The notes under the pieces were generated by a model that saw only the letters and a list, made by a program, of their open reading frames with translations, did not search any database and had not been told where the DNA came from. A stretch of 58,446 bases of DNA. Origin: Desulfatibacillum sp. (lineage in GTDB: Bacteria; Desulfobacterota; Desulfobacteria; Desulfobacterales; Desulfatibacillaceae). The stretch lies in NCBI GenBank assembly GCA_016342355.1, contig JAEINP010000034.1:1-58446 (forward strand). The letters are read 5' to 3'. A program made the position numbers and the translations under genes. Position 1 is the first letter of the stretch. Every line of letters begins with the position of its first letter. Positions 1-58,446 of this stretch are shown here, in pieces.

Positions 1-496
1 TAAATAGTTTATTAAATCAATAACTTATAATATTCATATAAGCATTTTTACGACAATTTCGTTCACGGATTCAGGTTCTATCGCTGTCAGCAAATTCGGC
101 CTTAGTCCCTTGATATTTGGGCTTTGAAAATCACCACACGTGAAAATATGGAATTAAATATCGCTCCCCGTAATAGTCTACGAGAAACGAACAATTCAAA
201 TAGGGGGAAACTTGGGTCATCCTATAGTACCTCCTGTCAATAGGTAAAGCTGATTTTCAAAAACCACATGATTTCAAGCTGATACAGACCATATCCATTT
301 TCAGCGCGCACCGATCCTGCGGTATGCCGTGATCCATGCACTGGTCCTGGGTTGGCTAGTTTCCCACCATGCCGCTCCCCTGGCCTCATCGTTAAAGTAT
401 CCAGTGTCCCATGCCAGGAAGAATATTCCGGCGCCGCCCGCATCGCAGCGGAGAGCAGCCCGCCACCTGTTTGATTTACACAATCGGATGAATTAC
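1..496. other. Gene-free left end
   Basis: No convincing gene is visible in this stretch. The first 200 bases are AT-rich and the later part is closer to the window average. Open frames here are short, overlap on both strands and lack ribosome binding sites or recognisable domains. I see no tRNA, strong hairpin or tandem repeat. It probably holds only the upstream region of the ferredoxin gene, whose likely promoter follows. Confidence 0.5.
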
Positions 497-526
497 TTGA
501 CCCATGGGGACTATTGCGGATATATT
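497..526 (+). promoter_or_regulatory. Putative sigma-70 promoter of the ferredoxin-protein gene
   Basis: TTGACC (497-502) and TATATT (521-526) are separated by 18 bases. This would start transcription about 60 bases before the ATG at 594, which has an AAGGAG ribosome site at about 577-582. It is a consensus match only. Confidence 0.45.
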
Positions 527-593
527 ACACAGGTGTGAAACGAAACCATTATAATGAACCCACCAATATCTTCATGAAGGAGTAACCAACCAA

Positions 594-1730
594 ATGGACC
601 TGAACGACAAGTATCTGCAGGTAGTGGACGCCATTAACAAGGCGGGCGGCACGCCTCCCCCCACCACCCCCACCCTGATCGAACTGATCAAGGAGGTGAT
701 CAGGGAAGACGAAACCGATTTTATTATGGCCTTTGGTGAACAAAAATCCCAGACCATGGAGCAGCTCAAGGCATCCACGGGTCTGAGCGAAGACGAGATC
801 AACGCAAAAGTGGAGGCTCTGGCCAAAAGAGGCGTGATCTTTAACCAGCCCAACAGCAAGGGCATGATGGTTTTTCGGCTTTTGCCCTTATTCAACGTGG
901 GCATTTTTGAATACATGTTCATGAAAAAGCTGGAAGTCACTCCCCAGACCAAGCATATAGCCGACCTTTTTACCAAGATGTTTGATGAACAACGCGAACT
1001 GGTGAAAGCCAACTACGAAGACGTGGTGAAGATGGTCAAACTTTTTCCGGCGGTTGACCGGACCATCCCCTACACCACCAACCAGAGCAGCGGCAAAAGC
1101 ATCTCCATCGAGATCAATCAGAGCCTGGGGGAGATGAAAGAAACAAAAATGCCGTTTCAGGACGTCAAGGATATTATCGAAAAATTTGACGACATTGCGG
1201 TGGGACATTGCTTCTGCCGCCATCACAAGGACATGACCGGCGATCCTTGCAAACAGACCGATTCCCGCGAGAATTGTTTTACCTTTGGAAAATCGGCGCG
1301 ACACACCGCCAATCAGGATTTTGCGCGCATGGTCAGCAAAGAGGAAGCCTTGGCCATCCTGACCAAAGCCGAAGAAGACGGCCTGGTTCATAAAGCCTAT
1401 CATCCCGGCTTCGATTCCAGCCGCGACGAGACCAGCGTCTGTTCCTGCTGCTCCTGCTGCTGCGGCAACGCCCATGGCGTCACCATTGCGGGCACCGCCA
1501 ATGAAGCGTGGTTTATGGCCGTGGTGGACAAGGAACTGTGTGTGGGATGCGGCGACTGCATAGAAAAATGCAGCTCCCGCGCCCTGAGCATGGGGGATGA
1601 CGACTCTCCGGTGCTGGATAAGGATCTTTGCATCGGCTGTGGAGTCTGCGCCCACTTCTGCCCGGAAAACGCCATTGGGCTGGTCCAGTCCAGGCGGATG
1701 GTTTATACCACCCCTCCGCGCCCGGCGTGA
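594..1730 (+). CDS. Cysteine-rich 4Fe-4S ferredoxin-type protein with N-terminal helical/winged-helix-like domain
   Basis: A soluble 378-residue protein, probably an electron carrier or redox sensor of anaerobic metabolism. The first ~130 residues look like a small winged-helix-type domain (TMEQLKASTGLSEDEINAKV, then an EALAKRGVIF strand). The middle carries CFCRHHKDMTGDPC plus a further Cys, and then SVCSCCSCCCGNAHG with six cysteines in ten residues. The C-terminus is a bacterial two-cluster ferredoxin: CVGCGDCIEKC and CIGCGVCAHFCPENAI. Eighteen cysteines lie in these four groups. The start is set by AAGGAG upstream of ATG 594, and a terminator hairpin follows, so it is probably monocistronic. 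Homologues are, as far as I recall, annotated only as 4Fe-4S binding proteins in sulfate reducers and related anaerobes; the partner is unknown. Confidence 0.85.
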   Translation: MDLNDKYLQVVDAINKAGGTPPPTTPTLIELIKEVIREDETDFIMAFGEQKSQTMEQLKASTGLSEDEINAKVEALAKRGVIFNQPNSKGMMVFRLLPLFNVGIFEYMFMKKLEVTPQTKHIADLFTKMFDEQRELVKANYEDVVKMVKLFPAVDRTIPYTTNQSSGKSISIEINQSLGEMKETKMPFQDVKDIIEKFDDIAVGHCFCRHHKDMTGDPCKQTDSRENCFTFGKSARHTANQDFARMVSKEEALAILTKAEEDGLVHKAYHPGFDSSRDETSVCSCCSCCCGNAHGVTIAGTANEAWFMAVVDKELCVGCGDCIEKCSSRALSMGDDDSPVLDKDLCIGCGVCAHFCPENAIGLVQSRRMVYTTPPRPA

Positions 1731-1758
1731 TTCCGAAACTGTATTAGCCATGACAATC

Positions 1759-1790
1759 CCGGGCTGATAATCCTTAGTCAGCCCGGTTTT
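1759..1790 (+). terminator. Rho-independent terminator after the ferredoxin gene
   Basis: CCGGGCTGA (1759-1767) pairs perfectly with TCAGCCCGG (1778-1786) around a 10-base loop, followed by TTTT. It lies 29 bases after the stop codon. Confidence 0.75.
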
Positions 1791-1954
1791 GCCATGTTGC
1801 AAAATGATATCGAAAAATGCTGCAGCCCTAACCGTGGCGCCTTCACTTTTGGATTGCCAAATTTCGCCCCGGAGACTAATAGATCCCTGGTAATCCAACA
1901 TCTGCAACCTGCCCACCTCTCAATGACGCGCCACACAAACAGGAGTTTACACCC

Positions 1955-3652
1955 ATGTCCGTCGGATTCCTTGGAGTTGCAGCCTGTGCACCTATCCTGC
2001 TTGCCCTTGTTTTAATGGTGTGGCTGCACTGGCCCGCCACCCGCGCCATGCCCATGGCATGGGCCGCATGCGCCCTGATAGCACTGGTTGTGTGGAAAAT
2101 GCCCTTGGGGTTTATCCTGGCAGCCACGTTAGGCGGTTTTGGAAACACACTCAACATCCTGATTATTATACTCGGGGCCATTGTGCTGCTGTTCTCTCTC
2201 AGGGAAAGCGGGGGCATGGAGACCATCAAGCAGGGCATCGGAAACCTGAGTGACGACAAACGCGTCCAGATCATACTTATCGCATTTTTATTCAGTGCGT
2301 TTTTGGAAGGCGCCGCAGGTTTTGGAACCCCGGCCGCCATTGCGGCTCCGCTGATGATCAACCTGGGATTTCCCGCCCTGGCCGCCGTGATGGCCTGCCT
2401 GATACTGAACTCGTTTTCCGTTACCTTTGGAGTGATCGGGGCAGTGGTCTGGTTTGGCCTGAAAAACCTGACGCCTCTGATTGACGGAGCCATATCCCAG
2501 GGAGTGGCTCCGGCTTCCATACCCAATGCCTGGGGATTTTTTGAGTTGGTGGGGCGCTGGGGTGCGGTTCTCAACATCGCGCCCATATTTGTATTGCCGC
2601 TGTTTGTGCTGTGCTTTGTCACCCGATATTTTGGGGTCAATCGTTCCTGGCGAGAAGGCCTGGGGGCATGGAAGATTTCACTGTTTGCCTCCACCTGCTT
2701 TGCTTTGGCCTATTTGTTTTTCGCCTTTGTCCTGGGGATTGAATTTCCCTCCCTGATGGGCGGGTTGATTGCCCTGGCTATGGTGGTCTTTGCCATTCGC
2801 AAACAATGGTTTATCCCACCCGAAACCTGGAGCTTCGGACCCAAGGAGCAATGGGAGGCGCATTGGATCGGGTCGATCGAGGTGCAAAGCGAAAACCACG
2901 TCCATGCCACCATGAGCCAGGCGCGGGCCTGGATGCCTTACGTCCTAATTGGATTGCTTTTGCTGCTCACCCGATTATCCAGCCTGCCCTTTAAGTCCTG
3001 GGTGATGGGGGTGGACATTAGCGTTTCGGCCATATTGGGGTACGAGTCGGTCCAGTTCAGCATCAAACCTTTGTATCTGCCGGGGATCATGCCCTTCATG
3101 CTGGTGGCCCTGTTGATCGTTCCGTTGCATGGCATGTCCTGGAAAAAGGCGGGAGTTGCATGGGCCGACGCCTTCCGGAGAATCAAAGGGCCAGCCATCG
3201 CCCTGTTGTTTGCCGTGGCTCTGGTGGAGATTTTCAAGCAATCCGCGCACAATGCCATGGGTTATCCGTCCATGCCCTTATCCATGGCCAAGGCCACTGC
3301 GGATCTTGTTGGAGGGGCATGGCCTTTTTTCGCCTCCTTTATAGGCGCATTGGGCGCTTTCATTACCGGCAGCAACACGGTTTCCAATCTGCTTTTCAGC
3401 GAGTTTCAATATGGCTTGGCGGAACAACTGCATCTTTCCAGGCAGATCATCGTCGCCCTGCAATTGGTGGGCGGGTCCATGGGAAACATGGTTTGCATCC
3501 ATAACATTGTGGCTGCTTCGGCGGTTGTGGGATTGAGCGGGATGGAAGGGGCCATCATCAAACGGAACGTGGTTCCCATGCTGATCTACGGTCTGAGCGT
3601 GGGGTGCCTGGGTATGCTTTTCTGCTATGTGCTGTTTCCGGCGATTTTCTGA
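1955..3652 (+). CDS. lldP: L-lactate permease (LctP/LldP family)
   Basis: A 565-residue polytopic inner-membrane protein that imports lactate, a main electron donor for sulfate reducers, with H+ or Na+. Length and pattern fit the family (about 550 residues, 12 or more membrane segments). Family-like segments are FLEGAAGFGTPAAIAAPLMI near residue 110, GVIGAVVWFGL near 155 and GALGAFITGSNTVSNLLFS in the C-terminal third, where the GSN-N pattern is diagnostic. AGGAG at about 1941 sets the ATG at 1955. No lactate dehydrogenase or lactate-utilisation gene is adjacent, so the permease is encoded alone here. Glycolate or another 2-hydroxy acid is a possible alternative substrate. Confidence 0.9.
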   Translation: MSVGFLGVAACAPILLALVLMVWLHWPATRAMPMAWAACALIALVVWKMPLGFILAATLGGFGNTLNILIIILGAIVLLFSLRESGGMETIKQGIGNLSDDKRVQIILIAFLFSAFLEGAAGFGTPAAIAAPLMINLGFPALAAVMACLILNSFSVTFGVIGAVVWFGLKNLTPLIDGAISQGVAPASIPNAWGFFELVGRWGAVLNIAPIFVLPLFVLCFVTRYFGVNRSWREGLGAWKISLFASTCFALAYLFFAFVLGIEFPSLMGGLIALAMVVFAIRKQWFIPPETWSFGPKEQWEAHWIGSIEVQSENHVHATMSQARAWMPYVLIGLLLLLTRLSSLPFKSWVMGVDISVSAILGYESVQFSIKPLYLPGIMPFMLVALLIVPLHGMSWKKAGVAWADAFRRIKGPAIALLFAVALVEIFKQSAHNAMGYPSMPLSMAKATADLVGGAWPFFASFIGALGAFITGSNTVSNLLFSEFQYGLAEQLHLSRQIIVALQLVGGSMGNMVCIHNIVAASAVVGLSGMEGAIIKRNVVPMLIYGLSVGCLGMLFCYVLFPAIF

Positions 3653-3801
3653 AGGATATCCCGCCGTGTGGATTGGCCTGCCATATGGAAAGAATGCTCG
3701 TGGCAATTTTCACATGCTTTTGCCCAGCACTCTTCCTGATTGACAGAAAATCCCAGCGAAGAGCCTGTTTTGCGGACTGTTGCCGGGGAATAGGGGCATA
3801 A

Positions 3802-3866
3802 GGAAAATTTGTCACGAACCTTGCCACATGATATCCTGTTTCTTGTTTCAAGCATAGTTGGAGATA
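3802..3866 (+). repeat. 65-bp direct repeat, copy 1
   Basis: The first 29 bases, starting GGAAAATTTGTCACGAACC, are identical to those at 5190. The remaining ~36 bases are similar, with substitutions and a one-base shift. Copy 1 lies between the lactate permease and the alpha/beta hydrolase, 158 bases before the hydrolase ATG. The rest of the 371-base gap holds no supported gene. Confidence 0.75.
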
Positions 3867-4023
3867 AAAATCAGGGGAATCATCGTATGGCATGGCACAA
3901 TGGAAGGGTCCGGATTCGTCAGGCCAGCGCCTTGAATCTACCCTTCCCGGCTGGGTCCTGGAAGGGATAAAAAAATAGCTTGAGCCTGTTTTGCTCCATG
4001 GCTTCCCATGAAAGGATGATAAA

Positions 4024-5160
4024 ATGAAAAATTTTAATTTTCCAGTGGGTTATCACAGGCTGCACAAAACCAAGATCATTGATTTTCAATTGAATCGCTG
4101 GTTTTCCTGGGGGTACACCAGCCTGGACGACATGAAGGCCGCAGCTCACAAAATCAAAAAACTGGGGGATTGGAAAGGCGCCCTCCTACACCAGGCGGAG
4201 ATTGCGCAAAAACAGGGCCGATTAATGAACGCAACGTTCAATTACCGCGCTGCCGATTTTTTTGTGCATCCAAAAGATCCCGACAAAAAGCGAATCTACG
4301 ATCAATTCATTGATATGTTTTATAATCAACTGTTCAGGGATGAATCCCTGGAACGGGTTTGGGTTCCATACGAAAACGCGGCAATCCCGGCCCTGTCCAT
4401 TCCGGCTACCGGCGGAAACTCCCTGGGAACCCTGGTAATCCATGGCGGCTTTGATTCCTATATGGAAGAGTTTTATTCCTGCGCCGTGTTTTTCTCCAAC
4501 TTGGGTTACGACGTGGTTCTGTTTGAAGGTCCGGGCCAGGGTGCGGCATTAAAGGAGCAAGGATTGTTTTTGGATTATCAATGGGAAAAGCCCGTCAAGG
4601 CGGTGCTTGACCATTTTGGTCTGGATCATGTGGCCCTGATCGGTTTTTCCATGGGGGGCTGGTTTTGTTTTCGGGCCGCAGCCCATGAGCCCAGGATCAA
4701 GCAGGTTATCGCCTCCAGCATTGCTTATGATTACATGCAAATTCCTCCTAAAATCGTGGTGCAGATGGCGCTCTGGTTCATGAAACATCCCCGGTTGACC
4801 GAAATCACAAGCCAATGGAAAATGAAATTCATGCCTCAGGAAAAATGGGCTATCGAGAATTTTATGTACATTACGGGCACGGATTCTGTGGTGGCCATTT
4901 TCAAGGAGATGCAAAAACTCAATGCGGAAAACCTCAAGTCCGAGCTGGTCACGCAGGATGTTCTCATTCTGACCGGACAGGAGGACCATTTTATCCCTGT
5001 AAAAATGCATCACATGCAGGTGGCCGCCCTGAAAAACGCCCGATCCGTGGAGGGGCGCATTTTCACAAGAGAGGAGCAGGCCCACAATCACTGCATGGTG
5101 GGCAACACAGGCCTCATGCTGGATGTCATGGCCGATTGGCTGAAAACCACCCGCCATTAA
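4024..5160 (+). CDS. Alpha/beta-fold hydrolase
   Basis: A 378-residue cytoplasmic serine hydrolase with an N-terminal helical cap (about residues 1-110) and then the alpha/beta fold. The catalytic triad can be read: nucleophile Ser209 in GFSMGG, Asp321 in GQEDHFIP, and a His in QAHNHCMVG (His354 or His356). HGGFDS near residue 140 is the likely oxyanion-hole loop. This architecture resembles the FrsA/DUF1100-like and 2,6-dihydropseudooxynicotine-hydrolase-like groups, so esters or C-C bonds of small acids are plausible substrates, but the substrate cannot be told. ATG 4024 follows AAGGATG. The gene stands alone between the two 65-bp direct repeats. Confidence 0.85.
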   Translation: MKNFNFPVGYHRLHKTKIIDFQLNRWFSWGYTSLDDMKAAAHKIKKLGDWKGALLHQAEIAQKQGRLMNATFNYRAADFFVHPKDPDKKRIYDQFIDMFYNQLFRDESLERVWVPYENAAIPALSIPATGGNSLGTLVIHGGFDSYMEEFYSCAVFFSNLGYDVVLFEGPGQGAALKEQGLFLDYQWEKPVKAVLDHFGLDHVALIGFSMGGWFCFRAAAHEPRIKQVIASSIAYDYMQIPPKIVVQMALWFMKHPRLTEITSQWKMKFMPQEKWAIENFMYITGTDSVVAIFKEMQKLNAENLKSELVTQDVLILTGQEDHFIPVKMHHMQVAALKNARSVEGRIFTREEQAHNHCMVGNTGLMLDVMADWLKTTRH

Positions 5161-5189
5161 ATGCGCCATGGCTATCCTCAAAGCTATAT

Positions 5190-5254
5190 GGAAAATTTGT
5201 CACGAACCTTGCCACATGGTATCCTGCCCTTATGTTCAAATCATAGCTGGAGAA
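5190..5254 (+). repeat. 65-bp direct repeat, copy 2
   Basis: Second copy of the element at 3802-3866, in the same orientation and identical over its first 29 bases. It begins 30 bases after the hydrolase stop and ends 107 bases before the thiol peroxidase ATG. Both copies are followed a few bases later by a CAGGGG(G)AA stretch, so homology may extend slightly. Confidence 0.75.
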
Positions 5255-5361
5255 TGTACAACAGGGGGAAAGCCTGTAGGCGCAGGGTGACTCCCTGTTC
5301 CTGATGGACTTTGGCATTTGTAATGAAATTGACCCCGTAGTGAGGCAAAAGGAGAAATACC

Positions 5362-5862
5362 ATGGCCCAATTCACCTTACAAGGCAATCCGTTTCAGACG
5401 ACCGGGGAGCTTCCCGCCGTTGGGACAGCGGCTCCGGGTTTCACCCTGGCGAAAACCGACCTTTCAGACATTTCCCTGGATGCATACAAGGGGAAGAAAA
5501 TTATTTTGAATATTTTTCCCAGCGTGGATACTGGCGTGTGCGCCACCAGCGTGAGGAAGTTCAACGCCCAAGCCAGCTCCCTGGAAAATACTGTGGTCCT
5601 GTGCGTGTCCATGGATCTTCCCTTTGCCCTGGGCCGTTTTTGCGGGGCTGAGGGACTGGATGACGTGGTGCCAGTGTCGGATTTCCGGACCGGGGATTTT
5701 GGCAGGGCTTACGGCATCAGGATCGCCACTGGTCCCCTGACCGGGCTGCTTGCCCGCTCGGTGGTGGTTGTCAGTCCTGAAGGAAAGGTGACATACACCC
5801 AACTGGTGCCGGAAACAGGAGAGGAGCCGGATTACGAGGCTGCCCTGGCCGCCTTGAAATAG
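5362..5862 (+). CDS. tpx: Thiol peroxidase (atypical 2-Cys peroxiredoxin, Tpx)
   Basis: A 166-residue peroxiredoxin that reduces H2O2 and alkyl hydroperoxides using thioredoxin. The family signature is clear: peroxidatic Cys60 in [16 protein letters not shown] and resolving Cys94 in [11 protein letters not shown], almost the same numbering as the E. coli enzyme (Cys61 and Cys95). Length is typical. AAAAGGAG sets the ATG. For a strict anaerobe it is a standard oxygen defence. The gene follows repeat copy 2 and precedes the FKBP gene, which seems to have its own promoter. Confidence 0.95.
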
Positions 5863-5985
5863 GCATGCGCCTTTGCTGGATTTCATCCATTCCCTGCCCG
5901 GATTTTCGGCGCAGGGAATTTGGTTTTCGGGCAGCGCGCCAGGACCGGCCCGGCCATTTTTTTTAACAAAAATTTCAAATCCTTC

Positions 5986-6013
5986 CTTGACCTCCATAAA
6001 AAAGATGCATAAT
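5986..6013 (+). promoter_or_regulatory. Putative promoter of the FKBP gene
   Basis: CTTGAC (5986-5991) and CATAAT (6008-6013) are 16 bases apart, about 45 bases before the ATG at 6058. The upstream gap also has a possible tpx terminator (TCCCTGC/GCAGGGA stem near 5891-5917). Consensus match only. Confidence 0.4.
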
Positions 6014-6057
6014 GTTTTCGGAACTACATCCTGCAAGGATACCAAAAGGAGAATAGC

Positions 6058-6591
6058 ATGCAAAACGTGGAAAATGGCAAGTTCGTCCTGGTGCACTACA
6101 CTGGAACCCTCGAAAGCGGAGAAGTTTTTGACTCCAGCAAGGGCAGAGTGCCCCTGGAAGTGCTCATGGGCGGAGGCCAGTTGATCGCCGGATTTGAGAA
6201 GGCCCTGGTAGGCATGGAACTCAACGAGTCCAAGACCTTCACCCTTCAGCCGGAAGAAGCATATGGACCCAAGACCGAGGAACTCCATAAGGCCTTTGAG
6301 CGTTCCCAGATTCCGCCCAACCTGGACCCCAAGGTGGGAGACACCGTGGCCATGCAAGGCCCCGGCGGACAGCCTGTTCCGGCTAAGGTTATTGAAGCGG
6401 ATGACGAAAAGGTGGTTATCGACCTGAACCATCCCCTGGCTGGCGAATCCCTGACCTTCGAAATCCAGGTGGTGGGAATAAACGACCAAGCGACCCAGTC
6501 ACAAGGTGGTTGCGGCGGCTGCGGCGGCGGCGAAGGCGGCGGATGCGGTGACGGCGGATGCGGCGAGCCCGGATCCTGCTGCTCCTCATAG
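6058..6591 (+). CDS. slyD: FKBP-type peptidyl-prolyl cis-trans isomerase, SlyD-like, with Gly/Cys metal-binding tail
   Basis: A 177-residue cytoplasmic prolyl isomerase and chaperone. Residues 1-70 and about 125-145 form the FKBP fold (VHYTGTLESGEVFDSS; MGGGQLIAGFEKALVGM). The inserted IF domain in between (roughly 70-120, EEAYGPKTEELHKAFERSQI) is typical of SlyD. The C-terminal ~28 residues are almost only Gly and Cys with some acidic residues (GGCGGCGGGEGGGCGDGGC, ending SCCSS). This tail, with eight cysteines, replaces the His-rich tail of E. coli SlyD and probably binds Ni, Zn or another thiophilic metal. AAAAGGAG precedes the ATG and a strong terminator follows. Confidence 0.9.
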   Translation: MQNVENGKFVLVHYTGTLESGEVFDSSKGRVPLEVLMGGGQLIAGFEKALVGMELNESKTFTLQPEEAYGPKTEELHKAFERSQIPPNLDPKVGDTVAMQGPGGQPVPAKVIEADDEKVVIDLNHPLAGESLTFEIQVVGINDQATQSQGGCGGCGGGEGGGCGDGGCGEPGSCCSS

Positions 6592-6609
6592 CCTGAGATA
6601 GTTCATTAC

Positions 6610-6651
6610 GGGGAGACCGGCGCCTCAGGGCATCGGCCTCCCCTTTTTTTT
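6610..6651 (+). terminator. Rho-independent terminator after the FKBP gene
   Basis: GGGGAG (6610-6615) pairs with CTCCCC (6638-6643), with a further CCG/CGG inner stem, followed by eight T. It lies 18 bases after the FKBP stop and 13 bases before the end of the convergent ybhR-like gene. Confidence 0.8.
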
Positions 6652-6663
6652 GACTGCCAAAGC

Positions 6664-7776
6664 CTATTCAATGGTCTTCTGGAATTTTAGAATGGCAAGG
6701 CCCAAAAAACTCCCGGCCAATGCCGCCTGGGCCAGCAGGGGCCATAAAAGAGCCTCCACCCCCACTCCCTTGAGAACAATTCCGTGAAGGCATTGCAGAT
6801 ACCACCGCATGGGATTCAGAACCGTGGCCATGCGCACGCCTTCCGGCATGTTGTGGATGGGAAAAATAAACCCGCTCAAAAGAACGGCCGGTACGATGAT
6901 CAAAAAGGCCGTCAATAGGGCCTGTTGCTGGGTTCGGGCCGTCACACTCACCAATAACGCCAACCCCAGGTTTCCCAGGATGTACACTCCGCTACTCATG
7001 TAAAGCAGCACAATGGAACCGTGAATGCGGATTCCGAACACCAGAAAGGCAATGACGAACATGAGGGTCATGGTCACGTAGCCGGTGATCAAAAAAGGCA
7101 GGGTCTTGCCGATGATGAATTCGCTCTTGCGGATGGGCGTGACCATCACCTGCTCAATGGTGCCGATTTCCTTTTCCCGTACAATGGCCATGCTGGTGAG
7201 CACCAGACCCACCAGAATAAGCATGACCGCAATGAGCCCCGGCACGTAATAATACTTGCTTTCCAGGTTGGGGTTGTACCAGGCCCGGCCTTGCAACTGC
7301 ACCGCCTCCGGCATTTTCACCCCTGCCGCCTCCCTGAATTGCTGGTTGAAACGGGCTGCCACCTGCCCCGCGTAGTTCATGATGATGGACGTGTCGTTGC
7401 TGTATATGCCGTCCGCAAGAACCTGGACAGCGGCCTCCTTCCCCGATTTTAAATCCTCGGCAAACCCATGGGGGATGGAAATGGCGGCAAGCACTTCGCC
7501 ACGATCCAGCATGGAGGCCAATTGGCTGTCATTGCGAAGGGTCATGGCTACATCAAAATACCCGCTATCGGCAAACCCCGAAACCAGGGACCGGCTTTCC
7601 ACGGTATTGTCCCTGTCCACAATGGCGACCTTAATGTCCTTCACATCCGTGGTCAGGGCCAGGGAAAGGATAGTCAACTGGACCAACGGCATCACCAGGA
7701 TGACCATCCTCATCCTCTTATCCCGGAACATCTGGAGGAATTCCTTGATGAGCATTTGTTTGATGCGTTCTTTCAT
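6664..7776 (-). CDS. ybhR: ABC-2 type export permease (YbhR-like)
   Basis: A 370-residue inner-membrane permease, last gene of a five-gene operon. It has one N-terminal membrane segment (about 20-45), a large extracytoplasmic domain (about 45-170), then five C-terminal segments, the usual ABC2_membrane_3 layout. The cytoplasmic loop REKEIGTIEQVMVTPIRKSE is a family hallmark. Together with YbhS it should form the membrane channel energised by the fused ATPase YbhF. GAGG precedes the ATG at 7776. A 116-base gap separates it from ybhS, wider than other junctions in the operon. Confidence 0.9.
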   Translation of the reverse strand: MKERIKQMLIKEFLQMFRDKRMRMVILVMPLVQLTILSLALTTDVKDIKVAIVDRDNTVESRSLVSGFADSGYFDVAMTLRNDSQLASMLDRGEVLAAISIPHGFAEDLKSGKEAAVQVLADGIYSNDTSIIMNYAGQVAARFNQQFREAAGVKMPEAVQLQGRAWYNPNLESKYYYVPGLIAVMLILVGLVLTSMAIVREKEIGTIEQVMVTPIRKSEFIIGKTLPFLITGYVTMTLMFVIAFLVFGIRIHGSIVLLYMSSGVYILGNLGLALLVSVTARTQQQALLTAFLIIVPAVLLSGFIFPIHNMPEGVRMATVLNPMRWYLQCLHGIVLKGVGVEALLWPLLAQAALAGSFLGLAILKFQKTIE

Positions 7777-7892
7777 GGTGCAGCCTCATATATTACCGGG
7801 AATACAAATTGTTTCCATTGCATGCATGGGGGCTGAAACCCCTGAATTGCGACCTATGCAATGAAAAAGGAACGCACTCCCCAAAATAAAAA

Positions 7893-9035
7893 TCAGTCCA
7901 GCATGAGCCGGAGTTTCTTGTGAGCCAATATCATCATGACCACGGCGTAGATTGTAAGCAGCAATCCGTTGATCCACAAAATTTCCAGGCCCACGCCCTT
8001 GAGATAGATGCCCCTGAGCATGGCGATAAAATACCGGGCCGGAATCAGGTAGGTGATCCCCTGGATGGGAATTGGCATGTTGTGGATGCCAAACACAAAC
8101 CCGGAAAGAAGCAGGGTGGGCATATACCCGGATATGATGGCGATCTGGTTGGCCAGGACCTGGCTTTTTAGGGCGATGCTCAACAGCAGGCCGAAAAACA
8201 GGGCGCCAAGCAAAAAGATTGAGGAGGCCAGGAAAAGCAGGCCCGGGTTTCCTCGCATGGGAACGTGGAAGATCCATCGACCCATGGCCACGGCAATGGC
8301 CACGTCGGTCAGCCCCACCACAAAATAGGGGGCGATCTTGCCCAGGATCAGTTCGGGAACCCGCAAAGGCGTGCTGATAAGCTGCTCCATGGTGCCTGTT
8401 TCCCATTCCCTGGCGATCGTCACGCTGGTCAGCATGGCGGCGATGACCACCATAACCAGGGCGATGATTCCGGGAATGATCACATTCCGGCTTCGCAAGT
8501 CCGCGTTGTACCAGGCTCGGGGCGCTAAAACCGCCTGACCGGGAAGGGCGCCTTTGTTTTTTCCCGCCATTCTAACCGCCCGGATTTTGCTATTGTAGAT
8601 CCGGCTCAGGTTGGTCACATAGCCCATGGCCAGGCTGGCGTTGTTGGTATTGGCCCCATCCACAATCACCTGGACGTCCGCGGTTTTTCCCCCAAGCACC
8701 CGGTCCCCGAAATCCCAGGGGATGACCAGGGCTACCAGGGCCTGGCCGGTATCCAGGTGTTTTTGCAGGTCCCTGTAGTTGTCCACCCCATATTTGACGG
8801 AAAAATAGGGCGATCCCTGGAAGCTGCTCAGGTAATCACGGCTTTGGGGCGTGTTGGACTGGTCCCAGATCACCGTGGGCACGTTGCTCAGGTCCATGGT
8901 CAGAGCCCATCCAAAAATGGCGATGAGAAACACGGGGATGGCGATGGCCAAAAAAAGGCTGCGCCAGTCCCTCATAAGATGGATGGATTCCTTGCGGGCC
9001 ACGGCCCTCATTCTTTGGAATTTAAAGCCTTTCAT
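7893..9035 (-). CDS. ybhS: ABC-2 type export permease (YbhS-like)
   Basis: A 380-residue permease with the same topology as its neighbour: N-terminal segment at about 28-48, a periplasmic domain containing the family-typical APRAWYNADLRSRN, then five membrane segments. The loop REWETGTMEQLISTPLRVPE matches ABC-2 exporters. Its ATG overlaps the stop of the ATPase gene by four bases (9032-9035), suggesting translational coupling and a fixed stoichiometry. In E. coli the YbhFSR complex has been linked to antibiotic and Na+/Li+ export; the physiological substrate here is unknown. Confidence 0.9.
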   Translation of the reverse strand: MKGFKFQRMRAVARKESIHLMRDWRSLFLAIAIPVFLIAIFGWALTMDLSNVPTVIWDQSNTPQSRDYLSSFQGSPYFSVKYGVDNYRDLQKHLDTGQALVALVIPWDFGDRVLGGKTADVQVIVDGANTNNASLAMGYVTNLSRIYNSKIRAVRMAGKNKGALPGQAVLAPRAWYNADLRSRNVIIPGIIALVMVVIAAMLTSVTIAREWETGTMEQLISTPLRVPELILGKIAPYFVVGLTDVAIAVAMGRWIFHVPMRGNPGLLFLASSIFLLGALFFGLLLSIALKSQVLANQIAIISGYMPTLLLSGFVFGIHNMPIPIQGITYLIPARYFIAMLRGIYLKGVGLEILWINGLLLTIYAVVMMILAHKKLRLMLD

Positions 9036-10975
9036 GCTGCTTTGCCCCGTGCTTCCTTGCGGTCTTCCGTTTCGATAAGAGAAACAAAAACGTCTTCCAT
9101 GCTAGGGAGGATCTTGTCCACGCTGAATGCTCCCATATCCCGTTTGGTCAGCAGTTTTTCAATGGCCTGTTTGATTGTGGCCGGGTCATCCACCTTCACA
9201 TGCAGGCCTGCGCCGAACAAGGCCGCATCCCGCACCCCGTCCAAAGCGGCGATGGAGTCGATTACAGCCTGGGGGCGGCGGCACCGGACATCCAGGACGG
9301 ACACGTCCAGCATTTGGGTTTTCAATCTATGAGGCGTATCCATGGCAATGATCCGGCCCTTGTATATGAGGGCCAGACGGTGGCAGTATTCCGCTTCTTC
9401 CATGTAATGGGTGGTCACGAAAACCGTCACTCCCCGGCCTGCCATATCGTAAATAAGGTCCCAGAACTTCCGGCGGCTCAGGGGGTCCACTCCGCTGGTG
9501 GGTTCGTCCAGGAACACGATGGGCGGCTTGTGCAGCACAGCGCAGGCAAGAGCCAGACGCTGTTTCCACCCGCCTGCCAAAAGACTGGTGAGATGCTTTT
9601 CCCTGCCTTCCAGGCCTGACATGGCGACAGCCCAGGTTTTTCTTTCTTCCCGGTCCTTGCCTTTCAGACCGTAAATGCCTCCGTAAAAATTAATATTTTC
9701 CTCCACCGTCAGGTCTTCGTACAATGAGAATTTCTGGCTCATGTACCCGATGTTCATCTTAATCTGTTCGGTCTGGGTGTTGATGTCGCGGCCCACGACC
9801 ATCCCTTTGCCCGAGGTGGGCGCCAGCAGACCGCAAAGCATGCGGATGGTGGTGCTTTTTCCCGCCCCGTTGGGGCCCAGGAAACCGAAGATCTGGCCCT
9901 TGGGCACGGTAAAACTGATGTTGTCCACGGCCACGAAATCCCCGAACCTCCGGGAGAGATTCTCCACCTCCACGGAATTTTCCTTGCCGTTGTTTTCATC
10001 CGGGGCTTTATGAGGCAGGGCAGGGGCGGGGGCTTTGTCCCGGGCCTCCTGCACAAGGGTTCTGATGAAAATGTCCTCCAAGCTGGGAGTGATTGGCCGG
10101 GAGCTTTTAATGGTAATCCCTTGGGGCCCCAGTATGTCCGCCACCTTTTTGCCTGCGCCTTCAAGATCCGTGCTGATTATGTGTATTGTGTCGCCAAACA
10201 GGTTCACATCCCTGGGGTCTGGCATGGCGTCCCTGATGATCTGATTGGCCCGCCATGGGTCCGAGGTCCGCACGGACAGGATTTTTCCTTCCAGGGGACG
10301 ACAGATTTCATCGGGGCGTCCTTCAGCAATGAGGCGTCCCTGGTTAAGGAGCCCAACCCGGGAACAACGTTCCGCCTCGTCCAGGTAGGCGGTGGTGACA
10401 AGAATCGCCACATTTTGGGCAAGGAGCCGGTACAGTATTTTCCAGAAATCCCGCCGACTCACCGGGTCCACGCCGTTGGTGGGTTCGTCCAGCAGCAAGA
10501 CTTTGGGTGTGTGGATGAGGGCGCACACAAGCTGGAGTTTTTGCTTCATGCCGCCGGAAAGGTTTCCGGCCAGCCTCTTTTTAAAAGGCCGCATGTTGCT
10601 GAAATCCAGTAATTCATCCATATGGCTTTGGCGGTTTTTTTGGGGCACGCCGTACAGGTCTGCGTAAAAGTCTATGTTTTCCTTCACCGAAAGGTCCGGG
10701 TAAAGCCCGAATTTCTGGCTCATGTACGCCAAGTGATCCCGCACCTCGAATTCCTGTCCCGGAAGCCCGTAACCGGCCACGCTGGCCTCGCCTTCAGTAA
10801 TGGGCAGGATGCCCGCCAGCATGCGCAGGGTGGTGGATTTCCCGGCTCCGTCGGGACCCACCAGTCCGTATATTTCCCCGGCCTTCACTTCCAGGGAAAG
10901 ACCATCCACGGCAGTCAGGTCGCCAAAGCGCCTTATGAGGGAGCGGGCCTGTATGACCGGGGCGTCCTGACTCAT
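9032..10975 (-). CDS. ybhF: Fused double ATP-binding protein of an ABC exporter (YbhF-like)
   Basis: A 647-residue protein with two complete nucleotide-binding domains. NBD1 (about 8-310) has Walker A GPDGAGKST with Lys46, signature LSGGMKQKLQL and Walker B VLLLDEPTNGVDP. NBD2 (about 335-640) has Walker A GPNGAGKST near residue 365, Walker B IVFLDEPTSGVDP and a non-canonical signature LLAGGWKQRLAL in place of LSGGQ. Tandem fusion and the altered second signature are, from memory, typical of YbhF/YhiH proteins. It overlaps the adaptor gene upstream and the permease downstream by four bases each. Confidence 0.93.
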   Translation of the reverse strand: MSQDAPVIQARSLIRRFGDLTAVDGLSLEVKAGEIYGLVGPDGAGKSTTLRMLAGILPITEGEASVAGYGLPGQEFEVRDHLAYMSQKFGLYPDLSVKENIDFYADLYGVPQKNRQSHMDELLDFSNMRPFKKRLAGNLSGGMKQKLQLVCALIHTPKVLLLDEPTNGVDPVSRRDFWKILYRLLAQNVAILVTTAYLDEAERCSRVGLLNQGRLIAEGRPDEICRPLEGKILSVRTSDPWRANQIIRDAMPDPRDVNLFGDTIHIISTDLEGAGKKVADILGPQGITIKSSRPITPSLEDIFIRTLVQEARDKAPAPALPHKAPDENNGKENSVEVENLSRRFGDFVAVDNISFTVPKGQIFGFLGPNGAGKSTTIRMLCGLLAPTSGKGMVVGRDINTQTEQIKMNIGYMSQKFSLYEDLTVEENINFYGGIYGLKGKDREERKTWAVAMSGLEGREKHLTSLLAGGWKQRLALACAVLHKPPIVFLDEPTSGVDPLSRRKFWDLIYDMAGRGVTVFVTTHYMEEAEYCHRLALIYKGRIIAMDTPHRLKTQMLDVSVLDVRCRRPQAVIDSIAALDGVRDAALFGAGLHVKVDDPATIKQAIEKLLTKRDMGAFSVDKILPSMEDVFVSLIETEDRKEARGKAA

Positions 10976-12156
10976 GGGGCTATCCTGATGACGGCGTCAG
11001 CAGGCATGCCGGGCTTGAGTTCTCCGTTCGGGTTGTCCAGTTCGATTTTTACCCGATACATGAGGTTTAACCGCTCCTCAAAAGTCTGGACAGACTTGGG
11101 CGTAAACTCGGATTCGCTGCTGATGAAACTCAATCTGCCCGGATAAATTTTGCCCGGATATGCGTCCGTGGAAACCTCCACCTCTATGCCCAGACGCAGG
11201 CGGCCAAGATCCTTTTCGCTCACAAAGGCCCGCAGCCACAAAGGGTCCATTTGCGCCAGGGTGACCACAGGCGTTCCCGGGTTCATGTAAGCCCCGGGTT
11301 CTGCGGCCTTGGTGAGTATCACTCCGTCAAAGGGGGCTTTGAGCAAAGCATCCTGAATCCTTTTTTCCGCAATCTTCACTGCCTCCCGGGCTGATTCCAT
11401 TCTGGCCCTGGCCTGGGCGATATTTTCCTTGCGCGGGCCTGCCTCCACCAGATCATAATCTGCCTGAGCCTGCTCCAAAGCTGCCCGGCCCTGGCGGATC
11501 AATTCCTTGCGGGGACCCTCCTTTACAAGAAGAAGACGCTCCTTCGCTCCCTGGACCCTTGCCTTGGCTTCCTCAAAACTGCGTTGGCTGATGTCCATCT
11601 GGGTCTGGTAAGTCTCCATGGCCTGACCGCTGATCCCTCCGGATTCAAAAATGGTATTGTAGCGATTGTAATCCGCCTGGGCCAGAGCGTACTTGCTTTC
11701 GGCCGCAAGTGCTCCAGCCTTTGCCTGCTCCAGGGCAGCCTGTGACTCCCGGATTTCCTGGTCCCGGCTGCCGTTAAGCAACTCCTGAAGCGCGGATTCC
11801 TTTTGGGACATCCTGGCTTTGGCCTGGGCCAGTTCCTCCGGCCTGCTTCCGGCCTTCAGTTCATCCAGCACGGATTGGGTGTAATTCAATTCCGCCTTGG
11901 CCTGTCGCACCTGCAACTGGAAATTGCTGTCGTCCAGTTTCGCCAGCAAATCACCCCGGGAAACCGTTTCGCCCTCGTCAACCAGCCGTTCAGACAGGAT
12001 GCCCGCCAACTCAAAACCCAGGTCCACCTGAGTCACCTCGATATTGCCAGACATCTTAATCAGGCCCGGGTCATCCCCTTCCCGGAAAAACAAGGCCCAC
12101 ACCAAGCCTCCCACCAACGCAAGCACAAGAATCACAATCCGCAAAATTTTTTTCAT
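10972..12156 (-). CDS. ybhG: HlyD-family membrane fusion protein (YbhG-like)
   Basis: A 394-residue periplasmic adaptor linking the YbhFSR pump to an outer-membrane channel. It has an N-terminal signal anchor (MKKILRIVILVLALVGGLVW), a lipoyl half-motif, a long alpha-helical hairpin (about 80-250, rich in E, A, Q and R with repeated AKARM/AQADY-type heptads), the second lipoyl half (APFDGVILTKAAEPGAYMNP), then a beta-barrel domain (RVKIELDNPNGELKPGMPA). I chose ATG 12156, one base after the TGA of the TetR gene; an in-frame GTG seven codons upstream inside that gene is less likely because it would put charged residues before the anchor. Confidence 0.9.
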   Translation of the reverse strand: MKKILRIVILVLALVGGLVWALFFREGDDPGLIKMSGNIEVTQVDLGFELAGILSERLVDEGETVSRGDLLAKLDDSNFQLQVRQAKAELNYTQSVLDELKAGSRPEELAQAKARMSQKESALQELLNGSRDQEIRESQAALEQAKAGALAAESKYALAQADYNRYNTIFESGGISGQAMETYQTQMDISQRSFEEAKARVQGAKERLLLVKEGPRKELIRQGRAALEQAQADYDLVEAGPRKENIAQARARMESAREAVKIAEKRIQDALLKAPFDGVILTKAAEPGAYMNPGTPVVTLAQMDPLWLRAFVSEKDLGRLRLGIEVEVSTDAYPGKIYPGRLSFISSESEFTPKSVQTFEERLNLMYRVKIELDNPNGELKPGMPADAVIRIAP

Positions 12157-12157
12157 G

Positions 12158-12847
12158 TCATCCAATCCCTTTCCCACCTGAACAGGCCTTTGCCGCGACC
12201 GTATTTTCCAAATTCCTGCGAATGCCCGCCATGCCGCCCAGCGAAAACCTGGTCACATGCCTGGCCAGCTCCTCCACGATTCCCGGCTCGTTTAAATCCA
12301 GGAAATTCAATCGGGTGAAGATGGGCCGGGCCATGCCATAATAAAAACATTGCCCCACAAGGCTAAGCAGACAATGGGAAATGTCCCTTTCGCTGGCCCG
12401 GGGACCCAGTATCTGGCGGATAATCTCAAACAAAACCCCGGCCGTGGGGCGGACAAACTCATCCACAAGGGAATCCATGACCGGGGAGGGGGCGGCCAAT
12501 TCCCTGGCCAGGAGTTGGGACTTTTTGGGGATTCCTTCCCCAGCCTGCTGCTCCAGCAAACGGTTCAGCAACCCCTCCACAAAAAAGGCCAACCGGTCCT
12601 CCGGCGAGGTACCTTTCGGAAAATCGCGGGTCACGGGAAACTGGTCAAAAATTGTGCTGAACAGACTATGGCACAACTCCCTGTACAATCCGACCTTGCC
12701 CCCAAAATGGTAATTGACCGAGGCGATGTTCGTGCCTGCCAAGTCGCAGATTTCCCGGACCGTGGCCCCGGAAAAACCCTCTCTGGCGAAAATTTCTCCG
12801 GCGGCGTCCAGAATCTTTCCCCGTGTGGATGTTTTTTTGGCTTCCAT
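12158..12847 (-). CDS. cecR: TetR-family regulator (CecR/YbiH-like)
   Basis: A 229-residue repressor, first gene of the efflux operon. The N-terminal helix-turn-helix (about residues 10-57) reads ATVREICDLAGTNIASVNYH, the conserved TetR pattern; the long C-terminal ligand domain (about 90-215) fits the CecR group. In E. coli cecR-ybhGFSR has the same order, and CecR represses the operon and affects sensitivity to cefoperazone and chloramphenicol. AAGGAAACC precedes the ATG. The perfect inverted repeat at 12876-12908 is its presumed operator, giving autoregulation of the whole operon. Confidence 0.9.
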   Translation of the reverse strand: MEAKKTSTRGKILDAAGEIFAREGFSGATVREICDLAGTNIASVNYHFGGKVGLYRELCHSLFSTIFDQFPVTRDFPKGTSPEDRLAFFVEGLLNRLLEQQAGEGIPKKSQLLARELAAPSPVMDSLVDEFVRPTAGVLFEIIRQILGPRASERDISHCLLSLVGQCFYYGMARPIFTRLNFLDLNEPGIVEELARHVTRFSLGGMAGIRRNLENTVAAKACSGGKGIG

Positions 12848-12875
12848 GGTTTCCTTCCAGCTTTGGTTAAATCAT

Positions 12876-12908
12876 TTTCAAACAAAAATTTAAAACATTT
12901 GTTTGAAA
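12876..12908 (-). promoter_or_regulatory. Inverted repeat, presumed CecR operator
   Basis: TTTCAAACAAA (12876-12886) and TTTGTTTGAAA (12898-12908) are perfectly complementary 11-base arms with an 11-base spacer. The site starts 29 bases upstream of the cecR ATG, where autorepression would act. Site is seen; regulator assignment is inferred. Confidence 0.65.
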
Positions 12909-13000
12909 CTGTCAAGGGCGTCAAGAAGGTTTATTGGGGAGACCTATACGGGGATTCATGGTGATATTGCATATCAGCAATTCCCTATCCGGAAATTACT

Positions 13001-13270
13001 GATTTTTTCTTTATACCCGCAAAATACCGTGTCTACCATGCTTTTGGGGTGGAACAAATCAATCCCTCCCTGCCGAACCGTCAATGGGAGTTCACCGAAA
13101 GAATGGGAGAGAAAATGGGGATTGGCACAACCAACCTGATGTCAGCCCTTGTGGAAGAATCCCAACGACTCCTTGGGGAGAATAAGTTCACCTATTGGGC
13201 GGATGTTACCCACTGGAACAGGTATGGTATGGCTGTTGCTGAAAGAATCATCGCAATAAAAAGGCCTTAA
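13001..13270 (+). pseudogene. C-terminal fragment of an SGNH-hydrolase-like (AlgX/AlgJ type) protein
   Basis: An open frame of 89 codons plus stop translates without a proper start (DFFFIPAKYRVYHAF near its left end). It ends in YWADVTHWNRYGMAVAERI. The D-x-T-H-W-N-x-x-G block is the catalytic Asp/His end of SGNH-fold O-acetyltransferase-related proteins such as AlgX/AlgJ, and F-I-P-x-K-x-R-V-Y is a typical strand of that fold. The nucleophile Ser/Gly block is absent and the frame fades upstream into the region before cecR. I read it as a decayed gene end; a GTG-initiated small protein from 13049 is a weaker alternative. Confidence 0.45.
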
Positions 13271-13721
13271 AAATTTGAGAATGGGCGAGTTCAAACATTC
13301 CCCCTGCCAGTCCTGATTTTTGTAATGCCTTAGCGCTTTTCCATTTACCGCGTTAAATTACCTGCTATGAGTTTGCATTTCCTCCCCTGATTTGCTATCC
13401 GTAGCATTGATCAACATTTCCCTGCAAATCCACCAAATTTTGTTGCGCTCTGTTTCTGTTTCGGAAATGGAAAGCCGGTCCATCAGATAGGATTGACTGC
13501 CGTCTTTTCTATCAAAAATGGGGGGTTGCATGAAAACTAGGATAGGCGCCAGGAGCAATCTCAAGCCGATCACTCTGGCGTCCATGGGAATTGGCTGGAG
13601 CAACGAGTGGAAAAACCGGAAAAAGCTTTACGATTGCAGCCTCTTGGGCATACAATGGCCGCACCTTCTCATTCACCTATTCCCTTTGGTATGCAGCCAG
13701 ACCTGATAACGGAAGATTTTC
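13271..13721. other. Gene-poor spacer before the histidine kinase
   Basis: No supported gene. An open frame without start codon runs from about 13543 and stops at 13725, overlapping the kinase ATG; its translation is Trp/Ser/Gly-rich and resembles nothing I know. GGAAG shortly before 13722 can serve the kinase. No convincing promoter or terminator is visible. Confidence 0.4.
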
Positions 13722-16700
13722 ATGAACAGTATTGCTGAAAAAAAAGGTTCCGCGGGTTTAGGCCCAAAGCTGGCCCTATGTTTTGCCGCAGTAGCAATCG
13801 TGGTTTCCGGCATTTTAACCTTGGCCTTATATTATAATGTCCGCAATCAATTACAAGACACCATAGAACAACGCCTTTTGGATACCGTTTCCATAGCGGC
13901 TCTTCAACTGGACGGGGACCTTCACTCTTCCATCCGGTCTCCTGAAAGCACAAACAAAATTTCCTACAAGAAACTCCGGGGGATTCTCCAGTCTATCCGG
14001 GCCAGGGGTACGGATGTACGGAACATTTACACCCTGCGGAAAAACCCTCAGGGCGCCCTGGTTTATGTGGTGGACGCAGGAGGGAAAGGCCAGGATACTG
14101 TCCTGCCTGACACCCCCTATACAAAGCCCCAGTCTCTTTTGGTGGAAAGGGGAGGCGATTTGGGCGAACCCATGGTGGCAGGGGGGTTTTTTACAGATGA
14201 AACCGGCACATGGCTTAAGGGTTATGCCCCATTTTACGATTCCCAGGGAAAAATTGCGGGCATCCTGGCCATGGATATTGCGGCCAGCAGCGTTCTTGCC
14301 CGCCAACGCAGTTTCTTAAGGGTAGCTCTGGGTGTTTTCGGCCTGTCCGTTGTTTTGTCAGGGGTGTTGGGCCTGCTCCTGGGCCGCCGTCTGGCTGCAC
14401 CCATCGCCCAATTGACCCGGGCGGTGAGGGCCATCAGCCAGGGGGACCTTTCCCACAGGGCCAGGGAATCAGCCCGGGACGAAACCGGGGAACTGGCCAG
14501 GGCCTTCAATGCCATGACCGAAAAACTTTCCCGGGCCGAGGATAAAATCCAGATTGAAGTCCAGGAAAAAAAAGAAGCCCAATATGCACGGGATTTAAGC
14601 GAAGAAAACTACCAAAGGCTTTACGCCACCGCCCATGTGGGCCTGTTCAAGACCCGTTTTGACAGCGATGCAATCATCACATGCAACAACCATTTCTCCC
14701 GCATGCTGGGTTATGAATCCAGCCTCGACGCTTCAGGCATTGTTCTGGGGCCTGATCGCTATGTGAACCCGGAGGATTATAAAAAACTCAGGCAGATGCT
14801 TGAAGAGATGGAAGATGTGGAGCATTTTGAAACCCTGTTCAAACGGGTGGACGGAAGTACATTCTGGATGCGTTTTTCCGTCCGCCTGACCGATGAAAGC
14901 GAGGCCGTGGAAGGCATGGCCATTGACTTCACCACGGAAAAAACCGCCATTGAACAGATCAAAAGCGCTGAAAAAAAATTCCGAGGGATATTTGAAAACG
15001 CCCAGGAAGGCTTGTTCCAATGCACGGCCCAAGGAGCTTTTGTATCCGTCAATCCAGCTATGGCCAGGATTTTGGGCTATGAATCCCCCCGGGACCTCAT
15101 GGCCTCTGTAAAACCCGGCGCCAAAGATCTTTTTGCCAGCATGGATGAATACGCCACGTTCCGGGCCGAACTGAACGCCAAGGGCAAGGTGGCTGGCATG
15201 GAGGTCCGCTTGAATATGAAGGACAGTTCCGTGAGTTGGGGATCCCTTTCCGCCAGCCTGATTTCCGGCGGAGAAAACGGCAATACCATGCTGGAAGGCA
15301 GCCTGGAAGATATTGAGGAAAGAAAACAGCACGAGGCCATGCGTCTGGCCAAAAACCAGGCAGAAGCCGCCAATCAGGAAAAAAATCGCTTTCTGGCCGC
15401 CTTGAGCCACGAAATGCGCACCCCCATGACCGCCATCATAGGCATGACCGAGTTATTAAACGAAACCGGCCTTACCCAGCAGCAAGCCCAGTATATCAAG
15501 CTCATGAAGTCCGCCAACGATCAATTGTTGAACCTCGTTAGCGACGTCATGGACATCTCCCGCGTGGAAGCCGGACGCCTGGAACTGGAAACCATCCCCT
15601 TCAACCTCCTGGAACTGGTTGAAAAAGCCTGCGAAACCATGGCGGAAAAGGCCCATGAGAAAAATCTGGAATTGGCCTGCAGCATTTCTCCCAAAACCCC
15701 CATCCATCTGATTGGGGACCCCTACCGCCTAAAGCAGGTTCTGAACAACATTATGCAGAACGCCATCAAATTCACGGAAAAAGGCGAAGTGGTGGTCACT
15801 GTGCGGGATGCCGGTCAGGGCGCCAGGAATGGCGGACACAGCATCATTGAGTTCTGCGTGTCAGACACGGGTATAGGGATTCCCCCCAAACGGCTGGCCT
15901 CGCTCTTTGACCATTTTGTCAAAGACAACAATACCGATTACCATCATTACGGAGGAACGGGCGTAGGCCTTTCCATATCGCGCAAGCTGGTGGAAATGAT
16001 GCATGGCGAGTTCACGGTCTCCAGCAAACTGGACCAGGGAAGCACCTTTTGTTTTACCGCCAGCTTCGGAGTGCAGGAAAAGGGTACAGGTCTGTTTACC
16101 AGGGTGTCGCCCCTCAAAGGCCTTTCAGTTATCGTAGCGGACCACGACCCGGAAAACCGCATTGCATTGCGGGAAATCCTCAATATGTGGGGCGCCCGTG
16201 TCACGGGTGCGGAGGACGGTCCCGCAGCCATTGAACTGCTTAAGGAAACCTGGATGCAGCCTGAACAGGCCGATCTGATCATCGTGGATCAGGATCTTCC
16301 CGGCATGGACGGGGTGGAAACCGCAGGACAGGTGAAAATGGAACACCTTTGCCCGGCCTGCATCCTTATGCTCCAGGAAAATCCCAACCCGGAGGATCTT
16401 GCCAGGGCCGGAAAAGTGGGCATCACCCATTTTGTCCAAAAACCCATCGAGCGCGCCACCCTGCTGGAAGTGATCCACAACGCCACCAAACAAGGGGTAA
16501 TGGCCGACGCGGGGGGCCAGGCCCTGCCGCCTTTGGACATCCTGCTGGCCGAGGATTCGGAAACCAACCGTTTTGTCATCCGCGCTTATCTCAAGGACAC
16601 TCCCTGGCATGTGGACATGGCTGAAAACGGCGAAAGGGCCGTGGCCAAATTTCAATCCAAGCATTATGACTTGGTACTCATGGATATCCAAATGCCCATC

Positions 16701-17255
16701 ATGGACGGATATACGGCTATCCGGGAAATCCGGGCCTGGGAAAAAGAAAACCGTAATGTGCGGACTTCCATCATCGCCACCACAATCTTCGCGGGCCAGG
16801 ATGACGAGAAGCAATGCATGGAAGCCGGCGCCAACGCCTACCTTGCCAAACCGGTGAAGAAAAAGGCTTTGCTGGCCGCCATCCTGAGCCAGATCATTGG
16901 CAGAGGCCAAGCTGTCCCCGAAGACCTTAATCTTTTCCAGGAGGTTTTCTTTCCAGGGGGAGACGAGCCCATCCTGGCTTGGGTGGACCCGGAACTGGCG
17001 GACATGGCCTCCCATTACCTGCGCACTCTTCCTGTCACCCTCCAGGACCTGCTGGATGCGGCCGCAGCCGGGGAGTTCGCCCGGGCAGCCCAGATCGGCA
17101 TGGATATCCGTAATCAAAGCAAAACCCTGGGCCTGGAAGAGGCCCAGAAAATCGGTTCCATGGTCAATGACGCCGCCATCCTGAACGATGTGAACACCAT
17201 CAAGGAATGCATGGAAAAAATGCGCATCTACCTGGAACGGGTGCAGATTGTGTAA
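13722..17255 (+). CDS. Hybrid sensor histidine kinase: Cache-HAMP-PAS-PAS-HisKA-HATPase-REC-REC with degenerate Hpt end
   Basis: A 1177-residue membrane sensor. Order: TM1 (about 18-38), periplasmic single Cache-like domain (about 40-185, with YVVDAGG and GTWLKGYAPFYDSQGKIAG), TM2 (about 193-215), HAMP (216-268), two PAS domains (about 285-405 and 412-530), HisKA with His563 in ALSHEMRTPM, HATPase with N-box NNIMQNAIKFT, DTGIGIP and GGTGVGLSISR, receiver 1 with Asp856 (VDQDLPGMDG), and receiver 2 with Asp988 (MDIQMPIMDGY). The last ~90 residues are helical like an Hpt domain but lack the phosphorylatable His: IRNQSKTLGL stands where H-x-L-K-G is expected. No cognate regulator is adjacent, so output must pass through a distant Hpt or regulator. 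The ligand is unknown, probably a small organic acid given the Cache domain. Confidence 0.92.
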   Translation: MNSIAEKKGSAGLGPKLALCFAAVAIVVSGILTLALYYNVRNQLQDTIEQRLLDTVSIAALQLDGDLHSSIRSPESTNKISYKKLRGILQSIRARGTDVRNIYTLRKNPQGALVYVVDAGGKGQDTVLPDTPYTKPQSLLVERGGDLGEPMVAGGFFTDETGTWLKGYAPFYDSQGKIAGILAMDIAASSVLARQRSFLRVALGVFGLSVVLSGVLGLLLGRRLAAPIAQLTRAVRAISQGDLSHRARESARDETGELARAFNAMTEKLSRAEDKIQIEVQEKKEAQYARDLSEENYQRLYATAHVGLFKTRFDSDAIITCNNHFSRMLGYESSLDASGIVLGPDRYVNPEDYKKLRQMLEEMEDVEHFETLFKRVDGSTFWMRFSVRLTDESEAVEGMAIDFTTEKTAIEQIKSAEKKFRGIFENAQEGLFQCTAQGAFVSVNPAMARILGYESPRDLMASVKPGAKDLFASMDEYATFRAELNAKGKVAGMEVRLNMKDSSVSWGSLSASLISGGENGNTMLEGSLEDIEERKQHEAMRLAKNQAEAANQEKNRFLAALSHEMRTPMTAIIGMTELLNETGLTQQQAQYIKLMKSANDQLLNLVSDVMDISRVEAGRLELETIPFNLLELVEKACETMAEKAHEKNLELACSISPKTPIHLIGDPYRLKQVLNNIMQNAIKFTEKGEVVVTVRDAGQGARNGGHSIIEFCVSDTGIGIPPKRLASLFDHFVKDNNTDYHHYGGTGVGLSISRKLVEMMHGEFTVSSKLDQGSTFCFTASFGVQEKGTGLFTRVSPLKGLSVIVADHDPENRIALREILNMWGARVTGAEDGPAAIELLKETWMQPEQADLIIVDQDLPGMDGVETAGQVKMEHLCPACILMLQENPNPEDLARAGKVGITHFVQKPIERATLLEVIHNATKQGVMADAGGQALPPLDILLAEDSETNRFVIRAYLKDTPWHVDMAENGERAVAKFQSKHYDLVLMDIQMPIMDGYTAIREIRAWEKENRNVRTSIIATTIFAGQDDEKQCMEAGANAYLAKPVKKKALLAAILSQIIGRGQAVPEDLNLFQEVFFPGGDEPILAWVDPELADMASHYLRTLPVTLQDLLDAAAAGEFARAAQIGMDIRNQSKTLGLEEAQKIGSMVNDAAILNDVNTIKECMEKMRIYLERVQIV

Positions 17256-17271
17256 AGGCTGGGATGAGTTT

Positions 17272-17305
17272 GGGCGGGGATGAGTTCAAAATAATAGCCC
17301 CGCCC
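17272..17305 (+). terminator. Possible terminator hairpin after the histidine kinase
   Basis: GGGCGGGG (17272-17279) pairs with CCCCGCCC (17298-17305) around an 18-base loop, 17 bases after the kinase stop. There is no T-run directly behind it, so it may instead be a transcript-stabilising 3' hairpin. Confidence 0.35.
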
Positions 17306-17495
17306 TGTGGTTGGCCAATACCCAGAGGTTGGCCCGTCGCCCGAACATGGGGTGGCTATCTGGGCAGTGCTTCTCCCCTGGTCGTGAAGGCCGGAACTGT
17401 CAGGCGATGTAAATCCCTGCTTTTTTCTCCTAAATCCACCACTTTCTTAGCAACATGCCCACCTTCCACCTTCAAAGCAGTCCCATAATGCCATT

Positions 17496-20306
17496 TTATT
17501 TCTCTGTCGGGGTTGTCGGTTTAGGCGAAGCCTCCTTGGGGGGTTTTTCTTTCCGGGTCTGTTTTTTGGCAGGCTCCGTGGTTGGGGCCGCAGGCGCTTT
17601 TTCCTGAGCCGCAGATTCCTCCAGGGGGGGAGCATTTTCCGAGACAGGAGTTTTATCCGGAACGGAAGATTTCTCCTGGTTAAGAGTCTTTTCCACGGCG
17701 ACTGTTTTTTCCGAGGGAGCCTGTTCCTCCTGGAATTTGAAGGAAGGAACGGTCTTGAAATGAAGGTCACGTTGGGGAAAGGGAATGTTGATGCTTCGTT
17801 CCCTGAAAAGCCGGTCGATTTCCATGCGCAACTCCGATTCCGTGAGCAAAAAGTAGTCCACATGGGACCAAAAGCGGAGCCTGAACATGAGAGCGCTGTC
17901 CCCGAAATCGGTAAACAAAACATCGGGCCTGGGTCTTTTATAGACTTTGGGATGTTTGTCGGCCACTTCCTGGAGGGTTTCCCGCACCAGGGCAACATTG
18001 GAGCCGTAGGCAACCCCCACGTAAATATTACGCCGTAGCTTGGGGTCCTTGAAACTCCAATTGGTGACCTGGTTGCTGATCAATTCGGAATTGGGGATGA
18101 TGAGGGAGGCGTTGTCGTATGTCTGGACCACGGTGGAACGCACATTGATTTTCCTTACCTCGCCCCATGTCCCGTTGATTTCCAAAATATCCCCCACCTG
18201 GATGGGGCGCTCGAACAAAAGAATCAGGCCGGACATGAAATTATTGAATATGGCCTGGAGCCCAAACCCCAACCCAATGCCCAAGGCCCCAAAAACCACA
18301 GCCAGGGAAGTGCCGCTCACCCCTAAAAGGGACAAGGCAAAAAGGATTCCAAAGGCCCAAATCAAATAGACAGCCAGGGTTGTGAGGGATTCCTGGAATC
18401 CAGGTTCCAGGCCGCTTTCCGCCAAAAAACGATGGCGGAACACATTGCCGAAAACCCGGGCAAAGGCATGGGTGCACCACAGGACAAGGCTGCCGTACAC
18501 CAGGCCCAAAAGGCTCAGACGCAGGCTGCCTATGGCCGCTTCATAGCTGAGGATATCAAAAATGACTGCGAAAGCCTTACTGTCCACGCCCCAGGCCACA
18601 AAAAACAAGGAACAGGCAGCCAGAAACCAGCCCAGGAACCCCATTCTCATAGTGAGCCAGCGTCCAGGCCGGGATTCTTTGCTTTGATCCTCCTGCAGGG
18701 ATTTCTCGTATTCCTTGATGTGGGCCCGCCATTCATGCAACACGCCAAAAGCCGTGCCAGCTCCCAATAAAACCCATATGGTCAGGCCCCAGGAAGCCAG
18801 CCAGTACTGGGCAAAATATCCATAAGACCGGAAATCCGCCACCAGGGCCACCAGACCGATGGTCAGGCCCGCAAGTGATAGCACCTTTGCCACAATATTA
18901 TGACCTTCGGTTCGAAGGGGCCAATGCCAGCACAGGCTGGCCCAAACCAATATCACCAGGGATATCAACATCCTGCATATCAATGTCAGGCTGCCTTCCG
19001 TGCCCAGGCCCCACCAAAACACAGCCCATGCCATGATGAAATACTTGAGAATGTGGGCTAACTTGGAAAACCAGGCAAAGGGGATGGATATGGCAAGCAG
19101 TTCAGGAGCCATCCGTGCCAGGGTGATGGCTGTTCCGGAAACAAGCCATGCCATGAGAACAGCATTGAGGGCTCTCAGAAAAGTGACCGAGGGCCAGGAT
19201 GCATTGAATTTTTCATACCCGTACAGGAACAGGACAAGAAGCACCAGGCTAATGCACTGCTTGACCAACCCCATGGCAGTCCAGCTCCATTTCTGGGTTT
19301 CCCTGTTGATTAGACTTTCCTGGCTGCGCACAAGGGTAAGTACCTTGCGGGAGAAGACATCGACAACTCCCAAGAGAAAGAAAAATAGAAATACGGTGAG
19401 CCAGGAATATTGTGTTCCGGCAAGGGCTGTTTCGTTCCAATATTGGAGACTCAAGGGAAGGGAGGCTTTTTGCCCCAGTTTGCCAAATTCTGTGACCAGC
19501 GATTGGGGTTTGAGTGAGATCCAAAAGCCGGGAGTTTTCTCGAAAACATCCGTATTCTTTTTAAGGGCCACTCTTTCGTCCAGCCTTCGGGAAAAGGACG
19601 CAAAGGCCTTGTTGATTTCCTCCAGGGCCGCTATGCGGGTTTGATAAATACTTTCGGCCTCCCCCAGCACGGCTCGCAGGGCAGCGAGCTTTTCCAGGAG
19701 AACATCCACTTTTCCCAAAGGAGGGGCCTGGGTTCCGGCGGCCGGCTTCTCTTGGACCTGGGTAGATAGGGTTTGACGCTGTTCCCCCCACCTTTGCAGG
19801 TGATCCTCAACCTGTTTTCTCGCTGCAGAGTACTTGCTGAGTTCTGTGCCCAGATCCTTCAACCGCGAGGCGATGCTGGAAGACGCCTGCCTTTTGCCAA
19901 CAATCAGCTTTTGCAGTTCGTTGATGGGGGCTTCTCCCAACAAAAGCACCTGCTCATAGGCTGCCAGTTGAAGGCGAAAGGAACTAAGCTCCGACTGAAA
20001 GGAGGACTCCAGGCCCTTGATAGACTTTAAACGTTCTTCGTAGGTTTTTGTATTCTCCTGGACTTCGGCCTGGCTTTTTCCGATGGTTTCAAGCATTTCA
20101 TTATAGATAGCCGGTTTTGCCGCAAGGGGCGCCACAGAAGAAGGCACAGGGGTGGTTGTGGGTGACACTGCAGGGGCAGTCTCGGAAGAGCCTGCAGAAG
20201 CGGCCCTTAGTTTCGGATCGGCAAAGGAGAGCCCGGACATAATTATCACCGCCGCGCATATCATGCACGGCAGTCTGAATATTTTTATTAAGCGGATGGA
20301 TTTCAT
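17496..20306 (-). CDS. Large MscS-family mechanosensitive channel (MscK/YbdG-like architecture)
   Basis: A ~936-residue inner-membrane channel that should release solutes on hypo-osmotic shock. A signal peptide (MKSIRLIKIFRLPCMICAAV, cleavage near SFA-DP) leads a periplasmic coiled-coil region (to about 310), followed by about ten membrane segments (310-680) and the MscS core: pore helix SLAVVFGALGIGLGFGLQ near 680, FERPIQVGDILEING, then the cytoplasmic beta/alpha vestibule to about 860. The last ~75 residues are low-complexity, rich in Pro, Lys and Glu. I chose ATG 20306 because the signal peptide begins there; an in-frame ATG at 20354 overlaps the corA stop but has no ribosome site. It follows corA with only 38 bases between and is probably cotranscribed. 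Confidence 0.88.
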   Translation of the reverse strand: MKSIRLIKIFRLPCMICAAVIIMSGLSFADPKLRAASAGSSETAPAVSPTTTPVPSSVAPLAAKPAIYNEMLETIGKSQAEVQENTKTYEERLKSIKGLESSFQSELSSFRLQLAAYEQVLLLGEAPINELQKLIVGKRQASSSIASRLKDLGTELSKYSAARKQVEDHLQRWGEQRQTLSTQVQEKPAAGTQAPPLGKVDVLLEKLAALRAVLGEAESIYQTRIAALEEINKAFASFSRRLDERVALKKNTDVFEKTPGFWISLKPQSLVTEFGKLGQKASLPLSLQYWNETALAGTQYSWLTVFLFFFLLGVVDVFSRKVLTLVRSQESLINRETQKWSWTAMGLVKQCISLVLLVLFLYGYEKFNASWPSVTFLRALNAVLMAWLVSGTAITLARMAPELLAISIPFAWFSKLAHILKYFIMAWAVFWWGLGTEGSLTLICRMLISLVILVWASLCWHWPLRTEGHNIVAKVLSLAGLTIGLVALVADFRSYGYFAQYWLASWGLTIWVLLGAGTAFGVLHEWRAHIKEYEKSLQEDQSKESRPGRWLTMRMGFLGWFLAACSLFFVAWGVDSKAFAVIFDILSYEAAIGSLRLSLLGLVYGSLVLWCTHAFARVFGNVFRHRFLAESGLEPGFQESLTTLAVYLIWAFGILFALSLLGVSGTSLAVVFGALGIGLGFGLQAIFNNFMSGLILLFERPIQVGDILEINGTWGEVRKINVRSTVVQTYDNASLIIPNSELISNQVTNWSFKDPKLRRNIYVGVAYGSNVALVRETLQEVADKHPKVYKRPRPDVLFTDFGDSALMFRLRFWSHVDYFLLTESELRMEIDRLFRERSINIPFPQRDLHFKTVPSFKFQEEQAPSEKTVAVEKTLNQEKSSVPDKTPVSENAPPLEESAAQEKAPAAPTTEPAKKQTRKEKPPKEASPKPTTPTEK

Positions 20307-20344
20307 GCCCAACCCCGTTTGCAAAGGATTTCCAGGTTTACTGT

Positions 20345-21385
20345 TTATAACCATTTTTTACTTTTAAACCACCAGACCATGCCAATGCCCAGCCCCAGCA
20401 CCATGACCCAAAAAGCGGGATAGGCGCCCTTCCATTCCAACTCGGGCATATACTTGAAATTCATGCCATAAATGCCAGCCAGAAAAGTCAGGGGGATGAA
20501 AATGGTTGCAATGACGGTCAGGACCCGCATGACATCGTTCAGCTTGTTGCTCATGCTGGAAAGGTGGATGTCCTGGATGCTTGTAAGCATTTCCCGGAAA
20601 TTTTCCACGGTGTCGGCAATCTGGATAGCATGGTCCAGGACATCCCGGTAAAACACGGCAATATCCCCACTGATAAGCCCGGAATCAACACGCTGCATTT
20701 TGCCCATCATTTCCCGTAGCGGCCATACGGCCTTCCGCAGGCGAAACACCTCCCCTTTCAGGGAGTGAATCCCCTGGAGGGTTTCCGCAAAAGGATCTTC
20801 CAGCACGCTTTCCTGAAGCTCCACCAGCCTTTCATTGATGGATTCCATCACATGATAATTGCTGTCCACCACTGTGTCCATCAAGGCATAGTACAAATAT
20901 CCGGCGCCCAGCTTACGAATACGGCCCTTGCCCCGGAGAAGGCGTTCCTTCACAGCGTCAAACAGGGTGCTTTCGTATTCCTGGAATGAAATCACATATT
21001 CCGGTCCCAGAATCAGGCTGATTTGCTCGTCGTGGGGATGCTGGGCGCGCATGACCACAAACAGGTAGTCCACATAATCCTCCACCTTGGGTCTTTGGAG
21101 GGTATGGGCCACGTCCTCCAGCACCAGGGGGTGGAGGTTGCAGGTTTTTCCCAGTTCTTCGATGATGGACAGGTCATGGACCCCAGCTACCTGAACCCAG
21201 GTGACTGTTCCGTCTTCCTTCGGCAACAGGGGGGTGACATCCCCAAGGTCTCCGGTTATTACCTCTGCATTTTCCGCATTGTACCGGATTACAGTGGCAG
21301 TGGCTTTTTCAGCCTTTTCCTCCCCCACATAAATCAGGGTTCCGGGGGGAAGCCCGGCTTTGTGCGATGAACGGTTCTTCTGCAT
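20345..21385 (-). CDS. corA: CorA-type magnesium/cobalt transporter
   Basis: A 346-residue pentameric Mg2+/Co2+ channel. The N-terminal ~270 residues form the cytoplasmic funnel with the long stalk helix; the end carries two membrane helices with the family signature YGMNFKYMPEL (GMN) between them, then a Lys-rich cytoplasmic end (WWFKSKKWL). I prefer ATG 21385, which has GGAAGGCGG upstream and begins MQKNRSSHKAGLPPG, as in related CorA proteins; an upstream ATG at 21445 lacks a ribosome site. The pair corA-mscS suggests joint handling of ionic and osmotic balance. Confidence 0.92.
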   Translation of the reverse strand: MQKNRSSHKAGLPPGTLIYVGEEKAEKATATVIRYNAENAEVITGDLGDVTPLLPKEDGTVTWVQVAGVHDLSIIEELGKTCNLHPLVLEDVAHTLQRPKVEDYVDYLFVVMRAQHPHDEQISLILGPEYVISFQEYESTLFDAVKERLLRGKGRIRKLGAGYLYYALMDTVVDSNYHVMESINERLVELQESVLEDPFAETLQGIHSLKGEVFRLRKAVWPLREMMGKMQRVDSGLISGDIAVFYRDVLDHAIQIADTVENFREMLTSIQDIHLSSMSNKLNDVMRVLTVIATIFIPLTFLAGIYGMNFKYMPELEWKGAYPAFWVMVLGLGIGMVWWFKSKKWL

Positions 21386-21448
21386 GGCGTTCCGCCTTCC
21401 AGGACGTATAACCTGTCTCAAAATTCCGGAAACAGGTGAAATCATTTT

Positions 21449-21467
21449 ATTTCATCATAAATGAAAT
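21449..21467 (-). promoter_or_regulatory. Perfect inverted repeat upstream of corA
   Basis: ATTTCAT (21449-21455) and ATGAAAT (21461-21467) flank CATAA, 64 bases before the preferred corA start. It could be an operator or part of the promoter; no regulator is encoded nearby. Confidence 0.35.
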
Positions 21468-21603
21468 GGGCTCTGTTTGATATATAGTCAAGAAAAGCAA
21501 CCGCGGGCAAGGTAAAAATCAGGAAAAGATATGGGATAGGGAAGCCCCTGCCGCAAAGGAAAGGGCTCCCCAACAGAAAAGATGGGTCCAAGCCTATGTT
21601 AGA

Positions 21604-23166
21604 TCAGAATTTGGTGGGCCAATTGGCCAGCTTGTGTTCGCCAATGCCGCCGGTTCTGGAATCCAGGCAGACATCCAGGGCCTTGTGAATGTATTCCCTG
21701 GTCTGGGTGGGATCGATAATATCATGGATGCTGTGCATGCCCGCTGCTCCATAAGGAGAGGAGTCATCCACCATGGTTTGCACCATCTCGTCCCATTTCG
21801 CCTTATCCTGCTCGGTTTTGGGCGCTTTACCTCCGAACACCACATTGGCCGCGATCTCCGGGTCCACAAAACTCATTTCTGCGGTGGGCCAGGCCACCAG
21901 AAAATCGGCCCCGCACCCGGAGCCGCACATGTTCCAAAAAGCCATGCCGTAGGTTTTACGCACAATGACGGCGATCTTGGGCACGGTCACCAGGGCCAGG
22001 GCGTTCATGTAATTCATGACCCGTGCCGCCACCCGGCCGCGTTCGGCCTTGGCGCCAACCAGAAATCCCGGAATGTCGTGCATGAAAACCAAGGGTATGT
22101 TGAAGGAGTCGCACAGGCATAAAAAGCTGATGACCTTGTCGATTCCGTCGCAATCCATGGCCCCGGCCTGAAAAGAAGGCTGGTTGGCCACCATGCCCAC
22201 CACCCGGCCCTTGACGCGGCCCAGAGTTGTGATCACGGTTTTACCGAAATCCGCCTTGATGGGGAACAAGCTGTCCTTGTCCACAATGCATTTGAGAATC
22301 TTGTGCATGTCGTAGGTGCGATTGCGCTTTTCGGGCAACAAATCCAGGATGGTGTCCATTTCATCCCCGGAACCCTCGGGCGTTGGCGCCATGGGCGGAA
22401 GTTCATTGTTGTGGGAGGGCATATAGGACAAAAACTTGCTGATAATGTTAAAACAGTCCTCTTCGTTCTCCGCCACTGCGTCAGCCATGCCCGTTATCCG
22501 GGAGTGTACCTGCCATCCCCCCAGTTCCTCGTCCGTCACCTTCTCACCCAAGGCGATTTCCAATACTCTGGGGCCGGAAACGCCCATGCCGCTTCCCTTG
22601 ACCTGCACTACAAAATCCGCAAGACAAGCCATCCATGTGGGCATGCCGTAACACTCGCCCATGACGCCTGTCACCATGGGAGACTGGCGCACCCGGCTCA
22701 TGGCCCACAAAAAGGTTTCCATCCCCCCGCCGCCTACGGACGCAAGCCCCCTGGCGCCCATGATGTCGGGCATGCGGGCTCCGCCTGATTCACCCAAATA
22801 AATGAGAGGATGGCCGCGCCTGGCGGACATGATCTTTAATTCGGTTTCCTTTTTCCCCGCCACACGGCTGGTGGTCGCCGCCAGCACCGTAAAATCATTG
22901 GCCAGAACGATCACCCGGCGTCCACCTATCTTGCCATATCCGGCGATCTTGCTGTCCGCGGGAGTCTTGTCTTCCATGCCCGGCATGTCCGAATGGTTGA
23001 ACATGCCCACTTCCAAAAAGGAATCCTTGTCCAAAAGATTAGCAATACGCTCCCGGGCGCTTAAGCGGCCCTTGGCATGCTGCTTGGCGACCTTGTCCGG
23101 CCCTCCCATGGCCAGGGCCTGTTTACGTTTTTGAACCAGTTTTTCCATTTCCTTTTCAAAAGCCAT
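21604..23166 (-). CDS. Acyl-CoA carboxylase carboxyltransferase subunit (propionyl-/methylmalonyl-CoA type)
   Basis: A 520-residue enzyme of the crotonase-fold carboxyltransferase family, which moves CO2 between carboxybiotin and an acyl-CoA. Family blocks are GRLSARERI near residue 50, LGESGGARMPDI near 135, the C-terminal oxyanion-hole block DIPGFLVGAKAERGRVAARV, and CGSGCGADFLVAWPTAEMS. It could be PccB, MmdA or a branched acyl-CoA carboxylase. No biotin carboxylase, biotin carrier or decarboxylase membrane subunit lies near, so the partner must be encoded elsewhere. In alkane- and propionate-using sulfate reducers this activity links methylmalonyl-CoA to propionyl-CoA. AGGAGG precedes the ATG and a TetR-type palindrome lies 58 bases upstream. 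Confidence 0.9.
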   Translation of the reverse strand: MAFEKEMEKLVQKRKQALAMGGPDKVAKQHAKGRLSARERIANLLDKDSFLEVGMFNHSDMPGMEDKTPADSKIAGYGKIGGRRVIVLANDFTVLAATTSRVAGKKETELKIMSARRGHPLIYLGESGGARMPDIMGARGLASVGGGGMETFLWAMSRVRQSPMVTGVMGECYGMPTWMACLADFVVQVKGSGMGVSGPRVLEIALGEKVTDEELGGWQVHSRITGMADAVAENEEDCFNIISKFLSYMPSHNNELPPMAPTPEGSGDEMDTILDLLPEKRNRTYDMHKILKCIVDKDSLFPIKADFGKTVITTLGRVKGRVVGMVANQPSFQAGAMDCDGIDKVISFLCLCDSFNIPLVFMHDIPGFLVGAKAERGRVAARVMNYMNALALVTVPKIAVIVRKTYGMAFWNMCGSGCGADFLVAWPTAEMSFVDPEIAANVVFGGKAPKTEQDKAKWDEMVQTMVDDSSPYGAAGMHSIHDIIDPTQTREYIHKALDVCLDSRTGGIGEHKLANWPTKF

Positions 23167-23223
23167 GGGGTGTTCCTCCTGGAAAATATTCGGGTTATAT
23201 GGAGATATTTCAATGTAAAATTT

Positions 23224-23239
23224 CCGAACGATCGCTCGG
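23224..23239 (-). promoter_or_regulatory. TetR/AcrR-type operator-like palindrome before the carboxyltransferase
   Basis: CCGAACGATCGCTCGG is a 16-base palindrome with one mismatched pair. It resembles operators of TetR-family regulators of acyl-CoA and fatty-acid metabolism (CGAACG-n-CGTTCG type), and lies 58 bases upstream of the gene start. The regulator is not in this window, unless CecR or an unseen protein binds here. Confidence 0.55.
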
Positions 23240-23346
23240 TTTGCTAAACATACCAGATCAAATCCGGGATGTAAATGCTTCCAGGCGTGTTCTTGAAAAT
23301 ATCTGATCGATGCAAGGCAGCGCCACTGGACCGCTGGATGGTTGCT

Positions 23347-23378
23347 CCTGGAAAGTGGAGATAAACTCCACAGTCAGG
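23347..23378. other. Small hairpin in the carboxyltransferase-antiporter spacing region
   Basis: GTGGAG (23355-23360) pairs with CTCCAC (23366-23371), with outer CCTG/CAGG pairs (23347-23350 and 23375-23378). No T-run on either strand. The rest of 23240-23468 shows no gene; this gap separates two minus-strand genes and probably holds the carboxyltransferase promoter. Confidence 0.3.
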
Positions 23379-23468
23379 ATCTCTCACCGCAGTTTCAATT
23401 CACAAAGGGTAGTGTATTCAATCAGGTTGAGATTGGTTTCGACTGAGTGACGAAAAGTTGGTTGAAAA

Positions 23469-24716
23469 TCAGCAAACGGATTTGGGTTTATTGGCGGACT
23501 GGACCAGGCTTTTGATGCTTAGTCCCTGGACCAGAATGGAGAAGACCACCACGGCATAGGTCATGGTGAGGATGAGCTCCCGGTTGCATTCCTTGGGCAG
23601 GGAAAGGGCCAGGGCTACGGATATGCCGCCCCGGAGGCCTCCCCAGGTCATGATGGAGATGGCTTTGGGGGCGAATGGCCGCCAATTGCGCAGGATCATC
23701 ACCGGTCCGCCCACGCTCATGAGCCGGGCCAGGAGCACCACGGGAATGGCCAGAATCCCGGCCAGCATAAATTGTCCCTTGAAGGACAATATAAAAACCT
23801 CCAGGCCGATGAGCACGAACAACAGGGCGTTAAGGATTTCATCCACCAGTTCCCAGAAGGTGTCCAGGTTCTGCACGGTAAGGGGCGACATGGCAAGGCG
23901 TCTGCCGTGATTGCCGATGAGCAGGCCCGACACAACCATGGCGATGGGACCTGAAATATGCAGAGCGTGAGCCAGGGCATAGCCTCCCAAGACCAGGGCC
24001 AGAGTAATGAGGACCTCCACCTGGTAGTTGTTGATGGAGGAAAGGAGCTTAAAAGCCACATATCCGGCCACTAAGCCAAAAAGAATTCCTCCCAACACCT
24101 CAATGCCGAACAGGGCCGCCACATGTGCTGCCGAAACATGGCCCGGGCCCGTGGCGATTTCCAACAGCACCAGAAAGACCACGACGCCGATGCCGTCATT
24201 GAACAGGGATTCCCCGGCGATTTTGGTTTCCAGGGTTTTGGGGGCGCCGGCCTTTTTCAGGATGGCCAAAACCGCGATGGGATCAGTAGGAGATATGAGG
24301 GCGCCGAACAAAAGGCAATCCACAAAACGAAGCTCCATGCCCAAAAAAGGTGCGCCAGCGTATACGGCTCCGCCCACCAGAAAGGTGGAGGCCAGGACGC
24401 CCAAGGTGGCGAAAACAGTGATTTCCAGTTTCTGGGCAGCCAGGTCGTCCAGGTTCACATGGAGGGCTCCGGCGAAAAGAAGAAGCCCCAGCATGCCGTC
24501 CAGGAGAACAGTGGAAAAATTGATTCCGCTTACCAGTTGGTCCGCGTAGTGCGCCACGGGCAGACCAAAGGCTTCCAGGAGGATCAGGATCAGGGACGTC
24601 ATGAGGGAAAGGAACATGAGCCCGATGGTCATGGGGATTTTTAAAAAACGGTGGTTGATATAGGCAAAGGCCGCTGCCATGCAAATGAGGATGGCGATGG
24701 TGTTCAAGGTGTTCAT
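23469..24716 (-). CDS. Na+/H+ antiporter, CPA1 (NhaP-like) family
   Basis: A 415-residue inner-membrane exchanger with about 12 hydrophobic segments. The ion-binding signatures of CPA1 are present: [19 protein letters not shown] near residues 140-160 (T-D-P unwound helix) and [12 protein letters not shown] near 170 (N-D motif), plus an Arg/Gly-rich late segment ([19 protein letters not shown]). It probably exports Na+ for proton uptake and so serves pH and salt balance. It lacks the long cytoplasmic tail of many NhaP proteins. GGAGAG precedes the ATG. It reads in the same direction as the carboxyltransferase but is separated from it by 302 bases. Confidence 0.9.
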
Positions 24717-24851
24717 GGCAGTCTCTCCGGGGGCTTTCTTGGCCGGGATTGGGTGATATCGCCCAGCATTAAGGATCTAAAAAAGGACTCAAACTAAATT
24801 TGACTGACAAAATAGCATCAGCAGGGCCTGTAGGCAAGGCCCGCAGGTAGG

Positions 24852-24899
24852 ATGCAAAAAGAAAACCCGGGAAAGGCTGCCAAAGCAGTCTTTCCCGGG
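24852..24899 (-). terminator. Strong rho-independent terminator (minus strand)
   Basis: A 15-bp stem with one mismatch (arms 24866-24880 and 24885-24899, CCCGGGAAAG-type) and a four-base loop, followed on the minus strand by TTTTCTTTTTGC. It ends either the radical SAM transcript or the small RNA candidate. Confidence 0.75.
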
Positions 24900-24966
24900 C
24901 GTCCAACTGGGGTCTTCAAGGAGGAGGTCAGGGCCAACAGGCCTGACGACCCTTTGCCTTAAAGGG
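24852..24966 (-). ncRNA. Candidate structured small RNA with anti-Shine-Dalgarno segment
   Basis: Read on the minus strand this region has three consecutive hairpins and no good frame: a 6-bp stem (24950-24966), an 8-bp stem with one bulge (GTCAGG/CCTGAC, 24927-24947), then a single-stranded stretch CCTCCTCCTTGAAGACCCC (24909-24927), then a strong terminator. The C-rich stretch is complementary to AGGAGG ribosome binding sites. It could be an independent small RNA or the processed 3' end of the radical SAM transcript, whose stop is about 150 bases upstream. I could not identify a clear promoter. Confidence 0.35.
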
Positions 24967-25114
24967 CATGGAACTTCCATTGGCGCACCAATATGGAGCA
25001 ATACCCTTTACCCTTAACCCAATGTAGTTCCATGGGGCCATCCATATCATGGGTTTATTGAATTAGCAACGTTAAATATCAAAAAGTGGCTGAAACCTTG
25101 TTATAAAAGGAAAT

Positions 25115-26635
25115 CTAAGCGACACCCTGGGCTTTTATCATCTGGCGTGTGATTTTGTGGAAATGGTGCCCCACAATGGAAAACTTGACTGCCTCGGAAA
25201 AAGTACTCCGGTTTTTCACAAACCGGGTGGTTATGAATTTCAGGTATTGATACCCATAAGGAGTAAAAGGCTGGCGGGCAAGGGAGCGCACCAGCATCAT
25301 GATTTCGCTGAAATGGATCTTCCGCATGGAGAGCACTGGGTCTCCCACGTTGTCCAGAAGTTTGCTGCACCGCGCAAAATAGTTTTTCAAATTCTTGTCA
25401 TAAATAGTGGACATGAGCCGGGTATAGGATTCCGCCAGGGTGGTCACGTCCATTTTGGTCTTGAAATTAGCCGTCAGGCTGTGGGTGTTGTTGCCGTCAC
25501 TGACCCTCAAAAGTCGCCCTTCCCGCTCCAGGCGGCTGTGGAGTTCGGTGCCGGGCAGGGCCGTAAGGATGCCCACCATGGCCTGGGGGATGCCGGTTTG
25601 CTGGATAAAGGCCACCTGACGTTCCACAATATCTTCGGTGTCGGAATCAAATCCCAGAATAAACCCGGCCATGACCTCGATGCCGTATTCCTGGATTTTT
25701 TTTACAGCCTGGGCCATATCACATTTTAAATTCTGGGTTTTTCCGGTTTCCTTCAGCCCTTCGGCCGAGGGAGTTTCTATGCCGATGAAGACCTCGTTGA
25801 ATCCGGCGTCGGACATGCCCTGGAGCAGGGCGTCATCATCCGCCAGGTTGATGCTGGCCTCCGTAAAGAATCGGAACGGGTAGTTCCGGTCCTTTTGCCA
25901 TTGGGTGACCGCGGGAAGGAGTTCGGTTTTTACCCGGCGTTTGTTTCCGATGAAATTGTCATCCACAATAAAGAGGGGGCCTTGCCATCCCAGGTCAGTG
26001 AGGGCCTGGAGTTCCCGAACCATATTCGGTGCTGATTTAAGGCGAGGCTTGTTACCGTAAACCTTCCAGATGTCGCAGAATTCACAATTGAAGGGGCATC
26101 CTCGGGAGTACTGGACGCTCATGGAGGCGTAATGCTTCATTTTCAAAAGATCAAACCGGGGCACCGGAGTCTGGTCCAGGGAGGGCTTTTCCGGCGGTAA
26201 ATAGACCTTTTTTGCCTCGCCCGCCTGGAAATCCTCCAGGAATCCTGCAAAGGTGTTTTCCACCTCGCCCAGGACAAAATGATCCACCCCGGAAATCCCC
26301 TCGTGCCCGGTGGTTGCGTATGGCCCGCCTGCAATGACGGGTTTGCCTGCGGCATGGCACATTGCCACCACTTCGTCAAAGGAATCCTTTTGGATGATCA
26401 TGGCCGAAACAAAAACAGCGTCCGCCCATTCCAGATCCTTTTTTCTGAGCTTTTCAATGTTCAAATCAATCAACCTGAGATTGATGGATTTGGGAAAAAG
26501 GGCGGCCAGGGTGATCAGGCCCAGGGGCGGCATGGAACTTTTTTTGCGGATGAACTGCAAAGCGTGCTTGAAACTCCAATATGTATTGTCCGGTACCTTG
26601 GGGTAAACCAATAAGGCGTTGGTAAGTTTGTTCAT
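25115..26635 (-). CDS. B12-binding-domain radical SAM protein (DUF4070 type)
   Basis: A 506-residue radical S-adenosylmethionine enzyme. The N-terminus (about 1-150) is a cobalamin-binding Rossmann-like domain (LLVYPKVPDNTYWSFKHAL, VIAGGPYATTGHEGI). The SAM-cluster motif GCPFNCEFCDIW has Cys180, Cys184 and Cys187 as CX3CX2C. The C-terminal third fits DUF4070. This class includes cobalamin-dependent methylases, such as those acting on hopanoids, but the N-terminal sequence fits a wider uncharacterised group, so the substrate is open. I chose ATG 26635, which follows GGGAG and starts MNKLTNALLVYP, over an in-frame codon at 26659. It is transcribed divergently from merR. Confidence 0.85.
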   Translation of the reverse strand: MNKLTNALLVYPKVPDNTYWSFKHALQFIRKKSSMPPLGLITLAALFPKSINLRLIDLNIEKLRKKDLEWADAVFVSAMIIQKDSFDEVVAMCHAAGKPVIAGGPYATTGHEGISGVDHFVLGEVENTFAGFLEDFQAGEAKKVYLPPEKPSLDQTPVPRFDLLKMKHYASMSVQYSRGCPFNCEFCDIWKVYGNKPRLKSAPNMVRELQALTDLGWQGPLFIVDDNFIGNKRRVKTELLPAVTQWQKDRNYPFRFFTEASINLADDDALLQGMSDAGFNEVFIGIETPSAEGLKETGKTQNLKCDMAQAVKKIQEYGIEVMAGFILGFDSDTEDIVERQVAFIQQTGIPQAMVGILTALPGTELHSRLEREGRLLRVSDGNNTHSLTANFKTKMDVTTLAESYTRLMSTIYDKNLKNYFARCSKLLDNVGDPVLSMRKIHFSEIMMLVRSLARQPFTPYGYQYLKFITTRFVKNRSTFSEAVKFSIVGHHFHKITRQMIKAQGVA

Positions 26636-26958
26636 GGCGAAAACTCCCGTTGTTCTCAAAAAGGAATAAAATGTTTCCCGTGCTTGGAAACAAGATAAGC
26701 GACAATTTTTCTCGTGTACAGCCCTTGGCTATCCTTTTACATTTGTTTTACATGGAAGGCGTATCTCACAAGATGATGATGCGTAATAGTTCATTATTTA
26801 ATGTTTTTTTTATGCTTTTAATAATTTTGATCCGTTGAAGTTCTGAACCATCTTCAAGAAGGTGAAAAGGTTAAATATAAGTATGTATCATTACTACACA
26901 ATATATAGATAACAGGACAATTATACAGGATATTTTTCATGAATGCTGATTTCATTGC

Positions 26959-26988
26959 TTGACAGAACAGCCTGCGGGACCTTAAACT
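26959..26988 (+). promoter_or_regulatory. Putative promoter of the MerR-family gene
   Basis: TTGACA (26959-26964, perfect -35) and TAAACT (26983-26988) are 18 bases apart, giving a start near 26995 and a ~75-base leader. The AT-rich region 26700-26950 between the divergent genes holds no other clear site or gene. Confidence 0.5.
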
Positions 26989-27070
26989 GTTCCCAGTGAT
27001 CAACAATCAGCATTCCAACCTTTTTGCCTCTGTTCTATCTATTCTCAAACACCAATTTGGAGAAGCACCG

Positions 27071-27796
27071 GTGAAAATCAGCGAGCTGGCAAAGGTGGCG
27101 GAAGTCCCTAAGGAAACCATCCATTTCTACATCCGGGAAGGCTTGTTGCCCAAGCCCCGCAAACGGGCCCGCAATATGGCGGATTATGATGACTCCTACA
27201 TCGAACGCCTCAAGTACATTAAGGAACTGCAGGATAAACATTTTCTCCCGCTTTCGGAGATTAAGAAAATTGTCAAACGGTGGAGCAAGGGAACCCCGCT
27301 CCAGGGCGCTGTCTTGCAATTGCAAAGTGAATATTTCAGCGCAGTGGAACGGCTCCTTCCCGGTGAAATTAAAGGGGAGATGGTATTCAGCCAGACCACG
27401 GGATTGAACCTGAAATGGCTGGCCAGGATGGAGGCTTGGGGGGTAATCACGCCGGAGTTGGTAGACGGGGAAAAAACATATTCCCAGGATGATGTCTCTC
27501 TGGGCAAGGTCATTTGCGACATGGACCGGGTGGGCATGGGACCCAAGGAGGGCTTTGACCCTGAAGCTCTGCGCCACTACAAGGATGAATTCCGAGGCTT
27601 GGCCGCCAAGGGCCACAAGTATTTTTTTGATGCCCTGTGGGAAAAGGTGGACGAGGATGAATTCCTGCAAAGAGCAGGGCAGGCAGGGGAGATCATGAGC
27701 ATCTTTTACTATCATCTGTATCGTAAACTGGGTCGGCAGACGTTTTTGGAAGAGTTGGCCAGGCGCAAGCAAAACCAGGAAAAACTCACGGAATAG
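27071..27796 (+). CDS. MerR-family transcriptional regulator
   Basis: A 241-residue regulator with an N-terminal MerR winged helix: ISELAKVAEVPKETIHFYIR, then REGLLPKPRK and a second helix pair (YIERLKYIKELQDKHFLPLS). The C-terminal ~150 residues, an effector domain, show no metal-binding Cys pattern and match nothing I recognise, so an organic effector is more likely than a metal. I chose GTG 27071, behind TTGGAGAAG, since MerR proteins begin just before this helix; the longer GTG start at 26996 would sit on the predicted transcription start. It precedes the Liv-type ABC genes by 104 bases in the same direction and may control them. Confidence 0.85.
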   Translation: MKISELAKVAEVPKETIHFYIREGLLPKPRKRARNMADYDDSYIERLKYIKELQDKHFLPLSEIKKIVKRWSKGTPLQGAVLQLQSEYFSAVERLLPGEIKGEMVFSQTTGLNLKWLARMEAWGVITPELVDGEKTYSQDDVSLGKVICDMDRVGMGPKEGFDPEALRHYKDEFRGLAAKGHKYFFDALWEKVDEDEFLQRAGQAGEIMSIFYYHLYRKLGRQTFLEELARRKQNQEKLTE

Positions 27797-27900
27797 AGCT
27801 ACTTGAAAACAGACAGGGAAGGAGGTGCCGCAGGGTTCGGGAGGATCAGTTCCAGTTTTTCATAACCACTCTATATTATGGGATATGCAAGGAGGTAACA

Positions 27901-29238
27901 ATGCGAAAAGTACTGAAGTCCGTTTCCTTTTTCATCTTTTTGTGTCTGACCGCCTCACTGTTTCTTATCGGCCCGGCTTTGGCCGGTGGTGAGTTCAAAC
28001 TTGAAGATATGTCGGATATGTCCGATTTTGATCCCAATAATTTCCAAAACCCCACAGGCGACACATTCAAGATTGGCGTGCTGCAGATTTTCAGCGGTCC
28101 GGGAGCCGGCAACGGGGAACTTTTCTGGATTACAACCTGCTGGGTGGCCCATGACATCAACAAACGCGGCGGCATTATGATCGACGGCAAAAAAAAGCTC
28201 ATTGAGGTCATTAAGGGCGATACCATGGGCAAGCCCGCCACCACCAAAAAGGCTGCTGAAAAACTAGTCCTCGAAGACAAGGTGGACGTGCTGTGGGGCA
28301 CTTCGGGCAGCCATCTGGCCCTGGTCATCCAGGGCGTGGCCGATCGCTACAAGAAAATCTTCCACCAGTCCCTGTCCATGTCCGACTCCCTTATGGACGA
28401 AAAGAACTTCAACAAATACACCTTTCAGACCATGTGGAGCACCAATCAGGTGGGTGAAACCACCGCCTATTTTTATTCCCAGCGCAAAAAGGAAAAAAAG
28501 TTCTACATTATCTGCCAGGATTACCTTTTCGGACATTCCCTGGCCGAATCCTTTAAAAAGGGGCTGACCAAGTACTACCCTGAAGCCGAAGTGGTGGGCG
28601 AAGACTACCATCCGCTTTTCGCCAAGGATTTTGCACCCTACCTGACCAAGGCCAAGGCCTCGGGCGCCGAAGTCATTTTTACCGGCGACTGGCTGCCCGA
28701 TGGCGGCAACTTGGTCAAACAAGCCCGCCAGTTGGGGGTTAACGTGCCCTTCGCCAATATTTTTATTGATGAACCCAACGCATTATCCGCCATCGGACCT
28801 GAAGGCACCAAAGGCCTTGTCAACCTCAATCAGTACATGGGCGACGCCAATAACGAAAAAGGTATGGCCTTTGGCAACAAATGGAAGGAATTGTGGGAAA
28901 CCAAATGGGAAGCCCCCTACAACACCCTCCTGTACAAGTGGCCGGGCGGAACCATTGGATACGCCGTGGAAACCACCTACTGGATGCTGGACGTATTTAA
29001 CAGGGCCGGTTCTTCCGATCCCGAAAAGGTCATCAAGGTGTGGGAAGGCGACGTGTATAAAGGCATAGGAGGCAACAGGCTCGAAATGCGCGCCTGCGAC
29101 CATGTGGTGATCCGTGACACCTACGCCACCGAATATGTCTACCCCAACCCCTGGTTCACCGAATTGTCTTCCGGCACAGAGGTGTTTACCATCCCGGCTG
29201 AAAAGTCCATGCCGGTTGATGGCGCACGGTGCAAATAG
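27901..29238 (+). CDS. ABC transporter substrate-binding protein, branched-chain amino acid (LivK) type
   Basis: A 445-residue periplasmic binding protein. A signal peptide (about 1-28, cleavage near PALA-GG) is followed by a Peripla_BP_6-type two-lobe fold: FKIGVLQIFSGPGAGNG, KAAEKLVLEDKVDVLWGTSG and GAEVIFTGDWLPDGGNLV are typical strands and loops. It is longer than LivK (about 345 residues mature), like the group used for amides, urea or aromatic acids in anaerobes. AAGGAGG precedes ATG 27901. It leads a five-gene set with livHMGF-type genes; the ligand is unknown. A hairpin follows the stop and may set the usual excess of binding protein over permease. Confidence 0.9.
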   Translation: MRKVLKSVSFFIFLCLTASLFLIGPALAGGEFKLEDMSDMSDFDPNNFQNPTGDTFKIGVLQIFSGPGAGNGELFWITTCWVAHDINKRGGIMIDGKKKLIEVIKGDTMGKPATTKKAAEKLVLEDKVDVLWGTSGSHLALVIQGVADRYKKIFHQSLSMSDSLMDEKNFNKYTFQTMWSTNQVGETTAYFYSQRKKEKKFYIICQDYLFGHSLAESFKKGLTKYYPEAEVVGEDYHPLFAKDFAPYLTKAKASGAEVIFTGDWLPDGGNLVKQARQLGVNVPFANIFIDEPNALSAIGPEGTKGLVNLNQYMGDANNEKGMAFGNKWKELWETKWEAPYNTLLYKWPGGTIGYAVETTYWMLDVFNRAGSSDPEKVIKVWEGDVYKGIGGNRLEMRACDHVVIRDTYATEYVYPNPWFTELSSGTEVFTIPAEKSMPVDGARCK

Positions 29239-29286
29239 CTGATCCTGTATTAATGAAAAAAACATGGAATCTGTACCCATTCCCCC

Positions 29287-29310
29287 CACTCCCGGCAAGG
29301 GCCGGGAGTG
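29287..29310 (+). terminator. Intercistronic hairpin between binding protein and permease genes
   Basis: CACTCCCGGC (29287-29296) pairs perfectly with GCCGGGAGTG (29301-29310) around AAGG; flanking CCCC/GGGG can lengthen it and TTTTT follows at about 29319. It is likely an attenuator or 3' stabiliser in the 128-base gap between the two genes. Confidence 0.65.
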
Positions 29311-29366
29311 GAAGGGGATTTTTCGCCATACGATTTGAATCAGCACCTTTTTGGAGGACAAATCCC

Positions 29367-30248
29367 ATGAGCCCGGTAACGGCAATGTATGTGGCTCAGG
29401 CCATACACGGACTGACATACGGCATGCTCCTGTTTCTTGTGGCGTCCGGCTTGACTTTGATCTTCGGCATGATGGGCATTCTCAATCTGGCCCACGCCTC
29501 GTTCTTCATGCTATCCGCCTATTTTTGTTATCAGGTGGTGGCCTGGACCGACAGCTTCTGGATAGCCCTGATTCTCGCGCCCATAGGCACCGGGTTAGTC
29601 GGCATCATCGTGGAGCGGTTTTTGCTGCGCAAGGTCCAAAAACTGGGCCTTGGCCACATAGGCGACCTGCTGCTCACCTTGGGCATCGCCCTGGTCATTT
29701 CCGAAGCGGTCAAGACCATTTGGGGCACGGAAAGCCATCAGGTCCTTATTCCCCCCTCCCTGCAAGGGCTGGTGACTGTGGCGGGCCTGGAATACCCCAT
29801 CTATCGCTTATTCATTATTGGGCTATCCCTCGTTATATTAGGCGCTTTAGCCTTTATACTGTTCAAAACCCGTCTGGGTATGATCATCCGGGCCGCCGTG
29901 TCTGACCGGGACATGGTCAGCGCCCTGGGTATCAATATGCCCCGGGTGTTCATGTTTGTTTTCGGGGTGGGCACCCTCATGGCCGGGGTGGCCGGAGTGG
30001 CTGCGGCGCCCATGCTCACAGTCTTTCCGGGACTGGCGGACCAGATCGGCCTGGATGCTTTCGTGGTGGTGGTTGTGGGAGGATTTGGCAGCCTTTTAGG
30101 CGCCGTGGTTGTCTCCCTGTTCCTGGGCGAGCTGAATTCCTTCGGCATCCAGTTCATTCCCCGATTAGCCCCTGTTCTGGTTTTCCTGTTTATGGCCCTG
30201 GTGCTGTCCTTCAAACCCATGGGATTCTTTGGAGAGAGAGATGAATAA
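29367..30248 (+). CDS. livH: ABC transporter inner-membrane permease, LivH type
   Basis: A 293-residue permease with eight or so hydrophobic segments. LNLAHASFFMLSAYF and LTLIFGMMGI near the N-terminus and FVVVVVGGFGSLLGAVV near the C-terminus are LivH hallmarks. TTTTGGAGGACAAATCCC before ATG 29367 fixes the start; the frame is open further upstream to 29229 through the hairpin, which is not coding. The stop overlaps the next permease start by eight bases, so the pair is translationally coupled. Confidence 0.92.
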   Translation: MSPVTAMYVAQAIHGLTYGMLLFLVASGLTLIFGMMGILNLAHASFFMLSAYFCYQVVAWTDSFWIALILAPIGTGLVGIIVERFLLRKVQKLGLGHIGDLLLTLGIALVISEAVKTIWGTESHQVLIPPSLQGLVTVAGLEYPIYRLFIIGLSLVILGALAFILFKTRLGMIIRAAVSDRDMVSALGINMPRVFMFVFGVGTLMAGVAGVAAAPMLTVFPGLADQIGLDAFVVVVVGGFGSLLGAVVVSLFLGELNSFGIQFIPRLAPVLVFLFMALVLSFKPMGFFGERDE

Positions 30249-31236
30249 GTTCGTACGCAACCTGATCATGTGGGTCGTGTTTCTGGCCGTGGCCGGGGCT
30301 GCTCCCCATGTGCTGGGCATCGTGAAAACCAATGTGCTGGTGGAGCTTGCCACCTTCGCCCTGTTCGCCGTCAGCCTCAATCTGCTTTTGTCCTTCACCG
30401 GGGTTCTCAGCTTCGGGCATGCCCTGTTTTACGGCGTGGGCGCCTACACCACGGCCCTGCTTTTATACCACGTCGAAGGCTTTCCCCTGATTCCCGCCCT
30501 GCTTCTGAGCGGTTTGGCCGCCGGTTTGGCCGGACTGATTCTCAGCCCTCTCCTGGTGCGCGTGACGGGAACCGCTTTTGCCATGCTCACCCTGGCTTTT
30601 GGCCAGCTCATGTACATCCTGTGCCTCAAGTTCCGTGAGGTCACCGGAGGGGAAGACGGCGTGGCGGGTTACGACATCCCTCCCCTCAATATCCCCGGGG
30701 TGGCATCCCTGGATATGCTCGATTCAACCGTCTTTTATTATTTCACAGTGGTGGTTTGCGTGATCGGAATCATGATCATGTGGTTTTTCACCAAAACGCC
30801 CCTGGGACAAGTGGTGGTGGGTATTCGGGATAACTCCCTAAGGGTGGATTACCTGGGCTACAGAGTCCGTCACACCAAGGCCATCATATTCGCCTTATCC
30901 GGATTTTTCGCAGGGATTGCCGGGTCCTTGTTCGCCCTGTTCCAGGGGGTAGTCTCCACGGACGGCGTTCTCCATGTCATGGTTTCCTTTTATCCCATCA
31001 TGGCCATCCTCATTGGCGGCATCGGCACATTTTTCGGCCCCATTTTGGGTTCGGGAATTCTTATTGTCCTGGAAGACATGATCATGCGTTATACAGAGCG
31101 GGCGGAACTGGTGACCGGCCTGCTATTCATCATCGTGGTGCTGTATGTGCCCGGAGGATTTGTTTGGTTGTGGATGGGCCTTGTGGCGCGTTTTAAAGCC
31201 CGCAAGCTCCGCATGTCCAAGGAGGTGGAAGCATGA
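30241..31236 (+). CDS. livM: ABC transporter inner-membrane permease, LivM type
   Basis: A 331-residue permease partnering LivH. Typical LivM segments are LNLLLSFTGVLSFGHALFYG, AMLTLAFGQLMYILCLKFRE, GEDGVAGYDIPP and GIGTFFGPILGSGILIVLED. ATG 30241 lies within the last codons of livH and is preceded by GGAGAGAG. It overlaps the ATPase gene downstream by four bases. Confidence 0.92.
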   Translation: MNKFVRNLIMWVVFLAVAGAAPHVLGIVKTNVLVELATFALFAVSLNLLLSFTGVLSFGHALFYGVGAYTTALLLYHVEGFPLIPALLLSGLAAGLAGLILSPLLVRVTGTAFAMLTLAFGQLMYILCLKFREVTGGEDGVAGYDIPPLNIPGVASLDMLDSTVFYYFTVVVCVIGIMIMWFFTKTPLGQVVVGIRDNSLRVDYLGYRVRHTKAIIFALSGFFAGIAGSLFALFQGVVSTDGVLHVMVSFYPIMAILIGGIGTFFGPILGSGILIVLEDMIMRYTERAELVTGLLFIIVVLYVPGGFVWLWMGLVARFKARKLRMSKEVEA

Positions 31237-31985
31237 GTACGAGTATCTTGGAAACCAAGGATTTGTTTTACGACTATTCCGGGCTGCAAGTGCTCACCGG
31301 GGTCAATCTGCAAGTGGAAAAAGGCGAGCGTCACGCCATCATCGGCCCCAACGGCGCGGGAAAGACCACCCTGTTCAATGTCATTACCGGGCTTTACGCT
31401 CCCTGCCGCGGCAAGGTGATATTCAAGGGCCAGAACGTGTCCGGGTTCAAACCCCACAAACTCTCCCGCCTCGGTATGGGCCGGTCTTTTCAGATCACCA
31501 GCACATTCCATAATCTGACGGCCTTCGAGAATATCCGCATGGGCGTCCTTTCCCGGATGGGCATCCGCTTCAATATGTTCCAGCGTGTGGATAAACTAAA
31601 AGATGTCACCAGGGAAACCGATGTGGTCCTGAGGCGGATAAACCTGCACCGGGAAAGCGCGGTTCCGGCCAATGCGTTGTCCTACGGCAAGCACCGGGCG
31701 CTGGAAGTCTCCCTGGCCATGTCCACCAACCCGGACTTGGTCATGCTGGACGAACCCACCGCCGGGATGAGCCGGGATGAAACCCACAGCGCGGTGGACC
31801 TGATCCGAAGACTCACCGAAGGCAAGACCATGGTCATTGTGGAACACGACATGGACGTGGTTTTTTCTCTGGCCGACCGCATTACCGTGCTTCATCACGG
31901 AAAGGTGCTGGCCGTTGGCGCGCCCAACGAGATTAAAAATATGCAGGAAGTCAAGGATGCCTACCTGGGGCATGGGGGGGTGTAG
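31233..31985 (+). CDS. livG: ABC transporter ATP-binding protein, LivG type
   Basis: A 250-residue nucleotide-binding subunit. Walker A IIGPNGAGKTTLFNVI is near residue 38, Walker B DLVMLDEPTAGMSRDE near 170, and the signature LSYGKHRALEVSLAM shows the altered LSYG form typical of LivG. VGAPNEIKN near the end is also usual. The ATG overlaps the LivM stop (ATGA). Confidence 0.92.
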   Translation: MSTSILETKDLFYDYSGLQVLTGVNLQVEKGERHAIIGPNGAGKTTLFNVITGLYAPCRGKVIFKGQNVSGFKPHKLSRLGMGRSFQITSTFHNLTAFENIRMGVLSRMGIRFNMFQRVDKLKDVTRETDVVLRRINLHRESAVPANALSYGKHRALEVSLAMSTNPDLVMLDEPTAGMSRDETHSAVDLIRRLTEGKTMVIVEHDMDVVFSLADRITVLHHGKVLAVGAPNEIKNMQEVKDAYLGHGGV

Positions 31986-31986
31986 C

Positions 31987-32700
31987 GTGTTTCTGGAAAT
32001 AAATGATCTGAATACTTATTACGGGCCAAGCCATGTGCTCCAGGGAATCAGCCTTACCGTGGCCAAGGGCGAGATCGTCGCCCTTTTGGGCCGTAACGGC
32101 ATGGGAAAATCCACCACGTTGAAAACCATCATGGGCCTGGCAAAACCCAAGTCCGGCCAAGTGGTTTTTCAAGGGAACAGCATTTTCGGCAATCCCCCCC
32201 ACAAGGTTTCCATGGCTGGCATTGGATATGTGCCCGAAGAACGACGGATTTTTCCCAATTTGAGCGTGGAGGACAATTTGCTTATCGGAGTTAAAGGCGG
32301 CGTGATTGACCAAAGCAACCCCGATGCCTGGACCCTGGAAAAAATGTACGAGGTTTTTCCCTCTCTTAAAAAACGCAGAACCAACAAGGGGGCCAATCTC
32401 TCGGGCGGGGAACAGCAGATGCTGGCCATAGGCCGGGCTCTCATGGGCAACCCATCCCTGCTTCTGGTGGACGAACCCACCGAAGGGCTGGCCCCCATCA
32501 TTGTGGAGGCGGTGCGGGACATTCTGGCTGAAATCAACAAAATGGGCGTTTCCATCCTTTTGGTGGAGCACAATCTGAATGTCGCCATGAGCCTGGCTCA
32601 CCGGGTGTACCTCATGGGGAAGGCCCACATCGGTTTTGTGGGAACCGTGAAGGAACTGGACAACAACCCGGACGCCAGGGCGCAATACCTGGAAGTATAG
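31987..32700 (+). CDS. livF: ABC transporter ATP-binding protein, LivF type
   Basis: A 237-residue ATPase partnering LivG. Walker A LLGRNGMGKSTTLKTI, signature NLSGGEQQMLAIGRAL and Walker B LLVDEPTEGLAPIIVE are LivF-like. The GTG start at 31987 lies one base after the LivG stop, with a G-rich run before it; the frame is open further back but that part lies inside livG. Closes the importer operon, with two hairpins in the gap that follows. Confidence 0.92.
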   Translation: MFLEINDLNTYYGPSHVLQGISLTVAKGEIVALLGRNGMGKSTTLKTIMGLAKPKSGQVVFQGNSIFGNPPHKVSMAGIGYVPEERRIFPNLSVEDNLLIGVKGGVIDQSNPDAWTLEKMYEVFPSLKKRRTNKGANLSGGEQQMLAIGRALMGNPSLLLVDEPTEGLAPIIVEAVRDILAEINKMGVSILLVEHNLNVAMSLAHRVYLMGKAHIGFVGTVKELDNNPDARAQYLEV

Positions 32701-32793
32701 CCGGGAGCGGGGCGCGGCGGCCCCCAAAAGCCGGACAAAGGCCAAACCATGAGTCAGAATCAATACCCAAGCCTATCCCGCATTCCTGGGTAG

Positions 32794-32832
32794 CCCTGGC
32801 AGCGCAGTTTGCCGCCAGGGTTGCGAAGCAAC
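32794..32832 (+). terminator. Tandem hairpins after the Liv operon
   Basis: CCCTGGC (32794-32800) pairs with GCCAGGG (32814-32820), and directly behind it GTTGC-GAA-GCAAC (32820-32832) forms a second small hairpin. A weak T-run follows at about 32853. Likely the end of the livKHMGF transcript. Confidence 0.4.
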
Positions 32833-32919
32833 AATAGGTGCGGCCTAGTCAATTTTTTTATGCGGTCGAAGAAATGTATTGAATTCCGTTTTTGCACAAA
32901 ACCGATTATTGAGGACACC

Positions 32920-33588
32920 ATGAGCGAAGCCAACCCAAAACTGGACATCAAAGCCTTGGCCGTTGGGCCGTACCAAGCCAATTGCTACCTGGTCACTTGT
33001 CTGGAAACCAATGAGGCTGTTATTATCGACCCGGGAGCCGAGGAAGCCCGCATCGCCGCCCTGGTAAGATTGGTAGGATGCAAGGTCCGTCTCATCTTAA
33101 ACACCCACGGCCACCACGACCACGTAATGGGCGCCCGGGGCCTTGCCGACATGCTGGAAGCGCCCATTGCCATGCATGAGCAAGACGCCACGTTTTTCAA
33201 GGGGCTGCATAGGAGCAGGACCCTTTCCTCTTCCTCCCTGGCATATCCGGAAGCAGACATCCTGCTCCTGGACGGCCAGGAGCTTGAAGTGGGCGCCATG
33301 CAATTTATCGTGCTCCACACGCCGGGGCACACGCCCGGTTCTGTGTGCTTCCTGTGCCAAAACCATCTGTTTACCGGGGACACCCTGTTCGTGGAAGGCG
33401 TGGGCCGAACAGACACGGGCGGCATGACCCTCCAGGATCTTCTCAATTCCATTGAAAATAAGATATTGCCATTGCCCGGGGACACCATCATCCACCCCGG
33501 CCACGATTACGGCTCCACCCCCACCTCCACCATCGCCCAGGAGAGGGAGAACAATCCCTATATCCGGGATTTTATCCTGGACAAATAG
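32920..33588 (+). CDS. MBL-fold metallo-hydrolase (hydroxyacylglutathione-hydrolase-like)
   Basis: A 222-residue cytoplasmic two-metal hydrolase of the glyoxalase-II-like group. The metal motif is NTHGHHDH (His63, His65, Asp67, His68), followed by VLHTPGHTPGSVCFLCQN, FTGDTLF with its Asp ligand, and IIHPGHDYGS with the last His. In family members the substrate is a thioester such as an acyl-glutathione; sulfate reducers often lack glutathione, so another thiol ester is possible. I chose ATG 32920, behind GAGGACACC; the frame is open to 32809 but that part lacks family sequence. Confidence 0.88.
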   Translation: MSEANPKLDIKALAVGPYQANCYLVTCLETNEAVIIDPGAEEARIAALVRLVGCKVRLILNTHGHHDHVMGARGLADMLEAPIAMHEQDATFFKGLHRSRTLSSSSLAYPEADILLLDGQELEVGAMQFIVLHTPGHTPGSVCFLCQNHLFTGDTLFVEGVGRTDTGGMTLQDLLNSIENKILPLPGDTIIHPGHDYGSTPTSTIAQERENNPYIRDFILDK

Positions 33589-33631
33589 GGGCGTTCTCTT
33601 TTCTGTTCAAGGCATGCTACGGTGATGGGCC

Positions 33632-33660
33632 TTGACAAGGTTCATTTGTGTTGCTACATT
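33632..33660 (+). promoter_or_regulatory. Consensus sigma-70 promoter of arsR
   Basis: TTGACA (33632-33637) and TACATT (33655-33660) with an ideal 17-base spacer. Initiation seven bases downstream falls on or next to the A of the ATG at 33667, so the message should be leaderless. Confidence 0.65.
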
Positions 33661-33675
33661 CGAAACATGTCGAAT
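33658..33675 (+). promoter_or_regulatory. ArsR operator site 1
   Basis: ATTCGAA-ACAT-GTCGAAT: 7-base arms with one mismatch. The site covers the end of the -10 box and the ATG, so bound repressor would block its own transcription. Same arms and spacing as site 2. Confidence 0.6.
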
Positions 33676-33996
33676 AGCCAAACAGACAGTGAGCTTAAAG
33701 AGATTGAAAAGGCGGCCCGCATGTTCAAGGCCCTTTCCAATCCCCACCGCCTGCGCATTTACAGGGCCTTGGCCTCCTGCGGAGGCGACGCTGTCATCAG
33801 CGAACCCCAGGATGAATTCCAGAACTGCCAAAGGGAGTTCGCCGAGGAACTGGGCTTGGCGCCCTCTACCGTGTCGCACCATTTCAAGGAACTACGGCAC
33901 GCCGGGCTGATCCACATGAAGCGGGAAGGCAAGAACGTAGTGGTATGGGTGGACGAAAAGATAGCCAGGGTCATGCTGGCTTTTTTTTCTTCCTGA
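33667..33996 (+). CDS. ArsR-family transcriptional repressor
   Basis: A 109-residue winged-helix repressor. MFKALSNPHRLRIYRALASC is the usual ArsR entry helix; LGLAPSTVSHHFKELRHAGL is the recognition helix, followed by the beta-wing (IHMKREGKNVVVWV). The classical metal box ELCVCDL is absent, with ISEPQDEFQNCQREFAEELG in its place, so a thiol- or redox-based signal is possible (Cys in ASCGGD and FQNCQ). ATG 33667 has no ribosome site, in keeping with a leaderless message from the promoter ending at 33660; ATG 33622 lies before that promoter. It is followed 57 bases later by a flavoprotein gene that has the same operator. Confidence 0.85.
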   Translation: MSNSQTDSELKEIEKAARMFKALSNPHRLRIYRALASCGGDAVISEPQDEFQNCQREFAEELGLAPSTVSHHFKELRHAGLIHMKREGKNVVVWVDEKIARVMLAFFSS

Positions 33997-34013
33997 TTTT
34001 TTTTCCTCTTTTA

Positions 34014-34031
34014 ATTCGAATAGTTTCGAAT
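34014..34031 (+). promoter_or_regulatory. ArsR operator site 2
   Basis: ATTCGAA-TAGT-TTCGAAT: perfect 7-base arms and a 4-base spacer, matching site 1 in arms and length. It lies 22 bases before the flavoprotein ATG, between T-rich tracts and the AAGGAG ribosome site. Confidence 0.65.
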
Positions 34032-34053
34032 CTTAAACTTCAAGGAGCATCAA

Positions 34054-34623
34054 ATGAAAGTCGTCACCGTCCTGGGTAGCCCCCGAAAAAAAGGAAACAG
34101 CAATACAATCGCCATGGCCTTCAATGAAACTGCCCAAAGCCTGGGTGCCGAGGTTCAAACCTTTTTCCTGAACAAAATGGATTATAAAGGGTGTCAGGGA
34201 TGCGGCGCCTGCAAGGGAAAGGTCGAACGCTGCGTGGTCCGGGACGACCTGACCCAGGTCCTGGACGCCATGTACGAGGCGGATATCGTAGTCGTGTCTT
34301 CGCCCGTCTATTTTTATGATGTGTCCGGCCAGTTGAAAAACTTTGTGGACAGGACCTTTTCCTTTTTTCACCCGGATTTCATGGAGCGCCCCGACCCTTC
34401 CAGGCTTCCTTCCGGTAAAAAAGGCCTGCTTATCCTGGCCCAGGGAGATACTCCGGAAGTCCACAAAGACATCCCCAAAAAATACGACACGTTCATGGCC
34501 TTCTGGGGACTTGCCCCGCGGCAGATTATCCGGGCCACGGATGTGAGCTTTGAAAGCACGGACGCAGACCGGCAGGTTTATGTGGATCAGGCCCGGTCCA
34601 TCGCCCGGGACTGGCTCTCCTAA
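34054..34623 (+). CDS. Flavodoxin-like NAD(P)H-dependent FMN reductase family protein
   Basis: A 189-residue flavoprotein of the iron-sulfur flavoprotein/NADPH-dependent FMN reductase type. VVTVLGSPRKKGNSNTIA is the FMN phosphate-binding loop, and CQGCGACKGKVERC in residues 47-65 resembles the compact Cys motif of archaeal-type iron-sulfur flavoproteins that bind a 4Fe-4S cluster, followed by DDLTQVLDAMYEADIVVVSSP and PVYFYDVSGQLKNFVDR. Likely an electron-transfer or oxygen-, quinone- or disulfide-reducing protein. AAGGAG before the ATG; under the ArsR operator at 34014. Confidence 0.88.
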   Translation: MKVVTVLGSPRKKGNSNTIAMAFNETAQSLGAEVQTFFLNKMDYKGCQGCGACKGKVERCVVRDDLTQVLDAMYEADIVVVSSPVYFYDVSGQLKNFVDRTFSFFHPDFMERPDPSRLPSGKKGLLILAQGDTPEVHKDIPKKYDTFMAFWGLAPRQIIRATDVSFESTDADRQVYVDQARSIARDWLS

Positions 34624-34645
34624 ACGGATGACCCTGTTTCAGGAA

Positions 34646-34680
34646 CCGGCCGCGTCCTGTATTTCCATCGGCGCGGCCGG
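34646..34680. terminator. Convergent-gene hairpin
   Basis: CCGGCCGCG (34646-34654) pairs perfectly with CGCGGCCGG (34672-34680) around a 17-base loop, in the 101-base gap between two genes facing each other. No T-run follows on either strand, so termination could be factor-dependent. Confidence 0.4.
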
Positions 34681-34724
34681 AGTCCTTCCGTGGCCTGCCT
34701 ATATTATTCAATAATGTCTCGCGG

Positions 34725-35087
34725 CTATCCAACCGGTCGGGTCGCCCACAGGCGGGAGTCTTCCAGGGCCTCGCTGCGATAATGCACCACGTCCTTGTAT
34801 TCCTGAGAGGTGACCATCTCGAAAAACGCCTTGATGGAAGGATACTCCACCAAAAGCACTCCGTCCCAGTCCCCGTCTCCGATTACCGGCATCAGGTATT
34901 TTCCGAAATAGAGCACACGGCCCCCGATTTTTGTCACAAGTTTAAGGGTGGCTTCGGAGTATTTGGCGTAGGATTCCTGGCCCCCGTCTTTGTTGAGCTT
35001 GAGCAGGTTCACCATGACAATCGGCCCTTCGTGATCCAACTGGGAGAGTTCCTTGAATTGCTTGCCGGTGGGTTCGATGAATGTCAT
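34725..35087 (-). CDS. DUF1330 family protein
   Basis: A 120-residue small protein of the dimeric alpha/beta-barrel superfamily (DUF1330). MVNLLKLNKDGGQESYAKYS and GGRVLYFGKYLMPVIGDGDW near the middle and LLVEYPSIKAFFEMVTSQEY match the ferredoxin-like fold repeated in this family. The function of the family is not known. Start ATG 35087 is fixed by AGGAGGAGACAC. The frame is open upstream to 35231 but that part has no ribosome site or family sequence. Monocistronic and convergent with the flavoprotein gene. Confidence 0.8.
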   Translation of the reverse strand: MTFIEPTGKQFKELSQLDHEGPIVMVNLLKLNKDGGQESYAKYSEATLKLVTKIGGRVLYFGKYLMPVIGDGDWDGVLLVEYPSIKAFFEMVTSQEYKDVVHYRSEALEDSRLWATRPVG

Positions 35088-35282
35088 GTGTCTCCTCCTA
35101 TGATCAGAAATTAGAGTTGCCCGTTCGCTGTCCAAGTGATGCTTGCATATTGTACCAAGGTTTGAGTAATTGCAAGTCCGGGTTATACGATCGTGAGGAA
35201 AATGCCCTATTGAAATTCTCCTTGGAGACAAACTCCGGTATTGAATTTATCAATATTTAATATTTTAAAAATAAATAGATTC

Positions 35283-35311
35283 TTGACATTGGGAGAGTCT
35301 CCCTTTATCCT
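35283..35311 (+). promoter_or_regulatory. Putative promoter with spacer dyad
   Basis: TTGACA (35283-35288) and TATCCT (35306-35311) with a 17-base spacer. The spacer contains GGGAGAGTCTCCC (35291-35303), a 6-base dyad around one central base, as expected for a repressor or a spacer-distorting activator. It reads toward the orphan gene at 35589 through a ~270-base leader. Confidence 0.45.
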
Positions 35312-35404
35312 GCCTTCGAGATGATTTTGTATATTAACCTCAGGTGAACACAGCCCATGCCATATATCCTCCAACCCATATCCCATAAGACAAATTCCAC
35401 GCTC

Positions 35405-35426
35405 CCCGGCTTTACATGAAGCCGGG
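35405..35426. other. Hairpin in the long leader before the orphan gene
   Basis: CCCGGCTT (35405-35412) pairs perfectly with AAGCCGGG (35419-35426) around TACATG. No T-run follows on the plus strand. The 501-base gap 35088-35588 otherwise holds only the promoter candidate; no gene in it is supported. Confidence 0.45.
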
Positions 35427-35588
35427 ACTTTGCGCCGCCCGTGTTTGGCGTACGCGCCTTATAGTCCTGGTTTAATGTGCGGTTTTCAGCGCCTTTGCAG
35501 GCCGGTGTCATCGGTTCCTGGTTCCCATAGGATCAGCGGACCGTGAAGCCCCTATGCTTTCAGGTATGCAGGGAGAGGAATCAGGCTT

Positions 35589-36011
35589 ATGGACGAGGGT
35601 GACAAACCCATCACCACCGCTGAATTGCAGGAACTGCGCCATGGCATGTTGGCCGCCACGGACAGGGCCATTACGCGGAATACGGCGTTGTATTGCCAGA
35701 TACGCCGGATGCTTTGCAGTATTACCCACGGCGACGTGGAAATCGGCGACTATTACATCCTGGCGACCCGGCTGGCCCGGCTATTGGAAACCATGGGGCC
35801 GGGAACCTTGTTTTCGGAGTATTACCCGGAAAACATCCATCCGGAAAAAAGAGGGAAGGCCCAGTTTTTCAGAGCGGAATGCCAGGATTTGTTGTTCCAG
35901 TTGGATGCTTTGCAGGAGTGGCGCAAAAAGGCTCGGCCATTGAAGCTCATTCACGGGGGTAAGGCGAATCAAGAGGAGACAGCGCCTTTTATCCGTCGGC
36001 ATAATGCTTGA
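35589..36011 (+). CDS. Hypothetical protein
   Basis: A 140-residue soluble protein that I do not recognise. It is mostly helical and charged (TAELQELRHGMLAATDRAIT; QFFRAECQDLLFQLDALQEW), with no signal peptide or membrane segment and only three Cys. A GGGAGAGG stretch lies about 12 bases upstream of the ATG, slightly far. It ends 70 bases before the HdrA-like gene in the same direction, but HdrA has its own ribosome site, and cotranscription is unproven. Codon use looks like the rest of the window. Confidence 0.6.
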   Translation: MDEGDKPITTAELQELRHGMLAATDRAITRNTALYCQIRRMLCSITHGDVEIGDYYILATRLARLLETMGPGTLFSEYYPENIHPEKRGKAQFFRAECQDLLFQLDALQEWRKKARPLKLIHGGKANQEETAPFIRRHNA

Positions 36012-36081
36012 TTTTTAAAGATTTGACAAAACTTGGGCCAGTGCGCCCTTATAAAAGATTTGAGCAAAAGGAGACAAAACC

Positions 36082-39000
36082 ATGTCTAAAGATGTTGTGG
36101 GATCTGTGATGGTGGTCGGGGGAGGCATAGCAGGCATTCAGGCGTCCCTGGATCTGGCCCAATCCGGGTACAAGGTGTATATGGTGGAAAAATCCGCCTC
36201 CATTGGCGGTGTTATGGCCATGCTGGACAAGACCTTTCCCACAAATGACTGTTCCATGTGCATCATGAGCCCCAAGCTGGTGGAGGTGGGCAGGCATCCC
36301 AACATTGAGTTGATCACCCTGGCGGAGATTCAGGGAATCGAAGGGGAAAAGGGAGATTTTACGGTCACTCTGCGTCAGGCCCCCCGGTATGTGGATATGG
36401 ACAAGTGCATCGCCTGCGGCCAGTGCGCGGCCAAATGCCCCAAAAAGGTTACGGACGAGTACAACCAGGGACTGGTCAAACGCAAGGCCATCTATGTGCC
36501 TTATCCCCAGGCAGTGCCTTTGAAATTCGCCATTGACCCCACCCATTGCCTCAAAATCACCAAGGACAAATGCGGCAATTGCGAAAAGGTCTGCCCGGCA
36601 GGAGCTATCCTGTACGATGACAAGGAAAAGATCCTGGACATCCACGTGGGCTCCGTGATCCTGGCGCCCGGATTTTCAGCCTTTGATCCCAAGGGGATCG
36701 ACGCTTACGCCTGCCATAACAGCAAAAACATCATGACCTCTCTGGAGTTCGAACGCATCCTGTCCGCCTCCGGTCCCACGGGCGGCCATCTGGTGCGTCC
36801 TTCGGACAACAAGGAGCCGGTGAAGATCGCCTGGCTCCAATGCGTGGGCTCCCGCGACATCAACCGGTGCGGCAATTCCTATTGCTCCTCCGTATGCTGC
36901 ATGTACGCCATCAAACAGGCCATCATAGCCAAGGAGCACGCCCCCTACGATCTGGACTGCTCCATCTTTTACATGGACATGCGGACCCATGGCAAAGGCT
37001 TTGAAGATTGCTACAACGAAGCCCGGGAAAAACACGGCGTGGACTTTAAAAGAGCCCGGATTCATACCATCCTGCCTGATTCCGAGACCGAGGATCTTTC
37101 CCTCAGATATGTGGATGAAGACGGCAAGGTCCTGAGCGAAGAGTACGACATGGTGATACTTTCCGTAGGCCTGGAAATTCCGGAGCAACTCCGGGAACTG
37201 GCCGGAAAATTGGGCGTGGAGCTTACACCCGGCGGGTTTGGGCGGGTGGACTCTTTTTCACCCGTGGCGTCCAACCGGGATGGTATATACCTGTGCGGGG
37301 CCTTCGCCGGACCCAAGGACATTCCCCAGTCCGTGGTGGAAGCGGGAAGCGCGGCCCTCATGGCGGGCTCGGCCCTCACCGCCAGCCGCGATACGCTGAC
37401 CGTCAAGACGGAAATTCCGCCCGAGATCAATATAAATGGCGAGCCACCCCGTATCGGCGTGTTTGTGTGCAAGTGCGGCATTAATATTTCGGGTGTGGTG
37501 GACGTACCGGCTGTCCGGGAATATGCGGCCACCCTGCCTTATGTGGAATTCTCCGACGATAACCTGTACTCCTGCTCTCAGGATACTCAGGACAACATGA
37601 CCAAAATCATCAAGGAGAAAAATCTCAACCGCATTGTGGTTGCGGCATGTTCTCCAAAAACCCATGAACCACTGTTTCAGCAAACCCTTACAGCGGCCGG
37701 GCTGAATAAATACCTGTTCGAATTCGTGAATATCCGCAACCAGGATTCCTGGGTCCACAAGGACAATCCTCAAAAAGCCACGGAAAAGGCCAAGGACCTC
37801 ATGCGTATGGCCGTGGGCAAGGTGGCCCTGTTGGCGCCCCTGGAAGAATCCGAACTCCGGATCAACCAAAACGCCATGGTGGTGGGCGGCGGTATTTCAG
37901 GAATAGCGGCGGCCCAGGCCCTTTCGGCGCAGGGTTACCAGACCAGCATTGTGGAGCGGGATTCCAGCCTGGGCGGCCAGGCCCGGAGTCTGTACAAGAC
38001 CGCCAAGCACGAGGATATCCGGGCCAGGCTGGAGCAGATGATTCAGGAGGTGGAGAACGACCCCAACATCACCTGCTACCTGAATGCGAAACTGGAAGAT
38101 GTGACCGGCTTTGTGGGGAGTTTTAAATCCAAAATCCTCATGGACCAAGGCGAGGAAAATCTGGAACACGGTGTGACCGTCATCGCCACGGGCGCCCACG
38201 AACTCCAACCCACGGAATACCTCTACGGACAGGATTCCCGAGTGCTTACAGGGCAGGCGTTGGACCGGAAAATGCTGGACAACGATCCCTTGCTCAAGAA
38301 GGCGGAGACCGCCGTGTTCATCCAATGCGTGGGCTCCCGCGAGCCGGGCAGGCCCTATTGCTCCCGCCTGTGCTGCACCCATTCCGTGCTCAGCGCCCTG
38401 CATCTCAAGGAAATTAACCCGGACATGCAGGTTTATGTCCTGTACCGGGATATCCGCACCTTTGGGGAAAGGGAAAACCTGTACAAGGAAGCCCGGGAAA
38501 AGGGCGTGATTTTCATCCGCTACGGGGTGGACAGCAAACCCAAAGTCAGCGCGGACGCGTCAAGCCTGACCGTGGAGGTCAGGGATCCCATTGCAGGCCT
38601 TCCCCTGGCCATCAAGGCGGACATCCTTACCCTGGCAGCCGCCGTGGTTCCCTACAAGGACGAAAGGCTGGCCCAGCAATTTAAGGTGCCATTGAACGAG
38701 GACGGCTTTTTTGTGGAAGCCCACGTCAAGCTGGCGCCTTCATCATTCGCCACGGACGGCGTGTTCCTGTGCGGCCTGGCCCATTATCCCAAGCCCATTG
38801 ACGAAGCTATCGCCCAGGCTCAGGCTGCGGCGTCCGCCGCCATCACCCTGCTTTCACGCAAGACCATCAATACCAGCGCCACTGTGGCAAGGGTGGACCC
38901 AAGGAATTGCTCCTCCTGCGGCGTTTGCGTGAGCACATGCCCCTACAGCGCCCCCTCCATGGTGCTGGAAGGCCCCAACGCGGGCAAGGCGGAAATCAAC

Positions 39001-39120
39001 CCTGTATTGTGCAAGGGCTGCGGCCAATGCGTGGCCTCATGCCGCTCCGGCGCTTTGCATCTCCAGGGCTTTGACAACGACCAGATCATGGCCCAGATCC
39101 GGGAGATGTACGCGGTATAA
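36082..39120 (+). CDS. Heterodisulfide-reductase-subunit-A-like protein, double FAD domain
   Basis: A 1012-residue cytoplasmic flavin/iron-sulfur protein. It holds two FAD-binding HdrA-type modules: VVGGGIAGIQASLDLA near residue 13 and VVGGGISGIAAAQAL near 595. Iron-sulfur motifs are CIACGQCAAKCP and CGNCEKVCPAGA in the N-terminal half, FVCKCG near 458, and CSSCGVCVSTCP and CKGCGQCVASC at the end. Both modules contain the HdrA/QmoA-style blocks CVGSRDINRCGNSYCSSVCC and CVGSREPGRPYCSRLCC. Long HdrA proteins carry electrons, often by flavin-based bifurcation, between ferredoxin, NADH or hydrogenase and disulfide or sulfate-reduction partners. No HdrB/C, FloxABCD or MvhD gene is adjacent. AAAAGGAG precedes ATG 36082. 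Confidence 0.93.
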   Translation: MSKDVVGSVMVVGGGIAGIQASLDLAQSGYKVYMVEKSASIGGVMAMLDKTFPTNDCSMCIMSPKLVEVGRHPNIELITLAEIQGIEGEKGDFTVTLRQAPRYVDMDKCIACGQCAAKCPKKVTDEYNQGLVKRKAIYVPYPQAVPLKFAIDPTHCLKITKDKCGNCEKVCPAGAILYDDKEKILDIHVGSVILAPGFSAFDPKGIDAYACHNSKNIMTSLEFERILSASGPTGGHLVRPSDNKEPVKIAWLQCVGSRDINRCGNSYCSSVCCMYAIKQAIIAKEHAPYDLDCSIFYMDMRTHGKGFEDCYNEAREKHGVDFKRARIHTILPDSETEDLSLRYVDEDGKVLSEEYDMVILSVGLEIPEQLRELAGKLGVELTPGGFGRVDSFSPVASNRDGIYLCGAFAGPKDIPQSVVEAGSAALMAGSALTASRDTLTVKTEIPPEININGEPPRIGVFVCKCGINISGVVDVPAVREYAATLPYVEFSDDNLYSCSQDTQDNMTKIIKEKNLNRIVVAACSPKTHEPLFQQTLTAAGLNKYLFEFVNIRNQDSWVHKDNPQKATEKAKDLMRMAVGKVALLAPLEESELRINQNAMVVGGGISGIAAAQALSAQGYQTSIVERDSSLGGQARSLYKTAKHEDIRARLEQMIQEVENDPNITCYLNAKLEDVTGFVGSFKSKILMDQGEENLEHGVTVIATGAHELQPTEYLYGQDSRVLTGQALDRKMLDNDPLLKKAETAVFIQCVGSREPGRPYCSRLCCTHSVLSALHLKEINPDMQVYVLYRDIRTFGERENLYKEAREKGVIFIRYGVDSKPKVSADASSLTVEVRDPIAGLPLAIKADILTLAAAVVPYKDERLAQQFKVPLNEDGFFVEAHVKLAPSSFATDGVFLCGLAHYPKPIDEAIAQAQAAASAAITLLSRKTINTSATVARVDPRNCSSCGVCVSTCPYSAPSMVLEGPNAGKAEINPVLCKGCGQCVASCRSGALHLQGFDNDQIMAQIREMYAV

Positions 39121-39384
39121 AGCAAATATTCCAAGGCGTAGGCCAAGCAGGCTTGCCGCCGTAGCAGAGCGCATTCTTACAGGCCTTTCCCTTCCTTTGG
39201 TTGGGGGAGGCCTGTTCATTCTATTCCTGTACTATATTGATCCATTCCCCAGCCTATGATTTCAATTCGGTCTTGACACCAGAGCGCCATTATGGAAAAA
39301 TGTAGTCATTTGTATACACTCGTCGCCGGAAGGCCGTCCTGCTTTCTGACACTCATCACCGTTTTTCATTAGGGGGATTCATTC
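39121..39384. other. Spacer between hdrA-like and alkylsulfatase-like genes
   Basis: No gene. It contains TTGACA at 39273-39278 with only weak -10 candidates, and a GGGGG site before the next ATG. I see no clear terminator after the HdrA gene. Confidence 0.3.
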
Positions 39385-41154
39385 ATGAAAAAAAAGCTGT
39401 TTCTGTTCATCATCCTTTTGCTTGTGGGGCTTGGCGCCGTGGGACTTTTTGTAAAACACCGCAACCAGCCAAGCATGGAAAAAAAGACCATTGCCAACGT
39501 GCAGGCAGCCGCCAGCCTCAAGGAACACACCAAACATTTTGAACGCAAGGTGTACAAGATTGCGGACAACGTCTATTCGGCGGTGGGCTTTGGGTTGGCC
39601 AATTCCATCATGATCGAAGGGGACGACGGCCTGATCATTGTGGATACCATGGAAAGTTTGCAGGAGGCCAGGGAGGTTCTTGCGGAGTTCAGGAAGATTT
39701 CGAACAAGCCCATAAAGGCGATCATCTACACCCATAATCATACGGATCACATATTCGGCGCCCAGGCATTTGCCGAAGGGGGCCAGCCTGCCGTGTACGC
39801 CCATGAGAGCCTGGAATACTACGTGAACCGGCTGGTCAACAAGATGAAACCCATCATCGGCGCCCGCAGCATGCGCATGTTCGGCAATTTTCTGGACCCC
39901 GAGGGCCTGGAAAACGATGGCATAGGCCCCTTTTTGGGGATAGGCCCGGACCGGGAGCTTGGTTTTGTCAAGCCCACCGTTACCTTCCGGGACACCATGG
40001 AAATTGAGATTTCCGGCGTAAAAATGGAATTGATCCATGCGCCCGGAGAGACCAATGACGCAATCTATGTGTGGATGGCCGGGCCGCAGATTTTGCTCAC
40101 TGGCGACAACCTGTACCGCTCCTTTCCCAATTTGTACACCATCCGGGGCACCCCGTACCGGAGCATCAAGTCCTGGTACCAGAGCGTGGACATGATTCGG
40201 GATATCAAACCCGAATTCCTGGTTCCAAGCCACGGCCAGCCCATATCCGGTAAGGACAATATTTACGCCATCGCCACAGATTACCGGGACGCAATCCAAT
40301 ATGTCCATGACCAGGGAATCCGTTGCATCAACATGGGCATGACACCGGACGAGATGGTGGAGTATGTCAAACTGCCTCCCCACTTGGCCGTTTCTCCCTA
40401 TTTGCAGGAGTATTACGGCAAGATGTCCTGGGCCCTGCGGTCTCTGTTTGACGGCAACCTGGGTTGGTTTGACGGCGATTCCGCCACACTCCAGCCCTTG
40501 TCCCGTTTGGAAAACGCCCAACTAATGGCCGACCTGGCAGGCGGCCCCGCCAAGCTCCTGGATCACGCCCAGGCTCGCTTTGACAAGGGAGAATTCCAGG
40601 CCGCCCTGCAACTGACCGGCCATGTCCTGAGTCTGGAACCGGAAAATCAAAACGCGAAAACCCTGCGCACTCAAGCTCTCATCAAGCTGGGAGAGCGGGA
40701 GGAAAACGCCAACGCCCGCCACTATTACCTCACCGAGGCTTTGGAAATCCGGGACGGCTTTGTAGCCAGCACTGGCAATATCAAATCCACGCCGGAAATG
40801 GTCCATGGCTATCCCATCGAGGGATTCTTCGAACTCATGGCCGTGGGCCTGGACCCTGTGAAGAGCGCCGACCTGGACCAGAAAGTGGGCATCCGGTTTA
40901 CGGACACCGGCAAGGAATTCACCATCCATGTACGCCGGGGCGTGGCGGAAATTCAGCCTAGTTTGCTGGATAACCTGGATATCATGGTGAAGGCCGACTC
41001 GCGGGATTGGAAGGAAATGCTGGCGGGCATGAAGAATCCGGTCGCCACCATGGCGGGTTTTGACTACGAGACTGGCGGGACCATCGCGTTCGCCAAGTTC
41101 ATGAAAATGTTCAAGACGCCTGCTCCCAAGCTGGCTTTTGAACAAGCCTCCTAA
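39385..41154 (+). CDS. Alkylsulfatase-like MBL-fold enzyme (SdsA1/YjcS group)
   Basis: A 589-residue metallo-hydrolase. An N-terminal signal/anchor (MKKKLFLFIILLLVGLGAVG) suggests export or membrane attachment. The MBL domain has THNHTDH (His117, His119, Asp121, His122) and HAPGETNDAIYVW, with EFLVPSHGQPISG carrying a late His. After it comes the alkylsulfatase dimerisation domain (about 360-440) and a C-terminal SCP2-like domain (about 465-585, with VGIRFTDTGKEFTIHVRRGV). SDS-type sulfatases release sulfate from long-chain primary alkyl sulfates. The order fits; the substrate is inferred. The window's strong hairpin terminator follows the stop. Confidence 0.88.
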   Translation: MKKKLFLFIILLLVGLGAVGLFVKHRNQPSMEKKTIANVQAAASLKEHTKHFERKVYKIADNVYSAVGFGLANSIMIEGDDGLIIVDTMESLQEAREVLAEFRKISNKPIKAIIYTHNHTDHIFGAQAFAEGGQPAVYAHESLEYYVNRLVNKMKPIIGARSMRMFGNFLDPEGLENDGIGPFLGIGPDRELGFVKPTVTFRDTMEIEISGVKMELIHAPGETNDAIYVWMAGPQILLTGDNLYRSFPNLYTIRGTPYRSIKSWYQSVDMIRDIKPEFLVPSHGQPISGKDNIYAIATDYRDAIQYVHDQGIRCINMGMTPDEMVEYVKLPPHLAVSPYLQEYYGKMSWALRSLFDGNLGWFDGDSATLQPLSRLENAQLMADLAGGPAKLLDHAQARFDKGEFQAALQLTGHVLSLEPENQNAKTLRTQALIKLGEREENANARHYYLTEALEIRDGFVASTGNIKSTPEMVHGYPIEGFFELMAVGLDPVKSADLDQKVGIRFTDTGKEFTIHVRRGVAEIQPSLLDNLDIMVKADSRDWKEMLAGMKNPVATMAGFDYETGGTIAFAKFMKMFKTPAPKLAFEQAS

Positions 41155-41168
41155 TCGCCAATCCATCA

Positions 41169-41199
41169 ATCAGGGAACGCTGAAAAAGCGTTCCCTGAT
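41169..41199 (+). terminator. Terminator hairpin after the alkylsulfatase-like gene
   Basis: ATCAGGGAACGCT (41169-41181) pairs perfectly with AGCGTTCCCTGAT (41187-41199) around GAAAA. A short T-tract (TTCCT) follows. Thirteen perfect pairs make this the strongest simple hairpin in the window. Confidence 0.8.
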
Positions 41200-41267
41200 T
41201 TCCTAATCCAATTTTGAAATGTTTGTAATTTTAGATAGTTCTGTATGTATTCCCACGCGAACAGGTT

Positions 41268-41440
41268 GTGTCACAATTTATTCTCTGGCCAAGGAGATCA
41301 CGCTTTTTCTCCCTCCACCTTGACAGAAAAGAACCGGGGTGGGCGTGATATTTTTCCATGTTTCCAGAAACTTACCCCTCATCCTATCCTTCCCCCGCAA
41401 GGGGGGAAGGAACGAAGATTGAAGGGCTTTGGCCTTCGAA
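41268..41440 (+). repeat. Intergenic repeat, copy A (left arm of an inverted pair)
   Basis: Contains GGCCAAGGAGATCAC (41288-41302), a hairpin TCCTTCCCCC/GGGGGGAAGGA (41387-41411) and ACGAAGATTGAAGGG. The same blocks occur in inverse orientation at 43880-43980. Copy A carries an extra ~80 bases between the first block and the hairpin. It also starts with GTGTCACAATT, which recurs at 43850. The rest of 41441-41624 holds no gene. Confidence 0.7.
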
Positions 41441-41624
41441 AAAACGTCAATTTACCGGGTGAATTTCCTTTTTTTGTTGGAAGACAGCCTGGGAGTATGG
41501 GAACTGGAAGATAATTGGCGGGTTCGAAGCCCGGAAGCCTGTAGCAGGGTTGCTAATCCCAAACCGGTTTTTTTTGACCGGACCGTTAAAAAAGCGGTGG
41601 AAAAATCCCCTTGCCCTTTGCATT

Positions 41625-42728
41625 TTACTGGTTGATGGGAATAATCTGGCCGATGGAAGGGATGAGAAAACGGGAGGAATCCCGGCCTTGTTGGGCGATA
41701 CGCCGCTGAAGGTCCAGAGCGGGATAACCCGGAGGCTCGTCTCCCAGGCGGAAGGTTCCCCACTGGGTTGGGATGAAATACCGGGCCTGGAGATCGTCAA
41801 AGGCCTGGAGAGCTTCCCGGGCGTCCATATGCTGGTAGTGCATGAACCACCGGGGATGGTAAGCGGTGGTGGGGAGAAGGGCGTAGTCAATGTTCGGGAA
41901 GGCCTTGCCGAACGTCTTGTATCCGGGAAAATACCCGCTATCCCCGCCCATGTAGATGGTCAGGCCGTCCTTTATAAGCATGAAGCTGGCCCACAGGGAG
42001 CCGTTCCGGGCCATGCCGGCGCGCAAAGACCAGTGTTGGGCGGGAAGGCATACCAGCCTGAATCCTTCCGGGGTGGTTTTTTCGTCCCACCAATCCATTT
42101 CCTGCACATTGGTCTTGCCCATGGCCTCCACTGTTTTTTTCAGGCCCAGGGGGACATACACCGGGGTGTCTTGGGGCAGGCCCTTGACACTCGGAGCGTC
42201 CAGGTGATCGTAATGGTTGTGTGAAATGATGACCCGGGGATTGGGCGCCGCATTGATGAAATCCTCCAGGGTGATTCCCGGCGGAGTTTCCCGGGCGGGC
42301 AGGAGCGCCCGGCGGCTGAATATGGGATCGGTAAGCCAGCATACGTTGTCTATGCGGATGAGAAAGGTGTTGTGGCCGATCCACATGATGAAATCGCCCC
42401 GGGTGTTTTGGATACGTTCCATGGGGTCGGGGACGACTTTTGGCAGATAGGATTCCTCTTCGGGCGTATATTTTGCCTTTGGGGAAAGTTTCCAGCCCAA
42501 AACGTCCCGGAACCGTTTTTCCCTGTAGCGGTCCCACGGGGCGAAAAAGCGGCCGTTTTCCTCATGGGGCGCGTAGAGGGCTTGGGAATCAAAGGAGGCG
42601 TTGAGGCTTGCCCAGGTTTTTTCATCAAAGGCTCCGGCTTGTTTGAGCGCCGCATTACGCAGGGCGATTGCGCCGATTACGGCCAGGACAAGCAGGCAAA
42701 GAATCGCGAACAGGATGATCTTTTTCAT
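41625..42728 (-). CDS. Membrane-anchored MBL-fold hydrolase (UlaG/NAPE-PLD-like)
   Basis: A 367-residue protein with an N-terminal anchor (MKKIILFAILCLLVLAVIGA) and an MBL-fold domain. Motifs: FIMWIGHNTFLIRIDNVCWL, ISHNHYDHLD with the metal ligands, GDSGYFPGYKTFG, and the late His set in QHMDAREALQAF and PTQWGTFRLGD. This pattern fits the UlaG/NAPE-PLD-like branch, which acts on lactones or phosphodiesters; the substrate is not known. I preferred ATG 42728 over a TTG at 42740. The spermidine-synthase-like gene ends 33 bases upstream. It belongs to the block between the inverted repeat copies. Confidence 0.85.
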   Translation of the reverse strand: MKKIILFAILCLLVLAVIGAIALRNAALKQAGAFDEKTWASLNASFDSQALYAPHEENGRFFAPWDRYREKRFRDVLGWKLSPKAKYTPEEESYLPKVVPDPMERIQNTRGDFIMWIGHNTFLIRIDNVCWLTDPIFSRRALLPARETPPGITLEDFINAAPNPRVIISHNHYDHLDAPSVKGLPQDTPVYVPLGLKKTVEAMGKTNVQEMDWWDEKTTPEGFRLVCLPAQHWSLRAGMARNGSLWASFMLIKDGLTIYMGGDSGYFPGYKTFGKAFPNIDYALLPTTAYHPRWFMHYQHMDAREALQAFDDLQARYFIPTQWGTFRLGDEPPGYPALDLQRRIAQQGRDSSRFLIPSIGQIIPINQ

Positions 42729-42761
42729 AGCCTCGGGCAATAAAATGATTTGGATTGGGGG

Positions 42762-43517
42762 CTACTTCTTTTTGGCCAGCCAGATAATGTGGCGGGCGCC
42801 TTTGTTGCCAGCCCTGGCATGGACCTTATTTATCGTCACCGCAAATCCGGCGGAGCTGAGCTTTTTGGTGAACGAGGAATCCTTGGTGGCGGACCACACA
42901 GCCAGCGCCCCGCCCGGCTTCAGGGCTTTATGGGCGGCCGCCAAGCCGCCAGTTTGATACAGACGGTCGTTTTCCTTATGGGTGAGGCCGTCCGGGCCGT
43001 TATCCACATCCAAAAGGATGGCGTCAAAGGCCTGGCTGCTTTCCGCAATGATTTGGGCCACGTCGCCCTGGATGATTGTCACGCGTTGGTCGTCCAGGGG
43101 GTTTCCTGCCAAATGTCCCAGGAATTTTTGATTCCACCGGATGACGGCGGGCACCAGTTCGGCCACCATGACGGTCGCCGAGGGGGCTAGGCGCTTCAGG
43201 GCCGTTGCCAGAGTATAACCCATGCCCAGGCCGCCGATGAGTATGCGGGAATCCGGGAGGCCTGCGATGGCCTTACAGGCCAGGTGGGCCAAATCCTCTT
43301 CGGAGCCGTGCCTGCGGCTGTTCATGAGTTCCCGGCCGTCCACCCGAATGGAAAATTCTTCTCCCCTGCGGTGAAGGCTGATGGCGCCGCCTTCTCCGGG
43401 CACCTGGGAGGTTTCTGTCATTGTCCAGGGAATCACCGGGTAAATTTCTCCTAAAGCGCCATGGGGAAAGACACGCCTCCAAAGCCATGGCAAAAGCGCC
43501 TTCAGACGATCTGTCAT
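42762..43517 (-). CDS. Spermidine-synthase-like SAM-dependent protein
   Basis: A 251-residue protein with a spermidine synthase/methyltransferase Rossmann fold. LIGGLGMGYTLATALKRLAP is the nucleotide-binding loop, VTIIQGDVAQIIAES and FDAILLDVDNGPDGLTHKEN carry the usual acidic residues. The D-D-x-x gatekeeping pattern of true spermidine synthases is not evident, so a methyltransferase or a related SAM-binding role is as likely. I chose ATG 43517, behind AAAGGG, and not the upstream ATG at 43541. It precedes the MBL hydrolase by 33 bases on the same strand. Confidence 0.8.
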   Translation of the reverse strand: MTDRLKALLPWLWRRVFPHGALGEIYPVIPWTMTETSQVPGEGGAISLHRRGEEFSIRVDGRELMNSRRHGSEEDLAHLACKAIAGLPDSRILIGGLGMGYTLATALKRLAPSATVMVAELVPAVIRWNQKFLGHLAGNPLDDQRVTIIQGDVAQIIAESSQAFDAILLDVDNGPDGLTHKENDRLYQTGGLAAAHKALKPGGALAVWSATKDSSFTKKLSSAGFAVTINKVHARAGNKGARHIIWLAKKK

Positions 43518-43598
43518 TATGCCCTTTCTTAGCACAACCATGGGAAAACGGGACGGCTACAAAAAAATAAAGCGGCCCCCGGGACGAGGAATTCAGTC

Positions 43599-43808
43599 TT
43601 ATTGAGCGCCGCCGCAAACCTTTTTCACCCGTCCTACCTGTCCGTCAGTCAGGCGCACCTTGATTCCGTGGGGATGGGCCGGGGACTTGGTCAAAAGATC
43701 CTTCACCACGCCATGGGTGAGGTTTCCTGATCGTTGATCCTGTTTCAGGACAATATCCACTTCCAAGCCCGGTTTGATGTCCTTGCGCTGAGGGACGTCC
43801 ATATTCAT
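43599..43808 (-). CDS. ywbE: YwbE family protein (DUF2196)
   Basis: A 69-residue protein that matches the YwbE pattern over its whole length: RKDIKPGLEVDIVLKQDQRS, LTHGVVKDLLTKSPAHPHGI and KVRLTDGQVGRVKKV. The family is widespread and conserved but its role is not established. It looks like a small beta-rich RNA- or protein-binding domain. The 81-base gap to the methyltransferase-like gene holds no clear terminator. First gene of the three-gene block between the inverted repeats. Confidence 0.88.
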   Translation of the reverse strand: MNMDVPQRKDIKPGLEVDIVLKQDQRSGNLTHGVVKDLLTKSPAHPHGIKVRLTDGQVGRVKKVCGGAQ

Positions 43809-43849
43809 TTTCCCAAGTCACTATTTCACAGTTCCCATGTTCCGAGACT

Positions 43850-43980
43850 GTGTCACAATTAAAGAATTGACCATTCAATCTGCAAATGGGCGACTATTCG
43901 GAAGCCGAAACCCTTGAATCTTCGTCCCTTCCCCCCTTGCAGGGGAAGGGACGAAAAACAGTGATCTCCTTGGCCGAAGG
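43850..43980 (-). repeat. Intergenic repeat, copy B (right arm of the inverted pair)
   Basis: TTCGTCCCTTCCCC (43921-43934) pairs perfectly with GGGGAAGGGACGAA (43941-43954), and GTGATCTCCTTGGCC (43961-43975) is the reverse complement of the block at 41288. Read on the minus strand it repeats copy A with small substitutions. The remaining spacer to 44228 has no supported gene. Confidence 0.7.
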
Positions 43981-44228
43981 ATAGATCGCGACTCAGCCTC
44001 AACAGATTGCCAGGGCTACCCAAAAATAAAGGCATTGCTCCTGCCTGGTTGAAACCGCAACTCAATAAAAACAGAACGCAGGCGGCGTTCAAATCCTGCT
44101 GAATAAGCCAGTGTGCCGGATCTTGCGTGACCCAACCCTGCTTGCCATATTGTGGCATCTTCCAAGAGCCATTATACGCAAGGCTTTCCTTTAGGCAAAA
44201 TAAAACCTTGCGTTCAGGATTTTTTCCT

Positions 44229-45953
44229 TCAGGCCGCCTGCCTCTCGGCTTTGTTGTTGGGTTTTCTTTCGTCCGCTTCCCTTATCTGCAAGGCCTTTCC
44301 ATCCAGGGTGGCATTGGACAGGCTCCTGAGAATCCGGGGGGCCAGGCTTTGTTCCACTTCAAAAAAGGAGAACTCGCGGTTGAGGTCTATCTGGCCGATA
44401 CTATGGGATTTGATGCCCGAATTATCGCAGATGAGGCGCACGATGGTTCCTTCGTTCACCTTGTCCAGGCGGCCCCGGTTGATAAAAAAGCGCTGGGTCT
44501 TTTTTCCCCTGAGGCGCGCTTTGGGCTTGCTCGTTTTAGAGTATTTATCCCTTTGCTGATAGGACGAAGGCCCGGATTTTCTTTCGTAGCCGCCCTTTTT
44601 TTCGTAATTGCCCTGATTCTTGGGCATGGAACTGGCGTTGATATCCCCGGCGTTGCGGTAGTAATCCAGCATGCGGGTGAATTCGGTGGAGACCATCCGT
44701 TTGATGATATCCTCCCTGTCCAGCCCGTCAAAAGCCTCAAAAATCGCAGGCATGTATTGGGCGATATCTTCTTCCCGGACCTCGATTTTGGCTATTTTTT
44801 CCGCCATGCACGTGATTTGCTTTTCGCAGATGTCCCGGCCCTGGGGCAGGGAATCAAAGCGGAACTTGATGTTGCCGCGCTTTTCCAGGGCATGGATGCG
44901 GTATTTGTCCCGGGGGGTGATGAGAGCCATGGACTGCCCCTGCTTGCCCGCACGGGCGGTCCTGCCGCTCCGATGGGTGTAGGATTCCTGGTCATCGGGC
45001 AGGGTGTAATGGATCACATGGGTGATGTCGTCCACATCCAGGCCCCGTGCTGCCACGTCCGTAGCCACCAAAACCTGGACCGCCTTGCGCCGGAATTTTC
45101 CCATGACCTGATCCCGCTGGGGCTGGGACAAGTCCCCGTGCAGGGCCTCGGCGTTATAACCATCGGCAACCAGGGCTTCGGCTATGTTCTGGGTGTCCCT
45201 GCGGGTGCGGCAAAAAACCAGGCCGAACATGTCCGGGCAGAAATCCAGGATGCGTTTCAGGGCTGGGTAGCGATTTTTTTCCTGAATCGTGTAGCAGGAG
45301 TGGGAAATATCGCGGGAAGACTGGTTGCGGCCTCCCACGGTGACCTCTACCGGATCACGCAGATAGGTTCGGGCAATAGCGGCCACGCCCCGGGGCATGG
45401 TGGCGGAAAACAGCCAGGTTTGCCGGGACGGGGGCAACGCGGCCAGGATGGTGTCGATATCCTGCTGGAAGCCCATATTGAGCATTTCGTCGGCCTCGTC
45501 CAAAATAGCATGGGTCACCTGGGAGGGTTTCACCACCTTGCGGTTCATGAGGTCCAACAGGCGGCCCGGGGTGGCGACGATGATCTGGACGCCGTTCTTC
45601 ACGGTCCGGATCTGCTTGGCGATATCCGCGCCGCCATAAACCGCGACCACCCGGATTTCTTCCATGTATTTGGCGAAATTTTTCAAGTCCCCGGTGATCT
45701 GGAGGCAAAGCTCCCGGGTGGGGCACAAGATAATGGCCTGAGGCCTGGAGACCTGGAGGTCCATGGCCTGAATGAGGGGCAGGCCGTACGCGCCGGTCTT
45801 TCCCGTGCCGGTCTGGGCCAGTCCTACAAAATCTCTCTCTCCGGAGAGCAGGTAGGGTATGGCTTTTTCCTGGATGGGCATGGGGGAGTCAAATCCCAGG
45901 CTTTCAACGGCCCTGGCCAGTTCGTCCCGTAATCCCAGTGTTCTAAAATCCAT
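44229..45953 (-). CDS. deaD: DEAD-box RNA helicase (DeaD/CsdA-like) with DbpA-type C-terminal domain
   Basis: A 574-residue RNA helicase that unwinds duplexes during ribosome assembly and mRNA decay, especially in the cold. Q-motif at SPMPIQEKAIP, motif I AQTGTGKTG, motif Ib TPGRLLDLM, motif II ILDEADEML, motif III SATMPRG, motif V ATDVAARGLDVDD and motif VI YTHRSGRTARAG are all present. A charged linker (about 430-495, with repeated KK/YE) leads to a DbpA RNA-binding domain (about 500-570) ending in a basic tail. AAGAAGAG precedes the ATG. A folded leader lies 100-140 bases upstream. Confidence 0.95.
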   Translation of the reverse strand: MDFRTLGLRDELARAVESLGFDSPMPIQEKAIPYLLSGERDFVGLAQTGTGKTGAYGLPLIQAMDLQVSRPQAIILCPTRELCLQITGDLKNFAKYMEEIRVVAVYGGADIAKQIRTVKNGVQIIVATPGRLLDLMNRKVVKPSQVTHAILDEADEMLNMGFQQDIDTILAALPPSRQTWLFSATMPRGVAAIARTYLRDPVEVTVGGRNQSSRDISHSCYTIQEKNRYPALKRILDFCPDMFGLVFCRTRRDTQNIAEALVADGYNAEALHGDLSQPQRDQVMGKFRRKAVQVLVATDVAARGLDVDDITHVIHYTLPDDQESYTHRSGRTARAGKQGQSMALITPRDKYRIHALEKRGNIKFRFDSLPQGRDICEKQITCMAEKIAKIEVREEDIAQYMPAIFEAFDGLDREDIIKRMVSTEFTRMLDYYRNAGDINASSMPKNQGNYEKKGGYERKSGPSSYQQRDKYSKTSKPKARLRGKKTQRFFINRGRLDKVNEGTIVRLICDNSGIKSHSIGQIDLNREFSFFEVEQSLAPRILRSLSNATLDGKALQIREADERKPNNKAERQAA

Positions 45954-46051
45954 GTGGATAAATCTCTTCTTTCAAAAAACAACCGGAAGCGGTCTCTCCG
46001 GACAGTTCAAGGGGTCCTGGCTATTTCCATGGGTGAACAAACCGGCATCAG

Positions 46052-46094
46052 CCGGGCTTTTTGAACCGGGGAACTCCCGGTTTGATACAGCCCG
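46052..46094 (-). promoter_or_regulatory. Structured 5' leader element of the DEAD-box helicase gene
   Basis: Nested stems: outer CGGGCT (46052-46057) with AGCCCG (46089-46094), inner AACCGGG (46064-46070) with CCCGGTT (46076-46082). About 100-140 bases upstream of the helicase ATG on the same strand. Such leaders in cold-induced helicase genes can act as thermosensors or autoregulatory sites; here the role is inferred. Confidence 0.35.
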
Positions 46095-46220
46095 TTGATC
46101 TTTCCAATCACCCACAGCCAGGATTGTACGAACTATTCGGCGCACTGGCTTCCGGCTGGTCTTTATTAAATTGACGGTGTGTGTGGCATCGCCCGGTTTA
46201 ATACGAAAAGATTCCACAAA

Positions 46221-46253
46221 CACAAAAAAACCGCCCGGGGTAATCCGGGCGGT
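46221..46253 (-). terminator. Rho-independent terminator of the PTS IIA-PII-like transcript
   Basis: ACCGCCCGG (46230-46238) pairs with CCGGGCGGT (46245-46253) around GGTAAT, followed on the minus strand by seven T. It lies about 150 bases after the PII-like stop. Confidence 0.8.
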
Positions 46254-46404
46254 ATCGTACTCAAGCATTCCCGAAGGCCCCCATACACCGGAGCCAATGA
46301 CCGGTCTTTTCCAGTCAACGGATATTATACGCACTAATTGGGGTCTGTGCAAGAATTATTTTTGGAGGTGTTGGGAACAAACCACCTGTTTGAAAAAAAC
46401 CGCC

Positions 46405-46746
46405 CTAAAGCGCTTCCAGGCCCAGGGCGCCCATGTCCACCAGGGGGACGACAAAATAGAATCCCTGGGAGGGCTTGCCGGTTTCCCGGAACAGGCTTTG
46501 GATGAAAGCCGTGGCCTGATCCAGAAGTTCTCTGTCTTCCAGGGCTGTGAAGATGGTTTTGTTGTGGGCGGCGCCGCCGGTAGTCATGGTGCGAAATCCA
46601 GCGAAGATGGGGATATTGTTACTGATAAGCTGCAAAAGATCCGTGGTTTCGGCCACCGTGGCTTCGGTGATGCCCATGTCTATCCACCCGGTGATGAGGT
46701 CGTCCAGGACCTGTTCGTTATTTATGACGGCGATAAGCAAATACAT
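46405..46746 (-). CDS. Small PII-like protein
   Basis: A 113-residue protein with the alternating strand-helix pattern of the PII/CutA-like fold: YLLIAVINNEQVLDDLITGW, then a long polar loop region (VAETTDLLQLISNNIPIFAG), and FYFVVPLVDMGALGLEAL at the end. It lacks the uridylylation Tyr loop of GlnB. Its 36-base spacing after the PTS IIA gene suggests an operon. The partner is unknown; the idea of a nucleotide- or metabolite-sensing adaptor is inference. Confidence 0.7.
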   Translation of the reverse strand: MYLLIAVINNEQVLDDLITGWIDMGITEATVAETTDLLQLISNNIPIFAGFRTMTTGGAAHNKTIFTALEDRELLDQATAFIQSLFRETGKPSQGFYFVVPLVDMGALGLEAL

Positions 46747-46782
46747 GGTGTTCCCGTGTTGAGTCCGTGTTGATGCCGGCTA

Positions 46783-47253
46783 TTAATGAAAAGCCATGGA
46801 GTCTTCGATTTTCCTGATCCGGGAATACAAGGCCTCGGGCGAGGACGCCGAGCGCACGGCTTGCAGGAAGTCCTTTGTTTTAATCAACCTGGAGATTCCG
46901 GCAAGAAGCCTGAGGTGGATGCTCGTTTGGTTGCGAGGCACAACCATGGCGATAATCACATCCACGAGCCGGGTGTCCAGGGCGTTAAAATCCAGGGGGG
47001 TGACCGGTCTCACGAGAACAATGGCGGGACGGGTGACATCCGCACAGGCGGCGTGGGGTATGCCTACCCCGCCTCCGATGCCTGTGCTCATGACATGTTC
47101 CCTCTCCTTCATGCACGCATGAACCGATTCCTTGTCCGGCGCAACGCCGCAACGGGCAAAGGCATCGGCCACAAAATCCAGGACCGCCTCTTTATCCCGG
47201 ATAGGAGCGTCCAAAAAAACCTGCTTTGCTGACATGTGATCGCTGACTTTCAT
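46783..47253 (-). CDS. ptsN: PTS EIIA protein of the fructose/nitrogen (PtsN-like) class
   Basis: A 156-residue EIIA domain. The phosphorylatable His67 is in GGGVGIPHAACADV, the family's HA motif, with MSTGIGGGVGIPHA as lead-in. LLAGISRLIKTKDFLQAV near the end is typical. No EI, HPr or sugar-specific EIIB/C is nearby, so a regulatory PtsN-type role is more likely than sugar transport. It sits just before the PII-like gene; both could report on nitrogen, carbon or potassium status. The first ATG (47253) lacks a strong ribosome site; ATG 47235 is an alternative. Confidence 0.85.
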   Translation of the reverse strand: MKVSDHMSAKQVFLDAPIRDKEAVLDFVADAFARCGVAPDKESVHACMKEREHVMSTGIGGGVGIPHAACADVTRPAIVLVRPVTPLDFNALDTRLVDVIIAMVVPRNQTSIHLRLLAGISRLIKTKDFLQAVRSASSPEALYSRIRKIEDSMAFH

Positions 47254-47497
47254 GACTTGCCAAACCCCGAATCTGTTATATATTGGAATTATGGTACATA
47301 CAATAAGCCGAAGTGCAAAGAAAAATCAACAATTTATCCCAATTCGCCCTACCCCTGGCTCCTCGCCATAATTGGCCCATGGCCCAATTGACACCACTTC
47401 CAATATGTGGGATACTTTCCTAGTTAAAACCCTGCTTAACCTGGACGCAAGGGGAAAAATCCGGGAAAAAGCGGGCCGACAGGGAGGCAACTTTTAT

Positions 47498-47515
47498 ATG
47501 AAAGTGCTGATATGA
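47498..47515 (+). CDS. Five-codon leader ORF overlapping the rpoH start
   Basis: ATG at 47498 reads M-K-V-L-I and then TGA at 47513-47515, overlapping the sigma-factor ATG at 47512 as ATGA. AGGGAGG at about 47481 fits this ORF (spacing about 10) and lies 24 or more bases from the sigma ATG. Translation of the sigma factor could therefore be coupled to this mini-ORF. The alternative is that the site serves rpoH from a distance. Confidence 0.4.
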   Translation: MKVLI

Positions 47516-48498
47516 CGGTAAAAATGAGTAAGTCATCCAAAGACGGACCTAAGCCGGATAAAAAGGTGAAGGCGGCCCCTCCGGCCAAGGTCGCCAAAGA
47601 GTCCAAGGAAAGGGCTCTGGTTTCCTATGACCCGTTACAGAGGTATTTGTCGGAAATAAGCAGATATCCCCTTTTGACAAGGGATGAAGAAAGAGAACTT
47701 GGCATCCGAGTCCAGGAATTTGACGACCCGGACGCCGCCTACCGGCTTGTGACAGCCAACCTGCGTCTGGTGGTGAAAATCGCCCTGGAATTCCAAAGGG
47801 TGTGGATGCAGAATCTCCTGGACCTTATCCAGGAGGGCAATATTGGGCTTATGCAGGCAGCCAGGAAATTTGACCCTTATAAAAACGTCAAGTTTTCCTA
47901 TTATTCGTCCTTTTGGATCAAAGCCTACATCCTCAAGTTCATCATGGATAACTGGCGGCTGGTGAAGATCGGCACCACCCAGGCCCAGCGCAAACTTTTT
48001 TTCAAATTGAAAAAAGAAAAGCAAAGGCTGCTGGAAGAAGGATTCGACCCCAAGCCCAAACTCCTTTCGGAAAAACTGGGCGTCTCGGAGCGGGACATCA
48101 TCGACATGGACCAGCGCCTGAACAACTGGGACTTGTCTTTGGACGCCCCGGTCAAGGATGATTCCGACAGCGAAAGAATCGAGTTTTTGTCCACCCCGAG
48201 TGAATCCGCCGAAGATCAGGTGGCGCGCAAGGAAATGGAAACCATCCTGCGGGAAAAAATTGAGATATTCCGCAAAACCCTGAAAACCCGGGAACTGGAA
48301 ATCTTTGATGAACGGGTGTTTTCCGACTCTCCCGTGACCCTCCAGCAAATTGGAGACCGCCACAGCATTTCCAGGGAGCGGGTCCGTCAGGTGGAAAGCG
48401 GCGTAGTCAAAAAACTCAAGGTCTTCCTGGAAAAGGAAATTCCCGACTTTTCCAATTACCAGGGCGGCTTCGAACCGGATACCCAGGGAAATCCCTGA
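47512..48498 (+). CDS. rpoH: RNA polymerase sigma factor, RpoH (sigma-32) type
   Basis: A 328-residue group-3 sigma factor directing heat-shock-type transcription. A charged N-terminal extension (about 1-38, KK/PK-rich) precedes region 1.2 (DPLQRYLSEISRYPLLTRDE), region 2 (RLVVKIALEFQRVW, DLIQEGNIGLMQAARKFD and FSYYSSFWIKAYIL), the RpoH-box QRKLFFKLK, region 3 and region 4 (VTLQQIGDRHSISRERVRQV). The RpoH box is what separates it from RpoS or RpoD. Downstream is a terminator, so it is monocistronic. Start choice: ATG 47512 or ATG 47524; the leader ORF overlaps the first. Confidence 0.92.
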   Translation: MTVKMSKSSKDGPKPDKKVKAAPPAKVAKESKERALVSYDPLQRYLSEISRYPLLTRDEERELGIRVQEFDDPDAAYRLVTANLRLVVKIALEFQRVWMQNLLDLIQEGNIGLMQAARKFDPYKNVKFSYYSSFWIKAYILKFIMDNWRLVKIGTTQAQRKLFFKLKKEKQRLLEEGFDPKPKLLSEKLGVSERDIIDMDQRLNNWDLSLDAPVKDDSDSERIEFLSTPSESAEDQVARKEMETILREKIEIFRKTLKTRELEIFDERVFSDSPVTLQQIGDRHSISRERVRQVESGVVKKLKVFLEKEIPDFSNYQGGFEPDTQGNP

Positions 48499-48506
48499 CA
48501 TTTCTT

Positions 48507-48531
48507 GGCCGGGCCCCTGGCCCGGCCTTTT
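48507..48531 (+). terminator. Rho-independent terminator after rpoH
   Basis: GGCCGGGCC (48507-48515) pairs perfectly with GGCCCGGCC (48519-48527) around CCT, followed by TTTT and then a further T-rich tract. It starts nine bases after the rpoH stop and ends just before the TPR gene. Confidence 0.85.
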
Positions 48532-48553
48532 GTCTTTTTGCTTTGGAGCCATA

Positions 48554-50401
48554 ATGTTCGAGGTACGCGAAGGCACTGTCCATTCCAAACCGGCAAGGCA
48601 TTCTTCCAAGGAATTGGTATTGAATGATGGACCCCGGTTTTGGGTTCGGTTAGGCATAGGAGCCTTACTGGCCCTTGCCCTGGCAACCCCTCCCGGGTGT
48701 GTCCGGCCCGGCGGAATTCCTGCGCCAAAACCCTCCGTGATCCGGGAAGAACCCTCAATTCAGGAAGAATACTCAACTCCCGCCCCTGCCCGCTCCGGCA
48801 GCAGCGCCTCGTATTACGACTACCTCATGGCCCAAAGAATGGTATGGGACAGGAACCTGGACGCCGCTGCCCTGTATTTGGGTCAAGCCATTGAACAGGA
48901 CCCCCAATCCCTGTTTTTGCGCCAGGGCCTTATGGAAGTCTTGGCTGAAAAGGGCGATTATGAAGAGGCTCTGGAGCAGTCCAACCAGCTTCTGAAACAA
49001 AACCCGGACAATGTCCAGGCTCTCATGGCCCATGGGAGCATCCTGTTCCAACAAAACGAGTTTGCAAAGGCTGGGGAGGTGTATCAAAAGGTTCTGAAAC
49101 TGGCACCCGAGGAAACCAGCGCGCATTTCCTTTTGGGGGAGACTTACCTAAAATCAAACCAGCCGGGTAAGGCGATCGCTGTTTATGAGGATTTCCTGAA
49201 AAGATTTCCCTCATCCCCCAGTGCGCTGAACATGTGGTACATTATGGGCAAAACTCATTTCAGCCAGGGAAATTTTGCCAAGGCCGCCAACGCCTTTGAA
49301 CAAACCCTTGCGTTAAAGCCGGAACTGACCCAGGTGCGCCTGAATCTTGTGGAGGCCTACGAGGAGCTTGGGAACGACAAAAAAGTGGAATCCCTATACA
49401 GGAAAATGATGGAGGACACTCCGTCGGAAACCGTTCCCTACATAGGGCTGGGCCGGTATTATCTTAAAAAGCAGAAGCCCGAAAAAGCCCTGGAGGTTTT
49501 CGCCCGGGCAAGGGAAATCCATAAGCAGGATCCTTTGCTGGAAAGAAGTATCGCCCATGCTTATCTGGCTTTCGATTATTTTTCCGAGGCGGCGGCAATC
49601 TTTTCGGTCCTTAGTGAACTCAATCCCCGCGACGGGGAAATCCTGTACTTCCTGGGCTATGCCCTGGAGGGAGCAGGCAATGAGGACCAAGCCCTGGAGG
49701 CGTATCGGAAAATTCCACCCGAGTCCACCTATTATGCCCAGGCACTCATTTACGTTGCCTACATGACCAAAACCCCGGAGGACGCCTTGAACGCCTTGAC
49801 CGCATTAAAGGCCGCCACCACCGGAGATCACCTGGAAACGGAATACGCCATCCATGCCGCCAACCTGCACCAACAGGCGGGCAACCAGGAACTGGCCGCA
49901 GAAATCCTTGCCAAACGGGTGGAGGATGACCCTGAGAACCTTGTCCTTCTCTTTAATCTGGGTATTATTTATGACAAACAAAACCGCAAAGAAGAATGCA
50001 TAGATATGATGAAGCGGGTCGTGGAACTAAAGCCAGACCACGCCGATGCCCTGAATTTTTTGGGCTATACCTATGCGGACCTGGGCATCCATCTTGAGGA
50101 AGCCAGAGACTTGATCGCCAGAGCCCTGGAAATCTCCCCAAAAGATGGTTATATTATGGATAGTATGGGCTGGGTCCATTTCAAGCTGGGAGAGTATAAA
50201 AAGGCCCTTGGATTTTTAAAAAAGGCCGTGGAACTGGCCCCCGATGATCCGGTTATCCGGGAACACCTGGGGGATGCTTATATGAAGACAGGAAACCCCA
50301 AAGAGGCCCTCAAGGCCTATAAGATATCCCTGCCAGGAAAGATCAAGCGGGGCGACGACACCGCAGAACTGGAAGAAAAAATCAGGGCCTTGGAAAATTA
50401 A
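48554..50401 (+). CDS. Tetratricopeptide-repeat lipoprotein-like protein
   Basis: A 615-residue protein with a hydrophobic segment at about 33-48 ending in ATPPGC (Cys49), a weak lipobox (Pro at -3 is unusual). From about residue 85 to 600 it is built of TPR units, about 15 or more, e.g. VLAEKGDYEEALEQSNQLLK, YTYADLGIHLEEARDLIARA and GWVHFKLGEYKKALGFLKKA. Such proteins are scaffolds in envelope assembly or protein complexes. I chose ATG 48554, behind TTGGAG; a TTG at 48530 lies in the terminator. It probably begins an operon with the BI-1 gene (87-base gap). Confidence 0.85.
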   Translation: MFEVREGTVHSKPARHSSKELVLNDGPRFWVRLGIGALLALALATPPGCVRPGGIPAPKPSVIREEPSIQEEYSTPAPARSGSSASYYDYLMAQRMVWDRNLDAAALYLGQAIEQDPQSLFLRQGLMEVLAEKGDYEEALEQSNQLLKQNPDNVQALMAHGSILFQQNEFAKAGEVYQKVLKLAPEETSAHFLLGETYLKSNQPGKAIAVYEDFLKRFPSSPSALNMWYIMGKTHFSQGNFAKAANAFEQTLALKPELTQVRLNLVEAYEELGNDKKVESLYRKMMEDTPSETVPYIGLGRYYLKKQKPEKALEVFARAREIHKQDPLLERSIAHAYLAFDYFSEAAAIFSVLSELNPRDGEILYFLGYALEGAGNEDQALEAYRKIPPESTYYAQALIYVAYMTKTPEDALNALTALKAATTGDHLETEYAIHAANLHQQAGNQELAAEILAKRVEDDPENLVLLFNLGIIYDKQNRKEECIDMMKRVVELKPDHADALNFLGYTYADLGIHLEEARDLIARALEISPKDGYIMDSMGWVHFKLGEYKKALGFLKKAVELAPDDPVIREHLGDAYMKTGNPKEALKAYKISLPGKIKRGDDTAELEEKIRALEN

Positions 50402-50487
50402 TTTCGCCCAAGCCAAACTCAACTGCGCAGCCCTAATGGCGACGGCAGTCATTGACGATGTGAAACAAGAATAAGGAGGGTAAAACC

Positions 50488-51195
50488 ATGGAACCCATGA
50501 CCTATCAATCAGCGGAACAAGTTAAAACAAGAGTAAACGCCTTTATTTTAAGCGTGTATAACTGGATGTTCATCGGCTTGGGGCTTACCGGTGTTGTGGC
50601 CTATTCCACCTTTAGGATCCCCGCGCTTTCCAAGCTCATTTTTTCCACGCCCGGAGTGTTTTTTGCCCTCATGATCGGCGAACTGGCCATGGTTTTCATT
50701 CTTGTCGGCCGGATAACCAAAATGCAGGCAAGCACCGCCACGGCCATGTTTGTCGCCTATTCTGCCCTTAACGGGCTTACCATGTCGTTTATTTTTCTCG
50801 CCTACACGAAAACCGCCATTTTCGGGGCTTTTTTCGCCACGGCAGGCACCTTTGCGGCATGCAGCATTTATGGATGGGTAACCAAAAGGGATCTGACATC
50901 CATGGGCAGTTTCATGTTCATGGGCCTCATTGGGGTGATTATCGCTTCCGTCGTGAACATGTTCCTGGCCAGTTCCGCATTGTATTGGGCGATTACTTAC
51001 ATCACCATCTTTATTTTTGTGGGCCTCACCGCCTATGACACCCAAAAGATCAAGGAAATGGCCCTGACCCAGCCTGCGGACATCGGCGCTGGAGCGGTGC
51101 GCAAAGGCGCCATCATGGGCGCATTGAAACTGTACTTGGATTTTATCAACCTCTTCCTCATGATGCTTCGCCTTTTTGGCGGAGGCCGGGACTAA
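50488..51195 (+). CDS. Bax inhibitor-1/YccA family membrane protein
   Basis: A 235-residue protein with seven hydrophobic segments. VYNWMFIGLGLTGVVAYSTF, NGLTMSFIFLAYTKTAIFGA and FVGLTAYDTQKIKEMALTQP are BI-1/YccA family blocks, the last with the Asp pair (YD-T-Q-K) typical of the C-terminal half. Family members form Ca2+- or H+-sensitive leaks and are FtsH substrates. GGAGGG precedes ATG 50488. Neighbours are envelope and stress genes, consistent with membrane quality control. Confidence 0.93.
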   Translation: MEPMTYQSAEQVKTRVNAFILSVYNWMFIGLGLTGVVAYSTFRIPALSKLIFSTPGVFFALMIGELAMVFILVGRITKMQASTATAMFVAYSALNGLTMSFIFLAYTKTAIFGAFFATAGTFAACSIYGWVTKRDLTSMGSFMFMGLIGVIIASVVNMFLASSALYWAITYITIFIFVGLTAYDTQKIKEMALTQPADIGAGAVRKGAIMGALKLYLDFINLFLMMLRLFGGGRD

Positions 51196-51220
51196 CCAGG
51201 CCGGGTGAAAGCCGCTTTGC

Positions 51221-52450
51221 ATGGCTAATACACACATCGACATATTGTTAAAGCGCGGGGTTGCCATGCCTCTCCCTGAAAGTGTTTTCGTGGGAGAGGA
51301 GGTCAACCCCGAACGCATTTCAGGGCAGGGCGTGGTGATCCATCCGGGTTGCCGCATCACTGGCGAATCCACCTGCATCCTGGCCGGCGCCATCATTGGC
51401 GAGGAAGCCCCTGCCACGGTGCAGGATTGCCAGGTAGGGCCGAATGTTCGCCTCAAGGGCGGCTTTTTCCAGGGGGCTGTTTTTCTGAAAGGGTCTTCCA
51501 TGGGGTCCGGCGCCCATGTGCGGCCCGGCACAATTTTTGAAGAAGAGGCTAACGGCGCCCATACCGTGGGACTCAAACAGACTATTCTGTTTCCCTTTGT
51601 GACTTTGGGAAGCCTCATCAACTTTTGCGATTGCCTCATGGCCGGAGGTACGGACCGGAAAAATCACAGCGAGGTGGGGTCTTCGTATATCCACTTCAAT
51701 TATACGCCCCAACAGGACAAGGCCACGCCGTCCATGATTGGAGACGTATGCCGGGGCGTCATGCTCAACCAGCGGCCCATTTTCCTGGGAGGCCAGGGCG
51801 GACTGGTGGGACCGTGCCGGATTGAGTATGGCAACGTAATCGCAGCAGGAACGGTTTGGCGCAAGGACGTCACCAAGCCCGGCAACCTGCTTATGGAGCG
51901 GGCTGCGCCCAAATCATCCATGCCCTTTGAACCCGGAGTGTATCGTGCGGTAAAACGGGTGGCCCGCAACAACTTGGCTTATATCGCCGATCTCCTGGCC
52001 CTGCGCATGTGGTACGGGCAGGTGCGTTCCCGGTTTTTTCACGGCGGGCTGGAGCAAGCCCTGTATGAAGGTTTGCTGAAAACCTGCGATCAAGCCATTG
52101 ACGAACGGATCAAGCGCTTTGCCGCGTTTTGCGGCAAGTTGCCCGAGTCCGGTCGCATTTTGGAGGAACTCGCCCAAAGCCCTCCCCCGGAATCCCTGTT
52201 AGAACAAAAACGTCAGTTGGCCGAAAGGTCTGACGATATTTGCGCCTGTTTGGAGCAATGGCGGTCCCGCACCAAGGACTACAACGCAGGGGACGCTTTT
52301 TTGAAAATGACCGGAACCTCCGGAACCTCGTACCTGGAATGCATCAAAGGCCTTGGGCCGGAACAGGCTGCGTTGGGGACCGCCTGGCTTTCAGGGTTTA
52401 CGGAAAATATTTTGGAAGAAACCCTTGCCATTGTTCCTTCCTGCCGATAA
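51221..52450 (+). CDS. GlmU-like left-handed beta-helix protein
   Basis: A 409-residue protein whose first ~230 residues carry hexapeptide-type turns (VVIHPGCRITGESTCILAGA, IIGEEAPATVQDCQVGPNVR, GSGAHVRPGTIFEEEANGAH) and GlmU-like sequence TVGLKQTILFPFVTLGSLIN. The remaining ~180 residues are helical (about 240-400). The N-terminal nucleotidyltransferase of GlmU is absent. Located directly before glmM, so a role in UDP-GlcNAc or related sugar acetylation is likely; the exact reaction cannot be told. Start ATG 51221 lacks a clear ribosome site, and ATG 51266 is an alternative. I recall homologues being annotated as UDP-N-acetylglucosamine pyrophosphorylase-like. Confidence 0.75.
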   Translation: MANTHIDILLKRGVAMPLPESVFVGEEVNPERISGQGVVIHPGCRITGESTCILAGAIIGEEAPATVQDCQVGPNVRLKGGFFQGAVFLKGSSMGSGAHVRPGTIFEEEANGAHTVGLKQTILFPFVTLGSLINFCDCLMAGGTDRKNHSEVGSSYIHFNYTPQQDKATPSMIGDVCRGVMLNQRPIFLGGQGGLVGPCRIEYGNVIAAGTVWRKDVTKPGNLLMERAAPKSSMPFEPGVYRAVKRVARNNLAYIADLLALRMWYGQVRSRFFHGGLEQALYEGLLKTCDQAIDERIKRFAAFCGKLPESGRILEELAQSPPPESLLEQKRQLAERSDDICACLEQWRSRTKDYNAGDAFLKMTGTSGTSYLECIKGLGPEQAALGTAWLSGFTENILEETLAIVPSCR

Positions 52451-52507
52451 AAACAGAACTGTTCTTGCAGATGCAATGCAATCAACTCTGAAAAAATTGG
52501 AAATATA

Positions 52508-53866
52508 GTGAAAAACAAGGTGGAAAAACTGTTTGGAACGGACGGGGTGAGGGGAAAGGCCAACCAATATCCCATCACGCCTGAAATGGCCGTAAAAATT
52601 GGACGGGCGGTTGCCCAATATTTTGGCAAACACTCCACCTTGGGACAACAGGTTCGGATAGGCATTGGCCGGGACACCCGCATTTCGGGCGCCATGCTGG
52701 AATCCGCCGCAGCCGCGGGCATATGCTCGGCAGGGGCCGACGCACTCTTTGCCGGGATCATTCCCACTCCGGGCCTGGCCCACATCATCCGGGAATCAAG
52801 CCTGGACGCAGGCATTATGATTTCCGCCTCCCACAATCCCTTTGAAGACAATGGCCTGAAGGTTTTCGGCGGCAGGGGGTATAAGTTGTCTGATGAGGTG
52901 GAACAGGAAATCGAGGCCCTGGTATTCCAGGAGCCTGCTTCCGGCGGGCCGGTGGGCGAAACCCTAACGCTTTCCGACGCCGAAGACTCCTATGCGGCTT
53001 TTCTCCAGGCGCTCTTGCCCGGAAACGCCCCCTTAAAGGGCCTGCGTCTGGTCATGGATGCGTCCAACGGAGCCACCTATTCCGTGGCGCCCCGGGTGTT
53101 CGAAAACCTGGGTGCGGAGGTATTCCCCCTGTTTGTCAGTCCGGATGGGGTGAATATCAATGTGGATTGCGGGTCCCAGCATCCTGAAGTGCTCCAAAAA
53201 GAAGTTCTCCGGCACAAGGCGAACCTGGGCCTGGCCTTTGACGGAGACGGAGATCGCCTCATTGCCGTGGACGAGGCGGGCAATCGGATTTCAGGGGATC
53301 AGATCCTTATCATCTGCGCGGCATGGCTCAAGGAAACCGGTCGGCTTGCTAAAAACACCGTGGTGAGCACGGTTATGAGCAACCTGGGTTTTAAGCAGGC
53401 ATTGAACCGCATGGACATCTTGCATATTGCCGCAAATGTAGGGGATCGGTATGTCTTGGAGGCTATGCAAAGATCCGGGTCTGTGATCGGCGGAGAGGAT
53501 TCGGGACACATGATCTTCCTGGAACACCACACCACCGGCGACGGCGTGCTTTCGGGCATCCAGCTTATCGGGGCCATGCTCCATTTTCAAAAGCCCTTAT
53601 CCGAACTGGGCCGAATGATGGAAGTCTTTCCCCAAGTGCTCATCAATATTCCCGTGACCGCCAAGCCGGATCTTTCCACTATTGCCCCCGTAGCCCTGGC
53701 CATCGATGCGGCGGAAAAGGAACTTGGCGACCTGGGCAGAATTCTGGTGCGATACTCGGGAACCCGTCCCGTGTGCCGGGTCATGGTGGAAGGTCCTACC
53801 CGGGAGATCACCGAAGACACGGCGCAAGCTATCGCCCGGGTTGTGGAGCAGGAACTGGGGGGATAG
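52508..53866 (+). CDS. glmM: Phosphoglucosamine mutase
   Basis: A 452-residue alpha-D-phosphohexomutase that makes glucosamine-1-phosphate for peptidoglycan and lipopolysaccharide. LFGTDGVRGKANQYPITPEM opens the protein; ISASHNPFEDNGLKVFGG carries the phospho-Ser (Ser108), FDGDGDRLIAVDE binds Mg2+, GGEDSGHMIFLEHHTTGDG is the sugar-binding loop and VRYSGTRPVCRVMVEG the phosphate-binding loop. GTG 52508 is the start. The preceding beta-helix gene ends 57 bases upstream, and I see no terminator between them. Confidence 0.95.
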   Translation: MKNKVEKLFGTDGVRGKANQYPITPEMAVKIGRAVAQYFGKHSTLGQQVRIGIGRDTRISGAMLESAAAAGICSAGADALFAGIIPTPGLAHIIRESSLDAGIMISASHNPFEDNGLKVFGGRGYKLSDEVEQEIEALVFQEPASGGPVGETLTLSDAEDSYAAFLQALLPGNAPLKGLRLVMDASNGATYSVAPRVFENLGAEVFPLFVSPDGVNINVDCGSQHPEVLQKEVLRHKANLGLAFDGDGDRLIAVDEAGNRISGDQILIICAAWLKETGRLAKNTVVSTVMSNLGFKQALNRMDILHIAANVGDRYVLEAMQRSGSVIGGEDSGHMIFLEHHTTGDGVLSGIQLIGAMLHFQKPLSELGRMMEVFPQVLINIPVTAKPDLSTIAPVALAIDAAEKELGDLGRILVRYSGTRPVCRVMVEGPTREITEDTAQAIARVVEQELGG

Positions 53867-54140
53867 TCAACTGCCTATGCCCTCAGCTGCCGCTGTTTTA
53901 CGTTCCAGAAGCACAACCCCATCGCCCCTATCCTGGACACGAATTGGCGCTGTTTTTTGAAAAAGATTATGGATATGGCAATGATAGGTCTCCAGTTGGA
54001 AACTACCATTTTAATTTTGTTTTTTACAGGTTTATACCGATAATCAGCAATATTGTTGTCACGGTATCCTTTGTGTTGGTAATGGATTTCACCATGCCCA
54101 TGTGCAGGGCTTGGCACGAAGATTTGAGGCAATAGCGCCA

Positions 54141-56018
54141 TTATCCACTGGCGGCCAGTGGATGGTTCTGTTTAAGAAGCAAAAATCCTCCCTCAGAACC
54201 CTGGAAAGGACGGGGCCCCAATCCGGCAACTTCTTCATAGTTTCCCATAATCCATGCAAATAGCTCCTTACCGTAATCCCTGCCAAAATAACGAAAACCG
54301 TATTCAATATTGTCATGGTGAACAAAGAGGATAAAATCTGGAGGAGCCTCTTTATATGAGCTCACAATATTATTTTCGCCAAAAATGATCATTTCAGGTG
54401 GAAGGACAGTGATGTATGGAGTCGAATTGGGTATACGGCCCAGATAGTTGAAAATTGCACATGCCGGCAAAACCGCCATTGTCTTTCCCGGCGGAACCTT
54501 TTTCTCCAAAATCTCCAGAACTTGCCCGTAGGAAACAGCTCTGACATCCCAATAGATGACATCGCTGCCTGTTCCCAAAACATGCACCTTGGGTTTGAGA
54601 TAAAACCCTTCGGCATAGAGATATGTCCCTGCAGTGACAAGGATTATGCTCATGGCTCCCAAGAGAAAGGATAATCCTGATCCCCTGGCCATTTTGATGG
54701 AACGGGGCAGCCAAGAGGTTAACAGAGCAATCAAGACCATTGTGCCGGGCATTCCCAGACCAAAACCATACATGGTTATCCGTTGGCATAACCCCATTTT
54801 GGGAAGCAGGGAAAGTGCCAGAATTGTCAAGGCGATACGTCCTGCACATACGCCCATAGCCTCCAGGGTGTGGTGTTTTTGCTTCCACGCCCTCTCCAGT
54901 AGCCAAACCAGGCAGCAAAAAAGCAGCAGACCGTATGGCCGGGCTATTTGATCCCAGATAATTTTGCTATGCAGGGCACAAAAAAGGACAGGGGGGGTGA
55001 CAGCCAGCAACAGGCCTATTATTCTTCCTATTCTCGAAGACCGTCCTAAAAGCATAGCCCCGGCAATCATAGGCAAAAAAATAAACAGGTACCCCAAGGT
55101 CATCCTCGCCATAATGGCGAGGTTCTTCATCGGTGCATCCAGACCCATGAGATTTTTATAAAAAGGCATCGTCATGACTTCATTATGGGTAAAACCCATT
55201 ATCGGGGATAAAATGCCGCAAAGAGCCTGATCAGCAGGCATAGCCAGAGACAAAAGCAGAAATGCCGAAACGGGGGGGATGAGCACTCCCAAAACGTAAA
55301 GACCCACCAGCCTGCCCGCATTTCTTATCTCTGTTTTCATCGGCCATATAGCGAGAATAAGTCCGGCCAGGCTGGTGAAAAGGGCTGCCATGCACATTTC
55401 CATTTTGGTGAGGAATAACAAACCCGCGCATAGAGCCATTAAAAAAATGTAGACTCCTTGACGGGTTTGAAAAAATCGACAGAGAGCCGCAACCAAAGCA
55501 AAACACAAGAGAATGCCGTGGGTCATCTCATGAGAGTAAGGGGCAACATAGGTGTAGTTACCCAAGGGAAGGAATATGCCAAAGGCAAACAGGCAGATAA
55601 AAACGAGACTGGCCAGGGTGGCGGAAAGGCGGTCCGCGAGGTAGCTTAGGACGTTAAAAAGGAGAGCTGTTATGGCAATGATAACGCCGCAGTTTACTGC
55701 CGCCAGTATTCCGAAGCCCGGTCCGAAAATCCGAAACCACAAGGCATTGAAATAGGGGCTTAACGGGCCGTTAAAATGAGCGATATCCCGGTATAGGACC
55801 TTGCCGGCAGCCAGTTGCCAGGGAACATACAACTCCCTCCCCAAGTCAATATAAGGATCCGCCCAGCGGCCCCAGGTCCACCCGAACATGGTAACCATGG
55901 CCAAGCTAATGATAAGGAGTGGGCCCCACTTGCTGAGTATGGCCAGACCATTGGCCTCAGATGGGTTGGAGCCTGCCTCAAAACGCGATATTAATGGAGT
56001 AGATCTCATTGCTTCCAT
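54141..56018 (-). CDS. GT-C-like polytopic membrane glycosyltransferase family protein
   Basis: A 625-residue membrane protein with about 11-13 hydrophobic segments. After the first segment the loop ADPYIDLGRELYVPWQLAAG has the Asp pair typical of GT-C (PMT/ArnT-like) catalytic loops, followed by RDIAHFNGPLSPYFNALWFR. The last ~200 residues form a soluble domain. It may attach a sugar from a lipid carrier to lipid, glycan or protein, but donor and acceptor are unknown. GAGG before ATG 56018. A small ORF lies 28 bases upstream on the same strand. It is convergent with glmM, with no gene in the 274-base gap. Confidence 0.75.
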   Translation of the reverse strand: MEAMRSTPLISRFEAGSNPSEANGLAILSKWGPLLIISLAMVTMFGWTWGRWADPYIDLGRELYVPWQLAAGKVLYRDIAHFNGPLSPYFNALWFRIFGPGFGILAAVNCGVIIAITALLFNVLSYLADRLSATLASLVFICLFAFGIFLPLGNYTYVAPYSHEMTHGILLCFALVAALCRFFQTRQGVYIFLMALCAGLLFLTKMEMCMAALFTSLAGLILAIWPMKTEIRNAGRLVGLYVLGVLIPPVSAFLLLSLAMPADQALCGILSPIMGFTHNEVMTMPFYKNLMGLDAPMKNLAIMARMTLGYLFIFLPMIAGAMLLGRSSRIGRIIGLLLAVTPPVLFCALHSKIIWDQIARPYGLLLFCCLVWLLERAWKQKHHTLEAMGVCAGRIALTILALSLLPKMGLCQRITMYGFGLGMPGTMVLIALLTSWLPRSIKMARGSGLSFLLGAMSIILVTAGTYLYAEGFYLKPKVHVLGTGSDVIYWDVRAVSYGQVLEILEKKVPPGKTMAVLPACAIFNYLGRIPNSTPYITVLPPEMIIFGENNIVSSYKEAPPDFILFVHHDNIEYGFRYFGRDYGKELFAWIMGNYEEVAGLGPRPFQGSEGGFLLLKQNHPLAASG

Positions 56019-56046
56019 GTAAAAACCTCATATAAACGAGCGTGGG

Positions 56047-56274
56047 TCAGTTCCCCTGTTTAACAGCAACTCCCAGTTCCTTCTCAATCATCCGGCATGT
56101 GCTGATATCTGCTACATCAAGGCGTATGAATATAAAAAGATAAGGGGAACCCCAAATTTCGGTTTCCCCGGTCTTTGTCACATACTCTTTGAAAAAGGCA
56201 GAAACTCCTATTCTACAATATTTGTTTACTTCCGGGGTATCTGCAAAGGCCTCCATAAATACGGAATAGGCCAC
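56047..56274 (-). CDS. Small ORF of unknown function, possibly a gene fragment
   Basis: A 75-codon frame beginning with GTG (M-A-Y-S-V-F), which is open six or more codons upstream before a stop. The sequence (FADTPEVNKYCRIGVSAFFK, then YLFIFIRLDVADIST) has a protein-like composition but I do not recognise it. It sits 28 bases before the glycosyltransferase-like gene on the same strand. No strong ribosome site is visible, so it could be the decayed end of a gene. Confidence 0.35.
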   Translation of the reverse strand: MAYSVFMEAFADTPEVNKYCRIGVSAFFKEYVTKTGETEIWGSPYLFIFIRLDVADISTCRMIEKELGVAVKQGN

Positions 56275-56651
56275 GCCGAGTTTGGGATTCTCTTCTTCAA
56301 AATTTCAATCTTTTTAATTTTGCATGCGGAGAATGGCTATCAATACAGGTTCCTGCCAATACCCACCCATATTTTCAGGAAAAACCCTACCCTGCCCCAC
56401 CCGGTTTTTCAAGCAATTTCCTTGGTTCCGTCAGGCGCGGACTTACGGGCGCTGTTAAAAAACACTCCACTTTGTAAGAAATGCGGACACGGGCCTGCAA
56501 ACAGTCTATAGGGTGTATTGTTGCCCCGCACGCATAGTCTCCTTGCCACAGGCCGCTGTCCTCCCTTTCAACTGCGGGTAAATGCGTTGGAACAAAATTT
56601 GCAAAATAGTCAGACGGTTTTTGGTTGAACTTTAACAACACGGAGCAAAAC
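56275..56651. other. Spacer upstream of the CoA-transferase gene
   Basis: About 380 bases between divergent genes. No supported gene, terminator or clear -35/-10 pair; the region must hold the promoters for both sides. CGGAGC precedes the CoA-transferase ATG. Confidence 0.35.
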
Positions 56652-58148
56652 ATGACCAAATACGGACCTTATCCTGTTATAACGGCAAAAGAGGCAGCGT
56701 GTTCCATCAGCAACGGACAGACAGTGGGTTTTTCCGGGTTCGGGGCGGCCGGGGGCGCCAAGGCCGTACCATACGCTCTGGCGGACAAAGCGGAAAGCGA
56801 ACACCGCAAGGGCAGACCCTTTGCCATGCGCGTGCTGACAGGGGCCTCCAGCGGCTTGGCGATTGATGAAGTTTTGGCCCAGTCCGGGGCTATCTCATGG
56901 CGCGCCCCTTATCAGACAGGTAAAAGCCTGCGAAACCAGATCAATAACCAGGACGTGGAATATGTGGACATGCACCTTTCCCATGTGTCTCAGACCATGG
57001 TGTTCGGGTTTTTCGGCAAGCTGGACATGGCTGTTGTGGAGGCTTCGGAGGTCACTCCGGACGGCAGGGTTTTCCTGACCACTTCCATTGGGATTTCCCC
57101 CACCATGCTGGCCCGAGCCGAAAAGGTGATCATAGAAATCAACACGGTCCAGTCTCCCCGTTTGCGTGAGATGGCGGACATTGTCATGCTGCCTCCCCCG
57201 CCCCACAGGGATCCCATTCCCATCATTCACCCCATGAGCCGCATAGGCGTGCCCTACGCCACCGTGGATCCTAAAAAAGTAATAGGCGTGGTTTTGAACA
57301 GCCAGCCCGACACGGTATCGGAATTCTCACCGCCGAACTCCGTGAGCCGGCAGATCGCCAATCATCTGGTGAAATTTTTGGTTTCGGAAATGAAGGCGGG
57401 ACGGATTCCCAAGGGCTTTTTGCCCATCCAGGCCGGAGTAGGCAACGTGGCCAACGGAGTCATGGGGGTTTTGGGCGCTCACCCGGACATCCCGGAGTTC
57501 ACCATGTACACGGAGGTGTTCCAGGACTCCCAGGTGGAACTCATGAAGGCAGGCAGGATCATCGGGGCCAGCGCCACCAGTCTGAACATCACCGAAGAGG
57601 CTCTGGGCGTTATCGTGGATAACATGGACTATTTCGCCAAACGCCTGGTCCTGCGCCCCCAGGAGATTTCCAACCATCCGGGGCTCATACGCCGCCTGGG
57701 CGTGATCTCCATGAATACGGCCCTGGAAATGGATATCTACGGCAACGTGAATTCCTCCCATGTCTACGGCATGGACATCATGAACGGTATCGGAGGAAGC
57801 GGAGACTTCTCCAGGAACAGCTACCTTGCCGTGTTCATGACCCCTTCCATCGCCAAGGACGGCAGGATTTCCACGGTGGTGCCCATGTGCCCTCACATTG
57901 ACAACGACGAACACTCCGTACAGGTGGTGGTGACCGAGCAGGGTCTGGCCGATCTTCGGGGTTTGGGTCCTTTGCACCGGGCCAGGAAAATCATCGAAAA
58001 CTGCGCCCATCCTCTCTACAAGGATTACCTGTACCGGTATATTGAAAATTCCCGGTCCGGGCACATTCCCCATGATCTGACTAAATGCTTTGAACTGCAT
58101 AGGAATTTGCTGGAAACAGGCTCCATGCTGCCCGGACTGAAATTGTAG
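56652..58148 (+). CDS. Acetyl-CoA hydrolase/CoA-transferase family protein (succinyl-CoA:acetate type)
   Basis: A 498-residue enzyme that moves CoA between acetate and succinate or another acyl-CoA. Family features: N-terminal GFSGFGAAGGAKAVPYALAD, IIEINTVQSPRLREM, FLPIQAGVGNVANGVMGVLG, and the catalytic Glu288 in FTMYTEVFQDSQVEL. C-terminal GSGDFSRNSYLAVFMTPSIA and VVVTEQGLADLRGLGPLHRA are diagnostic for the acetyl-CoA hydrolase/transferase C-terminal domain. I chose ATG 56652, behind CGGAGC; the frame is open to 56625. In acetate-oxidising sulfate reducers this step replaces succinyl-CoA synthetase in the TCA cycle. Confidence 0.92.
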   Translation: MTKYGPYPVITAKEAACSISNGQTVGFSGFGAAGGAKAVPYALADKAESEHRKGRPFAMRVLTGASSGLAIDEVLAQSGAISWRAPYQTGKSLRNQINNQDVEYVDMHLSHVSQTMVFGFFGKLDMAVVEASEVTPDGRVFLTTSIGISPTMLARAEKVIIEINTVQSPRLREMADIVMLPPPPHRDPIPIIHPMSRIGVPYATVDPKKVIGVVLNSQPDTVSEFSPPNSVSRQIANHLVKFLVSEMKAGRIPKGFLPIQAGVGNVANGVMGVLGAHPDIPEFTMYTEVFQDSQVELMKAGRIIGASATSLNITEEALGVIVDNMDYFAKRLVLRPQEISNHPGLIRRLGVISMNTALEMDIYGNVNSSHVYGMDIMNGIGGSGDFSRNSYLAVFMTPSIAKDGRISTVVPMCPHIDNDEHSVQVVVTEQGLADLRGLGPLHRARKIIENCAHPLYKDYLYRYIENSRSGHIPHDLTKCFELHRNLLETGSMLPGLKL

Positions 58149-58446
58149 GGAGGCGGTTTTGAGCATAAGTGTTAAATATTATGCGTCCGGGTGGAAATGT
58201 GCATGGAACTATTTGAAAGCACAAATATTATGGAGGGATTTTGTGAATAGGTTCACCCAACTCCATTACTTGAGGAAAGAACCTCGTAATGGTTCAGGAG
58301 TGCAAAGAAACAGTATTCATTCTTCGGACTGTCCATCGCAAAGTCCTGCTCTACCCCTTGTCCGTCATGCGGTTTTTTAAACCCGCAACGAAAAGTATGG
58401 TCTTGATGCCGCCACTTGAATCAAGGGGAAACAGGCCCCTCAAAAT
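58149..58446. other. Right end spacer with small hairpin
   Basis: No supported gene. A small stem GCGGTTT/AAACCCGC with one bulge lies at 58369-58386 around TTT; it could be a terminator remnant. Short open frames here lack a ribosome site and known motifs. Confidence 0.4.

Follow-up and report, generated by a model that had tools for sequence, protein, structure and literature searches.

A probably leaderless arsR gene between two operators: a candidate two-step switch conserved from Desulfatibacillum to other phyla

The arsR locus of Desulfatibacillum

We analyzed a 58,446-nt stretch of a Desulfatibacillum sp. contig (JAEINP010000034.1, positions 1 to 58,446; hereafter, the window), in which a gene for an ArsR/SmtB-type repressor is followed by a flavoprotein gene. 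The features of the locus are the following.

33632–33637, plus strand: −35 hexamer of arsR, TTGACA (at least 5/6 in 72/79 relatives)
33655–33660, plus strand: −10 hexamer, TACATT, with TG ahead of it (family version TATAnT)
33658–33675, no strand: operator 1, ATTCGAAACATGTCGAAT, a palindrome with 1 mismatch that overlaps the last bases of the −10 and the arsR ATG
33667–33996, plus strand: arsR, ArsR/SmtB-type repressor of 109 aa, expected to be leaderless
33963–33989, plus strand: hairpin (33963–33981) plus T8, intrinsic-terminator-like, within the arsR coding end
33997–34004, plus strand: T8 tract, 11–18 nt 5′ of the TTCGA of operator 2 (gap 10 nt)
34014–34031, no strand: operator 2, the perfect palindrome ATTCGAATAGTTTCGAAT
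34042–34047, plus strand: Shine–Dalgarno (SD)-like AAGGAG of the flavoprotein gene
34054–34623, plus strand: flavoprotein gene (FMN_red/Flavodoxin_2) with CX2CX2CX6C, the presumed target

An earlier sequence-only reading of this DNA had claimed a perfect −35 and a near-consensus −10 for arsR. The −35 hexamer TTGACA (33632–33637) is indeed perfect and stands 17 nt from TACATT, but the description of the −10 was too generous: TACATT matches TATAAT at only 4/6 positions, and TATAnT is the form of the family. A33667 of the arsR ATG is the 7th base past the −10, the predicted transcription start coincides with the ATG, and no SD precedes this ATG in the window. A −10 one helical-turn-like step 5′ of the ATG with the SD absent is the sequence pattern of a leaderless mRNA. 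The architecture proposed earlier (ATG 7 nt past the −10, no SD) is thus backed by the sequence and by its conservation, and the arsR mRNA probably begins on the AUG, so that its translation would be leaderless.

The same reading had placed a palindrome over the −10 end and ATG and a perfect copy ahead of the flavoprotein gene. Both are present, the first with one mismatch (33658–33675), the second perfect (34014–34031), and they are separated by 356 bp. That reading overlooked the T8 tract at 33997–34004 and the terminator-like hairpin at the end of arsR. The genome search that it called for returned the 18-base palindrome with 0–1 mismatch, in 5.26 Mb, only at operators 1 and 2. When up to three mismatches were allowed, the window held three palindromes against a chance mean of 2.96; because this count is at the chance level, similarity by itself is weak proof.

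Eight places in the genome carry the palindrome with two mismatches, and three of them (C8, C101, and C54) were read. The C8 place sits within a 533-codon ORF, and the C101 place has neither an ArsR gene nor a listed 80-aa ORF across it. The C54 place belongs to an arsR paralogue 5′ of an ArsM gene, and its layout (TTGACT, 17 nt, CATAAT, and a palindrome across the ATG) is that of the window. There is a third ArsR gene, with DUF2087, in this genome (L127, 3330–3260, minus strand). The ATG TCG AAT TAA in its operator would encode just three codons, and the true ArsR start there likely lies downstream, after an SD; we count this case against our main model.

The repressor, its neighbors, and the signal

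The window's ArsR matches the ArsR/SmtB models NF033788 (60.4 bits, cut-off 55) and PF01022 (35.8 bits, cut-off 22). Its predicted structure (pLDDT 81) has 6j05 as best Foldseek match (TMq 0.68), and the Foldseek matches are ordinary ArsR relatives. The usual ArsR metal box is ELCVCDL. The earlier claim that this box is missing was borne out, the corresponding stretch reading EFQNCQREF. Cysteines occur only at positions 38 and 54, placed by the predicted model just past helix 26–37 and within helix 48–62, respectively. In the family, four alignment columns (39, 40, 75, and 114) hold cysteine in 53, 54, 46, and 53 of 62 proteins. The window's protein retains only columns 39 and 75 (Cys38 and Cys54) and so lacks the arsenic-type set of four; by sequence, two of the four common cysteines appear to have been lost in its branch. 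In a tree from 108 columns, in which many forks stay open and bootstrap values are unsettled, the window grouped with L046 and L047 (96/86) and then with L059 and L075 (99/84).

The presumed target carries the CX2CX2C-type cysteine set that had been noted for it, as CX2CX2CX6C. We rejected an identification as ArsH, there being no ArsH model among the 6 NCBIfam matches of the protein (P0002) at E ≤0.01. A flavoprotein neighbor occurs in 5/69 loci including the window; in the window, L059, and L075 it was identified with family models, and in L046 and L047 by eye. In L046 and L047, the two nearest loci, an ABM monooxygenase gene lies 3′ of the flavoprotein gene, and in the window a DUF1330 gene (34725–35090, minus strand) is convergent with it.

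Across the family, clustering placed an ArsM-like gene in 35/69 stretches, and the two members tested both scored above the ArsM model cut-off. HgcA is encoded in 5/69 loci (four above the cut-off, one truncated and below it); the ArsR members with the composite start described below that lie ahead of hgcA are L069, L077, L078, L079, and L085. ArsP, LysE, and HlyD neighbors appeared once each. With its ArsM-like and HgcA neighbors, the family as a whole resembles metalloid sensors, and a metalloid is its likely signal. The sequence-only reading had suggested a redox or thiol signal and not arsenic. The window's branch retains two of the four cysteines and has ABM monooxygenase neighbors in its two nearest loci, which would be compatible with a quinone or a thiol; here the signal may be either a metalloid or a quinone/thiol.

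The composite start in relatives

Relatives gathered by protein similarity alone gave 67 loci, L109, L111, and L112 among them being weak or false. The window's arrangement, in which the operator reaches over the start codon (the composite start), was found in 58/67 loci with a strict pattern and in 60/67 with a looser anchor, L054 and L108 being the loci that escape the former. The strict pattern demands an ATG past a TTCGA-like word and demands neither the −35, the −10, nor the T-tract. It was also present in 27/30 loci of another set and in just 2/28 of a third, mostly made up of more distant ArsR proteins, where the two were the set's best matches beyond the window's own genome. When 63 rows were anchored at the start codon, with upstream columns unused for anchoring, the upstream TTCGA columns were conserved in 62, 62, 61, 59, and 61 rows; one of these rows is false (L112, which entered through a chance ATG and is left out of the 60).

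Among 79 unique genes (distinct proteins, which are not independent lineages), a −35 matching at least 5/6 was present in 72, against 2 in shuffles, and a −10 matching at least 5/6 in 53. SD-like words preceded 4/79 arsR genes vs. 51/73 downstream genes. The second codon reads TCG in 72/79, compared with 18% TCG among the 571 other Ser codons of the same genes, a figure that slightly favors TCG since some minor forms of the pattern request it; at codon 4, the third base is mostly T despite a changing residue. These two biases suggest that the first arsR codons are conserved as DNA, that is, as operator, the extended form of which is approximately TA-N3-TTCGA-N6-TCGAA-N3-T. Among the records are Thermodesulfobacteriota, Pseudomonadota, Bacillota, Chloroflexota, Calditrichota, Nitrospirota, and Acidobacteriota; since many of them derive from metagenome assemblies, some phylum assignments may be incorrect. 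A one-mismatch version of the composite-start pattern, which is too strict for counting the family, gave 14 matches in 11 of 395 phylum genomes vs. 4 in a reversed control.

Several variants were observed. L087 has ATA instead of ATG. L106, L107, and L110 (∼2940–3000) have palindrome-like words between the two promoter hexamers, and their start is a GTG that lies seven bases past the −10. A scan of IMG/VR viral contigs gave one match, an exact composite start (L158, 13506–13526). In many relatives, the TTG of the −35 (−36 from the ATG) is in frame with arsR and appears in the ORF lists as a potential start codon, so that automated gene calls may stretch arsR into its promoter.

A second operator and a phased T-tract behind arsR

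A palindrome with at most 1 mismatch lies between −40 and +1200 of the arsR stop in 23/62 loci, compared with 1/62 in equal upstream stretches and a shuffle mean of 1.8. In the larger set, 35/79 genes had 39 second sites inside +450, and removal of two intragenic sites (L047 at +103, L077 at +391) left 37 sites in 34 genes. By this criterion, 45/79 genes have no second site, which we count against the main model. The count leaves out sites past +450, such as that of L057 at +605, and L059, scored as lacking a site, has T9, 10 nt, and a two-mismatch palindrome. Two second sites stand in series in L068, L086, and L151. At the second sites of L070, L071, and L122, an extra TCGAA half-site follows 3 bases on (TCGAA-N3-TCGAA), and TCGA likewise follows many first operators.

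Aligned on the palindrome, the second sites have one other strongly conserved part, a T-tract. Five or all six of the bases from −16 to −11 are T in 33/37 sites, and in 26/30 of the copies with diverged flanks; the tract carries 1.64 bits per base vs. 0.12 in the flank. A mirrored A-tract was found in only 4/37, making the tract one-sided. In a sliding-window test, 18/22 sites scored at the T-tract position and at most 5/22 anywhere from −55 to −20. T-runs of at least 5 within 60 nt of the arsR stop occurred in 29/34 genes with a second site and in 8/44 without one, and any such run in 40 nt in 11/62 first sites. Across 194 genomes, the pattern T6-N9-11-operator gave 28 distinct places, compared with 5 for the reversed pattern; 20 lie behind an ArsR ORF, 4 at first operators (assigned from letters), and 4 are unrelated. 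Four of the 37 second sites (L019, L048, L050, and L081) lack the tract. Some of these carry a AAAAAAATTT stretch in its place, which would make a poorer U-tract; both observations are counted against the main model.

Proposed mechanism and alternatives

Our main reading, to which we assign a probability of about 0.5, is that arsR is an autoregulated, probably leaderless repressor gene with two operators and a roadblock at operator 2. The two-site circuit anticipated by the sequence-only reading accords with the sequence and with the conserved arrangement in relatives, and with relatives in several phyla it looks like a conserved two-step switch. An ArsR dimer on operator 1, a site that reaches from the last bases of the −10 across the predicted transcription start and the ATG, would block initiation. 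RNA escaping this block would begin on the AUG and be translated leaderless. A polymerase leaking past operator 1 would be halted by a dimer at operator 2, its active center then sitting in the T-tract 11–18 bp upstream; the weakness of the rU:dA hybrid there would favor release or backtracking. Without inducer, the locus would thus yield repressor-only RNA and little target, and an inducer would free both operators and permit read-through into the flavoprotein gene, or into arsM and others in relatives.

The T-tract might instead be a rigid or bent A-tract that aids binding at operator 2 or looping between operators 1 and 2, with no release at a roadblock. The AAAAAAATTT and AAATTTT variants in the T-tract position would suit such a role, as would the flanking of arsR by two operators and the paired second sites of L068, L086, and L151. 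Looping, however, needs no one-sided tract (33/37 vs. 4/37 mirrored), and since operator 1 has no T-tract and the tract is one-sided, it appears unneeded for binding as such. We consider this explanation unlikely.

The locus could also be an ordinary autoregulated arsR operon, the T-tract being the tail of the arsR terminator and a leader arising from an unseen promoter. The window has a hairpin plus T8 at 33963–33989 that is strong for its composition (z −4.09), a feature we count against the main model, and the B. subtilis arsR leader is 34 nt in the accessible text of PMC12607644. But the T-run of this hairpin lies 5′ of the arsR stop codon and is a different run from the phased T-tract. 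Such hairpins are not general among relatives: 10/22 sites had no stem directly 5′ of the phased T-tract, and only 2 of the 12 stems found at the 22 sites were within the best 5% of shuffles. We therefore rejected an intrinsic terminator as the general reading. T-runs track the second site (29/34 with, 8/44 without), and the block from promoter to ATG is conserved without SD words. An ordinary operon is accordingly quite improbable.

It is very unlikely that the target gene is transcribed from an additional, repressed promoter at site 2: an SD and start codon close behind many copies (uncounted) would fit a short leader and antisense −10-like hexamers of at least 5/6 occur in 8/37 sites, but forward hexamers of at least 5/6 in the site-1 register are found in 1/37 (−35) and 3/37 (−10), against 72/79 and 53/79 at site 1, the antisense −35 reaches 5/6 in just 3/37, and on these counts a promoter on either strand was rejected.

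A roadblock at operator 2 is the simplest reading of a site that is downstream of the arsR promoter, in the arsR read-through path, and promoterless, and that has precedents in E. coli and engineered circuits; we give it somewhat better than even odds. Release assisted by the T-tract is a more tentative proposal, and Mfd-driven release would be an alternative to it.

Discussion

The comparisons below draw on the accessible parts of the cited papers. As in the ArsR operons of E. coli and B. subtilis, an ArsR/SmtB repressor would govern its own gene plus downstream genes. The E. coli ArsR operator spans −64 to −40, however, whereas that of the window lies on the −10, start, and ATG; and the B. 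subtilis start is 34 nt ahead of the arsR ATG, whereas the predicted start in the window is on it (PMC12607644). In Cupriavidus metallidurans CH34, start mapping placed arsR among leaderless mRNAs (PMC7563307); the likeness is by description alone, and the accessible text makes no mention of an operator on that start codon. In Pseudodesulfovibrio mercurii ND132, an arsenic-responsive ArsR-like regulator was reported to control hgcAB (PMC10349881), a gene pairing comparable, by description alone, with the five HgcA loci of our 69. Links between ArsR and hgcAB have been reported (PMC7438021, PMC10349881), and arsR genes have also been found away from hgcAB (PMC12953829).

E. coli ArsR is listed as a roadblock (PMC10310618). 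In engineered circuits, a second ArsR site between arsR and the target cuts background (PMC3918153), and such a site has been termed a roadblock (PMC10310618); these circuits differ from ours in being man-made, and the accessible descriptions do not mention a phased T-tract. The Pol I terminator (Reb1/Nsi1, TTF1) offers a further likeness: polymerase stops in a T-rich element 15 bp ahead of the roadblock site (PMC12366685), and here the T-tract lies 11–18 bp ahead of the operator. That terminator is eukaryotic, and roadblock plus T-rich element release no RNA there without a hairpin (PMC12366685), whereas here a hairpin is not general and the roadblock would be ligand-controlled. Because Pol I release also needs the upstream hairpin, release by the T-tract only is weakened as an explanation. 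The loci, found in bacteria of several phyla, could conceivably contain a ligand-gated terminator without a general hairpin, which would end the transcript behind arsR much as the Pol I device does in eukaryotes and, with the ATG in operator 1, would yield a repressor-only leaderless RNA; we hold this view at less than even odds. In literature on leaderless or start-codon ArsR operators and on roadblock plus T-tract, neither composite was described, in a survey mainly of freely available papers.

For annotation, the in-frame TTG of the −35 in many arsR genes is a warning, as it can be mistaken for a start codon. If our reading is true, these loci would provide a natural, conserved model of leaderless translation coupled to autoregulation, in an ArsR family whose neighbors include arsenic- and mercury-methylation genes, and a bacterial model of termination that depends on a protein and takes place at a T-tract. 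They seem to match the second-site design of engineers with a phased T-tract added, an arrangement that could be copied into sensors.
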